A stretch of 51,261 nt of DNA from Rubripirellula sp. (GTDB lineage: Bacteria > Planctomycetota > Planctomycetia > Pirellulales > Pirellulaceae). Under the pieces are notes generated by a model that did no database searches, was not told the origin of the DNA, and saw only the letters and a program-made list of their open reading frames with translations. The number at the start of each line of letters is the position of its first letter. Position 1 is the first letter of the stretch. The DNA lies in assembly GCA_028823035.1 (NCBI GenBank), contig JAPKCI010000014.1, forward strand, positions 1-51,261. The letters are read 5' to 3'. Made by a program: the position numbers and the translations under genes. This document shows, in pieces, positions 1-51,261 of the stretch.

Positions 1-55
1 ACTGAGTCTGGAGTCAACTGAGTCTGGAGTCAACTGAGTCTGGAGTCAACTGAGT
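1..55. repeat. 16-bp tandem repeat, about 3.4 copies
   Basis: The unit ACTGAGTCTGGAGTCA occurs three times without a mismatch (1-16, 17-32, 33-48), followed by the first seven bases of a fourth copy (49-55). The array begins at the window edge, so it may be longer. No reading frame crosses it. Confidence 0.95.
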
Positions 56-328
56 GAAGCTGTTTAGGTGTGGGTATATCAGACAACTTTGCTTATCCGA
101 CAGTATCTTTCATGAGAGTACAAGCAGAGACTTGTTGCTGAGACCGTCAAACGCGGGGCGATGATCCCAAGTGCGTGAATTTGGTTCGCCAACCGGCTTC
201 CCGGCTTCCTGTTATCTCATCCAGAAGCCGTTGTTTTCCCTGCCACGTTTCTTCTCGATTTTGGAATGCCAAGCCTTGAAATGCTGAACTGTCTGTTCTC
301 GTACCTGGAACGCAGCGTATCAAATCCG
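56..328. other. intergenic region downstream of the dsbB-like gene
   Basis: Together with the repeat at 1-55 this makes 328 bases without a gene I can support. I see no convincing reading frame, RNA gene or hairpin with a T-run. The neighbouring dsbB-like gene ends here on the minus strand. Confidence 0.5.
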
Positions 329-901
329 CTACAAATTGGTCAGCATGATGTATTGGTCAGGATTGTCTGGGCAAGGTGCCAGACCGCACATTAGAAACGT
401 GGAGAGTACGTTTCCTGCGGTCAAAATCACCACCAGTGCAAAGACAGCCATCACGGGCTTGTTCATTACCCGCGGCTCGTTGGATTTGGGAAATTCAAAG
501 TGTTTCTCATAGAACATCATCAGGCCGATCACGCCAATGGTTGCCATGAAGATGATCAGGCCCCAAGTGTACAGGTGAAATCCGAACACGGCAGAGCCGT
601 ATCCCGGCCCATTGGGGTTACCGGGAACAATATGCAGCAGGATCTGTCGCGTGGATACGGCTGCACCGAACAATGCACTGAAAATGGAGATGGCGTAATG
701 TGACGTCCGAACCCCAAACCGAAGATTCATCATCGCGCCAATGGCGATACCCAGCATCGCCAATCGTTGCAGCAGGCAAATGGGACACGGGAATTCCCCT
801 TGTCCGAACTGGATCCAAAACGCACCGATTTGTGGAACGCAGATCCCGGCGGTTAAGAGCAGAATGATCCACTCGCCTGTGGTGGTTTTCGTAGCAGTCA
901 A
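329..901 (-). CDS. DsbB-like disulfide bond formation protein
   Basis: This 190-residue polytopic inner-membrane protein resembles DsbB, which reoxidises the periplasmic thiol oxidase DsbA and passes electrons to quinone. It shows the expected four hydrophobic segments. A first cysteine pair lies early (FPCPICLLQR), and a second pair near the C-terminus (MCGLAPCPDN). A long C-terminal helix and tail are slightly longer than in E. coli DsbB. The start is TTG, and its first bases overlap the stop codon (TGA, 898-900) of the small upstream gene, so the two are probably translationally coupled. No DsbA is visible in the window. Assignment to the DsbB family is firm; the partner and physiological role are inferred. 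Confidence 0.88.
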   Translation of the reverse strand: MTATKTTTGEWIILLLTAGICVPQIGAFWIQFGQGEFPCPICLLQRLAMLGIAIGAMMNLRFGVRTSHYAISIFSALFGAAVSTRQILLHIVPGNPNGPGYGSAVFGFHLYTWGLIIFMATIGVIGLMMFYEKHFEFPKSNEPRVMNKPVMAVFALVVILTAGNVLSTFLMCGLAPCPDNPDQYIMLTNL

Positions 902-1053
902 AAGTTCAGATTCAGTGGGTCAGTGAGGTGGAAATTGAACCAGAATAGGCCCAGTGAGATCGTGGCTAGAGATAAGATCAATACCGCTCGCCTTTTTCCA
1001 AACCAGATGGCCAGCATCGTCAGCAAAGCGAGTAAGAAAAGGGTGGTCATCAT
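898..1053 (-). CDS. DUF5993-like small membrane protein
   Basis: A 51-residue protein that starts at the first of two consecutive ATG codons and ends with TGA overlapping the TTG start of the dsbB-like gene. It has a leading hydrophobic helix (MMTTLFLLALLTMLAIWFG), a basic turn GKRRA, a second hydrophobic helix, and ends TDPLNLNF. This two-helix layout with a basic loop and a conserved DPLNL-type tail matches my recollection of the DUF5993 family, which is typically encoded next to DsbB-like proteins. Its function is unknown; a membrane partner or accessory of the DsbB-like enzyme is inferred from the overlap alone. No clear ribosome binding site precedes the start. Confidence 0.75.
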   Translation of the reverse strand: MMTTLFLLALLTMLAIWFGKRRAVLILSLATISLGLFWFNFHLTDPLNLNF

Positions 1054-1422
1054 GGTTGCAAAAATCTACGCTCTAGCTGTATCCGTTGCCTTGGGCGATC
1101 TGCAGGTGGATGCTGATCTTCGACTCATCATCAAGCCAATCGAGGTTGCACGATTCTTATGTGACCTTAAGAACATGAACCATTCCCGAATTGAATACTA
1201 AACATACCCTCGAGCAACCATCGCCGAGGTGCTTGGCTCATCTTGGACTCAGGTTTTCTGGCTTTTTCTGATTGTTGATCAGGGATAGGATCTCAAAGGT
1301 AATGTGTTCGATGCCATCAACTTAATCACGCGTCTGGGCAAATCAGATAGCGTTCGAAAATTCATCACCCCTGTTGTTGTTTCAGGGAGCGTTTTTCATT
1401 CGTCTCATGGTGACTCGGACGA
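1054..1422. other. intergenic region with no supported gene
   Basis: This 369-base stretch lies between the DUF5993-like gene and the downstream end of the next minus-strand gene. It should contain the promoter of the small gene/dsbB pair. Short open frames exist but none has a recognisable domain, a ribosome binding site or protein-like composition. Confidence 0.5.
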
Positions 1423-2511
1423 CTACTGCCCCGGAATACTCGGTAGCGGGGGTGGAGGCGTGGGTTCGGGTTGCCAGAGGTCTTCGACTTCCTGCCCTCC
1501 GGCATCGTATCTCAATAGCAGATAGATACCGCCCAACAAGCTCCACATGGATGTCAGCAGTACCACCACAGGCAAATGGGACAGCAGACTGACGGTCGCT
1601 GCAATCATGCTTTCGGGGGTCTCGCAGAAGCCCAGCAGTCTGCTGCAAATTTGAATTGCCGCTTCGCTGACTCCGATTGCCAGCAGGACGGCCACCCCAA
1701 CAATCACCAGTGATATTGTCAGGTAGAGTACCAACTGCAGCGGTCGACGAAAAACGTATTCGTAGCCACGACTAAGGCTATCAAGGGCGTCCGGATCACG
1801 TTCGTTGGCTAAGGCCGCCCAACTAAGTGGGATCGCAGCATTCGCACCAAAGGCGAGGATCCCGCAGGGGATGGCAATGGCGACTGTAACAACGGCCAGG
1901 ATCGAGTTGATCCAACTCACGTCTCCAAGCAGGTTCGCGAGCCAGCCAAGCAACATGATGATCAAGGCAAATGCACTGACGCAGCCCAACGGTACCAGAG
2001 CAGCGGTCCAACCCGCCCAGGTCCGCGACAAGACAAGTGAAATCACAGCCCTCAGCGACATCAATGGCCGTCCTGCGGTCAGCAACCCGCCTTGCCGCGC
2101 CAGCAGGATCACGATGGGCGTCCAAACAAGGACGGACCAGAGGATACCAAGCAATGTTTTCCACCAGATGATTTTTTCGTCACCACCGAAAACGGAGGTC
2201 GGGTTCAGTCCTTGCAGGTAGGCTGCGACAATTTCAGGACCCTGTTGGGCAGTGGCCCATGCGACCTCTGGTTGATGAGCGTGTGGGATCGCTTCACTGA
2301 AGGGCATCAGCGAGATTCCGATTTTCCAGATCGCAAACGTCAAAGCGACGAGAAAAATCAACGGCGGTGACCCGGCCACACGCAGGGTTCTGCCAAGCCG
2401 CAACCACGGAAGAACATCGATCCATTCCCGGACGCGGGCGAACAGACCTGATTCCAAGTCATAGCCGCTGTGTACCTGTTCCTTGGTCGGGTGAGAATCG
2501 TTTGAATTCAT
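1423..2511 (-). CDS. polytopic membrane protein of unknown function
   Basis: The 362-residue product begins with a soluble stretch of about 45 residues. It then carries roughly six hydrophobic segments (for example IFLVALTFAIWKIGISLMP and VLVWTPIVILLARQGGLLTA) and ends in a proline-rich tail (PEPTPPPPLPSIPGQ). The middle, with GANAAIPLSWAALANERDPD followed by a conserved-looking SRGYEYVFRRPLQ stretch, suggests an ordered cytoplasmic loop. I do not recognise a catalytic motif. It stands alone on the minus strand, so the context does not suggest a role. The reading frame looks intact. Confidence 0.75.
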   Translation of the reverse strand: MNSNDSHPTKEQVHSGYDLESGLFARVREWIDVLPWLRLGRTLRVAGSPPLIFLVALTFAIWKIGISLMPFSEAIPHAHQPEVAWATAQQGPEIVAAYLQGLNPTSVFGGDEKIIWWKTLLGILWSVLVWTPIVILLARQGGLLTAGRPLMSLRAVISLVLSRTWAGWTAALVPLGCVSAFALIIMLLGWLANLLGDVSWINSILAVVTVAIAIPCGILAFGANAAIPLSWAALANERDPDALDSLSRGYEYVFRRPLQLVLYLTISLVIVGVAVLLAIGVSEAAIQICSRLLGFCETPESMIAATVSLLSHLPVVVLLTSMWSLLGGIYLLLRYDAGGQEVEDLWQPEPTPPPPLPSIPGQ

Positions 2512-3025
2512 CGAACGAGTTTCTTCGCCTAAAAGTCGTTGAGGGCAGGGTCTGCTTTGTCAGGCGGGATTGTATCAGGAAGCCACCGGTTTCCGTCAGA
2601 CAGGTTCTCACCGCCTATTTCAGGTTGGGTTCGTTGTTCGGATAAGCGAATATCCTCAGTCGAAATCGAGCAGTCTTGCTTTTGCCACTTGCCATAGCAG
2701 CGACTGTTAGCAAAAAATATCCGCAAATCGTACAGTTGTTCCCGTATTTGGCTCCCAACTGGACATCATCTGATTCGTTTTCCAAGCTTGTCTGGGGCGA
2801 TGGCTGACCCGAGCCTGACCCTTGTCGTACCCTCTGTTCGTAATATTCAGCACCGATCCATTCCTGTCGCGCCCCCCCTGGACCGTGAACTGGCCTGAAG
2901 AAAACGACGATGGGTGCGTCCGCCGCGTGGCCGTTGGTCGTTTAAGGCAATGACCACACCGGTGCTGGCGGAGAAATCCACTGTGCGGTCTGGGAAGTTG
3001 TCGCCATGCTGGTTAGTTTGAAGGT
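2512..3025. other. divergent intergenic region, likely promoters
   Basis: This 514-base region separates the divergent membrane-protein gene (minus) and sigma-factor gene (plus), so promoters of both should lie here. Small open frames on the minus strand (around 2529-2726 and 2847-3038) have low-complexity or unlikely sequences, and I do not call them. I saw no riboswitch or tRNA. Confidence 0.5.
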
Positions 3026-3682
3026 ATGTCCGAATCAAAGAAATCCAATCATCAGGAAGCTGATCTCTATCTGATCGAACGCATTCGTGCGGGAGATTCG
3101 GAGGCGTGGCAGACTCTGATTGATCGCTACGAAGGTCGCCTGATGGCGTATACCCAGAGTAGGATCAGGAACCGAGCCAGCAGCGAGGACATCGTTCAGG
3201 AGTCTTTCGTAGGATTTCTGATCAGTCTGCCGAACTACGATGGTCGCCGTCCTCTGGAAAGCTATTTGTTTTCTATTTGTGCCTACAAGTTGACCGATCA
3301 CTTAAGACGCGAGGGACGCCGCCCCTCAATACAGATGCATGGCCGGAGCAGCACGGGTGCGGGCCAGATCGAACCGGTAGGTGGTGATCGGATGGCAAGT
3401 TCTATTGCCCGCAGCGTCGAACGAAAAGTAATCGAAGAGCAAGCTGTTCGTGATGCCATTGCCGAGCAGATTGACCGATGGAAGACCGGTGCTGGCTGGG
3501 CCAAACTTCAGGTAATTGAGTTGCTGTTTGTTCTCGGCAGAAGCAACAAGGATGTCGCGGCACAGTTGAACCTGACTGAGCAACAGGTCGCAAACTACAA
3601 AAGTGATTTTCAGATTCGTTTGCGTTCCATTGTCCGCAGGATGGATTTGGATGAGGGTGTCTTCCCCGAGTTGGCCGACTGA
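3026..3682 (+). CDS. ECF-like RNA polymerase sigma factor
   Basis: This 218-residue protein has a sigma-70 region 2: an early helix with the sequence LIERIRAGDSEAWQTLIDRY, then a core-binding segment RASSEDIVQESFVGFL, then YLFSICAYKLTDHLRREGR. The C-terminal third contains a helix-turn-helix-like stretch (NKDVAAQLNLTEQQVANYKS) in the position of region 4, with an insert of about 60 residues before it. It would direct RNA polymerase to alternative promoters. No anti-sigma factor or kinase gene adjoins it, unlike the second sigma factor at the far end of the window. The ATG start agrees with the family's N-terminal length. Confidence 0.82.
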   Translation: MSESKKSNHQEADLYLIERIRAGDSEAWQTLIDRYEGRLMAYTQSRIRNRASSEDIVQESFVGFLISLPNYDGRRPLESYLFSICAYKLTDHLRREGRRPSIQMHGRSSTGAGQIEPVGGDRMASSIARSVERKVIEEQAVRDAIAEQIDRWKTGAGWAKLQVIELLFVLGRSNKDVAAQLNLTEQQVANYKSDFQIRLRSIVRRMDLDEGVFPELAD

Positions 3683-4040
3683 GTCATGAGTGGATCAGAT
3701 CGTTTCCTGATCAGTCATCGTTTCTGTACTGCCGGTTCATTGCATTGGTACATTGATCTTCTACCGGATGGCGATCACTTTCAGCGACTGGGCTACCGCA
3801 ATTTGGGTGGGGAGTGATGTCCGCATTCGATACACTGTAGGCGGACTGGTCAAAAGACGTGAATCGATACCCGGTCGATGGGTTACGTCGACGAAGGGTT
3901 TCCAAGGTGGCGAATTACAGCGGGTTTGAATTACAGCGGGTTTGAATTACAGCGGGTTTGAAGTACAGCGGGTTTGAATTGCAGTCAGTTCACTTGATGC
4001 TCTATCGGTTACGCTCACTCACGATTTCGAGGTTCCAACG
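3683..4040. other. intergenic region carrying a tandem repeat
   Basis: Apart from the tandem repeat at 3912-3991, this 358-base region shows no supported gene. It separates the sigma-factor gene from the hydrolase gene on the same strand. The hydrolase promoter probably lies between the repeat and 4040 or upstream of the repeat. Confidence 0.5.
3912..3991. repeat. 16-bp tandem repeat, four copies plus a degenerate fifth
   Basis: The unit GAATTACAGCGGGTTT is exact at 3912-3927, 3928-3943 and 3944-3959. It has one substitution at 3960-3975 and is degenerate at 3976-3991. The array ends about 50 bases before the start of the hydrolase gene. The period equals that of the array at 1-55, but the sequences are unrelated. 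Confidence 0.95.
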
Positions 4041-5234
4041 TTGCCACTGGTTGAATTGATCATCCCGGCTGCTGATGGTCGGATTAGTTGGAAGGATGTT
4101 TCCAATGCACTTGGTAAGGCATTGAAACTGAATCAAGCATCGATTCTGAAAATGCTTCCCGATGGCGAGATTCATTTACGGTCTCCTGCCGTTTCGTTGA
4201 CTTTGTTAGCGATAAATCTTGCTATCGGCGAGCGTTTGACTTTTGCGGTCACACGCGATTCTGATCTCAAGTTGGGTTTATCAATCCGATGTGACGAGTC
4301 GCTGTTCCGAGTGCCTGGCAAACCAGAGAGGCCAGGCAGGGTAACGATTCATCATGACGACGATTGGCTGGACAGCGTGCAGGCACGACCGGTGGTGCTT
4401 TTCTTGCATGGCTTGACTGGCAAGTCTGAAGTGTTTGATTCAATGCGGGCGGAGATACGATCCCGGGGTTATCGTACGGCATCGGTCAGTTACGACTTTA
4501 AGCAGCCTTTGGCTGAATCCGCACGTCAAGTTTCAGAGGCGGTTGCGGCACAGCTGTCAGCATCCTCAGACCATTCAGAATTGGTGATCGTGGGTCATTC
4601 GATGGGCGGTCTGGTCGGGCGGGAATGGACCGACAATCCATCGCTGCAGAATTCATCGATCACGGCGCTGATCACGATTGGTACGCCACACCACGGATCG
4701 GCCTGGGCCACTTTGCCACCTTTGTTGAATCTGTTTGCGAACGGTGAGTTCGACGTCGGCGATGTGAGTGACCTGATCCTGCATGCGCCTTCAAGTCCGG
4801 AGTTGAGAGATCTTGCACCTGGATCAGATTTTTTAATCTCGCTGAATTCGAGAGCTCCTCGCCGTGATGTTCGCTACACGTCGATCATTGGTACAGGCAG
4901 CCCCGTTGATGCATCGACAGTTCGCACAATTCAGCAGACATTCCAGCAACTTGAACGTCGCGACGGCTTTGTGCGTTTGATTCGTCCGCGGATTGAACCT
5001 TTGCTGGAAGGGTTTGATGAGCTGGCCCGCGGTCGTGGTGATGGAATTGTTGCGGCAAACAAAGCTGCGATGGACTCAACCGAAGATGTTGTGACGGTGA
5101 AACTTTCACACTTTGAATTAGTTCACCCTGTCGCAGAAAGCTCCACGGCCGAAAACAGCTTTCATCCAGTTTGGGACTTGGTCATGGACCGACTGGATCG
5201 TTGTCGTTTACCAGAAGATGGCTGTGATCGCTGA
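4041..5234 (+). CDS. alpha/beta hydrolase, lipase/PGAP1-like
   Basis: The 397-residue protein has an unassigned N-terminal domain of about 110 residues followed by an alpha/beta-hydrolase. Visible elements are the oxyanion strand (VLFLHGLTGKSE), the nucleophile elbow GHSMGG and the strand ITIGTPHHGS typical of lipase/PGAP1-like hydrolases. A late histidine (VKLSHFELVHP) is the probable third member of the triad. It should hydrolyse an ester or lipid-like bond, with substrate unknown. There is no signal peptide, so a cytoplasmic location is likely. The start is a TTG with no strong ribosome binding site, and its position is therefore uncertain. Confidence 0.8.
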   Translation: MPLVELIIPAADGRISWKDVSNALGKALKLNQASILKMLPDGEIHLRSPAVSLTLLAINLAIGERLTFAVTRDSDLKLGLSIRCDESLFRVPGKPERPGRVTIHHDDDWLDSVQARPVVLFLHGLTGKSEVFDSMRAEIRSRGYRTASVSYDFKQPLAESARQVSEAVAAQLSASSDHSELVIVGHSMGGLVGREWTDNPSLQNSSITALITIGTPHHGSAWATLPPLLNLFANGEFDVGDVSDLILHAPSSPELRDLAPGSDFLISLNSRAPRRDVRYTSIIGTGSPVDASTVRTIQQTFQQLERRDGFVRLIRPRIEPLLEGFDELARGRGDGIVAANKAAMDSTEDVVTVKLSHFELVHPVAESSTAENSFHPVWDLVMDRLDRCRLPEDGCDR

Positions 5235-5296
5235 CGCATGTTGATCTTCGCTCGAACTGCAGAGCGTCGTGACGGTTTGGCTCAGGTACCTGCGAT

Positions 5297-8200
5297 TTAA
5301 TTTGCAGAGGCCCGTTCCTTCGTCAACGGTTGCATCGGATCAACACCAAGGGTGCCAATCAGTGCCACTTGGTAGTCGGGTGACTGAGCGATTGCCAGTT
5401 GTTGCTGAACGTAGGCGAGTCTTTGTTCGAGTTGCAACTCGAGCACAATGTCCTGTTCCGTTGGGTCATCAATGTAGGTGCGAACTTTTCGATCCAGCTC
5501 TTTCCAGTGCTCAATGTCTCTCAGTTGCTTGGCAACCAACCGACGACGATACCAGTCGCTCGCCAACAGTTCTTCACGGCAGAACAGTTGTCTGATTTCA
5601 GGATCGGTGATCGGTTTACCTTCGTGATCACCATAAGCCATGATATTCAGGATTGCTTTCAGGGGCGGACAGGCGTTCTCGTAACCACCATCTTCCATGT
5701 AGTGCATGGCAACCCGTTTCTGGGCTTCGGCGATGTGAAGGATTCCCTCAGCGAACGAAGTCAAATCCTGCAGTTCCGGCTTGAGAATATCTTCAGTGAA
5801 TACCTTGGACGGATTGTCAAAGACCCTACTCAGGTACTGACGCACGAATTTATGTGTGATTCGATACCCAAGGCGACTTGCTGGGATTTGTTTTCCCTCG
5901 AATTCAAAGTCATTGATCCGCTCCATCATGCCAGCTTCGATCAGTTTTCGTGGGGCGCGTTCTTCGGGGCCCATGCGACACCAGACTTCAGGGATCAATA
6001 GCGAGATGTCGTGTCCCACTTCAAAGCGGGGGCCAATATGGCCCGCCGGTGTGCTGAACCCGCCCAGTTCAGTCAGAATCATCGAAGCCACAATGGCGTT
6101 CAAATCAATGGATGGCAGCAAGGCGTTGAAGGGGCCTTTGGTCAGCGCTCCTTCGCTACCGGCGCCCGTGGTGCTTGGACTCTTGCCGGTCAGCGAGCAG
6201 ACGTAGTCCATGACAAGTTCGGGCAACTCCTGATAATGCAGAGGAGAATAAACCGCGAGTGAACGGATGCCAGTTTTTGTATCTGGCGGGTTGTTCCGCC
6301 TGCCACTGAGAACGGCGCCCACGGGTGCCAGAACAGGTGCATCTGCTGGCAAGCAGCGACTCAGTTGCATCCCTCGCATTGCCACGTAGGTGTCCCGCGA
6401 GTTCACCATGTCGGGACGATCCTGCAAATAGCGAGGATTTTTGCTGCGAGCGCCGTCGACGATTCGAGGGTCCGCCGTGCTGACCACATAGCCTTGTTGT
6501 TGATTGGCTGCTTTTTCGAGCAGGGTTTCCATCGGGCCGCTGAATTTGTCGAATTCAACCGCGTCTTCAACGATCTCTCTCGCTTTCTGTGTCGAAATGG
6601 GTTCAAAGTTGCTGATGAAATTTCCGGGTTGTGACAGATCTAATTCGGTTTGTTTGTCCAATCCGCGGTGTACTGCATCATCTGGTCGTTGGAACAAACG
6701 ATATTCACAATTTTCAACAAACTTGTAGCTGCCCGCAGGTTCGACCGCAGGTCCGATTTCCCCCACCTCGCTGGCCGGTACAACCACACTGCAACTGATG
6801 TCGTCTTCTCGCTGAACTTTGGCTGCCGCGATAAAATCCTGCCGCAGTTTGAAGGTTCGCCAACTCCGATTGTCCAAACCAACTCGCAGGTAGGTTCCCA
6901 CCAGAGCCCGTTCGTCCATTTTTAACTCATGGCCGGGTGAGCCATTGACGATGTCGACGCCAAAGTAGCGTCTCCAGTCCTGTTCCATTCCCGGTTGGAC
7001 GAAACGCTTGATGATCAGCGCCAGTGCATAGACATGCTCCGGGATGGTTGTCAGCCACGCAATGTATTCATCATTGAAGTTTGGCTGAGGTGTGAGCAGT
7101 TGGATCATACTGCCGAGGCTGCGTGCAGAGTCCAGTACGTCACGGCTGGGGCGATCTGTGTAATCCGGTTTGTCGGGCATGTCGTCCCGCCAGCGGTTCT
7201 CATAGGAACGGCTGAAAATCTCGTCCAGCTTCTCAAAGTCCCGGTCGATGTCAGCAACGAAAATCGGACCGTACAGCATATAATCACGCAGGCTTTTGCT
7301 GATTTCACTTTTGCCTCCGCCACTGACAGTGCAGGGTTTATGACAAAAAACGCCTTCTGCGGCAGTTCCGATCAGACGCCACGAGGGTGCCGCTGGATGT
7401 TTTTCTAATCGGATTTTGTAGCCACTGGGCGCGATGTAGATATTCTTGGGCGTTAATGGAATACGGCGATCTTTGCCGTTGCTTGTCCATCGAATGCAAC
7501 GCTCCTCCAGCGTGGCGTAGGCATCTTCGGGAATGTAGATCACGCTGGGATCCTCACGATCGATCCCGTAACCTTCCGGTTGGATATCGATGAACGACGA
7601 GTACTCGTTTGCGATAGTAGCGAACGATCGCCCGTTGTACCGCCGACTGTTTACCATGAAGTCACCACCCAGTGAGTAGGAAGCGAATGCCAACGCACCA
7701 CCGGCATGCTCTTCTTCGGTGTTTCCCATCAGGTTCGTTGCAAAGCTGATCTGCGTTTTGACTTCTTTTTTGCAGTACCCGTAGTAGTTGTCGGCAATCA
7801 GCGTGACCATGACACCCGAGGCATCCCGGCAAGTCAGTTTGAATGCACTGCCGTCGTTGTAGCACTCTGATTCGTCTTTCCAGCACATGGAGTCCGACCG
7901 CTGTCGCTCTGTCGCATCATCCCAGTGTGGCAGTCCCATATCTTTTTTCCGCAAATGAACCAGATGTGGTGCCAGGATCACACAACCGGTATGCCCACTC
8001 CAAGATTTGACATCCAGTGCCGCATCGTTTGCCGCGGTAAGCGGGTCACCCGCATTACCGAAAATCGATTCAACGAAATCGAGATTGCTGACGAGGCAAC
8101 CTGGTGCGAAAAAACGTGATTCCATGAATTTCGCTTCACAGTAACCCGGGACATCCGGACAGACCGCTGGTCGCAGCAGCAACGAGACCCACGATTGTGC

Positions 8201-8815
8201 AGGGCGTGCTGACTGGGATGTGTACGGCAGTATCATCAACTGCTCGGGTGGTTGCATTGCAGCCAGGAACAGTTGTACGAAGACACTTTTCGGCACGGCG
8301 CGTTTGTCTCGAGGGATGGGTAGCCCACCCTCGGCGATATGAAAGGTCCCGGCTGTCGTGCGACGGTCTGCCCGAGGATTGTTCAGCACGCCATTGAGGC
8401 AACGGTAAGAACTGACCAGTTCGTTTTTGAACGAGTGACCGTTGACGGGCAGGCTGAGTTCTCTGGCCATGCCGTGTCGATCGAGCGTCATTGAACGACC
8501 TGGCAAACGCAGGGGCGTTTGTTCGACATGACCGCGAAAGTAGTTCTGCAGGAATGCCTCGATACGCGAGTCGACCGGTGTTCGATGTTCCGACAGCAGG
8601 CGATTCTTTTCTCGCAGGCTGTTGAGAATTCCTGTCGAGAAACTGGCCATCGAATCGGTGTTGTTCGCTTCATCCGGCGGCAATAGGCCAGCGGAGGCCA
8701 TTTGGAAGGCAATGTAGCTTCGGAGCCGATCACTTTCACGGGGATTCGTCGCCAGCTCTCGGTTCCATCCTGTCGCTCGCTGTAATTGGGTGGGGTCAGT
8801 GATCAAAGTCGACAC
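5297..8815 (-). CDS. probable diphosphate-dependent phosphoenolpyruvate carboxykinase
   Basis: This 1172-residue soluble protein matches the size of PPi-type PEP carboxykinases (about 1100-1200 residues), which interconvert oxaloacetate plus PPi with PEP, CO2 and phosphate. A P-loop variant SGGGKSE lies at 498-504, followed by an acidic VADID at 520-524. Upstream, YYGYCKKEVK (K349/K350) and EEEHAGG (H370) are spaced 20 residues apart, the same spacing as the metal-binding Lys and His of GTP-type PEPCK. Between His and P-loop lies an insert of about 100 residues. The gene stands alone, convergent with the hydrolase. The identification rests on motif recall and length; an uncharacterised PEPCK-like ATPase is the alternative. 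Confidence 0.62.
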   Translation of the reverse strand: MSTLITDPTQLQRATGWNRELATNPRESDRLRSYIAFQMASAGLLPPDEANNTDSMASFSTGILNSLREKNRLLSEHRTPVDSRIEAFLQNYFRGHVEQTPLRLPGRSMTLDRHGMARELSLPVNGHSFKNELVSSYRCLNGVLNNPRADRRTTAGTFHIAEGGLPIPRDKRAVPKSVFVQLFLAAMQPPEQLMILPYTSQSARPAQSWVSLLLRPAVCPDVPGYCEAKFMESRFFAPGCLVSNLDFVESIFGNAGDPLTAANDAALDVKSWSGHTGCVILAPHLVHLRKKDMGLPHWDDATERQRSDSMCWKDESECYNDGSAFKLTCRDASGVMVTLIADNYYGYCKKEVKTQISFATNLMGNTEEEHAGGALAFASYSLGGDFMVNSRRYNGRSFATIANEYSSFIDIQPEGYGIDREDPSVIYIPEDAYATLEERCIRWTSNGKDRRIPLTPKNIYIAPSGYKIRLEKHPAAPSWRLIGTAAEGVFCHKPCTVSGGGKSEISKSLRDYMLYGPIFVADIDRDFEKLDEIFSRSYENRWRDDMPDKPDYTDRPSRDVLDSARSLGSMIQLLTPQPNFNDEYIAWLTTIPEHVYALALIIKRFVQPGMEQDWRRYFGVDIVNGSPGHELKMDERALVGTYLRVGLDNRSWRTFKLRQDFIAAAKVQREDDISCSVVVPASEVGEIGPAVEPAGSYKFVENCEYRLFQRPDDAVHRGLDKQTELDLSQPGNFISNFEPISTQKAREIVEDAVEFDKFSGPMETLLEKAANQQQGYVVSTADPRIVDGARSKNPRYLQDRPDMVNSRDTYVAMRGMQLSRCLPADAPVLAPVGAVLSGRRNNPPDTKTGIRSLAVYSPLHYQELPELVMDYVCSLTGKSPSTTGAGSEGALTKGPFNALLPSIDLNAIVASMILTELGGFSTPAGHIGPRFEVGHDISLLIPEVWCRMGPEERAPRKLIEAGMMERINDFEFEGKQIPASRLGYRITHKFVRQYLSRVFDNPSKVFTEDILKPELQDLTSFAEGILHIAEAQKRVAMHYMEDGGYENACPPLKAILNIMAYGDHEGKPITDPEIRQLFCREELLASDWYRRRLVAKQLRDIEHWKELDRKVRTYIDDPTEQDIVLELQLEQRLAYVQQQLAIAQSPDYQVALIGTLGVDPMQPLTKERASAN

Positions 8816-9046
8816 GTCAGATGGATCCTTGCTCGATGGTGACTAGAGTCTGTTCTCGCTCGACAGGATAACAAATTGCTGAGATTTGCGATTCGGGACT
8901 CTGATTTGGCACCGATTCCATAGGGTGCAAAGTTGTCTGGATCAACATACGACCCGGTCGTACGTTGGAGTAACCCGCGTTGAGTCGGTATGATTGGGCT
9001 TGCAGATTCACTGTTTGTCATCCATTCACACCGGGAATTGATCTGA

Positions 9047-9673
9047 ATGCGAAAGGTTGCCTTGAGATCTTTTTTTTGTCTGATCACCCTCTTGATTTGT
9101 CACGATCACGTCTTGGCAGTGGGGTTGGGTGTAACTGCAGCCAGTCAAATCAGCCGGCCTGATGGTTTTGAGGCCGAGTTGGTTGATGAGATCCCGAGTG
9201 ATCAACAGGGGCCATGGGGCAGTCTGACCGTCGATCCCAAAGGGCGTTTAATCGCCTCTGACCAAGACGGTGCCAAGCAGTTTCGCACCGATAATGGCCG
9301 GATTGTCTTGGGACGGGTAGTTAAGATGAGAGGCAATGGCTTGTCAGTGATGACCGATATCTTGGACCCATCCAAACGGCAGGTTGTTCAACGCAACCCC
9401 GTCGAAGTGACCGAACCTGCCAAGGTCAGCATGATGCCAGCCGGTTTACTGGATACCTTTACACCCGCAGAGATTGCAGATCTTGCCACCTTCTTGCGAG
9501 TCGGTGGACGCGAGAGTCATCCGATCTTCAACAAGCCTCCGCCCAACCTTGGTCTCAAACAGATCATTTTGTTCTCCCCCAGTTTTTCTCCTCAAAGTGA
9601 GTTGACTTCACATGAATCGTTATTGCCTGCTTTCACTTGCGTTCCTGCTTGTTACTGTGACCAACGCCGATGA
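9047..9673 (+). pseudogene. internally deleted relic of a PVC-type haem-binding protein
   Basis: The frame encodes 208 residues: a signal peptide (1-24), then a stretch (EIPSDQQGPWGSLTVDPKGR) like the start of the large planctomycete membrane-bound dehydrogenase/haem-binding proteins. Near residue 76 it switches to their extreme C-terminus (GRVVKMRGNG, AKVSMMPAGLLDTFT, EIADLATFL, HPIF). The propeller, repeats and CXXCH haem domain that normally lie between, usually some 800 residues or more, are missing. The two ends are in the same frame, so the simplest explanation is an in-frame deletion. The frame then runs past the usual C-terminus with an atypical tail into the ThuA gene. It probably has no original function. 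Confidence 0.7.
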
Positions 9674-10601
9674 GCGATGGCTGGAGTTCCCCGGCGGTGA
9701 TGGTCCCGGTGCCGGAAAGCACATAGTGCTGGTATCTGGTGACCATGAGTATCGCAGCGAAGAAGCCTTTCCACAGTTGGGAAAGATTCTCTCGAAACAT
9801 CATGGTTTCAAATGCACGGTCTTGTTCGCCATCGATCCCAAAACTGGCGAGATCAATCCTGAAAGTGTGACAAACATCCCAGGCCTGGAAGCGTTGGAAA
9901 CTGCGGATTTGGTGGTTTTTGGTTTGCGTTTCAGGAACCTTGAAGATGATCAAATGAAACGGATTGTTGATTACGCAGAGGCGGGCCGTCCAATGATGGC
10001 GCTGCGTACATCCACTCACCCATTCAATATCCCGGCTGACCGCAAGTATGCAAAATACAGTTGGAATCATGGCGGGCAAGACTTTCAAGGTGGTTTTGGC
10101 AAGCAGATCCTCGGTGAGACATGGGTGTCACACCATGGCCACCATGGGCGTGAATCAACTCGTGGTATCGTCGCGGATGCCTTGCATCCAATCGCAACCG
10201 GAATTAAGGATGGTGACATCTGGGGTCCTACAGATGTTTATGGCATCCGCCTGCCCATTAGCGGTGATGCTCACACGGTTATCAAAGGCCAGGTCCTTGT
10301 CGGTATGAGTGCCGATGACAAACCTGTCGAAGGCAAGAAAAATGATCCGATGATGCCAATCGGTTGGACCAGAACCTATAAAGACGGCCGTACTTTTACG
10401 ACGACGATGGGATCCGCCGACGATCTACCCAGTGAAGGTGTTCGTCGCATGTTGGTCAACGCTGCCTACTGGTGTGTCGGTTTGGAGGACAGCATCAAAC
10501 CCGATTCAAATGTTGATTTGGTCGGTGAGTATGTGCCAACCAAGTTCGGCTTTGGGAAATACGTCAAAGGAAAAAGACCAAGCGATTATGACCTGAAGTA
10601 G
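9612..10601 (+). CDS. secreted ThuA-domain protein
   Basis: The 329-residue product has a short signal peptide (about 19 residues) and a ThuA fold, a glutamine-amidotransferase-like domain. Landmarks are HIVLVSGDHEYRSEE, ADLVVFGLRFRNL, GRPMMALRTSTHPF, and a HHGHHGRES loop followed by PTDVYGIRLP. The family is linked to trehalose or other sugar metabolism, but its reaction is unsettled. In planctomycetes such genes often accompany the haem-binding protein whose relic lies just upstream. The 62-base overlap with the relic's frame arises because the relic reads past its normal end. The frame is intact. Confidence 0.85.
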   Translation: MNRYCLLSLAFLLVTVTNADERWLEFPGGDGPGAGKHIVLVSGDHEYRSEEAFPQLGKILSKHHGFKCTVLFAIDPKTGEINPESVTNIPGLEALETADLVVFGLRFRNLEDDQMKRIVDYAEAGRPMMALRTSTHPFNIPADRKYAKYSWNHGGQDFQGGFGKQILGETWVSHHGHHGRESTRGIVADALHPIATGIKDGDIWGPTDVYGIRLPISGDAHTVIKGQVLVGMSADDKPVEGKKNDPMMPIGWTRTYKDGRTFTTTMGSADDLPSEGVRRMLVNAAYWCVGLEDSIKPDSNVDLVGEYVPTKFGFGKYVKGKRPSDYDLK

Positions 10602-10616
10602 TTTTCGTCCGAAGTC

Positions 10617-11528
10617 GTGGTTGCCAGGATGACGCTGATGGGTGATTTGCAGCAAGCTTTCTCGGTGCTCATGCCGGATGACTTGACCGTCGTTCATGAA
10701 GAAAGTGTTGTCGGTGGTTGCATCAGTGACGCCCGGCAGGTGGTTACCACGGATCGCGAAGGTCGCAGGGTTCAATGGTTTGCCAAGTGCAACGCACCGT
10801 CATTCCTCGGCAATTTTGAAGCTGAGGGTGATGGTTTGACGCGGTTGGCTGCGACCGGAGCCATCGCATCGCCAAAGCCCGAGGCCATCGGAGTTGCTGC
10901 GGATCGGTCATGGTTGATTACTCGCTGGATTGCGCAGGCTACTCCTGGACCGGACTACTTTGAGCAATTTGGCTGTGCCTTGGCGGAATTGCATCGATGC
11001 ACTTGCGGGGCAAGTATCGGACTCGATCGTGATAACTACCTCGGTGCTGCGCGACAGATTAATCAGACGCGTGATCGCTGGGTCGACTTTGTTGCCGAAC
11101 ATCGAATTGGATTTCAACTTCGATGGGGAATGGATCAGCGACTCGTTGACCGCCCGCTTCGCCAAGCTTGCGAACAGATTATCGCTAATCTGGATCAGCT
11201 ACTGGAGGGGCGGCGAGAGGAAACGTCCTTGCTGCATGGTGATCTGTGGAGTGGGAATTACCTGTGCAACTACAGGGGGCGGCCGGTGATCCTGGATCCG
11301 GCGGTCTACTATGGCTGTCGAGAAGCAGAATTTGGCATGCTAAAGCTGTTTGGCTCGTGTCCACCATCGTTTTATCAAGGCTATCAGCAGGTCTTTCCGC
11401 TTGCCGCCGGTTGGCAACGTCGTGTCAACGTTTATGTTCTTTACCATCTGCTGAACCACTTGAACCTGTTTGGAAGTGGCTACCATGATCAATGTCGGGC
11501 GATGGCGGTCAGGATTCTTCGCCAGTGA
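10617..11528 (+). CDS. fructosamine kinase family protein
   Basis: A 303-residue kinase of the fructosamine/ketosamine-3-kinase family, which phosphorylates sugar adducts on protein amines to promote deglycation. The APH-like catalytic loop [11 protein letters not shown] and the metal-binding segment [18 protein letters not shown] are clear, and WLITRWI with a following helix matches the nucleotide-binding lobe. GTG at 10617 is the longest start; the ATG at 10629 is equally plausible. It starts 15 bases after the ThuA gene and may be cotranscribed. Bacterial relatives act on small glycated compounds. Confidence 0.85.
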
Positions 11529-11585
11529 ATCCTCCACAGGTATCGCGAATCCACTGTTTCAAAATCCAACCGATTGACCTTTTCA

Positions 11586-12374
11586 ATGCTTGCTGCACGA
11601 GTGATCCCCTGTCTCGATGTCCATGACGGGCGAGTTGTCAAAGGAACGAATTTTGTCAATTTGAGGGATGCCGGAGACCCAGTCCAAGTCGCTCGCCGAT
11701 ACGAAGACGAAGGTGCTGATGAGCTGGTCTTTCTCGATATCACAGCCAGCCATGAAAAGCGTGACATCATCCTTGATGTTGTCCGGCGTACTGCTGAGCA
11801 GGTTTTCATGCCTCTGACCGTGGGTGGGGGGATTCGCACAATCGAAGATGTGCGTTCCCTTTTGTCTGCTGGTTGCGACAAGGTTTCCATCAATTCCGCT
11901 GCTTGCAAGGATCCCGAATTCGTTCGTCGAGCCGCCGATCGTTTTGGAAGCCAATGCATCGTCGTCAACATTGATCCCAAGCGAGTTCAGAAAAATGGTG
12001 AGGAACTTTGGGAAGTGCATATCAATGGTGGGCGAAGACCAACAGGATTGATGGCCGTTGATTGGGCTCGGGAAGTCGAGGCCCTGGGCGCTGGGGAAAT
12101 CGTGTTGACCAGCATGGACGCTGACGGGACCTGCGACGGGTATGATTTGCCTGTGACAGCAGCGGTCAGTGAGGCGGTTTCGATTCCCGTGGTCGCCAGT
12201 GGCGGGGCAGGCAGTCCCGCCCATCTGGTCGATGCGATTCAGAAAGGAAAAGCTGACGCGGCACTGGCAGCCAGTATTTTCCATTTTGGTCAATTCACGA
12301 TTGCTGAAACGAAGCGGATCATGAGGGAAGCTGGGATTCCTGTCCGCCTTGAGGATGGCCAGACTGAGTCCTGA
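11586..12374 (+). CDS. hisF: imidazole glycerol phosphate synthase subunit HisF
   Basis: HisF is the cyclase subunit that converts PRFAR and ammonia (from HisH) into imidazole glycerol phosphate and AICAR in histidine synthesis. The frame could begin at a TTG at 11574, but the family starts MLAxRxIPCLD, so I use the ATG at 11586 (262 residues). Visible are the first strand with catalytic Asp ([16 protein letters not shown]), the phosphate loops (VGGGIRT, VASGGAG) and the second catalytic Asp region (LTSMDADGT). HisH is not in the window. PurH, which uses the AICAR product, is encoded about 580 bases downstream on the same strand. Confidence 0.96.
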
Positions 12375-12954
12375 GCCGGAATCATCGTCTTTTTAGCGTT
12401 TGTATTGTTGATCAGCTTCGCGATGTTGACGGAACAGCAGTCCGCTGACAGGACTGCTGCATCCTCAATGGCCCCAATGACGGCCAGTTGCTGTTTGTGC
12501 CTCGTTTTATGCGACTCCGTTACAGTTCGCCGCCAGACCGGTCCAAAGCTCAAGTGGATGCATCTGATCCGCCAGATTGGCTGAGGCCGTGATGGCAAGA
12601 CCATGAACGCGGTTGGAATGGAAAAATTGGGCATGGCTGGTGGCGAAGTTGAGGACGGGTGGCAAAGTTCAGAATCATTGGATGTGACGGTTTCCACCGG
12701 CGATTTGATTAGGCTGATTCTGCTCGGTAACGGGCTGTTGGCAGATGAAATCTGCTTGACGTATCGGTTCCGATCCTGTCCCCGGTTGACCATTGGCCAT
12801 CACCTCAATAAACCAATGCCAGAGATGCATGGAAGCAGAGGCAGGCATGGCAGGCGAATATCCTGTGGGACTGTCGCGTCTCAAACGACAAAAGCACGGG
12901 TAGCGGTGCCTACCCGCATCAATGCCCAATTCCTCCTAACCCCCGATAACGCAC
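12375..12954. other. intergenic region between hisF and purH
   Basis: These 580 bases hold no gene I can support. Open frames on both strands have unlikely composition. The only clear structure is a hairpin at 12435-12459. The purH promoter should lie here. The end includes a C-rich stretch (CCTCCTAACCCCC) just before the GTG start of purH. Confidence 0.5.
12435..12459. terminator. perfect 9-bp hairpin downstream of hisF
   Basis: CAGCAGTCC (12435-12443) and GGACTGCTG (12451-12459) form a perfect inverted repeat with a 7-base loop. No T-run follows, so it is not a classical intrinsic terminator. It could still stabilise the hisF transcript end or be a protein-binding site. Confidence 0.4.
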
Positions 12955-14526
12955 GTGTCCGACGTCGTCCCAATTCGAACTGCTCTGATTAGCGTCAGTG
13001 ACAAAATGGGGCTCGCCGATTTGGCGGCCGGCTTACAACGAGCAGGAGTCTGTATCTACAGTACGGGTGGCACTCGCAAGCATCTGGAACAGTCCGGCAT
13101 CGACGTGCTGGACGTTGCTGAGTACACCGGTTTTCCGGAAATGCTTGACGGTCGCGTCAAAACACTGCACCCCAAAATCTTTGGTGGTATTTTGGCGATT
13201 CGAGATCGGGATGACCACATGGACGCGATTGGCGAGCATGGAATCGAGCCGATTGATCTGGTGATTGTGAATCTGTATCCGTTTGCTGCTACAGCTTCGC
13301 GGGTTGGAGCGACACGTGAAGAGTGTGTTGAACAGATCGACATTGGGGGGCCAAGCTTGGTGCGAGCTGCTGCCAAGAATCATCATGATGTTGCCGTTGC
13401 AACCAGTCCTGAACAGTATGGCGAACTGTTGGAGCAGCTTGAGGCGACCGGCGGTTCCAGTCTCGCATTACGAGAGCAATTTGCCGCCGATGCGTTTGAC
13501 CACACTGCTGGATACGATCGAGCGATTGCCGATTTCATGCGAAGCGAGAACATTGGCGGCGAATTTCCAGCCAGCCTGCATCTGTCCTTTAAACGCAAGT
13601 CACAATTGCGTTACGGTGAAAATCCGCATCAGCGTGCTGCTGTTTACAGCGACCCCAACATCCGTTCGGCCAATGTTGTTTCTGCCAGACAAATCAGTGG
13701 CAAGGAATTGTCGTACAACAATCTGCTCGATCTCGATTCCGCATTGGATATCGTCCGCGGCTTTGGCAGTCCAGCAGTGTCGGTCATGAAGCACAACAAT
13801 CCCTGCGGAGCGGCAACTGATCAGCAAATAGCGGCTGCTTGCAGGAAAGCATTAGCAGGTGATCCACTCAGTGCCTTTGGGTCGGTTCTTGGATTGAATC
13901 GCACCGTCGACACGGCCACTGCTGAATTGCTTTGTGAGCCAGGTCTGTTCATCGAGGCGATTGTGGCTCCCGATTTCGAGGCTGAAGCGGTAGGGATGTT
14001 GACGACACGCCCACGCTGGCGAGACAACGTCCGCTTGATGCAAGCCGGACGCCTAGACGAGCCGGCGCCGTCAATTCAGCGTCGATTCATTAGCGGCGGC
14101 ATGCTGATTCAGGACGCCGATCGCATGAGCAGTTCTTCGCTGCAATGGAAAACAGTGACAGAGACGCAGATCAGCGATGAAATGTGGGACGATGTTTCGT
14201 TTGCCTGGGAGATGGTTCGGCATGTCAAGAGTAACGCGATTGTGCTGGGCAAGGGTACCTCGTTGATTGGCGTTGGTGCTGGCCAGATGAGTCGGGTCGA
14301 CAGTGTCGAGATTGCAATTGACAAGGCTGGCGATCAGGCGCCCGGTTCTGTGCTTGCCTCGGATGCATTCTTTCCCTTCCCCGATTCCATCGAAGTGGCG
14401 GCCGAAGCCGGGGTCATGGCAATCATCCAACCCGGTGGCTCGCGTCGCGACGACGATGTCATCGATGCCTGTAATCAGCATGGGCTGCCAATGGTGTTTA
14501 CCGGAAGGCGGCACTTCAAACACTGA
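12955..14526 (+). CDS. purH: bifunctional AICAR transformylase/IMP cyclohydrolase PurH
   Basis: PurH performs the last two steps of IMP synthesis: formylation of AICAR, then ring closure. The 523-residue product shows the N-terminal MGS-like cyclohydrolase domain ([25 protein letters not shown]) and the C-terminal transformylase domain ([30 protein letters not shown] and the C-terminal RRHFKH). Its length matches the family (about 510-530). The start is GTG. The TGA stop overlaps by one base with the ATG of trpC, indicating coupled translation although the two pathways are different. Confidence 0.97.
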
Positions 14527-15311
14527 TGACGATTCTCGACAGAATTATCGTAGAAACTCGCAAGACGATCGAGGCGGATCTTTCCCATACTCCGATCAAT
14601 GCGTTGGAGTCGATGGTGGGGGACCTGCCGCCCTGCCGGGATTTCCATGCGGCGCTTGCCGCGGGGGATGCAGTGCAGTTGATCGCGGAAGTGAAACGGG
14701 CGAGCCCGTCGGCTGGTCTGATTCGAGAAGATTTCGATCCGGTTGAGATCGCCCGCAGTTATGCTGAATCCGGGGCCGCCTGTATCAGTGTGCTGACCGA
14801 CGCGCCGTTCTTTCAGGGATCGCTCGATTATCTGGTCAGCGTTCGTCAGGCCGTTGATCTGCCGCTGCTGCGGAAAGATTTTATTGTCGACCGTTACCAG
14901 TTGCTCCAGGCACGTGCGGCGGGAGCTGATTGTGTGCTGTTGATCGCTGAATGTCTGTCCGCAGAAGATCTGCGGAGTTTGCATGATCAATCTCTGGAAC
15001 TCGGCATGCAGACTTTGATCGAGTTGTTTGATCCGGACAATCTTGCCGCTGTGCTTTCAACGGGCACACGTCTGGTGGGCGTCAATAACCGGAACCTGCA
15101 TACCTTTGAAACATCGCTTGACCACACACTGAAACTCAGGCCCGAAATTCCTGACGATCGTTTGGTGGTAGGTGAAAGCGGCATCCGGACGCACGAGGAC
15201 GTGCAGAGGTTGGGCGCAGGAGGTGTCAAAGGCATTCTGGTGGGCGAGTCATTGATGCGTCAGCCCGACATCCGGGCGGCAACTCGCCAATTGCTGGGAC
15301 TTCCTGCGTAA
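14526..15311 (+). CDS. trpC: indole-3-glycerol phosphate synthase TrpC
   Basis: TrpC closes the indole ring from CdRP in tryptophan synthesis. The 261-residue TIM barrel shows the expected strands and catalytic residues: LIAEVKRASPSAG (catalytic Lys), EDFDPVEIARSYAESGA, SVLTDAPFFQGS, LLRKDFIVDRYQ, VGVNNRNLHTFE and VGESGI. It is monofunctional, with no TrpF fusion. It overlaps the end of purH by one base (TGATG), so expression is likely linked. No other trp genes are present. Confidence 0.96.
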   Translation: MTILDRIIVETRKTIEADLSHTPINALESMVGDLPPCRDFHAALAAGDAVQLIAEVKRASPSAGLIREDFDPVEIARSYAESGAACISVLTDAPFFQGSLDYLVSVRQAVDLPLLRKDFIVDRYQLLQARAAGADCVLLIAECLSAEDLRSLHDQSLELGMQTLIELFDPDNLAAVLSTGTRLVGVNNRNLHTFETSLDHTLKLRPEIPDDRLVVGESGIRTHEDVQRLGAGGVKGILVGESLMRQPDIRAATRQLLGLPA

Positions 15312-15379
15312 GAAAATACAGTTGCCACTTTTTGGGTGAAAGCTGAGAACCATACCGGCAACGCATGCACTCGACTGAA

Positions 15380-16324
15380 TCACGCTTCAGGAGGTGTAGG
15401 GGGTGGTTCGAAGGCGAATTCCTGCCATTTGACCGCTTTGTCCATCGGTTCAATACGCATCACCAGATTCCCATCCTGGTAAAGCCGCACCGTTCCAGTT
15501 GACTGGCTGACGACGACTGAGATTGCTTTGGTTCTGCGTGTGATCGCAGCGGCCGCCCAGTGCCTCGCACCAAGCCCTTTGGTCATGGTCAGATCTTCGT
15601 GGGACACCTCAAGCATTTGACGGCTGCGTTCGATAACGCCATCACTGCTGATGAGAAAAGCTCCGTCAAGCTGGGCGATCTCCTTGGCATCTTCTTGCAC
15701 ACGCGCGTCCAGCAGGTTGCGGTGTTTCTTGTTGTATCCACGAAATGGATCGACACCACTGTCATTGGCGTGGTCAATGACCTTGCGTGTATCACCCACG
15801 ACAAACAACGTTCCAACCGCTTTGCCCTCGCGTCCCTCACGCCCGATCTGGGCAGCCAGATCAACCACGACCTTGATGGTTTGCAGAGGAACGCGGCTTT
15901 CCAGCATTTGCAGGTCGCGACTGGTCAGGCGACGCATCCGTTCATCAAGCTGCAGATGACTGATTGAATCCAGTCGGTTCTGTTGAAATCCTCGGTAGAC
16001 TGCTACCACTTCACCGTTGGTGCGAATCAGCTCATCAGCGGCTGCCTCTAGCAAGGCGTGCTGCAAGCGTTCCAGTAGCGGCGCCTTTTCCTTGTTCAGG
16101 GCCACAGTTTTCAGACCCGCTTCGGCGGCACCCTCAAGATCGTCCTGGGAATCCAATGCCACGATCACCGGTTTGACCATGTCCCCAGTAAGCTCGACGA
16201 TCCGCTTCCAGTCGGTCGATCCGTCCAGAAGGATCAATAGAGCGTCAGCATTCCTGGCATGCAGCAAAGCAATGGCCGTAGACACCATCGCGGAATTATG
16301 TTTTGTCAGTCGTTGCGTTGCCAT
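15380..16324 (-). CDS. diadenylate cyclase, DacZ-like
   Basis: This enzyme should make c-di-AMP from two ATP. The 314-residue protein has an N-terminal alpha/beta domain (1-105) reminiscent of the pyruvate-kinase C-terminal fold found in archaeal DacZ, and a C-terminal DAC (DisA_N) domain. In the DAC domain, VDPFRGYNKKHRNLLD leads to the DGA motif (220-222). LGARHWAAAA contains the RH of the RHR motif at 254-255, with Trp instead of Arg at the third position. There is no transmembrane region, unlike CdaA. It faces away from trpC and lies downstream of the secreted protein gene. Active cyclase is likely but not shown. Confidence 0.82.
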   Translation of the reverse strand: MATQRLTKHNSAMVSTAIALLHARNADALLILLDGSTDWKRIVELTGDMVKPVIVALDSQDDLEGAAEAGLKTVALNKEKAPLLERLQHALLEAAADELIRTNGEVVAVYRGFQQNRLDSISHLQLDERMRRLTSRDLQMLESRVPLQTIKVVVDLAAQIGREGREGKAVGTLFVVGDTRKVIDHANDSGVDPFRGYNKKHRNLLDARVQEDAKEIAQLDGAFLISSDGVIERSRQMLEVSHEDLTMTKGLGARHWAAAAITRRTKAISVVVSQSTGTVRLYQDGNLVMRIEPMDKAVKWQEFAFEPPPTPPEA

Positions 16325-16416
16325 CGACAGCCGAGTCCAAAGTAGGAACGGGACAGGATAATTCCTACTCTAGTCGATGGCCCACGCGGCGGACAGATAG
16401 CCACGCCAAAAGAAGA

Positions 16417-18546
16417 TCAACGCCGCGATGACTTGTTCGACTTGGCCATCGAACCCGATTGCCATGCCGTCTGACCACCGTAGACCCGGTTGTAGTACAT
16501 GGCCAGTGACCTAAGGGCATGTCCTTTGGGACCGATTTTCCAATCGTGGTTCCGCTCACTGTACATCGTGTTGGCAAGGTAACGGACGGCTTTCACCAAT
16601 CGCGGATCCTGGAGCTTTGCATCCGGAGTGATCGTCAGCAGCCATTCGACTATATGGCCTGTCGTTTGAATCTTACGATCCATGTCGCCATTGTCTTCCC
16701 GTCCCTCAAACCAGTCCGTGCTCATCGAACCGTCACGATTCTGAATCCGGTAAGCGTATTTCTCGAAATCGTTCATGTAGATTTCGGCACGTTTCCATTG
16801 CCCGTTGATTGGCTTGCCTTCCGCACGACGTTTCCGTAATGCGTGTGCAAATCCCATCAGGCGATGCGTTCCACCGCAGGCGGCACCCACAATCGGCTGG
16901 GCAAGTTCTTCCCTGATCAGCCGCTCAAAGCTCCACGTCTCTCCGCTAGAGTTCAGCCAGACGGTATCTGTGTCAAGATAGTGGGTCAGTCCTATCAGTG
17001 AGAACGTGAGTTCCTCACCGCGGCGGCAAGCCAGCATTTCCGACTCGATAATTTCCCGGATCGAAAACTTCTTGTCGCCGGCATAGAGTGGATAGTCGAT
17101 TGGCACATCGCAGAGTGAAAATACAGCAAGAAGCTGGGCCTGATGGCCCTGCAGACCCACACCGCTCCGAGCAGAAATGGCATCGTTCTTGATAGTCAGC
17201 AGGCGTTGGCCACGACATGCGTTGTTGCCGGCAATCCAGGCAATTGCACTGTATTGTCGATTGGTGACCCGGATCTTGGTGTCGACACCGAATACCATGA
17301 TCGAATGCAGCACACCCCAGTTGCTGCGCTCGTTGGACGCCTCAGGTCTCGAATAGTAATAGCGCAGGCCTTGCTTGATCGTATTCTGCATCCCTGACAC
17401 AGTACGTTGCAATTTCAGCGGTTCAGAAGGTCGGCCAGTGTAGTCGAGCTTGACAGCCTTCGGATTCTCGCTTCCTACGAATAGAGACAGCGGAGCCTTC
17501 TTAGCTTTCTCCTCAGCTGCAATCTTTGCCGCTTCGCTCGCAGCCAAACCTGAGTTGTCAGTGACGCTGCCGTCCGACAGCAGTCGCAGCTTGCGAACTT
17601 CGATGGCGTCGTCGTTGCCCTCTTCCGACTCACCCTTGGTTGTTGCTGGCAGTGGCTTGGTCGCTGGGGTCGAGGTTTTCTTGGACGAAGTTTTCTCGGA
17701 TGCTGGCTTTGTGCTGGGCGATCCCGGTTTCACGCTGGACTTGGGGTCGGAGCCTGAGCCTTGGGTCGTTGGCTTGGTCGTTGGCTTGGTTGACTCAGGC
17801 TGTTGCGGAGTTGTACTTAGTTTGTCCGCCTGATCACCGGTTGTATCCGTCTTTTCAGGCTTTTTGGCGGTCTTGCTGGACACATCCGTACCGGCCCCGA
17901 GTGTGGCACTGGAACTGTGCTTCGCGGAATCACTGGGCTTCGCGGAATCACTGGGCTTCGCGGAATCACTGGGCTTCGCGGAATCACTGTGCTGGTTGGT
18001 TAGTGCAGGCTGCTTCGCCTCTGGCCGAATATCCTCAAGTGGGGCCTGAGGTGTTTGGGTGCTGCTGACAACATCTTTGCCGGTGGACTGACCTGGATTT
18101 TGTTTCAGATCGGCATAGTTGGGGACGTGGCTTTTCACCCGACCTCGCATGATCCAACCGCTTCCGTCCTCAGGGATGACCAAAGAGATAGAAGGCGGAT
18201 CTGGATTCGACGCTGGTGGTCTCGGCGGCGTCATCTTGATGGACGGCTTGTGAGACGGCGTCGAAAACTTATCGAGCAACCATGGGCGTCGAGCCACACG
18301 GATCTTCAGAGTCGAATTGACGGGTGACTGCAGTTGCAGACCAGCATCTGACCGCTCAGCGGGGATCGACAGTAGTGGTGGCACTTGCGATTCTTGGCCA
18401 CTGGCTGTCTTGCCGCTGGTTACAACTGACACAGAAGCCAGTAAAACCGCAAAACAGCAGCGACGAGACAGTTGTGAGGGGAGGCGACGTTGCTGCACAA
18501 TTAGCTCCGTTGTAGGAAATCCTACAACTGCTATCGGACATCGCAC
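16417..18546 (-). CDS. large secreted protein with low-complexity linker
   Basis: The 709-residue protein begins with about 25 residues of leader, then a hydrophobic signal stretch (CCFAVLLASVSVV) ending near TASGQE. A long Ser/Thr/Pro/Lys-rich linker (about 160-310) includes four copies of a six-residue SDSAKP repeat. The C-terminal 300 residues are ordered and helix-rich, with motifs such as YAGDKKFSIREII, GLTHYLDTD and ACGGTHRLMGFAHALRKRR. The spacing of helices suggests an alpha/alpha-toroid, but I recognise no family. Export to the periplasm or outer layer is inferred. The start could be a downstream codon nearer the signal peptide. Confidence 0.7.
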   Translation of the reverse strand: MRCPIAVVGFPTTELIVQQRRLPSQLSRRCCFAVLLASVSVVTSGKTASGQESQVPPLLSIPAERSDAGLQLQSPVNSTLKIRVARRPWLLDKFSTPSHKPSIKMTPPRPPASNPDPPSISLVIPEDGSGWIMRGRVKSHVPNYADLKQNPGQSTGKDVVSSTQTPQAPLEDIRPEAKQPALTNQHSDSAKPSDSAKPSDSAKPSDSAKHSSSATLGAGTDVSSKTAKKPEKTDTTGDQADKLSTTPQQPESTKPTTKPTTQGSGSDPKSSVKPGSPSTKPASEKTSSKKTSTPATKPLPATTKGESEEGNDDAIEVRKLRLLSDGSVTDNSGLAASEAAKIAAEEKAKKAPLSLFVGSENPKAVKLDYTGRPSEPLKLQRTVSGMQNTIKQGLRYYYSRPEASNERSNWGVLHSIMVFGVDTKIRVTNRQYSAIAWIAGNNACRGQRLLTIKNDAISARSGVGLQGHQAQLLAVFSLCDVPIDYPLYAGDKKFSIREIIESEMLACRRGEELTFSLIGLTHYLDTDTVWLNSSGETWSFERLIREELAQPIVGAACGGTHRLMGFAHALRKRRAEGKPINGQWKRAEIYMNDFEKYAYRIQNRDGSMSTDWFEGREDNGDMDRKIQTTGHIVEWLLTITPDAKLQDPRLVKAVRYLANTMYSERNHDWKIGPKGHALRSLAMYYNRVYGGQTAWQSGSMAKSNKSSRR
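17920..17991. repeat. 18-bp in-frame tandem repeat, four copies
   Basis: CTTCGCGGAATCACTGGG is repeated at 17920, 17938 and 17956, with a fourth copy from 17974 differing at its last two bases. It encodes the SDSAKP repeat of the secreted protein on the opposite strand. The near identity at DNA level suggests recent duplication. Confidence 0.9.
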
Positions 18547-18612
18547 CCTTGAAGTTTACAAGTAACGACCTCACAAGGATGGAATGCTTTGTTCACGAAT
18601 TTTGGCAATTGA

Positions 18613-19638
18613 CTAAAGATCAAATTCATCGAGCGAATCTATCAGCCGATCAAGTCCATCTTTGGGACTCGCGGCGAGATCGGCTTGCCTTTTTTTCAGC
18701 TGATCATCGATGCCAATTGTGTCGCGTCCCACCAGCAATAGTTGCTCGTCTCGTTCACGGGCAGCTGTCTCGATGGGGTCTTCGTTTTTGTTGGGAGCCC
18801 CAAAGAGTTGAGACAGGTCGATCTTGAAACCCTCGTCCCCGTCTGTTTGTCCGCCTGCAATCGCCGGGGCTTTGTGTTGTGGAAAAATGATAGCATTAGC
18901 AGGACAGACCCGACTGCATGCTGGGCACCCTTTGCGACAGTTATCTGGTTGTTCGACAAGGATGCTTTCCGTGCCGTCGACGCCGTAGACACCGAACAAG
19001 CAGAAATCAACGCATTCCATACAATTTGTGCAACGGCTGAAATCAATCACTGGGTACCAGCGTCTTGATGTTTGTTCCTCAACTTGTACGAGTTGTCCAC
19101 CAACGATGGGAAGGGATCGATTGGGATCGTCTGTTCCGACTCCTAGGATGCGTTTGATTTCGCTGATGAAGGCTTGCGGGTCATTCGCATGTTTCAGGTC
19201 GATGCAGTAGATGTTTCTCTCGGGTCGGGGATAGATGTCGGTGACCCGATCAACCGCGGCCTCGGTGGAGTCGAGTTCTGCATCGAGGTTTGGGTCATCG
19301 CTGCCATCCTCTGCACGACTCTCATCGTCGTCTTCGGATTCGCCCAGATTTATGATGCCGACTTGTCCCTGGATGCCATTCCGATCCAGAACCCAATGTG
19401 CAGCTCTGGAAAAGATCCACGAAACTACGACCATGTCCCCTTCGATTTGGGACAACTGTTGATAGGAATCGCTTGTTTTGGGCAGATCATAAAGATGCGG
19501 GATGGTCAGGACTTTGACGCCATCCAGCTTCCCAATTTCGTCGGCGATCCCCTGCTCAAGTCCCCGCTTTTGAGGGTTGCGCGATTGACCTCGCGAGATG
19601 ACGACAGTACACGTCGCGTTGTGGACTGTTGAAATCAT
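18613..19638 (-). CDS. 4Fe-4S ferredoxin-like protein
   Basis: A 341-residue soluble protein. The N-terminal 110 residues carry no motif I know and are followed by a very acidic linker (SEDDDESRAEDGSDD). A C-terminal ferredoxin domain follows, with CTNCMECVDFC and later CRKGCPACSRVCPANAI, a two-cluster arrangement. The last part (about 70 residues) is charged and helical. It probably relays electrons. It is encoded 59 bases downstream of purL on the same strand, which may reflect cotranscription without a functional link. The partner is unknown. Confidence 0.78.
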   Translation of the reverse strand: MISTVHNATCTVVISRGQSRNPQKRGLEQGIADEIGKLDGVKVLTIPHLYDLPKTSDSYQQLSQIEGDMVVVSWIFSRAAHWVLDRNGIQGQVGIINLGESEDDDESRAEDGSDDPNLDAELDSTEAAVDRVTDIYPRPERNIYCIDLKHANDPQAFISEIKRILGVGTDDPNRSLPIVGGQLVQVEEQTSRRWYPVIDFSRCTNCMECVDFCLFGVYGVDGTESILVEQPDNCRKGCPACSRVCPANAIIFPQHKAPAIAGGQTDGDEGFKIDLSQLFGAPNKNEDPIETAARERDEQLLLVGRDTIGIDDQLKKRQADLAASPKDGLDRLIDSLDEFDL

Positions 19639-19697
19639 GAAATATGGGCAGGGCAGGCGGGAATTTACGTGGTTGCTTCGCGCAACTACTTGGTGGA

Positions 19698-22643
19698 CTA
19701 AGACCAGTCGAGTGGCTTTTTCCAGGCGGCTTTTGCATCGGTGAGAGCGACTTGCATCACGACGCCGTCAGCAGCCGTGACGACAAGTTGATTGTCTTCC
19801 TCGATTGTACCCAGACGGCAGACGGGAACACCAACCGAGTTGAGCAATCCCTCGAATTCACCGGCATTGGCCGGAACCGTTTCGACTAGAAAGCGGGTAT
19901 TTGACTCACTGAACAGGAATTGAGTGCTGTTCAGGCCGGATGTTGTTGCTTTCGAAATGTCGAGTTTCATTCCGAGGCCACCTGCCATGGCCATTTCTGC
20001 TGCTGCCACAGCGAGTCCGCCCTCGCTCAGATCGTGACATGACCGAATCCAACGATTCTGAATTGCTTCGTGGATCCGCAGGAATGTTTCCTTGGCCAAT
20101 ATCGAGTCAACGCTGGGGACATCACCACCGGTCCATTCGCGGACCAGGGCGAGGTGGGATCCACCGAGTTCATCTTTGGTTGTTCCCACCAGGAACACAA
20201 TGTTGCCTGCAGTTTTGGCATCCATGGTCACCGCCTTGGAAACATCATCGATTTGGCCCATGGCGCTGATCAGCAGGCTGGGTGGGATCGAGATGGTTTC
20301 ACGTTGGCCGTCGGCATTATGAAAGCTGAATTCGTTATTCAGGCTGTCTTTGCCGCTGATGAAGGGAGTCCCCAATGTGATCGCGATGTCCTGACAGGCG
20401 ATTGCGGCCCGCACGAGTGAGCCGAGGGTTTCTGCCCGGTCGGTGTATCCCCAGCAAAAGTTGTCGAGGATAGCGATGCGAGAGGGGTCGGCTCCTACAG
20501 CGACTGCATTTCGCATTGCTTCGTCGATGGCCGAGGCTGCCATGTGGTACGTATCAAAGTCGCCGTAGTGAGGATTCATCCCGCATGAGATAACCAATCC
20601 ACGATGACTTTCCATGCGTGGTCGGATCACTGCGGCATCCCCAGGGCCATCACACTGAGGACCGACGAGCGGTTTGACAACGCTGCCGCCCTGAACTTCA
20701 TGATCGTATTGCCGTATGACCCATTCCTTGCTGGCCACATTCAGGCTGCCCATCACAGCCAACAAAGACTCGCGATTTTCTTCAGCCGTCAGTTCGGGGA
20801 CATCGAGTGGTTCGACTGGTGACGGCGAATAAACGGCGTCACGAATGACCGGCGGGCGTCCGTCATGCAGGAAGCTCATGGCAATGTCACCGACGACTTT
20901 GCCGTGATAGGTCAGTTGCAACCGCCCGGTAGGTGCAAAACGCCCCAGTACGGCTGCTTCGACTCCTTCGCTTTCGCACAATTCTCTGAGTTCATCCCAG
21001 CTATCCGCTGGCACTGAGAGAACCATGCGTTCCTGGGCTTCTGAAATCCAGATTTCGGTGTAGTTAAGACCATCATATTTCAGTGGGGCTTTGTCGAGCC
21101 AAACTTCTGCGCCGACTTCTTCGCCCATTTCGCCCACGGCACTCGAGAAACCTCCGGCCCCACAGTCGGTCAAAGCGTTGTATAGCCCGCGGTCGCGTGC
21201 TTGCAACAACACGTCCAGTACCATCTTTTCGGTAATCGCGTTGCCGATTTGCACGGCACCGCCGGATAGCGATTCGGATTCGCTGGTCAATTCGGCTGAG
21301 GAGAAGGTTGCTCCGTGAATGCCATCACGTCCGGTCCGACCACCGATTGCAACGATCAAGTCGTCCGGCTTGACTTCTTTTTCCTCCATGCCAACGGGAA
21401 TCATGCCCACGTTGCCACAGTAAACTAGCGGGTTGCCGAGATATCGACGATCAAAATAAACGGCACCGTTGACGGTGGGGATTCCCATCCGGTTGCCGTA
21501 GTCCCGCACTCCAGCCACGACACCTTTCATGACCCGTCGGGGGTGCAGCACACCGGGGGGCAGTGATTCGACATCTGTTTCGGGTGGCGCAAAGCAGAAT
21601 ACATTGGTGTTGCAGACAGGTTTGGCACCCATGCCGGTGCCCATCGGATCACGAATGACGCCACCGATTCCGGTATTCGCCCCACCATAGGGTTCCAAGG
21701 CCGATGGATGGTTGTGCGTTTCAACTTTGAAACAGGCGTGATAGTCGTCATCAAATGTGACGACTCCCGCATTGTCCTTGAACACACTTACGCACCAGTC
21801 ATCGTCACCCAGAGATTTACGAATTGATTGTGTTGCAGCGAAGATGGTTTCTTTCAGCATGTTGTCGAACTGGCGTTCGTCCAGCACGCTGGCATCGTTC
21901 AGGCCCGGCCCCCGATAATGAATTCGGCCTGCCAGCGTCTTGTGACTGCAGTGCTCGGACCATGTTTGCGCGACTGACTCGAGTTCAATGTCAGTGGGAT
22001 CTCTTCCCAGGGAAACAAAGTGAGCGCGGATGGTCTGCATCTCGACCAGTGTCAGGTACAGTTGGCCTTCGCGAGACAGTTGCGCCAGTCCGTCATCATC
22101 CAGATCCCGGATTGGGACGGTCACCAATTCGAAACTGTATGGCGATCCAATGTCCAGTTGATCCATTTCCAGTGGCCCGACCACCACTTGTTCGATGGCA
22201 TCATTTGAGAGAGCGCGGCGACAGATGGGGTCGAGCGATGATTCGTCAAGTTCACCCAACCAGTACTTACGGAGGGTTCGTACTGCATGAACATCAAAGC
22301 CTGCGTCCTGGGCTGCTCCGATGGTGCTGGCGGCAACCGGATCCATGACGCCAGGCTTTGGTAAAACGTTGACGAGCGTTGTCTGTGTTCCCGGGGGTTC
22401 GTTCAGGGAGTCCTGACCAGCGATCGCAACCACCGATCTCTCGGTGACGGCATCACACAGCAGTGTTTCAGCCAAACGGTTTGCTTCGGCCAGAACAAAA
22501 TCGCCCTGGATAAGAAAACTTCGGGCGAATGCGACCGAGATCTGGTCACCGAGACCAAGTTCGGCGATCTCTTCCGCTGTCCGGGTGGCCTCACGATCGA
22601 TCTGACCGTCTGCCGGGTAAATATCGATTTGCCAAAGCGGCAT
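19698..22643 (-). CDS. purL: phosphoribosylformylglycinamidine synthase PurL with PurS-like N-terminus
   Basis: PurL converts FGAR to FGAM using ammonia from a glutaminase subunit. The 981-residue protein has the catalytic region WSEHCSHK (228-235), [15 protein letters not shown] (from 307), and the second half [13 protein letters not shown]. Small PurL proteins have about 740 residues; here about 210 extra N-terminal residues contain two PurS-like segments (from residue 4, and from 90 with [12 protein letters not shown]). The C-terminal glutaminase of large PurL is absent, so a separate PurQ is expected elsewhere. TyrA lies 38 bases upstream on the same strand. Confidence 0.94.
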
Positions 22644-22681
22644 GTTCTCAGACCCTGTGATTGATTCAGTGCAAGTTCGTC

Positions 22682-23542
22682 TTAAGGAGACAGTTCTCTG
22701 ATCTCTTTGGCTTTGGAAAGCCAGCGATGCAAGGCATCGTCATCCGCATCCTGCAGCAATTGGCGTAGTCGTCCCAGTTCGTCTGCAAGTCGCTCCAGTT
22801 CGCCACCAATTGCTGTTCGGTTTTCGCTACAGATGGCAGTCCAGAGTGTTGGATCGCCAATCGCAACGCGAGTGATGTCCCGCCATCCGGTCCCCGCCAG
22901 CGGTAGAGCCTCAGACGCAGCCATTTTGGCAACTAATGCTGACACCAAGTGTGGCATGTGGCTGATCGCTGCCAAGTGGGTGTCGTGCTCAGATGGCGTC
23001 ATTTCACAGGTTTGTCCGCCAGTCAGACGCCAGAAGCGGTGGGCTTTTTCCAGCAGTTTTGGCTCGGTTGTTTCTGTCGGCGTCAGGACGACCAGTTTTT
23101 CGTCAAATAACGAGTCAGTGGCGTGTGCGGGACCCGATTTCTCTGAGCCGGCAATCGGGTGGGCGGGCACAAATTTTTTCGCCGCATCGAGATGTTCAGC
23201 GACAGCCGATACAATCCGATGTTTGGTGCTGCCCACATCCGTAATCAGACAGTCTGGCGGCGACGATTCGGCTGCCGACACCACCATTTCGGCGATTCGA
23301 TCGACGGGGGCGGCCACCACCACCACATCGCTTTGCTGACAGGCCTCGGGCAAGGTTGCAACAGGCAGATCGATGATCCCCTGTTCAGACAGGTATTGCC
23401 GCTTCTCTGGACTGCGAGCAAAACCCACCAATCGAGTCTGGGGAAGGGCACGCCGCAGAGCCAATGCGACGCTGCCACCCAATAGCCCGACACCCAGGAT
23501 GGCAACCTGACGAGGCCATTCATTTTCGGCTGAAGTGGTCAT
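22682..23542 (-). CDS. tyrA: prephenate dehydrogenase family protein
   Basis: The 286-residue protein oxidises and decarboxylates prephenate (or arogenate) on the way to tyrosine. It has a Rossmann dinucleotide motif ([12 protein letters not shown]), the segments [10 protein letters not shown] and [12 protein letters not shown], and the substrate-binding [14 protein letters not shown]. The C-terminal dimerisation region is helical ([20 protein letters not shown]), and no chorismate mutase or ACT domain is fused. It probably forms a transcription unit with purL. Whether prephenate or arogenate is the substrate cannot be read from the sequence. Confidence 0.92.
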
Positions 23543-23700
23543 GAACGAACGGTGCTGGGAAATGGAATCAGGATCGGAAGGGGAAACAGATCGACTGCGA
23601 CCGGCAACGGCATTCTATCTGCCCGGGGCTGCTGTACAAAGTGACTGACCAGCAGCGATGCAGTGATTCTGAGTTCTGGCGACGTCAGCCGCGACAGCTC

Positions 23701-24912
23701 TTACATATCGGGCAGCTGATGACCCATCTTTTCGCGTTTGGTTTCAAGGTAGCGTTGGTTGTGCTCGTTCACCGGTGAAACGATGGGTACCTGATCGACC
23801 ACGCGCAGATCAAATCCACGAAGATTGAAAGCTTCGGTCTTCTTGGGGTTGTTGGTCAGCAAGCGGACCTCACTGAGCCCGAGATCTTTGAGGATCTGCA
23901 GACCGATCCCGTAATCTCGCATGTCCGCTTTGAACCCGAGTGCGTGGTTGGCTTCGACTGTATCCAGACCATTGTCCTGCAAGCTATAGGCTCGAATCTT
24001 CTGGGCCAGGCCGATGCCCCGACCTTCCTGTGGAAGGTAAACCAGTGCTCCACGCCCTTCGCTGCTGATCATCTTCAATGCCATATGCAGTTGATCGCCG
24101 CAGTCGCATCGTAGCGAGGCAACCAGATCACCTGTGAAACAGCTGCTGTGCATTCGCACCAGAGGTGGTGGACCTGGAGCAGTCAAATCACCGAATACCA
24201 GGGCGATTGGTTCCTGTGCTTCGTACTGAACACTGAAAACAATGATCTGAAAGTTGCCGTACCGTGTCGGTAGCTGGGATTCGGCATCTCGACTGATCAG
24301 TTTCTCGCTCACGCGTCGGTGGGCGATCAGTTGCTCGATGCTAATGATTTTCAGGTTTTTTGATTTAGCGATTTCGCCCAATCGGTCGCGGGTTGCCCGC
24401 TCGCCCGAATCATCGAGGATTTCGCACAGAGCCGCGGCTGGTGCCAAGCCGGCCATTCGTGCCAGATCGACCGCCGCCTCGGTGTGGCCGGCACGACGAA
24501 GCACACCGCCCTGTTTTGCCAATAATGGATAAACATGCCCAGGGCGAACGAAGTTTTCACTACAGCACTCAGGAGAAGCCAACCGACGAATCGTTTTGCT
24601 GCGTTCCGTCGCCGTGATGCCGGTTTTGGCTTCCCGAATGTCGATGGGAGTCAGGAAGGCGGTTTTCAGTGGCGCGTCATTCTGAACCACGACCGGATTC
24701 AGATCCAGGCGTTTGGAAACCTCTGGCAGGATCGAAACGCACAATTGGCCTCGTCCGCTGAGCATGAAGTTGATGATTTCGGGGGTCGCTTTTTCCGCTG
24801 CACAGATGTAATCACCCTCGTTCTCGCGGTCTTCCGCATCGACAACGATGACCACCTCGCCCCGACGGATGGCCTCGACTGCTTCAGGTACCGTGTTTAG
24901 CTCGACTGACAT
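23701..24912 (-). CDS. ribBA: bifunctional DHBP synthase/GTP cyclohydrolase II RibBA
   Basis: This enzyme starts both branches of riboflavin synthesis. The N-terminal half (RibB) shows VDAEDRENEGDYICAAE and RPGHVYPLLA followed by RAGHTEAAVDL. The C-terminal half (RibA) shows the zinc site HSSCFTGDLVASLRCDCGDQ, the catalytic segment PQEGRGIGL and the C-terminal LLTNNPKK. At 403 residues its length fits the fused family. I found no FMN riboswitch in the short upstream region shared with the divergent esterase gene, so regulation is not evident. Confidence 0.96.
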   Translation of the reverse strand: MSVELNTVPEAVEAIRRGEVVIVVDAEDRENEGDYICAAEKATPEIINFMLSGRGQLCVSILPEVSKRLDLNPVVVQNDAPLKTAFLTPIDIREAKTGITATERSKTIRRLASPECCSENFVRPGHVYPLLAKQGGVLRRAGHTEAAVDLARMAGLAPAAALCEILDDSGERATRDRLGEIAKSKNLKIISIEQLIAHRRVSEKLISRDAESQLPTRYGNFQIIVFSVQYEAQEPIALVFGDLTAPGPPPLVRMHSSCFTGDLVASLRCDCGDQLHMALKMISSEGRGALVYLPQEGRGIGLAQKIRAYSLQDNGLDTVEANHALGFKADMRDYGIGLQILKDLGLSEVRLLTNNPKKTEAFNLRGFDLRVVDQVPIVSPVNEHNQRYLETKREKMGHQLPDM

Positions 24913-25000
24913 TGAGAGGCGTCCGGTGGTTGAGATTCAGCTAGGAGATTCGATACCGTATTATACGTGGAGGCTAGATTCCTCCCACCGCCCGCTTGGT

Positions 25001-26083
25001 ATGAAAACTCAACCTATGCCTTACAGACCCAATGCGATCGCTTACTTACCCGCTCGTTGGGCCTTTCCGGCGGTGCTTTTGATGACTGTCGGATCGTGCT
25101 GGACACACTCAGGTTGGGGGGATGAGCCTGCCGGGGACACAACCGCTGGACCGCCAAAAACAGGTTCTGCTGAGGCTGCTGAGGCAGATTCTGAAACGAC
25201 GAATGACCCGGTGGGCGACGTTGCCGCCGTCAAAAAAACTTCTCGGCCCCGTCCTATTCGCATTGAAAAGGACCAGCGATTCAGTGAACAGCCCGGCCGA
25301 GCTGGCTTGTGTGATGTTTACTTTCCCGCAACCGAGCCGCCCGCGACCGGCTATCCCGTGATTGTGGTGGTTCACGGAGGCGGTTGGGTCTCTGGTGACA
25401 AATGGACGATCGCAGCCTATTCGCGATTGTTTGCCAAAGAGGGATTTGTGGCAGTGACGATCAATTACAGGTTGGCACCCGGTTACAAGTTTCCTGCTCA
25501 GGTCGATGATGTGCGATCGGCCATGGTGTGGGTGAATCAGAATGCGAAGCGTTTGAAGTTTGATCTGGATCAGTTTGGACTGTTCGGTTATTCGGCAGGT
25601 GGGCACTTATCGGCATTATTGGCTTCTCTGGCTGATGAGTCGATGCAGGTAAGGGCAGCAGCCAGTGATTGGCCCATCGAGGATCCGAAATGGAAACAGC
25701 TCCCCAAAATTCGTGCTGTTTGTGCTGGCGGACCACCTTGTGATTTTCGGTCGCTGCCGATCGACAACGGCGCCCTGGCGTACTTTCTTGGAGGCACGAG
25801 AAGAGAAAAACAAGCCGCGTATATTGCGGCTTCACCAGCAGCACACGTGTCAGAGAATGATCCTGTAACGCAACTCTTTCATGGTGAAGGTGATGCTCTC
25901 GTGCCATTGGCGGGAACCCGTCAATTTCATCAGGCACAAGTCAAGGTTGGAATCGACAGTCGGCTGGCTGTGATCCCCAAGCAGGGGCACATGCTGACCT
26001 TCATCAGTCCCCAAACGTACCAGACGGTGATCGGCTTCTTTCGCGAGGTCTTTCAGACGCAGGAAGTCGTATCTCCACAATGA
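25001..26083 (+). CDS. secreted alpha/beta hydrolase (esterase-like)
   Basis: The frame is open from 24848, but its first 51 codons overlap ribBA and read poorly, so I use the ATG at 25001 (360 residues). An N-terminal hydrophobic segment ends in VGSC, which could be a lipobox. A low-complexity Ala/Glu/Asp linker follows. The catalytic domain has the oxyanion motif VVHGGGW, nucleophile motif GYSAGGH, an acidic HGEGDALVP and histidine KQGHM, as in hormone-sensitive-lipase/BD-FAE-like esterases. Substrate is unknown; polysaccharide deacylation is one possibility in this phylum. Confidence 0.85.
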   Translation: MKTQPMPYRPNAIAYLPARWAFPAVLLMTVGSCWTHSGWGDEPAGDTTAGPPKTGSAEAAEADSETTNDPVGDVAAVKKTSRPRPIRIEKDQRFSEQPGRAGLCDVYFPATEPPATGYPVIVVVHGGGWVSGDKWTIAAYSRLFAKEGFVAVTINYRLAPGYKFPAQVDDVRSAMVWVNQNAKRLKFDLDQFGLFGYSAGGHLSALLASLADESMQVRAAASDWPIEDPKWKQLPKIRAVCAGGPPCDFRSLPIDNGALAYFLGGTRREKQAAYIAASPAAHVSENDPVTQLFHGEGDALVPLAGTRQFHQAQVKVGIDSRLAVIPKQGHMLTFISPQTYQTVIGFFREVFQTQEVVSPQ

Positions 26084-26085
26084 TG

Positions 26086-26119
26086 ATCTGCTGCGACTTG
26101 AATAATCTGCTGCGACTTG
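26086..26119. repeat. short direct duplication, period 19
   Basis: ATCTGCTGCGACTTG occurs at 26086-26100 and again at 26105-26119, just behind the stop codon of the esterase gene. The two units have near-identical flanks, indicating a simple tandem duplication. Confidence 0.85.
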
Positions 26120-26174
26120 CCGACGCGATTCGGATCAGAGTGATCGTCACCGAATCACTTGCAGAGTTTGGCCA

Positions 26175-26888
26175 TCAGCCTTTTTGATTTGCTTCCTGCT
26201 GGGGCAGCAGGAGTGACAGAAAAGCACGCAAGTGATTTATCTGCTCGGGTAAATACTGCGGGATTTCGGCCATGATCTCGGCTTTGTTTTGTACCCCGTT
26301 TCCCAAAAGCTTTCGGTGTGTAGATATGGCAAGGAATGTCCGAATGGTTCGCGCGTCTGCCTCGAGATGGAATTGCAGACCGAAGATCCGATCATCGATA
26401 GAGAAGGCTTGATTGCGACATCCAGATGATTCGTACAGTCGGTCTGCTCCGGATGGTATGTCAAATGTATCCTGATGCCAGTGAAAGACCGTCATCTGAT
26501 CGGGCAAGCCATGATTCGCCAGGGATGATGCTCGGGAAGTGCGTCGGATCTCATGCCATCCCAGTTCTGGTTGTTGATTGCGTTGGACGGTTGCCCCCAG
26601 TGCGGAGGCCAAAATCTGTGCTCCAAGGCAAATGCCCAGAATGCGTCGGTCACTTTCAACATACTTGCGTATCAGGTCCTGCTCTTCAGCAATCCACGCG
26701 GGCCTGTGGGGTGCTGTCAGTGGGAAGGGACCACCGAGCATGATCATTGCATCACATTCAACCGACACTGGAATGGGTTGCTGGCGATCGACACGAACAG
26801 CAACGATTTCATGCCCCAATGCATCGATTACGCTATTGGCCGATGCCAGAGAATCTGCGGCACTGTGCTGAATCATCAGGATTCTCAT
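26175..26888 (-). CDS. type 1 glutamine amidotransferase-like protein
   Basis: The 237-residue protein has the class I glutamine amidotransferase fold as found in GuaA-like stand-alone proteins. The nucleophile elbow is GICLGAQ, the oxyanion region AMIMLGGPFPL, and the His/Glu end of the triad is in FGLQFHLEAD. Such proteins hydrolyse glutamine or gamma-glutamyl compounds. It lacks a synthetase domain and is not obviously PurQ. It is convergent with the esterase gene and 63 bases from the cytochrome gene, so its partner is not indicated. Confidence 0.85.
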   Translation of the reverse strand: MRILMIQHSAADSLASANSVIDALGHEIVAVRVDRQQPIPVSVECDAMIMLGGPFPLTAPHRPAWIAEEQDLIRKYVESDRRILGICLGAQILASALGATVQRNQQPELGWHEIRRTSRASSLANHGLPDQMTVFHWHQDTFDIPSGADRLYESSGCRNQAFSIDDRIFGLQFHLEADARTIRTFLAISTHRKLLGNGVQNKAEIMAEIPQYLPEQINHLRAFLSLLLPQQEANQKG

Positions 26889-26951
26889 GAGTGTGCCTGT
26901 TCATTCAGAATGTGGTCAAAGCCGACGCCTGTCCGGCTGGAAACACGCTGG

Positions 26952-27884
26952 TCAGTCGTTGCTGAAAATCGTATGTGTCTTGTGTAGATCAATGTGGTAC
27001 CGGTGGCAGGTCGTGCAATTGTCACCATTGGCATGGGGGCGGTGGCAGTCGCTGCACGCATCCCGGGTCAACGGCAGGAAGTCGAGGCTGCCGACGTGCG
27101 TGTCCACAGCGACGTTGCCGGTGTGAGCCTCCGTCGGCGTTTGGTGATCAGCGACACGGTGACAATGCTTGCAGTTTGAAAGTTCGGCTACATTCAGATG
27201 GGATAGATGCGTGAATTTTGTGAATTGTCTGGCATTGGATAGTGGTCTGCTTCGCCACTCACCAGGGGTGCTGATGGCCCCTGGGTGACAAGCGAGGCAA
27301 GCGGCGACTGCACGATTTTTCAGCAAACGATCCCTGACGGCCATGCCCTCTGGTAGTTGTCGAATCACATCAATCATCGATTTTAAAACCGGATCGTCAT
27401 GACCTGCACCTCGGTATCTTATCGCCAAACGGATCTCGTTGTGGAACCAGTCACCCGCCGGCTGCATCTCGTCGGCATCGAACGTCTGACCAGACGATGA
27501 TCCCTCGCTTGATGCTGGTGTGATGCCCGTCAACGGGTCACTCGCAAGCGGGGCTTCGTCGGATGGCTTTTCAATCTCGCTCAAGGAGTCGTCTGACAAC
27601 CGATTCGATTCAGGCAGGTCGGAAGCATCGAGCGGGGAACTGAGGAGATCGTTGGAGTCACTGTTGCTCTGACGCCCAGTCGTCTCGTCCTTGTTTTGAA
27701 GGGGATTTGGTGCCAGTTGGCCGTCGGGCGGAGTCGTTGTTGAGAACCAGGCCTGTCTTGCCTCATCGACCAATTGCGGGGACAGGGGGCGAAGCAGCAT
27801 TCTGATACTGTTGGGTGTCACCCCCAGACGTTTGGAACGGTTGATCAAGGCGGGATGGTCTTGGCTGGAAATTTCTGTGATCAA
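26952..27884 (-). CDS. tetrahaem c-type cytochrome, N-terminus broken
   Basis: The open frame (310 codons) carries four CXXCH haem motifs: CLACH in the middle, then CKHCH, CSDCH and CTTCH near the C-terminus. An acidic, Ser-rich linker lies between about residues 55 and 125. It should carry electrons outside the cytoplasmic membrane, yet the frame itself begins at a TTG without signal or anchor. The missing membrane helix lies upstream in the same frame, beyond two stop codons (see 27885-28070). It is the last gene of the electron-transfer operon that includes the b-type-cytochrome-like and ferredoxin genes. Cofactor type is firm; donor and acceptor are unknown. Confidence 0.82.
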   Translation of the reverse strand: MITEISSQDHPALINRSKRLGVTPNSIRMLLRPLSPQLVDEARQAWFSTTTPPDGQLAPNPLQNKDETTGRQSNSDSNDLLSSPLDASDLPESNRLSDDSLSEIEKPSDEAPLASDPLTGITPASSEGSSSGQTFDADEMQPAGDWFHNEIRLAIRYRGAGHDDPVLKSMIDVIRQLPEGMAVRDRLLKNRAVAACLACHPGAISTPGEWRSRPLSNARQFTKFTHLSHLNVAELSNCKHCHRVADHQTPTEAHTGNVAVDTHVGSLDFLPLTRDACSDCHRPHANGDNCTTCHRYHIDLHKTHTIFSND

Positions 27885-28070
27885 TTGCCGATAACCACGA
27901 GCCAGGGTTTCAGCGGCGGCGATCGCGTGTCAGATCTGGAGTTCAGGGATTCGAAGGCTTCTTTATCCGGAAAAGCGGATGGCCATACAGCCATGGACAA
28001 TTCCGCCCACGACTAGCGCCAGCGTAAGAATGCTGTGAAAGGCGACCCATAAACGTAGTCGAAGTTGCAA
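27885..28070 (-). pseudogene. frameshifted N-terminal anchor of the tetrahaem cytochrome
   Basis: Reading from a TTG at 28070, the frame encodes a membrane helix (LWVAFHSILTLALVVGG) with histidines 14 residues apart, then stops (TAA near 27965). About 30 bases later a second stop (TGA) precedes codons for HAIAAAETLARGYRQL, which run straight into the cytochrome frame. Between the stops a different frame gives natural protein (KEAFESLNSRSD). One extra base near 27961-27970 and one missing base near 27928-27933 explain this. Repaired, the gene would span 26952-28070 and supply the membrane anchor that a c-type cytochrome needs. Confidence 0.68.
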
Positions 28071-28076
28071 CGCGAA

Positions 28077-28784
28077 TTAGTAGTCCAGGTCGTCTCGATG
28101 GCGGACCAATGCGGCGAATTGTCCGGCGGTCCCCCGGTCCTCGCTTTCCAGATGTCGCTCCAGATCCTTCAAACCACTCAGCAGTCGGCGCCGCCGACCG
28201 CCGGTTGGTATCAGCACATAAGACAACGAGGGTCCTGAACTAAAAAATGGATTCAGATGCTCCGTGTAAAAACTGCCAAGCACCGGGATTCCCACGTGGA
28301 CGCTCAATTCTTCCAGCAGGTGCTTGGCGTGATCGGCGATCTGTCCGCGGTGCCATTCGACTCGGTCAAAGCGGTGATGACCCTCTACGGTTGTCAAGCG
28401 TTTTGGCAGAGTTCGTGAGGCGTAGAGCCCATGGAAACCGCTCGCTGTGACCAGAAGAAAGACGATCGAGAGCATGCCCTCAAAGATACCGTTGCCAATC
28501 AGGCTGGGAACGTGCATCCAGTAAACACCTGTCGTAAAGAATCCCATGTAAATGTGGATTTGAGTCCATGTGCTGACACTGCCCAAAGGCAAAATTGGCA
28601 GCCGACGTCGCATGCCGAAAAGTCCCAGCAGCAAGATGCAGGTCAACAGCGTGCCGCCAGTTAGCAGTGAGACATCTGCCAATCGACCCTCCTGTATCCA
28701 GACAATGGCAAACATCATCAGCAGGGCCATGAACGTCGCCACTAAAGCGATTCGACGACGATTGCGGAATGAATGTAAGGGCAT
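28077..28784 (-). CDS. four-helix membrane protein, probable b-type cytochrome
   Basis: The 235-residue protein has four transmembrane helices in its first 130 residues (for example ALVATFMALLMMFAIVW and LLTCILLLGLFGM). Histidines sit in helices three and four (HIYMGFFTTGVYWMH and ASGFHGLYAS). That pattern is expected of haem-b ligands in cytochrome b561 or ferric-reductase-like proteins. The rest is a cytoplasmic or peripheral tail rich in Arg and Glu. It is flanked within a few bases by the ferredoxin-fusion gene (upstream) and the cytochrome c gene (downstream), so it probably links them across the membrane. Haem binding is an inference from histidine placement. Confidence 0.7.
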   Translation of the reverse strand: MPLHSFRNRRRIALVATFMALLMMFAIVWIQEGRLADVSLLTGGTLLTCILLLGLFGMRRRLPILPLGSVSTWTQIHIYMGFFTTGVYWMHVPSLIGNGIFEGMLSIVFLLVTASGFHGLYASRTLPKRLTTVEGHHRFDRVEWHRGQIADHAKHLLEELSVHVGIPVLGSFYTEHLNPFFSSGPSLSYVLIPTGGRRRRLLSGLKDLERHLESEDRGTAGQFAALVRHRDDLDY

Positions 28785-28788
28785 TGAT

Positions 28789-30249
28789 CTAGCTCCGCAG
28801 GTCGAGCCACTCCTGAAGTGGCTTGGACTCGGTCAGGTCAATTCGGACAAGCGCATCGTGGGGGCAGGCCGCCGCACATGCTGGACCTGATGGCAGATTG
28901 CTGCACATATCGCATTTGGTGGCTTTGACAATCGGCAAGTCGGTGGTCATGTCGCGGTAGGGCCGTCCCTGATGATCAAAAACTTCAGCCATGCGAATGT
29001 TGTCATACGGACATGCAGCGGCGCAGGTTCCGCAGCCAACGCAAATGGACTCGTGTATCTGAACGACCCCCGAATCCAAATCCCGTGTGATTGATCCGGT
29101 CGGGCATCCGATCATGCAAACCGGATCGCTGCACTGCATGCAGGCCTGGACAACCTGCAGTCGGTCGTGCGAGAGACCTTGCCGAACGAAACGAGGATTG
29201 CCGTTGTGTGCATCGCCACAGGCTTTGACGCAATCGTCACAGCGGGTGCATCGATGCAAGTCGATGACCATGGCCTGTCGTCCGTTGTTAAGGCGGCTCT
29301 GAACCATGAATTCCAGCAAGCCAGTTTGACGGACCTGTTGGCTGGTCTCACTTGCAATGTCTGGTTCAAGTGCACCGCTCGGTGTCGTTTGACTTGTGTT
29401 CTGATATCGATCGGTTCCTTCGTCCAGTCGCTCTTTGGTTGATTGAAACAGCAAGCTGGCTGTTTTGTCAGGTAGCTCTCTGCGGCGTACATGTGGCAGG
29501 ATGTCAGCGGCAAACGATTCAGCCGGGATGAACAATGCGTCCAGAAAGCCAACCGCTCGCAGCGTGTTCTGTAAACTGAGCGGTGGCGTATTCGCTGGAC
29601 GCACGCTGTTGTACGCAATCTCTTCCAGTCCAAAAACGTGTCCTTTTCCCAAGTAGGCGGTGGTACGGTGCGAAGCACCGTGCTGTTGTGATAGACGGGC
29701 AAATCCACTGCGGATGATGACCAATTCTGTTGGAATGCGACCCGCTTCACAAACAATGGGTTCGGACTCGATCTGTTGCTCAACCGGTAGGGTTCGCGTT
29801 TTCTTGTAGTCCGCGTTCCATTCCAGACGGCCGAACGATCGCATTTGGGTCGCCTTGGCAACACGCATCAGACTGGCTTCGGGCAAATGGCCAAGCAGCG
29901 AAACCTCTCGCAGGTGCACGTTCAACCAGTGTTTGCGATAGTGCATGTCCAAGCTGGCTGCGAAACGTTGGTCATGCCTCAGGATTCGCAATCCTTGCCA
30001 ACGAATCTCCAGAAGAGTCGCTTCGGTTTCCGCGATGACGGTGGCTGTCCGCGGCGACCGGTACATGGCTGCGACTTCGCCAAAAAGTTCGCCGGGTCCC
30101 AATTCCACCGTCGGATGGTCACGTAGCACTGCATTGAAATCCTGCAGAAAGATGGCAGGGCGGTCATCAACCTGGCGAATCGTGCTGGATGGATGATCGG
30201 ACGAATCTAAAGTCGTGGTCACTTCTTCGGGATCACGCGACTCGACCAC
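28789..30249 (-). CDS. cyclic-nucleotide-binding/four-cluster ferredoxin fusion, C-terminal part
   Basis: The 486-residue frame starts inside a cyclic-nucleotide-binding-like domain (LGPGELFGEVAAMYRSPRTATV) and continues with a second such domain (about 110-250). It ends in a ferredoxin domain with four cysteine groups: CTRCDDCVKAC, CMQCSDPVCMIGC, CVGCGTCAAAC and CDMCSNLPSGPACAAAC. The ferredoxin arrangement is like DmsB/NrfC-type electron-transfer subunits, with four 4Fe-4S clusters. Fusion to regulatory domains implies that a nucleotide or other ligand gates electron transfer. The first domain's start lies in another frame just upstream (30219-30680). Whether the domain really binds a cyclic nucleotide is uncertain. 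Confidence 0.83.
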   Translation of the reverse strand: MVESRDPEEVTTTLDSSDHPSSTIRQVDDRPAIFLQDFNAVLRDHPTVELGPGELFGEVAAMYRSPRTATVIAETEATLLEIRWQGLRILRHDQRFAASLDMHYRKHWLNVHLREVSLLGHLPEASLMRVAKATQMRSFGRLEWNADYKKTRTLPVEQQIESEPIVCEAGRIPTELVIIRSGFARLSQQHGASHRTTAYLGKGHVFGLEEIAYNSVRPANTPPLSLQNTLRAVGFLDALFIPAESFAADILPHVRRRELPDKTASLLFQSTKERLDEGTDRYQNTSQTTPSGALEPDIASETSQQVRQTGLLEFMVQSRLNNGRQAMVIDLHRCTRCDDCVKACGDAHNGNPRFVRQGLSHDRLQVVQACMQCSDPVCMIGCPTGSITRDLDSGVVQIHESICVGCGTCAAACPYDNIRMAEVFDHQGRPYRDMTTDLPIVKATKCDMCSNLPSGPACAAACPHDALVRIDLTESKPLQEWLDLRS

Positions 30250-30680
30250 ATCTGAACGGCGAAGAAAGTGACGCAGAGCCTGGAACCAAGAGAGCTTTTG
30301 CGGTGTGGAGCGTCCCCGTTGGCCGGGTCCAATGAATCAACAATGAGTTTGGTGCTGCCTGCTATCACCAGAAAAGCACTGCTCCCATAGTCCCCCTCGC
30401 GAACAATGATCTCGCCCGGTTCACATCGCTTGATTCGACAATCGTTTCGAAGGATCCCTTCCAGCGGAATGGAGCGTGGAAAAGACCTGGCATCCATGCT
30501 TGCAAAGGGTTCGCGAGAGCGTAGCCACAAGACGTCTGCATCTGCCATCGACGCATCCATCGGTTCGCTCCATCTTTGCGGACGGCGCACGGCGAAGGAA
30601 TCTTCCACTTCCATAAGAAGAATCCGTACCGAGATTGAGTGGAGAACGTCAAGACGAACCGGGGAAATTTGAGCCCGCAA
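30219..30680 (-). pseudogene. N-terminal half of the first cyclic-nucleotide-binding domain, frameshifted
   Basis: This frame encodes a leader, then RCEPGEIIVREGDYGSSAFLVIAGSTKL, the first strands of a cyclic-nucleotide-binding domain, and then loses protein character before a stop at 30219. In the frame of the downstream gene, the preceding codons read PQKLSWFQALRHFLRRSD and continue into it. One missing base near 30295-30315 therefore splits a single gene. The ATG at 30614 is a better start than the TTG at 30680. The repaired protein would have about 600-630 residues. Confidence 0.72.
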
Positions 30681-30985
30681 CAGGGCCCACGAAGCTTATG
30701 TTTCAGTTGCGTTTTTCTAACAATTTTCCCCTGATGGCTCAGGAATTAGCCGAACGGGGTGCGGGCTGGCAGGTTCCCGTTACCCCTCCTGTCCAGCGGC
30801 GAAAAATCAACCAAACTAAGTGCTTTGACTGAATGCCATGTGATTCACTGTCTGCCGGTCGTTCCCTTCGGTGGCGATGCGATTGGCGGTCTGCAGTGTG
30901 GGCTGTGGTTCGGTGGTGGGTTTCAGTCCGAAAGACTCTTTTTAAAGCCGCTTCATTAGCGACAACCCAACAGGGCGTGACTCAC
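30681..30985. other. divergent intergenic region
   Basis: This 305-base stretch separates the minus-strand electron-transfer operon from the plus-strand phosphofructokinase gene and should hold both promoters. The frame upstream of the phosphofructokinase ATG is open from 30833, but its sequence (Trp/Arg-rich) is unlike the family and I do not include it. No hairpin or known RNA was seen. Confidence 0.5.
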
Positions 30986-32143
30986 ATGGCAGATGATTTA
31001 AAAGCAAATGGAATCGCTGCAGAGTTAGATGAACGTCCAAGAATCGGGATTTTGACTTCCGGTGGCGACTGCCCTGGCCTGAACGCAGTCATTCGTGGTG
31101 TGACCAAATCTGGATGTTGGCTTGGTTATCAAGTGATTGGATTTCAGAATGGCTTTGAGGGGCTGATTGATCCGATCCAATGTCAGTTGCTCACGCTCCA
31201 ATCGACCTCCGGAATCCTGGTGCAGGGTGGCACTATGCTTGGATCGACGAACAAGGGTCGCTTTGGTGCTCGCGTTGGTAAAGATGGGCGAGCCGAACTT
31301 GCCGATGGAATATTGGACCAGGTGCGAGCGACCTTTGACCGTTTCCGACTGCAGGGGTTGATTGTCGTGGGTGGTGATGGCTCGTTATCGACCGCCTTGC
31401 AATTTCACGAAGCGGGGTTGCCAGTCGTCGGCGTTCCCAAAACGATTGACAACGACTTGTCATGCACTGCATACACGTTCGGATTCAACAGTGCGGTTCT
31501 TTGTTGTGCTGACGCGTTGGATCGTCTTCATACGACTGCTGCGAGTCACGGCAGGGTGATGGTGTTGGAGGTGATGGGACGGCATACGGGTTGGATTGCC
31601 CTGTATGGTGGTATCGCCGGTGGCGGTGATGTGATTCTGATCCCTGAAGTTGCTTGGACGTACGATAACATTGTTGCAAAGATCGACGAACGGACTCGGA
31701 TGGGCAAGAACTTTACGCTGGTGGTTGTCGCCGAGGGCGCAGAGTTGCCAGATGGGGCGGTTGTTACTCAGGAGTCGCAGAACCTGCAGAAAAAATTGGG
31801 GGGAATTGGTCAGATCCTAACGGAGGAATTGGATCAACGAATCGATCAGGATGTGCGTTGCGTAGTACTTGGTCACTTGCAGCGGGGGGGTGGTCCGACA
31901 ACCTTTGATCGGGTTCTGTCGAGCCAATATGGGGCGCATGCGGTTCGCCTGATCGTTGAGAAGAAATTCGGCCAGATGGTCTGCTATGATCCGCCGGATA
32001 TTCTGGACGTATCCATCGAGGCTGCTGTCGGCGACTTGCGAACAGTTGATCCTCAAGGTTCCGCCGTCCAGACCGCAAGGGCGATGGGGACCTGCTTTGG
32101 TGACACACCCGGTTACGTGAATCCTTTTTCGGCAAACCCATGA
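30986..32143 (+). CDS. 6-phosphofructokinase, G/K-type signature
   Basis: This enzyme phosphorylates fructose 6-phosphate in glycolysis. From the ATG at 30986 (385 residues; AGGGCG 11 bases upstream) the protein has GGDCPGLNAVIRG, VVGGDGS (Gly132, equal to position 104 of E. coli PfkA), PKTIDND (Lys152, equal to 124) and MGRHTGW. Gly at 104 predicts ATP use, while Lys at 124 is typical of PPi-dependent and group III enzymes, so the phosphoryl donor should be tested. It stands at the head of a plus-strand pair with the oxidase-subunit gene, 74 bases away. Confidence 0.93.
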   Translation: MADDLKANGIAAELDERPRIGILTSGGDCPGLNAVIRGVTKSGCWLGYQVIGFQNGFEGLIDPIQCQLLTLQSTSGILVQGGTMLGSTNKGRFGARVGKDGRAELADGILDQVRATFDRFRLQGLIVVGGDGSLSTALQFHEAGLPVVGVPKTIDNDLSCTAYTFGFNSAVLCCADALDRLHTTAASHGRVMVLEVMGRHTGWIALYGGIAGGGDVILIPEVAWTYDNIVAKIDERTRMGKNFTLVVVAEGAELPDGAVVTQESQNLQKKLGGIGQILTEELDQRIDQDVRCVVLGHLQRGGGPTTFDRVLSSQYGAHAVRLIVEKKFGQMVCYDPPDILDVSIEAAVGDLRTVDPQGSAVQTARAMGTCFGDTPGYVNPFSANP

Positions 32144-32217
32144 CAGTTTCCTGCCGGTTAATGGAGCTTCCTTGCTGCGGTTCAAGATAGGTCAGGTTCT
32201 CGATAGACGGATGATTA

Positions 32218-32835
32218 ATGATCTTTTTCAGGACTTCGCAACTGCAAAAGTCGAAAACGATTTTGCCGAGTGACAAGCAGCATCATATTGGTGGCATGCT
32301 GTTCCTCCTGTCGTTGGTCATTTTTTTTCTGAGCAGCATTTTGCTGTATGGGATCTATGCCTACTCGCGCCGTGGCGATCCGCAGTCCGCCACTCCCTTG
32401 CCGTCGATGTTCTTGATCAGTACTGCGTGCCTGCTGGTTATCAGTGGTCTCGTGCATGCAGCGACGCGAACGATCCGCCGAGAGAAGCGTCTTGCAACCA
32501 GCCTTTTGCTGCTGATCAGTGGCATCACAGCGGTCATTTTCATGGGCATTCAGTTTGATGCGATGAGTGAGTTTCTGGCAGGCCCCGCACTGGATGGCGG
32601 CACGGGTAAGGGGGTTGCAGGAATGGTGGTGGTTTTAGTCGTGCTGCATGCCGCTCACGTGGTGGGTGGGGTGATCGCTTTGGCCGTTGTTTCGATTCGC
32701 TCGGGGTTGGGGCGTTACGATCATGAACGACACTGGCCGGTTGACTTTGCGGCCCAGTACTGGCACTTTCTTGATCTGGTGTGGCTGTGCATGTTGTTAG
32801 CGTTCTGTCTCACTACGGGTGGTTTTGTTCTTTAG
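32218..32835 (+). CDS. haem-copper oxidase subunit III-like protein
   Basis: The 205-residue protein has about five hydrophobic helices and the C-terminal pattern HWPVDFAAQYWHFLDLVWLCML, which is characteristic of subunit III of cytochrome c or quinol oxidases. Subunit III has no redox centre and supports stability and proton uptake of the complex. This is the short five-helix type. Subunits I and II are not in this window, which is unusual because the genes are normally clustered. The final codons and the stop lie within the first copy of a 25-bp tandem repeat. Confidence 0.85.
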   Translation: MIFFRTSQLQKSKTILPSDKQHHIGGMLFLLSLVIFFLSSILLYGIYAYSRRGDPQSATPLPSMFLISTACLLVISGLVHAATRTIRREKRLATSLLLLISGITAVIFMGIQFDAMSEFLAGPALDGGTGKGVAGMVVVLVVLHAAHVVGGVIALAVVSIRSGLGRYDHERHWPVDFAAQYWHFLDLVWLCMLLAFCLTTGGFVL

Positions 32836-32884
32836 ACAAACGGGTGGTTTTGTTCTCGAGACAAGTTTTGTTCTTTCGACAAAC
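32815..32884. repeat. 25-bp tandem repeat across the end of the oxidase-subunit gene
   Basis: Copy one is 32815-32839 and copy two 32840-32864, differing by three bases; a shortened third copy follows from 32865. Each contains a TTGTTC...GACAA unit that can fold on itself (central CTCGAG in copy two). Copy one contains the stop codon of the subunit III gene, so the gene end has been duplicated behind it. Confidence 0.85.
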
Positions 32885-33020
32885 TGTACCCGCCGTTTCC
32901 TGGTTTGAATTCCGGTACTTCCTTCCATTGACATCTGTTCAATGGTGGATGAAACTTCTTGCCAGAGGCTTGCCTGACTCGATCGTGCTGTCAGTCAGGC
33001 TTCGGCAGTCCGCTTTCAAT

Positions 33021-33091
33021 GCGGGTGTAGTTCAATGGTAGAACATCAGCTTCCCAAGCTGGATACGAGGGTTCGATTCCCTTCACCCGCT
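33021..33091 (+). tRNA. tRNA-Gly (anticodon CCC)
   Basis: A complete cloverleaf: acceptor stem GCGGGTG/CACCCGC, D-arm with GTTC...GAAC, anticodon stem TCAGC/GCTGG, loop TTCCCAA (anticodon CCC, reads GGG), T-arm GAGGG-TTCGATT-CCCTT, discriminator T. CCA is not encoded. It stands alone, and a T-run follows directly (33091-33097). Confidence 0.95.
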
Positions 33092-33179
33092 TTTTTTCGA
33101 GCCAGCAGACAGATTACCGGTCTTCGTGCTGGCACTCTCGTCAGCCCGCCTTTCGAACAAGAGTTACGTGCCAGTTGCG

Positions 33180-34220
33180 TCATGCGGTCGACAATAGTTC
33201 GACCCCTGTTCCCGGCAGGTTTGGATATTGGCACACTCCGCGTTCGACTCGCACGCCCCGGGCAATGTCCTCAGCCAGCAGTTCGGCACCATCCATGTCA
33301 ACGTAGTCGAGCAGCGGCAACAGTTGTGCGATGGCTGAAATTCCGACGGTTGATTCTGTCATGCATCCCACCATCACTCGCAGTTCCAGTTGGCGTGCAT
33401 GATCAATCATGCGGCGAGCGGGCGTGAGCCCTCCGCATTTGACCAATTTGATGTTGATGCCGTGAAATCTGCCCTTGCATCCAGCGACATCAGCTTCGGT
33501 GATGCAGCTTTCGTCGGCAATGATTGGCAGTACGGATTGCTCATGGACACGGAATGACCCTTCCACGTCTTCTGCGGGCAAGGGTTGTTCGATGAACTCG
33601 ACGTTCATCTCCTGTAGTTGTCTCGCATTGGCGATGGTCTCATCGACGCCCCAGCCACAATTGGCATCTACGCGGAAAACGGCTTCGGTGTGGCGACGCA
33701 GTTCGGCAATGATCCGCAGATCATCCGACGTGCCAAGTTTGATTTTGTAGACAGGCCAATCAGGAACCTCGTTCAGTTTGGCGATCATGTTTTCGACAGT
33801 GTCGATGCCAATGGTGAAATTGGAAACCGGCACCTGGTTGGTTTGCAGGTTCCAAAGTTCATAAACCGCAGCTCCGTTTTGCTTTCCCCACAGGTCATAA
33901 GCTGCCTGATCAATGGCGCACAGTGCAAAAGGGTCCTCCGGCAACAAACGGCTGAGCTGTTCCCACAGTTCTACGGGATCAAGATTCGTCACGGACTCGA
34001 TTTGGGTTCGTACTGACTCGACTGCAGCGACAATTCGATCCAATGTCATGCCGTAGTAATCATTGGTGGTGGCTTCACCAAAGCCGTGTCGCGTGCCATC
34101 ACTCAATTGCACAATCACGGTAGGTTGTGTGGTGATAGTCGAGCGGGAAATCGTGAAGGGGTGCTTCAGCGGCAGTTCGCATTGATGAAGCGACAGCGTT
34201 AGTCCCGCGTTTGTCATCAC
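33180..34220 (-). CDS. enolase-superfamily dipeptide/N-acetyl-D-glutamate epimerase (DgcA-like)
   Basis: The 346-residue protein belongs to the mandelate racemase/dipeptide epimerase group of the enolase superfamily. Catalytic and metal residues are visible: KIKLG (Lys on strand two), RVDANCGW, FIEQPL, IADESC (metal ligands) and NIKLVKCGG (second Lys). Relatives epimerise L-Ala-D/L-Glu or, as DgcA, racemise N-acetyl-D-glutamate. The gene overlaps the DUF1611-like gene (TGATG), which favours the DgcA function. The start is the GTG at 34220 or the ATG three bases inside. Confidence 0.84.
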   Translation of the reverse strand: MMTNAGLTLSLHQCELPLKHPFTISRSTITTQPTVIVQLSDGTRHGFGEATTNDYYGMTLDRIVAAVESVRTQIESVTNLDPVELWEQLSRLLPEDPFALCAIDQAAYDLWGKQNGAAVYELWNLQTNQVPVSNFTIGIDTVENMIAKLNEVPDWPVYKIKLGTSDDLRIIAELRRHTEAVFRVDANCGWGVDETIANARQLQEMNVEFIEQPLPAEDVEGSFRVHEQSVLPIIADESCITEADVAGCKGRFHGINIKLVKCGGLTPARRMIDHARQLELRVMVGCMTESTVGISAIAQLLPLLDYVDMDGAELLAEDIARGVRVERGVCQYPNLPGTGVELLSTA

Positions 34221-35281
34221 TGATCCACCTGGTTTTCAAGTTGCTGTTTGAGTTGCAGAACGGCTTCGGTCAGTTCGTCGGGTCCGTGGCGGAATACATC
34301 ACAAACGGGAAGGTCGAATTCCTGCCGCACGCGATCACGTTCTACTTCTGCCGCTTCGGCAGACAGCAGGCGACTGTTCATGGCGATCCCAATCACTTGA
34401 CTTGGCATCATCAACCTAGCAGAGGATTCATAGGCTTCTCTCAACTCAGAGAGGCTCTTGAGCCCGATGTTGGGCATGCCGTTGACCGTTTCACGACCCG
34501 CTTCGTAGCACAGAATCATGCCGTGTGGCATCGACCCATGCAGCAAGCCCAATGTGACTGCCGAATACCGGGGGTGGGCCAAACTGCCCTGCCCTTCGAT
34601 GCAAAGAATGTCGTGATGTTGACCTGCGAGAATCTGTTTTTCAACTGCTCCACTGATGAAGTCCGCGACCACGCAATCAATGGGGCAACCATCACCAGCG
34701 ATCAGGATTCCTGTTTGTCCTGTTGCCACAAATTTCGTAGTCTGTCCTCGGGCTTTCAAATCCCGGGTCAGCTCAATCGAAACAACCATTTTGCCGACAC
34801 AGCAGTCCTGACCCACGGTCAGAATGCGAAGACAATCCGAACGCAGGCCGTCACGATGGGCTACGTCATGCTCGTCATTGCGTCGCACGTCAATCAGCTC
34901 GGTTCCAGCTGTTTCAGCCGCGGCAGCAAATTCAGTGTCATCAGCCAGAAACTCGTGCAGCCCCGACACGACGTTCATGCCTCGGTTGATGGCAGAGAGG
35001 ATAATCGGACGCCAGTGCGCGGGTGTTTTTCCACCCGGAGGCGCGATGCCGATTAGCAAGGTTTTCGCATCAGGGGCAGCATCCAGATTGTCGATGACCG
35101 GGATCTTGCCTCCCGCTCCCAGCAATTGTTCTGCTGTTTGTCCAGCTGCGGCAACATCGAGAACAGCAATCACTTCATTTTGGCAGTAGCGAAGAACACT
35201 ACAGGCAGTCTTGGCAGTGATCGGATTGGAATGCCCATCCGTCAGGATGATCATCTGCCGATTCGCAAGTTCTGAAATCAC
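34217..35281 (-). CDS. DUF1611 protein, probable D-glutamate N-acetyltransferase (DgcN-like)
   Basis: The 354-residue DUF1611 protein has an N-terminal Rossmann-like domain (ITAKTACSVLRYC, LLIGIAPPGGK) and a C-terminal P-loop-like domain (VGQDCCVGKM, then KFVATGQTGILIAGDG and IEGQGSLAHP). DUF1611 members described as DgcN acetylate D-glutamate, and the product is racemised by DgcA, the adjacent overlapping gene here. Together they feed D-glutamate into L-glutamate metabolism, for example during peptidoglycan or D-amino acid recycling. The family call is firm; the reaction rests on this pairing and on published work I recall. Confidence 0.82.
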   Translation of the reverse strand: MISELANRQMIILTDGHSNPITAKTACSVLRYCQNEVIAVLDVAAAGQTAEQLLGAGGKIPVIDNLDAAPDAKTLLIGIAPPGGKTPAHWRPIILSAINRGMNVVSGLHEFLADDTEFAAAAETAGTELIDVRRNDEHDVAHRDGLRSDCLRILTVGQDCCVGKMVVSIELTRDLKARGQTTKFVATGQTGILIAGDGCPIDCVVADFISGAVEKQILAGQHHDILCIEGQGSLAHPRYSAVTLGLLHGSMPHGMILCYEAGRETVNGMPNIGLKSLSELREAYESSARLMMPSQVIGIAMNSRLLSAEAAEVERDRVRQEFDLPVCDVFRHGPDELTEAVLQLKQQLENQVDQ

Positions 35282-35303
35282 AGGTCCATCCGATTTCGTT
35301 GGT

Positions 35304-37256
35304 TTAATCGTCTTGCTGGCCGAGACCCACCATCTCGAGCAGACGTAATGCGTTGGTGGTCGGTGAGACGCCTTCCCGCATCATGTAATCAAAGGTCATT
35401 TGTTCATTGCCTTCTGCATCAGGGCGAATCGTCTCACGGAAGTGGACGGCATGTCCCACCGATTGCAGTTCCGGTTCATCAGCCAATTCGAGGTCGTGGG
35501 TACTGATGGCACCGATGGATTGATATTCGATAAGATGGCGCAGTACCTGCACCACCGCGATTTGTCGCTCGCGGCTGTTCGTTCCCTGCAGAATTTCGTC
35601 CAACAGAAACAAGCAAACGCGGTCGTTGGTGCGTGCCATTTCCCGGGCATGATCGACCACGCTTTTTAAACGTTTCAATTCTGCCATGTAGAAGGAAACA
35701 CCTTCAGCTACGTTATCGCTGACCCGGATGCTGGTGGCCAGTTCGGTGGATGGTAAACAGAATTTCTGGGCACAGACTGGGGCTCCGACTGCTGCCAAAG
35801 CAACATTCAGCCCGATGCTTCGCAGTATTGTGCTTTTGCCCGACATATTGCTGCCGGTCACAAGCAGGATTGTTCCTGGCGGCCCTACTTGAACGTCATT
35901 GCAGACACGTGCGTTATCCGGCAACAGTGGATGCCCGATTCCGGTTGCGATGATGGCGGGGGCATCCGAGGCAGACACCCATTCAGGCTGCGACCATGAT
36001 GGGTACTCGTCCCGAATGGCGGCTACTGAAACCAGAGATTCCAGCTGGCCAAGTGACTCGAACCAGCCGGTGACCTCGGCTGCGTACTCGGCTTGCCAGT
36101 CTTCCAGTCGCTTCAGAACACGAACATCCCACAAGGTCAGTCCTTGTAGCGGCAGGTAGATCAGAAAAGTGCCAGCCGATTGTCGTAACCCACCGGCTGC
36201 AGCGACTTTTTGCAGAGCACGCATTCCTGCCCCCGCTGATCGCTCGCTATCCAGCATGATGTGGCGTATCTGCGCCAGAACACCAGCGTCCGAGTCGTCC
36301 GCAGGTTTGGGTAGCCACTGGGCAGAGGAAAAGATTTCTTCATAGTCGTTCACCGCGCGGCGATTCGCCATGGCAATCGCAAAAATCGCATGGGCGGGGC
36401 CCAGCAGCAGCGTGGTCAGCCCCAGATTGATGCCGATCAAGCAGCCCATCCCGATCAGGCTTCCGATAAAGATTTGAGCGGTCAGCAACCCCAGGCCGCT
36501 AATCACGGCAATCAGCAGCAAAACGCCAGCCAACACCGATGAAATGTTGGACCAGACAACCAACCAACGCCGTTTTTCGAGCCATGCCCGACCGGTGGCC
36601 CATTGGATGAAGTTTTCAGGATCGCCCGTACTGTCGGCAACCTGTCTGGCAAGTGTGTAGAAACGTAGCCGCTCGTCGCGCATCGGCGCCAAAGCGTTGA
36701 CCGCTATCCAGCGTTGTTTGGCATCAGTGGCTTCCGCTGGGCCAGCTAACCAATTTGCCAGAGTGCGTATGCCCGGGGTCGTGGCTGCCATCGATATAAG
36801 ATGAAACAGGGATGCATGTCCCAGCAGGTCGAGATCACTGGCCACATCACGACGGTGCCCGGGAAGCTCCACTTCGGCCAGTTGTTTGGCCAATGCTTTG
36901 GTGGAAAGACGATCCCAGTCACGTTCGACCCTTGCGATCAAACGTCGGACGACATTGCGATGACGTCCCAGTTCATCCAGCTTGTCCCGAATGGGCTCGT
37001 TGGCAGTCACTGCCACTAGAAATAACCCCATTGCAGCCCAGCCGATCCAACCGACATAGGGGAGCCCATCAAAGCCGTAGCCGATGAACAGAAACGCTAC
37101 CGATCCTAAAAATAGAATCGCGCGGACTTTACTGAACTGGCGATCCTTGATTCGTAATGATGCACGCGTGTCGTCAATCGACTGCAATTGTGCCTGGTAG
37201 CGTTCCAAGGCTGCGGATGCACCATGTGAAGGATGATCCGGTGCGGATTCGTTCAA
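35304..37256 (-). CDS. membrane-anchored MutS-family ATPase
   Basis: The 650-residue protein has a C-terminal MutS ATPase domain with Walker A (GSNMSGKST), an ELKRLKSVV helix, Walker B (LFLLDEI) and the NSRER/STHDLEL switch region. The N-terminal mismatch-recognition domain is absent. Instead, hydrophobic segments near residues 45-85 (ILFLGSVAFLFIGYGF) and 235-295 should insert into the membrane. Such proteins are annotated as MutS-like but are not expected to perform mismatch repair. The start overlaps by four bases the end of the polytopic membrane gene, so the products may act together. Confidence 0.87.
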   Translation of the reverse strand: MNESAPDHPSHGASAALERYQAQLQSIDDTRASLRIKDRQFSKVRAILFLGSVAFLFIGYGFDGLPYVGWIGWAAMGLFLVAVTANEPIRDKLDELGRHRNVVRRLIARVERDWDRLSTKALAKQLAEVELPGHRRDVASDLDLLGHASLFHLISMAATTPGIRTLANWLAGPAEATDAKQRWIAVNALAPMRDERLRFYTLARQVADSTGDPENFIQWATGRAWLEKRRWLVVWSNISSVLAGVLLLIAVISGLGLLTAQIFIGSLIGMGCLIGINLGLTTLLLGPAHAIFAIAMANRRAVNDYEEIFSSAQWLPKPADDSDAGVLAQIRHIMLDSERSAGAGMRALQKVAAAGGLRQSAGTFLIYLPLQGLTLWDVRVLKRLEDWQAEYAAEVTGWFESLGQLESLVSVAAIRDEYPSWSQPEWVSASDAPAIIATGIGHPLLPDNARVCNDVQVGPPGTILLVTGSNMSGKSTILRSIGLNVALAAVGAPVCAQKFCLPSTELATSIRVSDNVAEGVSFYMAELKRLKSVVDHAREMARTNDRVCLFLLDEILQGTNSRERQIAVVQVLRHLIEYQSIGAISTHDLELADEPELQSVGHAVHFRETIRPDAEGNEQMTFDYMMREGVSPTTNALRLLEMVGLGQQDD

Positions 37257-38824
37257 ACTGTTTCAATCTCCGTTTTCGATCCCTGACTTGCCTTTGGTCC
37301 TGCGACCACCTTGGATGCGATGCGATCCTGCAGATTTGGACGAAAGATCGTCAGCAGCAGCACCGGCAGGAACCATGCAATGTAAAGACCGCCACTCTCA
37401 CCATGCCAAAACTGAGCCGCAATCATCAAGGCTGCAGAGCCACTCAAAATGGTACCGAGATTTTTTTGTGCAGGCCAGATTGCAAAAAATGCACTCAAGA
37501 TGACATAGGCAACGATCACAGGCAGACGCCAAATCGGGTTCCAACCAAGTGCCCATAGTCCTTGGAGCTCTGCAGCTTCCCGGTAGGGGTTGAGAACACC
37601 GAACATGTGTTTCAGGTGAACGTCCAAACTAGATGAATTATCAAACCACAATGCCAGCATTAGCAGGCCCAGCATCGATGCCGTGCCAGTGATAAAGCTT
37701 CGTACACCGCGTTGCCAGTAAAAGCTGATCCATAACGGCAGCAGAAATAGCGGATAGTAAACCAGCCCGCCAGCTAAACCCACGAACATCCCGGCAATCA
37801 AGGGCCGCCGGTAGGTCAAAATGGCCCAGAGCAAGAGTGCCGCGGGAAGCGCATGGTCGACACGTCCTGTCATCTGAGCCGTGTAAGGCAACATCAGATA
37901 CAGAGTTGCACAACCGACTCCTGCGCGAAGATTTCCAAAGTGCCGATTGCTGATCAGAACGATAGCGGACACGATGCCGAGATGAGCGAAAATTGCCATC
38001 ACCTTGGCAAGTACAGCCAATTGCTTTTCGGAATCCGTCAGTTCCGGTTTTACATCGGTGGTAGGTCGCCCCATTTGATCATTGACAGGAAGCGTTGGGA
38101 TGGAGGGCAGCATCCGCATCAACGCGTATCCAGGCCCGAGTTCGGGACCCTGGTTGTATTGTGTTTGTGGGTCACTACGAACCACGTTCGCCATCATGAA
38201 CACGAACAAGGAAATGCCAATGAACATCAAGCCGCCGGCTGTCAAATTCGGATCAAGCAGCGGACGACGGCTCATGATAGGGTCGAGCATCATTCGGATC
38301 AGAATGAATACCTGAATGGTCAACAGGTAGAGGTAACCGATTCGTTGCAATTCATTGGACGTGAAACTTGCTTCCAGATCCGCCTCGGAAGCAGCATCGG
38401 CTTCGGTCGTTGTGTTGGCCTCAGGATTGCGTTCCTGAGCCTCAGTCGTGCCGCTACTGGTGTCATCCTGTTTGACGGTCAGCGTGTTCGCTAGATCATT
38501 GACTTCAACGGAGGTTCGAGGCGTTAAGGCATAAACGGGAACAGTCTCGACCAATGTCAAAATCTTTTCCATCAGCGACTTGTGATTGGCCCCTGACTTG
38601 CGAGCCATTTGCTCGGTCTGGCTGGCGTTCTCTGCGAGCTCCAGTTGACGCCCTTCGTAAACAATCAGCAGACCGGGCGCTAGCAGGATGAGAAGTACGA
38701 GGTCAAGGTTTCGGATGCTCCAAAACCTGTGAAAAACAAAGTACAACCCAATCGTCAAAAACGACGACAGGTACACCCAAGTCGCTGGTTGCGGACGCTC
38801 GTAATTTAGAAGGATATCGCCCAT
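37253..38824 (-). CDS. polytopic membrane protein, possibly glycosyltransferase-like
   Basis: This protein has about ten predicted membrane helices. Two short soluble regions separate them: a Glu/Ala-rich one (EAQERNPEANTTTEADAA) and one around PELTDSEKQLAVLAKVMAI. Helices such as LLILLAPGLLIVYEG and the pattern of short loops resemble membrane glycosyltransferases that use lipid-linked sugars, but no catalytic motif is clear. The frame is open from 38833; the ATG at 38824 (MGDILLN) is the likely start. It overlaps the MutS-like gene (ATGA). Confidence 0.72.
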   Translation of the reverse strand: MGDILLNYERPQPATWVYLSSFLTIGLYFVFHRFWSIRNLDLVLLILLAPGLLIVYEGRQLELAENASQTEQMARKSGANHKSLMEKILTLVETVPVYALTPRTSVEVNDLANTLTVKQDDTSSGTTEAQERNPEANTTTEADAASEADLEASFTSNELQRIGYLYLLTIQVFILIRMMLDPIMSRRPLLDPNLTAGGLMFIGISLFVFMMANVVRSDPQTQYNQGPELGPGYALMRMLPSIPTLPVNDQMGRPTTDVKPELTDSEKQLAVLAKVMAIFAHLGIVSAIVLISNRHFGNLRAGVGCATLYLMLPYTAQMTGRVDHALPAALLLWAILTYRRPLIAGMFVGLAGGLVYYPLFLLPLWISFYWQRGVRSFITGTASMLGLLMLALWFDNSSSLDVHLKHMFGVLNPYREAAELQGLWALGWNPIWRLPVIVAYVILSAFFAIWPAQKNLGTILSGSAALMIAAQFWHGESGGLYIAWFLPVLLLTIFRPNLQDRIASKVVAGPKASQGSKTEIETV

Positions 38825-38833
38825 GAGAACCAA

Positions 38834-39334
38834 AGTACGGCCCTGACGGGCGGGTACTCGAATGATCCCGGTAGCTTGGTGTTGAAAAGAATGACTAACA
38901 GCATATCGAATCGACCGCGTCTGAGAACCGTGCGAAGTGGGTTCGAAGCGGGTGGAAATTCAATAATCTTCCCGAATCAGTATGATTCTGACCCTGTCGG
39001 GTGAGCTGTTCAGCAACATCAGAGGTCAGGCTCGTCAGACCGACGGGGAACGAGATTTGCGATTTGCCTGGGTGGACGGGGGGTGGAAAGAGCGAGGCAA
39101 ACGATTCCTTAAGGGCCATCTGGGTCGCGCAGCAGTCGTGGATGGAGACATTCTGTGCCGCTGGGGGCAGATTCAAGGGTCTGCTGGTCTTAGCTGGTGG
39201 GACGTGTTACGCCACACTGCCGTGGTGGATATTAGAATTATCTCGCTTCAGATTTCACGCCTGAACCCGTTTGGGGGTAGGCGTTACGATAGAGCTTGTG
39301 CAGGATAAACTTTTTTACACAGGAGCAGCTTCTC
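38834..39334. other. divergent intergenic region
   Basis: About 500 bases lie between the minus-strand membrane protein and the plus-strand aminotransferase. Both promoters should be here. A ribosome binding site AGGAG at 39321-39325 precedes the GTG start of the aminotransferase by nine bases. I find no gene I can support. Confidence 0.55.
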
Positions 39335-40765
39335 GTGGATCAACCTTCGGAGTCATCTGGTTCATCACACCCACCTTTGGCTGCGGCAGCCTTGCGAGCT
39401 GATGCTCGCATCGCAGAGGGCCGTCGCTTGATTGCCGAAGCAGTTGCTGATCACAGTCGGGCTGTGCAGGGTGTACAACCTGCCAACCCTGACTTGGCTG
39501 AACCCTATGAAACGCTGTTGTCGAGACTAGCCGACACTCGGGGTGGGCCGCCTTTCTGGCCCTATCTGTCCTCGGGACTTGGGCAGGGGCCGTTTGTGGA
39601 ACTGGCTGATGGAAGCATCAAGCTTGATTTCATCGGTGGCATCGGAGTTCATGGTGCAGGACACAGTCATGCGGCAATGGTCGATGCAGCGATCGATGCA
39701 GCTTTGGAAGACACGGTCATGCAGGGAAATCTGCAGCAGCACCCTCCCAGCATCAACATGTCCGAGCGTTTGATCCAATGGGCTCGCACCGGTGGTGCTG
39801 CGATTGATCATTGCCTGCTATCGACCAGCGGTGCGATGGCTAATGAGAATGCATTGAAAATTGCACTTCATCACAAGTTCCCTGCTGACCGAATCATTGC
39901 TTTTGATAACGCGTTCGCTGGAAGGTCATTGGCGATGGCAGCGTTGACCGATCGTCCCCATTATCGCATGGGATTGCCGTTGGTGTTGAATGTTGATTAT
40001 TTGCCCTTTCGGGATTCTGCGAACCCTGAACGTAGCCAGCGGTGGGCAGTGGATGAGTTGCACAGGTTGCTGAGCCGACATCCGGGCAGGTACGCAGCAT
40101 TTTGGGCTGAGCCAATTGCCGGCGAAGGCGGATATTATCCTGGCAGTCACGATTTCTTTCGTGCCCTCTGCGAACCTCTGCGTGAAGCCGGAGTCCCCGT
40201 CATTTTTGATGAGGTGCAGTCCTTTTCCCGTACTTCAAAACCGTATGCGTTTCAGCACTACGGGCTGGATGAATTCGCTGACATTGTGACCGTGGGCAAG
40301 ATTACTCAGGTTTGCGCTACGCTTTACGGCGAGGCACTCAAGCCCAAAGCCTCCATTTTGAGTCAGACATTTACAGGTTCGTCGTCGTCGATTGCGACCG
40401 GACTGAAAATGCTGGACTTGTTGGAATCAGGCGATTGCTTTGGAACCGAGGGACAGAATGTGCAGCGGCATGACTACTTTGCTGCACACCTCTCATCCCT
40501 GCATGAAAAGTATCCAGCTTTGATAGGTGGGCCATTTGGTGAGGGAATGATGATTGCGTTTACGCCAGGCGACGGCAGCGCTGACCATGCAAAAAAGTTG
40601 ATGATGACAATGTACGATGTCGGCCTGTTGGGTTTTGTCTGCGGATCGTTACCCACGCGAATCCGTTTTCTTCCTCCGCCAGCGACCACAACTTTCGAGC
40701 ATATTGATGCTGCGGTAGCCCTGTTGGAAACCTCGCTGATTCAGTTCTCGCAGCAAATCGTTTAG
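39335..40765 (+). CDS. class III PLP-dependent aminotransferase (AstC-like by context)
   Basis: I use the GTG at 39335, which follows AGGAG at the right distance; the frame is open upstream to 39296. The product (476 residues) is a fold-type I aminotransferase of class III. It shows FIGGIGVHGAGHSH, LSTSGAMANENALKI, a FDEVQSFSRT strand with the PLP-binding Asp, and VGKITQ with the lysine that forms the Schiff base. The gene ends 11 bases before astA, which suggests succinylornithine aminotransferase activity in the arginine succinyltransferase pathway. The sequence departs from typical AstC, so a different substrate remains possible. Confidence 0.8.
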   Translation: MDQPSESSGSSHPPLAAAALRADARIAEGRRLIAEAVADHSRAVQGVQPANPDLAEPYETLLSRLADTRGGPPFWPYLSSGLGQGPFVELADGSIKLDFIGGIGVHGAGHSHAAMVDAAIDAALEDTVMQGNLQQHPPSINMSERLIQWARTGGAAIDHCLLSTSGAMANENALKIALHHKFPADRIIAFDNAFAGRSLAMAALTDRPHYRMGLPLVLNVDYLPFRDSANPERSQRWAVDELHRLLSRHPGRYAAFWAEPIAGEGGYYPGSHDFFRALCEPLREAGVPVIFDEVQSFSRTSKPYAFQHYGLDEFADIVTVGKITQVCATLYGEALKPKASILSQTFTGSSSSIATGLKMLDLLESGDCFGTEGQNVQRHDYFAAHLSSLHEKYPALIGGPFGEGMMIAFTPGDGSADHAKKLMMTMYDVGLLGFVCGSLPTRIRFLPPPATTTFEHIDAAVALLETSLIQFSQQIV

Positions 40766-40776
40766 GAATTCATTTC

Positions 40777-41802
40777 ATGTGGATTGTTCGTGCGGTATGC
40801 ATCGAGGACCTTGATGCACTTTTTGAGTTGGCGCAGTCCGCTACAAAAGGACTGACATCGCTGCAGTTGGACAAAGCGAGATTGCTTGATCGTGTTGAGC
40901 AATCCACCTTTGCCTTCAGTCGCACAGGGATGTCGCCCCGTGGCGAACCCTATGTATTGGTGCTGGTAAATACCGAGACTGACGAATTGGTAGGAACCTC
41001 AACGGTGTACGCCAAGACGGGAGGCTATCAACCGCTGTACGCTTATCGTCGCGTGGAGTCTGAACATCGAAGCGAATTGTTGGGTGTGAGCCAGCATCGC
41101 GAGCGACTGGACCTTGAACGGATCCATGATGGACCCACCGAAATCGGCAGTCTGTTCCTGCGTGGAATCTATCGTGGTGAGGGGCGGGGACGCTGGTTAT
41201 CGCTCGCCCGCTTTGCGTTGATTTCCATGTTGCCTCACCGTTTTGCTGATCGTGTGATTGCCCAGATGAGAGGCAGAGCAAAAGCCGACGGCAATGTGCC
41301 TTTCTGGGACGCTGTTGCAGGCAGATTTATCCCCGTGGATTTTGCGACAGCGGATGCCATGTCGACCATTTCCAAGCAATTTATCGAAGAGATGATGCCG
41401 CATCACCCAATTTATCTTGATCTGCTTGCACGCAATATTCGCGAGGGCATTGGCCAAGTCCATGAAGAAACTGAGCCAGCAGTCGCCTTGCTCGAGGCAG
41501 AGGGTTTCACCGGCACCGATCTCTTCGACATCTTTGATGCTGGGCCTGTCCTTAGTACTGAAACCACAGCTATCAAGGCTGTCCAGCGGACTCGCAGCGT
41601 CACCGTTGGGCGTGTCGTCGACCAACTTGGTGCTGACGCGACCAGAGTGATGGTTGCGAGCTCGGCAGGTGGTTTTACCAGTGTATTGACCGAGGTGCAG
41701 CTAACTGGAGATGCGGTGGATCTCGTTCAACAGGATGCTCGGCAATTGCAGATCGAGGGTGGCTCGGAATGTGTACTGATGCCGCTCAAGTCCACTCATT
41801 GA
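40777..41802 (+). CDS. astA: arginine N-succinyltransferase AstA
   Basis: AstA transfers succinyl from succinyl-CoA to L-arginine, the first step of the AST route of arginine degradation. The 341-residue protein is acyl-CoA N-acyltransferase-like. It shows the family signature EIGSLFLRGIYRGEGRGR, then FADRVIAQMRGRAKADGN, PFWDAVAGRFIPVDF, MMPHHPIYLDLLARN and FDIFDAGPVL. A class III aminotransferase gene lies 11 bases upstream. Later steps (AstB, AstD, AstE) are not in the window. Confidence 0.93.
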   Translation: MWIVRAVCIEDLDALFELAQSATKGLTSLQLDKARLLDRVEQSTFAFSRTGMSPRGEPYVLVLVNTETDELVGTSTVYAKTGGYQPLYAYRRVESEHRSELLGVSQHRERLDLERIHDGPTEIGSLFLRGIYRGEGRGRWLSLARFALISMLPHRFADRVIAQMRGRAKADGNVPFWDAVAGRFIPVDFATADAMSTISKQFIEEMMPHHPIYLDLLARNIREGIGQVHEETEPAVALLEAEGFTGTDLFDIFDAGPVLSTETTAIKAVQRTRSVTVGRVVDQLGADATRVMVASSAGGFTSVLTEVQLTGDAVDLVQQDARQLQIEGGSECVLMPLKSTH

Positions 41803-42067
41803 CCCCAGCGGTGATTGCCAATCGGATCTCGCATCCGAACTGTCTGCCTGTCCAGTCACCAATCGGCAGTGATAGCGAGTCGATGGTTGTTGGCTGATGT
41901 CTTTTGGCGACATGCTGACTGTGCAATCGATACAACCGTCAAAATGTTTCGCGGATTTTGATCCCTGTTGGGGATTCCGATCCAGAGATTGCACAAAACA
42001 GTGCGTTGGAACACAGTTCTAGAATTGATGTTCTGCTGACGAAAAACGCTTTGATCGGATTTCTACT

Positions 42068-44548
42068 GTGCTCATGAATCGGGTCGGTTCCGCGCGCTCC
42101 TCGAGTACCTTGCTGTTGTTGGGTGTTGCCCTGATTGCACTGGTTATCTGGATCAGTTTGCAGCAGGTGGGCGGCCAGACTGAATCAGCCTTGTCAGCAC
42201 AGGATCGAGATCGCCAGGTCACACTGGAAACCCAGAAAGGTTTGGCCAAACTTGGAATCGAGGCGGATCGTGGGCCTTTGCTGGCTTCGCTCCAGGAAGT
42301 CGTCAACTCCGACAAACATCTGATTGCGATCAGAATACAGATCTCGGGTTGGGAGTCTGTTGTTGTCAAACACGATAGTTCGTCCTCGCTGACGCCGTTG
42401 AAATCCGAAGCCGTGCCATTGGCTGTTGGTGACCATCTGATCAATTCCCTGGTGTTGCGTGGCCCGACTGGTCCGATAGGCAAGTTGGACTTTTATCACC
42501 AAGGGCAAAGCGTTTCGGGATCTACGATGCTGCAGGATGAGGCAGCAGGTGTCCCGGTTTGGCCACTGTTGCTGGTGCTGACAATCAGTGTTCTGCTTTG
42601 CATCGCCCAATGGGGAAGAATCGTCTCCAAGATGCAGGTGTCGCAGGGCATTCCCAAACGAGTTCGGCACTCCATCGACATGCTTTCCGAGGGGCTGCTG
42701 GTGATGGACAAACATGCAAGAATCATCCTGACAAACCGCGCGTTTCGACGAATGACAGGTTTGCGACCAAGCCAGCTGATTGGCAAGAGTGTCAACGCGT
42801 TGTCCTGGGACTGCAGTGAAGCAACGAACAAATCTGATTATCCATGGTCGCGCGCCCGTGATAACGCGGCACCACAGATCGAACAGTTGATGCGGTACCG
42901 AATGCCAGACGGCGCCTACCGGTTTTTTTCCATCAACTCTTCTCCGGTTGAATCACCCGATGATGATCTTCGCGATGTGTTGAGCACTTTTCGTGATGTG
43001 ACTGATAATGAGCAGCACCGAGCTCAAACCGAGCACATGTTGGCGATGCTGAAAAGCAGTCGTGATGAAGTCAATCTGAAAAATCGCGAACTGCAGATTC
43101 TGGCAACGCAGGATGCAATGACCGGCTGTATGAACCGAAGAGCGTTTTTTGAAAAGATTGAAGTCCTGTGGCGTGATATCTCAGCCAGTAAGGGTGAGTT
43201 GGCATGTCTGATGGTGGATTGTGACCATTTCAAAAAAATCAATGACCAATACGGCCATCACATAGGAGACGATGTGCTGCGGGTTGTTTCAGAAATACTC
43301 AGGGATGTGTTCGACGATCCAGCACTGGTCTGTCGATATGGGGGAGAGGAATTCTGTATCGTCATGCCGAGTCATAGGACGGCATCAGCCGCATTGGATG
43401 CCGAGATTGTGCGACGTGAGGTCGAAGCAATTCGCCTCGAAGAATATCCCATGTTGAAAATCAGTGTCAGTATTGGAATTTCAGATATTAGATTCTGTGC
43501 CGCAGGACCCCAGGAGTTGATCAATCAGGCTGACAGGTGTCTTTATGTGGCCAAACGCAATGGCAGAAACCAGGTGGTCAAGTTCTCTGAATCGGTTCAG
43601 GAAATAGAAGATATCTCTATGAATCAGGGTTCGTATCCTGATGACGTGGAAGAGGGTGACGTCTCTTTTCGGGCTGTGACCGCTCTCGTCAGTGCGTTGG
43701 CTTATCGCGATTACGAGACGGCGGAACATTCACGGCGGGTCGCGGATTTGTGTGTGCGTCTAGCCGACGGACTGCTGAGTACAAGGGATGTTTATCTGCT
43801 GGAAATTGCCGCCCTGCTGCATGACATTGGCAAAATCGGTGTTGCTGACGAGGTGCTGCTCAAGCCCGCTCAGTTGTCGGAAGCGGAATGGACCATGATG
43901 CGAGAGCACGAGCGGATTGGATTGGAAATCATCTCCTGCACTTTCAACTGTGATGAGTTGTTTGAGATTCTGCGGACGTATCGCGCTGATTATCGGGGGC
44001 AGTTGAGTGATCCGCACCTGCCCAGCGGGAATGATATTCCCTTGACCGCCAGGCTGCTCAAACTGGCAGACGCCTATGATGCCATGATTTCAAGCCAACG
44101 CTATCGGCCAAGACGCACGCACGAGGACGCAATCAAAGAATTGAAATCCTGTGCCGGTACACAGTTCGATCCCGCGCTGGTCGAACATTTTGAACATTCG
44201 ATTCAGGCGGACGAATCGGATCGTGATGCCGATGCAGAACCCCGACAGAGTCAGGCATCGCTGCATATCGGATTGCAGGTCGAGAAGCTTGCTGACGCAC
44301 TTGATGCTCGTGACGTCGTTGGATTGCAGGCAATGGCTGCAAGGCTGGCTGCCATCGCGCGACAGAACCGAATTGATGACATCGCGTCTGTGGCAGAAAA
44401 GATTACAGCGGATACCCAGCAGGGTCAGTTGGAATGGATCACCCTGTTGCAGGACGCACAGTCACTGCTGAACCTGTGCCGTGCGAATCAGATTGAGTCA
44501 CTGACGCATCCGACAAAGTTGCAGGGTAAGAACGACATGCCCCGCTAG
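42068..44548 (+). CDS. GGDEF protein with PAS, degenerate HD-GYP and Hpt-like domains
   Basis: The 826-residue membrane protein has two transmembrane helices (about 13-32 and 161-185) that bracket a sensor domain, a PAS domain (about 205-310), and a diguanylate cyclase domain with intact GGEEF (about 424) and LVDCDHFKKINDQYG. It should make c-di-GMP; no RxxD inhibitory site precedes GGEEF. The following HD region retains HDIGK (about 585) but lacks the usual HHE and GYP motifs, so its phosphodiesterase activity is doubtful. A C-terminal helical domain resembles Hpt but lacks the phosphorylatable histidine. The start is GTG 42068 or ATG 42074. Confidence 0.85.
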   Translation: MLMNRVGSARSSSTLLLLGVALIALVIWISLQQVGGQTESALSAQDRDRQVTLETQKGLAKLGIEADRGPLLASLQEVVNSDKHLIAIRIQISGWESVVVKHDSSSSLTPLKSEAVPLAVGDHLINSLVLRGPTGPIGKLDFYHQGQSVSGSTMLQDEAAGVPVWPLLLVLTISVLLCIAQWGRIVSKMQVSQGIPKRVRHSIDMLSEGLLVMDKHARIILTNRAFRRMTGLRPSQLIGKSVNALSWDCSEATNKSDYPWSRARDNAAPQIEQLMRYRMPDGAYRFFSINSSPVESPDDDLRDVLSTFRDVTDNEQHRAQTEHMLAMLKSSRDEVNLKNRELQILATQDAMTGCMNRRAFFEKIEVLWRDISASKGELACLMVDCDHFKKINDQYGHHIGDDVLRVVSEILRDVFDDPALVCRYGGEEFCIVMPSHRTASAALDAEIVRREVEAIRLEEYPMLKISVSIGISDIRFCAAGPQELINQADRCLYVAKRNGRNQVVKFSESVQEIEDISMNQGSYPDDVEEGDVSFRAVTALVSALAYRDYETAEHSRRVADLCVRLADGLLSTRDVYLLEIAALLHDIGKIGVADEVLLKPAQLSEAEWTMMREHERIGLEIISCTFNCDELFEILRTYRADYRGQLSDPHLPSGNDIPLTARLLKLADAYDAMISSQRYRPRRTHEDAIKELKSCAGTQFDPALVEHFEHSIQADESDRDADAEPRQSQASLHIGLQVEKLADALDARDVVGLQAMAARLAAIARQNRIDDIASVAEKITADTQQGQLEWITLLQDAQSLLNLCRANQIESLTHPTKLQGKNDMPR

Positions 44549-44580
44549 CCGGCATGCCGCTCACAAACGTGCAGTGCAAA

Positions 44581-46062
44581 TCACAGTTGCTCGACCGGCT
44601 GATCAACTTGCTTTTTCTGTCGATACAAGCGGTGGAGGTAGGGTAGGATCATCATGCAGGATAGAATCCGAAGTCCGCGCGGTGCTGCGGGTGTGAACTC
44701 AACGGACTGTTGGTCGGGTGCTACTGAGGGTGTTCCCGAATTCTCGCTGGTTACCGCATCTTTGTGACCGGCCTTCCCATGCCTGATTGTATTGAGCGGA
44801 TCGGCAAATGTGACGGCACGATGCAAGCCTAGTGGTACACCCCATTGAATGGCCATGGCTTCGGTATCTTGCGGAGTCTCTGATGGCAGGATTTCGGTTT
44901 TTCCGTCTTTCGTCGAAGACAATAGAATCATCGCGTTGATGCCCGGATTGCTGGTGCTGATCGGCACGCCATTTTTGTGCAGTCCAGAATTTTTGAGTCC
45001 GTCCGCTTGATTCAAATCAGGACGCCATGTCGTGCGAGATATCGCGATAGCTTCCAGTAAATTGTCCAAGTCGTTGATTTTCTGATCCAAGCGTTCATAT
45101 GGGAACGTCACAGCATCGGTCGATGGCTGTAGCGATTCCGAGTGTGATGCGTTTCGATTCTTTTCAAAAGTGAAACCTGACCCAAGGGGTGACCTGAGAT
45201 TCGTACTGTCCGGAGCACCAGTTTGACTTTCACCTGTCATGTAGGTCTCAATGGCGGTGCGATCGTCGTTGTTGCTCTTTGCCGCCATGACTTCGGTGAG
45301 TTGAAAGTAGTCGCGAGATTGCTGTCCAGTGAGTGCGTTCGAACTAGCGGTTTGCAATTCGGTTGATTCACGAGGTGTTGTCATTGAGCTGGACGGAATT
45401 TCACCTTCTTTCGCGGTCTCGCGTTCTGTAGTTCTATCTTGTGTGGACACTGGATTGACAGTCACGAAATGGGAAGTTGTCGGTATGGCAGCCCTGTCAA
45501 CTGGACTTGCGGGTATGACTGAAACTGATCGACCGAGTGAGCCAGTTGGCGACACAGACGAGGGTGTTAACAGTTCTGGGACGATCGGGAACAGCGAGGT
45601 CGGTATCGGCGGGAAAACTGAATGCGCAAGACCGTTTTGATTCGCTTGGAAAATGTTATCCACGGCATCAAGTGTGGCGGATTCGTTTCCTGCTGGCACC
45701 GGATTTAGCAGGCGATCAGGGTGTTCGTGATGGGTATTCTGAGGGCGTTGATGGTATTGCGAGGTGTGGTTTTCCCGGGGGGCAGCCCCGTTGGCAATGT
45801 GATGCGGTTGAAGATCGATTTCTGTATTGGGAATCCCTGCCGACGGACCATCAGTCCTGCGGGATGGATGCTGTAAGTTACCGCCTTCCTGGTGTGGGTT
45901 CCGCAAGTTTTCGGGCTGAGAGTTGGTGAAAGGATCGTTGGCTGGCGGACCATTGTCAGTACCTGAACCGAAGCCAATAGCACTAAGTGCAAATCGCTTT
46001 TCAAGCAGTTCAAAGCGGTAGTTCCGACACGAACGGCATCGCTGGGATCGGCGTTGACTCAT
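44581..46062 (-). CDS. surface protein with planctomycete extracellular N-terminal motif
   Basis: The 493-residue protein begins with a basic stretch and FELLEKRFALSAIG, which matches the N-terminal motif of planctomycete extracellular proteins (Pfam Planc_extracel type). The remainder is Ser/Thr/Asn-rich and poorly structured. A C-terminal hydrophobic segment (RILSCMMILPYLHRLY) is followed by basic residues. It is probably exported and attached to the cell surface. The gene overlaps the upstream kinase gene by four bases (ATGA), which suggests co-expression with the kinase and sigma factor, possibly as target or output. Confidence 0.74.
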   Translation of the reverse strand: MSQRRSQRCRSCRNYRFELLEKRFALSAIGFGSGTDNGPPANDPFTNSQPENLRNPHQEGGNLQHPSRRTDGPSAGIPNTEIDLQPHHIANGAAPRENHTSQYHQRPQNTHHEHPDRLLNPVPAGNESATLDAVDNIFQANQNGLAHSVFPPIPTSLFPIVPELLTPSSVSPTGSLGRSVSVIPASPVDRAAIPTTSHFVTVNPVSTQDRTTERETAKEGEIPSSSMTTPRESTELQTASSNALTGQQSRDYFQLTEVMAAKSNNDDRTAIETYMTGESQTGAPDSTNLRSPLGSGFTFEKNRNASHSESLQPSTDAVTFPYERLDQKINDLDNLLEAIAISRTTWRPDLNQADGLKNSGLHKNGVPISTSNPGINAMILLSSTKDGKTEILPSETPQDTEAMAIQWGVPLGLHRAVTFADPLNTIRHGKAGHKDAVTSENSGTPSVAPDQQSVEFTPAAPRGLRILSCMMILPYLHRLYRQKKQVDQPVEQL

Positions 46063-48851
46063 TGTTGCACCGCCCTTCGAATCTGAGTGTGGTTACTGAA
46101 TTTGGCGAAGGCCGCGTTATCGAGAATCGTGGGGTCGATGGACACTCCCATGTCTTTTGCCGAGACAATCAGGGCTGCAATGTTGGCAGCAAAGCATTCC
46201 TGATGCTTTGTCACAGATGCCTGTTTGGCGATTTCAGCCAGATTGGTTGCTGCCACCAGCAGTTGCTCAGGTTGATTCATGGCTGCTTCGCGGTAGGCGC
46301 TGAGCGTACGATTGGCGGCGGGCCAACTCTGCTGCTGTACCTGATAACGTAACAGCGATGCGTAGTGTTGCATCAGACTGGATCTGGGCGACTCATCCTT
46401 CGGATTGATTGCAATCGATGCGTTTTGGCAGTCGATGGCTTTCTGATACCAGAGCATGGCATCTGTCAGCATGCCTTGCGCCGACAATGCAGTGGCCAGA
46501 TTGCCGTGCATGATTCCAAGTCGACTTAGTGAAATAGCATCTCTGGGGCTACGTTCCAGACAGGCTGACTGCAATTCAATGGCTTCCCGTGCTGCCCTCA
46601 TCGAGGGCATGAATTGTTTCATTTGATAATGGGCACTGGCGACATTATTCAGACTCATTGCCAGATCAAATCGATAGCTGTTCACAGCGGGTGCAATGTC
46701 ATGTAGCCGACGATGGATTACGATCGCCTGTTCAAATGCTTCAAGTGCCTGGACAGCATTATTCAATGATAGTTGTGCCGACCCCAACGCGTTGTAGGTG
46801 GTTGCGATTTCACCGGATGACTTGAGTCGACTTGGCGCTGAGTTGCGTATTCGCAACTGGCAGTCGATTGCATCCTCGAGCAAGGCGATGGCTTGACTTG
46901 GTGACGACGATAGAGTGAGTGAACTCAGATTTGTAAGTGCTGCCGCCAAACCTCGATTGGCAAGGATATTGGTCTGGTCTGTCTGGACAACCTTGGAAAG
47001 AGTGGCGATGGCCTGATCCAATTCACTTTTAGCTTGAGCTTCATTCCCTGAGTGCGCGAGCAGTAATCCAAGATTGCTCTGGCTCAGAGCGAGATCTGTC
47101 TGATAGCTAAGATTTGCATCGTTGGAAGTCAATTCGGTCTGGATTTCGATTGCATGAGCGTAGCAACGCTGTGCTGCATTGGCGTCGCCACTTGCGGCGT
47201 GAGCCAGTCCCATCTGGTTCAGATTTCGGGCGCGTCCCTGAAGAGCTTCTTTTGATCCCGGTGTTGTTGCGAGCAGCACGCGGTATGAGTTTTCGGCTTT
47301 CGCGAAGTGGGTGAGGGATGCTTGTGCTGATTCAAGTTCACCGATCAGAGAACCTATTCGGCCTTGTGTCAGTGCAAGTTCTGATTGCAGTTTTGAATCC
47401 CCTTGGGCTTCATGGACAAAGTCCTGATAGTGAGCGAGTGTGTGTCGCAGCACCGATTGACGTACATGTTCTGTGCCGGGTATCGAGGCCAGTTGCGCCG
47501 AAACCGCAATTCCCAGTGTCCCGACAGCCTCTTGTGCTTTCTTGAAGTTGCGATCGGCAATTTGGTGACTGGCTCGCAGTTCTTCGTTCTTGTTCGCAAT
47601 GATGATCAGACCGATCAGCATGCCTGCGACTCCCAAAGCCAATGACAGGGATGTTGCAACAACAACCTTGCGGTGTCGGTCGGTCCATTGTCGCAGCAGC
47701 GAGAGTTTTGATGGGGGTTGTGCGAGTGTCGGTCGTCGTTCGAGGATCGCCTGCAGATCGTCCGCAAATTCCGCAGCAGTGGCGTATCGATCATCCTTGT
47801 CCTTGGCCATTGATTTCTGTAGAACGAAATCGATTTCGGCAGGCAATTCAGGCTTCAACCGTCGCGCTCTGGGAACAGGCCGGTTCGTAATTGCACTTAA
47901 CACCGAGGGACCGTCTGCGCCCTCAATCGCGGGCAGTCCCGTGAGCATTTCGTAAAGTGTCGCTCCCAGTGAATAGATGTCGGTCCGATGATCCACGCGT
48001 TCCGCGCGACCTACTACCTGTTCGGGGCTCATGTAACGCATCGTTCCTACCAAGTCACCGCTTAGCGTCAATGAATGCTCATTCTGGCACCGGGCAAGTC
48101 CAAAATCGGCTACCCATACCTTTCCGGATTTGTCCAGAATCAGGTTCGAGGGTTTGATGTCGCGATGCACGATGCTGCATTCGTGGGCGCATTGCAGTGC
48201 GTCTGCAACGCGGGCTGCGGTGAAAACGGCCTGTCGGTACTGAGCCTGTGGATCCAAATCAGTCGATTCTGAAATCGATGTCTCGACGGTTTTTCCGTCA
48301 ATGAATTGCATTGCATAGTAGTGAATTCCGCGTTCAACACCCACGTTGTAAACAGGCACGATGTGGTCGTGTTGTAGTTGAGCAGCCGCGTTTGATTCAT
48401 TCTTGAAGCGAGCGATCTGTCGTGAGTCCAACATGGATGCGAGAGGTAAAAGTTTCAGGGCAACTCGTCGGTCCAGAGCACGATGTTGTGCCTCATAGAC
48501 GATTCCCATACCCCCCCGCCCCACTTCGCGGATGATCGTGTAGTCACCCAGTTGCAGAGATCCAACTGCTGCTCCGGATTCGCCCGAAATGAGTGGTTCC
48601 AAATCTCCATGTGATTGGAAGCCTGATGCGATGCCGCGCAGACTGTCCAGCTTCGATAGGTAGGTGCGTAGCGTGTTCGCGAGGTCGGGATTCTGTTCCA
48701 GTACCGTCGGTACATGAATGGGATCGCCCTCTTCCAGACCACGAAGGTAGTCATCGAGAATGTCAGTCAGACGCTGTTGCTGTTCCGGGCAAAGGTCCTC
48801 TACTTGGGTTGATGGGGAAGATGTTCTGTTCCTTGATGGTTCAGCAATCAT
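46059..48851 (-). CDS. transmembrane Ser/Thr protein kinase with TPR repeats
   Basis: A PknB-type receptor kinase of 930 residues. The kinase domain (about 104-375) contains the glycine loop GRGGMG (111-116), the ATP lysine in VALKLL (133), HRDIKPSN (catalytic Asp 231), DFGLAR (249-254) and the APE-like YMSPEQ. A transmembrane helix (about 393-418) follows. The extracellular half is made of TPR-like helical repeats (for example QALEAFEQAIVIHRRL and AMLWYQKAIDCQ) that could sense peptides or proteins. It is cotranscribed with an ECF sigma factor (11-base overlap), the arrangement of planctomycete sigma/kinase regulatory cassettes. Confidence 0.93.
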   Translation of the reverse strand: MIAEPSRNRTSSPSTQVEDLCPEQQQRLTDILDDYLRGLEEGDPIHVPTVLEQNPDLANTLRTYLSKLDSLRGIASGFQSHGDLEPLISGESGAAVGSLQLGDYTIIREVGRGGMGIVYEAQHRALDRRVALKLLPLASMLDSRQIARFKNESNAAAQLQHDHIVPVYNVGVERGIHYYAMQFIDGKTVETSISESTDLDPQAQYRQAVFTAARVADALQCAHECSIVHRDIKPSNLILDKSGKVWVADFGLARCQNEHSLTLSGDLVGTMRYMSPEQVVGRAERVDHRTDIYSLGATLYEMLTGLPAIEGADGPSVLSAITNRPVPRARRLKPELPAEIDFVLQKSMAKDKDDRYATAAEFADDLQAILERRPTLAQPPSKLSLLRQWTDRHRKVVVATSLSLALGVAGMLIGLIIIANKNEELRASHQIADRNFKKAQEAVGTLGIAVSAQLASIPGTEHVRQSVLRHTLAHYQDFVHEAQGDSKLQSELALTQGRIGSLIGELESAQASLTHFAKAENSYRVLLATTPGSKEALQGRARNLNQMGLAHAASGDANAAQRCYAHAIEIQTELTSNDANLSYQTDLALSQSNLGLLLAHSGNEAQAKSELDQAIATLSKVVQTDQTNILANRGLAAALTNLSSLTLSSSPSQAIALLEDAIDCQLRIRNSAPSRLKSSGEIATTYNALGSAQLSLNNAVQALEAFEQAIVIHRRLHDIAPAVNSYRFDLAMSLNNVASAHYQMKQFMPSMRAAREAIELQSACLERSPRDAISLSRLGIMHGNLATALSAQGMLTDAMLWYQKAIDCQNASIAINPKDESPRSSLMQHYASLLRYQVQQQSWPAANRTLSAYREAAMNQPEQLLVAATNLAEIAKQASVTKHQECFAANIAALIVSAKDMGVSIDPTILDNAAFAKFSNHTQIRRAVQQ

Positions 48852-49494
48852 GTGAATCCTCGCAAGTTAACTTGAACTGATCCAAAGCCCGTAACCAGAG
48901 CATCCGAACGGCGCCGCACGAGCGATTCATCTTGGCTGCGATTTCCTCGAACGCCAGTCCCTGCAACACGCGGTACACGATCACATCCCGATATTGAGAC
49001 GGCAGTTGACTCAATTGATTGGCAAAGTCGACCGCATGCTCTCTCGATCGCATGGGTTCACTTGGCGAAGCAGTTTGGCCCGGCAGGATGGAAGCAAGGT
49101 TGCACGTGGATTCATCCATCTGTTGCGAAATCCGGTCAATGGAAACTTCGCGTCTTAAATCGCGTTTGCCCGCGTGCATGTGGGTCGCAAACGTGTGATG
49201 CATCGTGTTGATCAGAATCTTGCGAAGCCAGCCCAGCATTTCGGGCTGACTGGTGCCACGGAATGCCCGGAAATCCCGATGGGCTGCCAACATGGTTTCC
49301 TGAACCACGTCTGAAGGGTTGATGCGTTGACGCAGTCGGCGATCGAGTTGTGTCGTCGCTAGTATGTTCAGGTAGTTGGCATACCATTGAAGCAATTGGC
49401 CCAGCGATTCGATATCACCGCTTCTGGCGCGACCCAGCAAAGCTGGGAAATCCTCATTCGCGCAGGGCGAGTCAGGGGATGAAGTGTTGACCAT
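48841..49494 (-). CDS. ECF sigma factor of the kinase-linked type
   Basis: The 217-residue sigma factor has region 2 (LGQLLQWYANYLNILATTQL through INPSDVVQETMLAAHRDF), a linker of about 60 residues, and a region 4 helix-turn-helix (LAFEEIAAKMNRSCGAVRMLWLR). It resembles planctomycete ECF factors encoded with Ser/Thr kinases, whose activity is thought to be set by phosphorylation. No anti-sigma gene is present. The 3' end overlaps the kinase start by 11 bases. The promoter is expected in the region beyond 49494. Confidence 0.9.
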   Translation of the reverse strand: MVNTSSPDSPCANEDFPALLGRARSGDIESLGQLLQWYANYLNILATTQLDRRLRQRINPSDVVQETMLAAHRDFRAFRGTSQPEMLGWLRKILINTMHHTFATHMHAGKRDLRREVSIDRISQQMDESTCNLASILPGQTASPSEPMRSREHAVDFANQLSQLPSQYRDVIVYRVLQGLAFEEIAAKMNRSCGAVRMLWLRALDQFKLTCEDSHDC

Positions 49495-49932
49495 GGCACG
49501 GTCTCATGAAAGAAAAGATAAGGATCCCATAATACTTCTATGACTACTCAACGGCAAACAAACGGTGGTATCCACCTAAGAGGAGCTCAAGGGAAAAGTT
49601 TTTTCAAAGGTTTCTCCGACACGCAGGTTCCCTGCCCCGTGACTCAGGAAATCAATCCTGTGCGACCCACGAAAGATCCGGAAAACGTGTTTTTTGTTTG
49701 GTTTATGGAAAAGTACACGAAAGCGGAGATGCGAAATCAGACCCCCCCGATTCTTAAAGGGAGGATTCACGATGGGAATGTCACGCGGTTTTTATGTTTT
49801 TAAAATTTTGCTGCGTGTGAAGTTTCGGTTCCCCGTTCATCCCTCGGTTCATGCAGCAATCGCACATTCGTCTGCCTGCATGGAACTGGGGTCATGTCCT
49901 GGGACGCGTTGCAGGGCAGAAGTGATTCTTCA
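49495..49932. other. intergenic region with weak small-ORF candidate
   Basis: These 438 bases lie between the sigma factor and the VOC gene, both on the minus strand. A plus-strand ATG at 49772 with GGGAGG eleven bases upstream could begin a 73-residue frame. It runs antisense into the end of the VOC gene and has no recognisable sequence, so I do not call it. No RNA gene was seen. Confidence 0.45.
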
Positions 49933-50454
49933 TCAGCCTTGGTATTTCTTGTTCTCTAACTGGACGGTAATACCGTCCGGATCCCGAAAATAGACTTCAG
50001 GTTTGTCCAGACGAACTTGCGGTCGGATGCCGAATTCCTTCAAACGATCAGCTGCAACCTGAACTTGAAACTGGTCAAGGCCGAGGCAAAAGTGATTGAT
50101 CCTTGGTGTCTCCTTGATTTCGTACAAACCAAGGAAACTATCACCGAGGCCGAGGTTCACGCCATTTTTTTGTTTTGAAACCACCGACAATCCTAGAATC
50201 GACTCGTAAAAATGCTGGGACTTTTTTACATTCGAAACGGATAGCGTGACGTGATTGAGCGATTTTGCCTTGAATGCCGATTCGGCTTCGATTGCCGAGA
50301 CACGTCTTGAGTCTTCCTCGCCATTGCCAGACTGTGGGATTGCCATGCTGGTGATAGTGGCAAGTCCAGTCAGTAATTGACGACGGCTGATCACACCGTG
50401 TTCATATTGGCCTACCAGAGATTCAATCGCATTGGTCATTGGTTTGTCTTTCAT
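49933..50454 (-). CDS. Tat-exported VOC-family protein
   Basis: The 173-residue protein has an N-terminal twin-arginine region (SRRQLLTGLATI, Arg 24-25) and then a VOC (glyoxalase/bleomycin resistance) fold. The fold shows LNHVTLSVSNVKKSQHFYE, RINHFCLGLDQF and a metal-binding-like end EVYFRDPDGITVQLE. VOC proteins use a metal to act on vicinal oxygen substrates. Export by Tat suggests it folds with its metal in the cytoplasm before crossing the membrane. The first ATG is used; another ATG five codons in is also possible. Confidence 0.84.
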   Translation of the reverse strand: MKDKPMTNAIESLVGQYEHGVISRRQLLTGLATITSMAIPQSGNGEEDSRRVSAIEAESAFKAKSLNHVTLSVSNVKKSQHFYESILGLSVVSKQKNGVNLGLGDSFLGLYEIKETPRINHFCLGLDQFQVQVAADRLKEFGIRPQVRLDKPEVYFRDPDGITVQLENKKYQG

Positions 50455-50569
50455 TGTTCGGTCACTTCAGTGACAAGCTTGCAGAGTCGTTTGCACTCTC
50501 TGCATATCCAACGGCGGATTTGTTCTGAGCCCTGCACTACCGTGTGTCAGTCGAAAATTGGTGATGGCC

Positions 50570-51082
50570 TCACGTTGTGGTTTGGAACTCGTCCAACGCA
50601 TTCTGGAAACAGTGCCGGGTGATTCCGTTATCGACGTGAATGCACGAAACGCCAAGCGATCCCACCTCGGTGATGTTCCGCATCTCATCATCAAAGAAGA
50701 TCATTTGTTCGTATTCGATCCTGCTGGCTTCTCTGAGTACGGCAAAATGTTTGAGCTTTGTTGACGGATAGATTTCCGCGTGTGCAAACCGATTCGAGAT
50801 CTGCAGCAGTTCAACCAGTTCAGTCGCCCAAGCTGGCTGTTCGGTGCGTGAAGCCACTGCCATCTTCATTTGGTGTTGATCGCAACGATCCATGATGTCC
50901 AAAACATCGTCATACAGTTGGACAATCCGTCCCCGACGATCGGCTATCCTGCCTGCTCGCATGGTGAACGGCGGCGAAAGGCAGTCGCACCAAGTGCCGC
51001 CACAGTCCCACAGGGTAAAATCAAGGTCGAAAACGATTAATCCCGGATAGTTCATCAACGCTATTTCGTCAGGACGGTTCAA
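50570..51082 (-). CDS. magnesium-dependent phosphatase-1-like HAD protein
   Basis: The 170-residue protein is an acid-phosphatase/MDP-1 type HAD-family phosphatase. The nucleophile motif FDLDFTLW (Asp 19 and 21) is at the start, the second motif VASRTEQPAW follows the helical section, and MIFFDDEMRN supplies the acidic pair near the C-terminus. In mammals MDP-1 acts on protein tyrosine or fructosamine-phosphate-like substrates, so a link to the fructosamine kinase in this window is possible. It lies on the minus strand, 116 bases from the VOC gene. Confidence 0.87.
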   Translation of the reverse strand: MNRPDEIALMNYPGLIVFDLDFTLWDCGGTWCDCLSPPFTMRAGRIADRRGRIVQLYDDVLDIMDRCDQHQMKMAVASRTEQPAWATELVELLQISNRFAHAEIYPSTKLKHFAVLREASRIEYEQMIFFDDEMRNITEVGSLGVSCIHVDNGITRHCFQNALDEFQTTT

Positions 51083-51261
51083 AGCCGGTATGCTGGGGGC
51101 ACGACATCAGTAGTATACAACCGCAATGACAGGCCGAATTAGCGGGCCTGCCCATGACCTGCAAACCCGTTGTCTTCGGGGGTACTCCAGGTTTCAAGTC
51201 TGTCTCTCTGTTCAAAAATATCTTGCAAACTTGCTTGATCTGTGGCCCCTTGTGGTGAAAA

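Follow-up and report, generated by a model that had tools for sequence, protein, structure and literature searches.

Broken genes for a candidate NAD(P)H-to-periplasm electron wire in a Rubripirellula genome, with intact counterparts in other planctomycetes

Three consecutive coding stretches on the minus strand of a Rubripirellula sp. contig (positions 26952 to 30680 of the window, the whole 51,261-nucleotide stretch of DNA analysed here) raise the question of what kind of electron-transfer complex they encode, and whether that complex still works. An earlier note described them as three tightly packed genes. The stretches are indeed consecutive and on one strand, but the first gene (A) is split between two frames, and judged by alignment with relatives, all three genes (A, B, and C) are broken: A is frameshifted, B terminates early, short of its last helix, and only the 3' end of C is present. 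They are thus the damaged remains of a planctomycete membrane electron-transfer complex. The cyclic-nucleotide-binding (CNB) and Fer4 domains and the cofactor residues seen earlier are present, but the descriptions of the individual genes were partly wrong. The features are as follows.

30324 to 30680, minus strand: 5' piece of A, N-terminus and first half of CNB1 (tblastn, weak PF00027 match, DNA alignment)
28789 to 30333, minus strand: 3' piece of A, remainder of CNB1, CNB2, and four-cluster ferredoxin (tblastn, PF00027 and Fer4 families)
30037 to 30084, minus strand: CNB1 phosphate-binding cassette, FGEVAAMYRSPRTATV (position and family alignment)
28864 to 29250, minus strand: sixteen cysteines for four [4Fe-4S] clusters (positions and conservation)
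27966 to 28784, minus strand: B, putative dihaem b membrane protein with an internal stop (tblastn, B profile)
28512 to 28556, minus strand: putative haem b ligands H77 and H91 of B, third helix, retained
28077 to 28079, minus strand: premature in-frame stop at codon 236 of B, ahead of the last helix
27993 to 28037, minus strand: codons for putative haem b ligands H250 and H264 of B, last helix, 3' of the stop
26952 to 27926, minus strand: remnant of C, 3' part of a decahaem cytochrome c, haems 7 to 10 (tblastn, profile, CXXCH motifs)

The two open reading frames (ORFs) of A lie in different frames (30219 to 30680 and 28789 to 30249), and the pieces matched residues 2 to 105 (at 30635 to 30324) and 103 to 615 of one 615-amino-acid protein of a relative (tblastn). 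A frameshift near 30324 to 30333 ends the frame of the 5' piece; the 3' piece contains no internal stop. We rejected a programmed frameshift because 25 of 26 relatives have a single open frame and because B and C are broken as well. The 3' piece scored 58.7 bits against PF00027 (curated cut-off, 27.5), and the 5' piece alone fell below that cut-off at 17.4 bits. All 16 cluster cysteines are kept in the window, and these four 4Fe-4S sets are conserved in 61 to 62 of 62 A sequences; with the PF00027 and Fer4 matches, they bear out the earlier view of A as two CNB-like domains joined to four clusters. HydN, AegA, PadI, DsrO, and NrfC were among the best 25 of 71 NCBIfam families matched by A, and within those 25 no named equivalog cut-off was exceeded (HydN was best, with 61.3 against 260 bits). 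By inspection, no signal peptide was seen.

B aligned with the full 273 amino acids of its counterpart in a relative at 84% identity (tblastn), and the B profile matched the window with an E value of 2.4e-86 and one stop inside. The ORF at 28077 to 28784 encodes the first 235 of the 273 residues, so that the last helix, which bears H250 and H264, is lost. The pairs H77/H91 and H250/H264 are equally conserved (53 of 53 sequences, and 25 of 25 in another set). Dihaem b cytochromes have two helices that each carry two histidines about 14 residues apart; the B family has this layout, and in the window the second pair falls after the stop. The structure model of B contains five long helices, while simple hydropathy passes four stretches, with the H77/H91 helix below threshold. 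The earlier picture of a four-helix protein with histidines placed like haem b ligands was correct as to H77 and H91, but what it described is the cut-short form of a longer dihaem protein.

C in the window matched residues 379 to 721 of a 722-amino-acid decahaem cytochrome (tblastn) and positions 402 to 704 of the C profile, with a stop inside. Four CXXCH motifs remain (at 27285, 27159, 27042, and 27003); nothing remains of the first six haems or the membrane anchor, and further stops lie upstream. For Cytochrome_C7 (cut-off, 24.8 bits), C of the relative L002 scored 46.2 bits and the window remnant 21.3, below the cut-off. Intact C proteins (n = 21) carry ten CXXCH motifs and ten further histidines, all invariant. 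We therefore rejected the tetrahaem subunit proposed earlier, as four-haem C is the remnant of a decahaem protein.

Searches of other planctomycetes, as the earlier note had advised, showed that both the domain combination and the gene order recur, and that the genes are often neighbours. Of 26 Pirellulaceae loci, 22 contained all three of A, B, and C, with a full-length decahaem C in 19; of 36 loci from other planctomycetes, 27 contained all three. These 36 loci were hand-picked, one per genome, and represent 36 of the 56 genomes in which A was found. Wherever a locus has both, B and C are separate genes. The B profile was searched against Planctomycetota and plasmids. Strong B matches were found in 54 of 56 genomes with A versus 2 of 336 without it (392 genomes), strong being E ≤ 1e-50, a threshold chosen after seeing a gap between 7e-53 and 1e-39; at E ≤ 1e-10, B was matched in 115 of the 392 genomes, including 55 of the 56. 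It is important to note that our Fisher and Poisson values take no account of relatedness. In many planctomycetes, an intact putative electron wire is present, and it seems to run from NADH to cytochromes beyond the membrane. Because one locus has A without B and C (L026) and three others keep A and B with C missing (L004, L005, and L010), A may also act without the full wire.

We consider it somewhat probable (about 0.6) that the complex is a wire carrying electrons from NAD(P)H to the periplasm, gated by a cyclic nucleotide and decaying in the window genome. The four [4Fe-4S] clusters of A, in the cytoplasm, would be reduced by an NAD(P)H-oxidising module and would in turn reduce B. There, two haems b would be stacked across the membrane, one held by H77 and H250 on the cytoplasmic side and the other by H91 and H264 on the outer side, a pairing and topology that we infer. 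C, a membrane-anchored decahaem cytochrome c, would receive electrons from B and carry them into the periplasm. The N-terminus of A holds a CNB tandem like that of protein kinases A and G (PKA and PKG). CNB1 would bind a cyclic nucleotide, supplied in some species by a cyclase whose gene lies beside the complex, and this binding would open or close electron flow. The ligand-controlled transmembrane electron transfer suggested earlier fits the intact relatives, in most of which the genes are adjacent, and the CNB1 pocket is conserved. It fails for the window because A, B, and C are broken there.

The strongest evidence for the electron source is the NADH-oxidising modules attached in 21 of the 36 loci. 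These are of two mutually exclusive types, an FNR-type reductase, N (13 of 36), and a NuoEF plus HoxU-like head (8 of 36), never both; a third type, with a Pyr_redox head, is found on Sphingobium plasmids. Sphingobium C was not matched by the Pirellulaceae C profile, so its status rests on haem number, domains, and position. None of the modules tested was found in the other 15 of the 36 loci or in any of the 26 Pirellulaceae loci, and among nine genomes of that family searched, four (G392, G393, G401, and G403) gave only a distant NqrF-like match to N. Similar modules serve Complex I (NuoEFG), HoxEFU, and NqrF- and BenC-type systems, but here they are joined to a CNB ferredoxin and haem proteins rather than to a quinone or hydrogenase module.

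These cytoplasmic-side modules also fit a quinone-linked complex like formate dehydrogenase-N or CbcL, in which B would exchange electrons with menaquinone, A would be an arm to or from the quinone, and C a separate outlet. FdnI, NarI, and CbcL are precedents, all being quinone-reactive dihaem b proteins, and of 25 members of the B family, 7 weakly matched cytochrome b561 and 8 ferric reductase in Pfam. We regard this reading as a serious rival, if a rather doubtful one. Pfam gave no match for B itself, either in the window or in L002, a fold search of the PDB gave no match with E ≤ 0.001 and none that was credible, and its profile found only weak matches resembling coiled-coil noise among PDB sequences. 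Formate dehydrogenase-N (FdnH/FdnI) and the DmsB/NrfC/HydN-type ferredoxins are alike in having four [4Fe-4S] clusters that presumably feed a membrane dihaem b. They differ in that A carries CNB domains, its partner is a decahaem c, and its matches lie far below cut-offs; no molybdopterin subunit was seen in the domain scans made.

As for the ligand, the phosphate-binding cassette of CNB domains has a conserved Glu and Arg. The earlier note had allowed that the CNB-like domains might lack any conserved pocket, which is not so for CNB1: in the family alignment, very distant members included, the Glu is present in 62 of 62 sequences and the Arg in 58 of 62 (His or Gln in the other 4). On this basis, CNB1 may bind a cyclic nucleotide, e.g., cAMP or cGMP. 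Structure prediction, also suggested earlier, gave a model of A whose top 50 Foldseek matches were nearly all PKA regulatory subunits or PKG; the ferredoxin part of the model was of poor quality. Like those proteins, A has two CNB domains in tandem, the first with a canonical cassette, but a ferredoxin follows the pair, there is no kinase partner, and CNB2 in this subfamily no longer has its cassette. For the ligand, the linked cyclases are the strongest evidence. In 4 of the 36 loci (about three lineages), the cluster has a nucleotide cyclase as its neighbour, against 0.40 expected. Moreover, with up to three candidates scored per genome, all seven genomes of genus g10 with A have a second cyclase some 2 kb from it, and both genomes without A have a single cyclase match. 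Two of 12 Sphingobium regions were viewed, and in both C is followed by a CpdA/SpdA-like phosphodiesterase, although it falls below both curated cut-offs and scores better to a 2',3'-cyclic-nucleotide enzyme; no similar gene was found in the ORFs of L002 to L027 and L057 to L092.

The CNB domains could instead be a structural or docking scaffold that binds no ligand, leaving the wire ungated. The loss of the CNB2 cassette in the A subfamily, the four substitutions of the CNB1 Arg, and the finding of no nearby cyclase in any of the 26 loci from the window's own family, the Pirellulaceae, agree with this. We nevertheless hold it to be fairly unlikely, given the near-invariant CNB1 residues across such distant members, cyclases linked above expectation, and the PKA/PKG-like tandem fold.

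Reverse flow, in which C would take up low-potential electrons from the periplasm and NAD(P)+ would be reduced in the cell, seems unlikely as well. All carriers are reversible in principle, and NuoEF/HoxU-type heads run both ways in hydrogenases; a c554-like gene, T, adjoins A in 18 of the 36 loci and is weak evidence either way.

That the window genes are intact and functional, with breaks due to assembly errors, is very improbable: the genome is a draft of 523 contigs and a single-base frameshift could be an error, but the lesions are of three kinds and confined to these three genes, alignment of the flanking genes shows no breaks (11 of 11 genes for each of the four relatives L002 to L005 and 8 of 8 for L010), C is absent from three sister species, and C of G417 has several stops. 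The genome of the window organism gave no second match to A, B, or C.

NrfBCD, Hmc, and DsrMKJOP share the architecture of an Fe-S protein, a membrane protein, and a multihaem c. NrfD-type subunits have 8 to 10 helices, compared with the five modelled for B; NrfD was absent from the 18 families matched by 25 B members, and A differs from the NrfBCD type in its apparent lack of a signal peptide. CbcL, MtoC, and MtrH, of Geobacter and others, likewise combine a multihaem c with a HydC/FdnI-like dihaem b at the inner membrane, fused in one polypeptide (in CbcL, with nine haem motifs and six helices), unlike the separate B and C genes here; the paper describing CbcL (PMC6295460) nowhere uses the terms "4Fe-4S" or "cyclic nucleotide" in its text.

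We found no title or abstract describing this gene set, in a literature search that covered subscription journals thinly and is not proof of absence. We tentatively suggest, at somewhat short of even odds, that a second messenger binds an electron-carrying subunit directly and switches transmembrane flow, as a redox counterpart of protein kinase A for which some lineages encode their own cyclase, and that A, B, and C form a socket for three unrelated NAD(P)H-oxidising heads. Second messengers are known chiefly for their effects on transcription, kinases, and channels. If a cyclic nucleotide acted directly on an electron carrier, respiration or extracellular electron transfer could be switched fast and post-translationally, and this in a phylum about whose electron chains little is known. 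The idea of a gated wire is directly testable, given the linked cyclases, NADH heads that can be exchanged, and a host in culture, a strain of Rhodopirellula baltica (L018) in which A, B, and decahaem C are all open.

The window carries a pseudogene cluster. Its three genes are A, which encodes a protein with two cyclic-nucleotide-binding (CNB) domains and four 4Fe-4S clusters; B, a dihaem b membrane protein; and C, a decahaem cytochrome c.

30680-26952, minus strand: fragments of A, B and C
30833-32835: a divergent phosphofructokinase-like gene (PFK) and a COX3-like gene (named by inspection), their order beside the operon kept in the relatives L002-L006 and L010
33021-33091: tRNA-Gly (ccc); no other tRNA gene was found in the window

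A is shared by two reading frames, whose fragments align to residues 2-105 and 103-615 of the single 615-residue protein of L002; the 3' fragment has CNB and Fer4 domains, the CNB pocket motif, and 16 of 16 cluster cysteines. Homology of the B frame spans all 273 residues (84% identity), and codon 236 is a stop. C aligns only with positions 379-721 of a protein of 722 residues that bears ten CXXCH motifs, and four haem sites are left. The three minus-strand genes and the CNB-like and four-cluster ferredoxin domains described in the earlier note are present, A is split over two frames rather than intact, and the supposed tetrahaem cytochrome is part of a ten-CXXCH protein. A search of the window's genome found no second A match and no further match to B or C.

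Judged by comparison with relatives, A, B, and C appear broken rather than misassembled. The relatives' flanking ORFs each align to the window unsplit (11 of 11 in each of L002, L003, L004, and L005; 8 of 8 in L010; 2 of 2 in L006), and in the same comparison A is always in two pieces and C is partial wherever the relative has C. Stops were counted within the window stretches of eight flanking alignments in total; on inspection, their coordinates fall where the relative's mechanical ORF overruns an open window ORF at one end or the other. Three control genes with a codon count (G, PFK, and COX3) have no internal stop in the window, and B has one. The lesions in A, B, and C are of three differing kinds.

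The redox gene set itself is real and widespread. All 26 Pirellulaceae loci located by a pattern scan (L002-L027) hold A (split in L008), 25 hold an adjacent B, and 19 hold a full-length decahaem C; the contig ends inside C in L008 and L017, C is fragmented in L007 and absent in L004, L005, and L010, and L026 has A without B or C. The lone A gene of L026 (7626-9311) encodes 561 aa, and no C match was found elsewhere in its genome. Across 392 Planctomycetota genomes, A was found in 56 (E ≤ 1e-30). We took one locus each from 36 of these 56 (L057-L092), and 27 of the 36 have the three genes grouped on a single strand. Of the 56 A-bearing genomes, 54 have a strong B match, versus 2 of the 336 that lack A (Fisher 2e-61, kinship between genomes ignored); many genomes without A hold weaker B-like matches. 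No description of the gene set was found in the open-access literature searched.

The cofactor ligands are conserved: the 16 cysteines of A in 61 to 62 of 62 A proteins, and H77, H91, H250, and H264 in all 53 B proteins. The paired histidines of B lie 14 apart on two helices, the usual two-haem transmembrane layout in cytochrome b, b561, and NADPH oxidases. Five long helices are seen in the B model (mean pLDDT 71), the third holding H77/H91 and the last H250/H264; by simple hydropathy count four stretches pass and the third helix is missed. Positive loop charges, by inspection, suggest that H77 and H250 are at the cytoplasmic end. In C, ten CXXCH motifs and ten more histidines are all invariant across 21 proteins, a number that would suffice for bis-histidine ligation of every haem. 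Ahead of its membrane anchor, the C N-terminus (L002:10372-10560 and other C genes) has at least four cysteines in 9 of the 14 Pirellulaceae proteins displayed (0 to 1 in L011, L012, L016, L018, and L019), possibly a metal or docking site.

A-B-C is likely an electron wire to the periplasm, which we read as NAD(P)H-linked mainly because three unrelated NAD(P)H-oxidising heads share one socket. An FNR-type NADH reductase, N (FAD, NAD, and 2Fe-2S domains), occurs in 13 of the 36 loci; in 8, A bears a HoxU/NuoG-like Fe-S head, with a NuoE-NuoF fusion in the locus. The two types never occur together (0/36), and 15 loci have neither. T, a tetrahaem c554-like protein, has its gene close to A and on A's strand in 18/36. 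The NuoE-NuoF/HoxU-like type is also present in the window's genus (G405 and G417), where L126:3771-12242 and L127:1996-10296 carry, as a second system in parallel, B, decahaem C, a c554-like T, a NuoE-NuoF-like gene, and then a HoxU-like-headed A (Pfam scan of L126 only). On Sphingobium plasmids (12 of 72,556 records) the head of A is a pyridine-nucleotide-disulphide-reductase, accompanied by a B relative (E 1e-14) and a ten-haem C with a match under cut-off to PF16697, an FHA-type fold. The 26 Pirellulaceae loci contain none of these modules. Among nine Pirellulaceae genomes searched for N-like matches, five had a better, unlinked match and four (G392, G393, G401, and G403) just a distant NqrF-like one.

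A conserved ligand pocket, whose absence would have counted against the earlier note, is present in the first CNB domain, where the cassette (FGE...PRxAT) retains Glu in all 62 proteins and Arg in 58 of the 62. In cGMP-dependent kinases, too, a Thr follows Pro-Arg, which makes cGMP a candidate ligand. The second CNB domain no longer has its cassette in the subfamily to which the window's A belongs or in the N-T-A-B-C kin of that subfamily, and most members of the distant group L077-L092 retain a recognisable one. The A model has a pLDDT of 61 (CNB region mostly 70 to 90, ferredoxin mostly <50). Among the 50 best PDB matches shown, almost all are PKA regulatory subunits or PKG, with low TM-scores (∼0.2 by query; ≤0.4 by target in most), so the model matches their domains, not domain placement. 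On balance we favor a cyclic nucleotide as the ligand of A, and gating of the wire by it would be plausible.

Class III cyclases lie within 4 of the 36 stretches (L059, L073, L074, and L079), against an expectation of 0.40 given how many such genes the 36 genomes contain (P = 8e-4, or 8e-3 counting three lineages). In genus g10, with at most three candidates scored per genome, a second cyclase lies ∼2 kb from A in 7/7 A-bearing genomes versus one cyclase match each in 2/2 genomes without A (Fisher 0.03). The cyclase gene of L079 comes after B and C, shares their strand, and faces A. No linked cyclase was found in the 26 Pirellulaceae loci, and the window's genome has one PF00211 match, away from A-B-C. 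In the two inspected Sphingobium regions, C is followed by a phosphodiesterase-like gene that scores under curated cut-offs. Phospho-signalling around the system is hinted at by Ser/Thr protein kinase genes close to the cluster in both f58 loci (L069:1519-3282 and L070:12237-14000) and by FHA domains that the linked cyclases of L073 and L074 carry.

Decay in the same direction is seen in sister species: in L004, L005, and L010 the A and B frames are open and the C ORF is absent. L010 keeps a 5' remnant of C versus the 3' end in the window, which makes two or more losses of C probable. Within the window's genus (22 genomes), 17 have an A match and 8 a full-length C, including G404 with a flagged stop; G408, G409, and G411 have full-length A and no C match, and C of G417 is interrupted by several stops. 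Measured against PFK, A and B show faster evolution in the C-less L004/L005 (dN ratios 3.3 and 4.2) than in the C-keeping L002/L003 (1.4 and 1.2), a comparison that is indicative only, with synonymous sites close to saturation in most pairs. Given their synonymous divergence, A and B of L004/L005 have few amino-acid changes.
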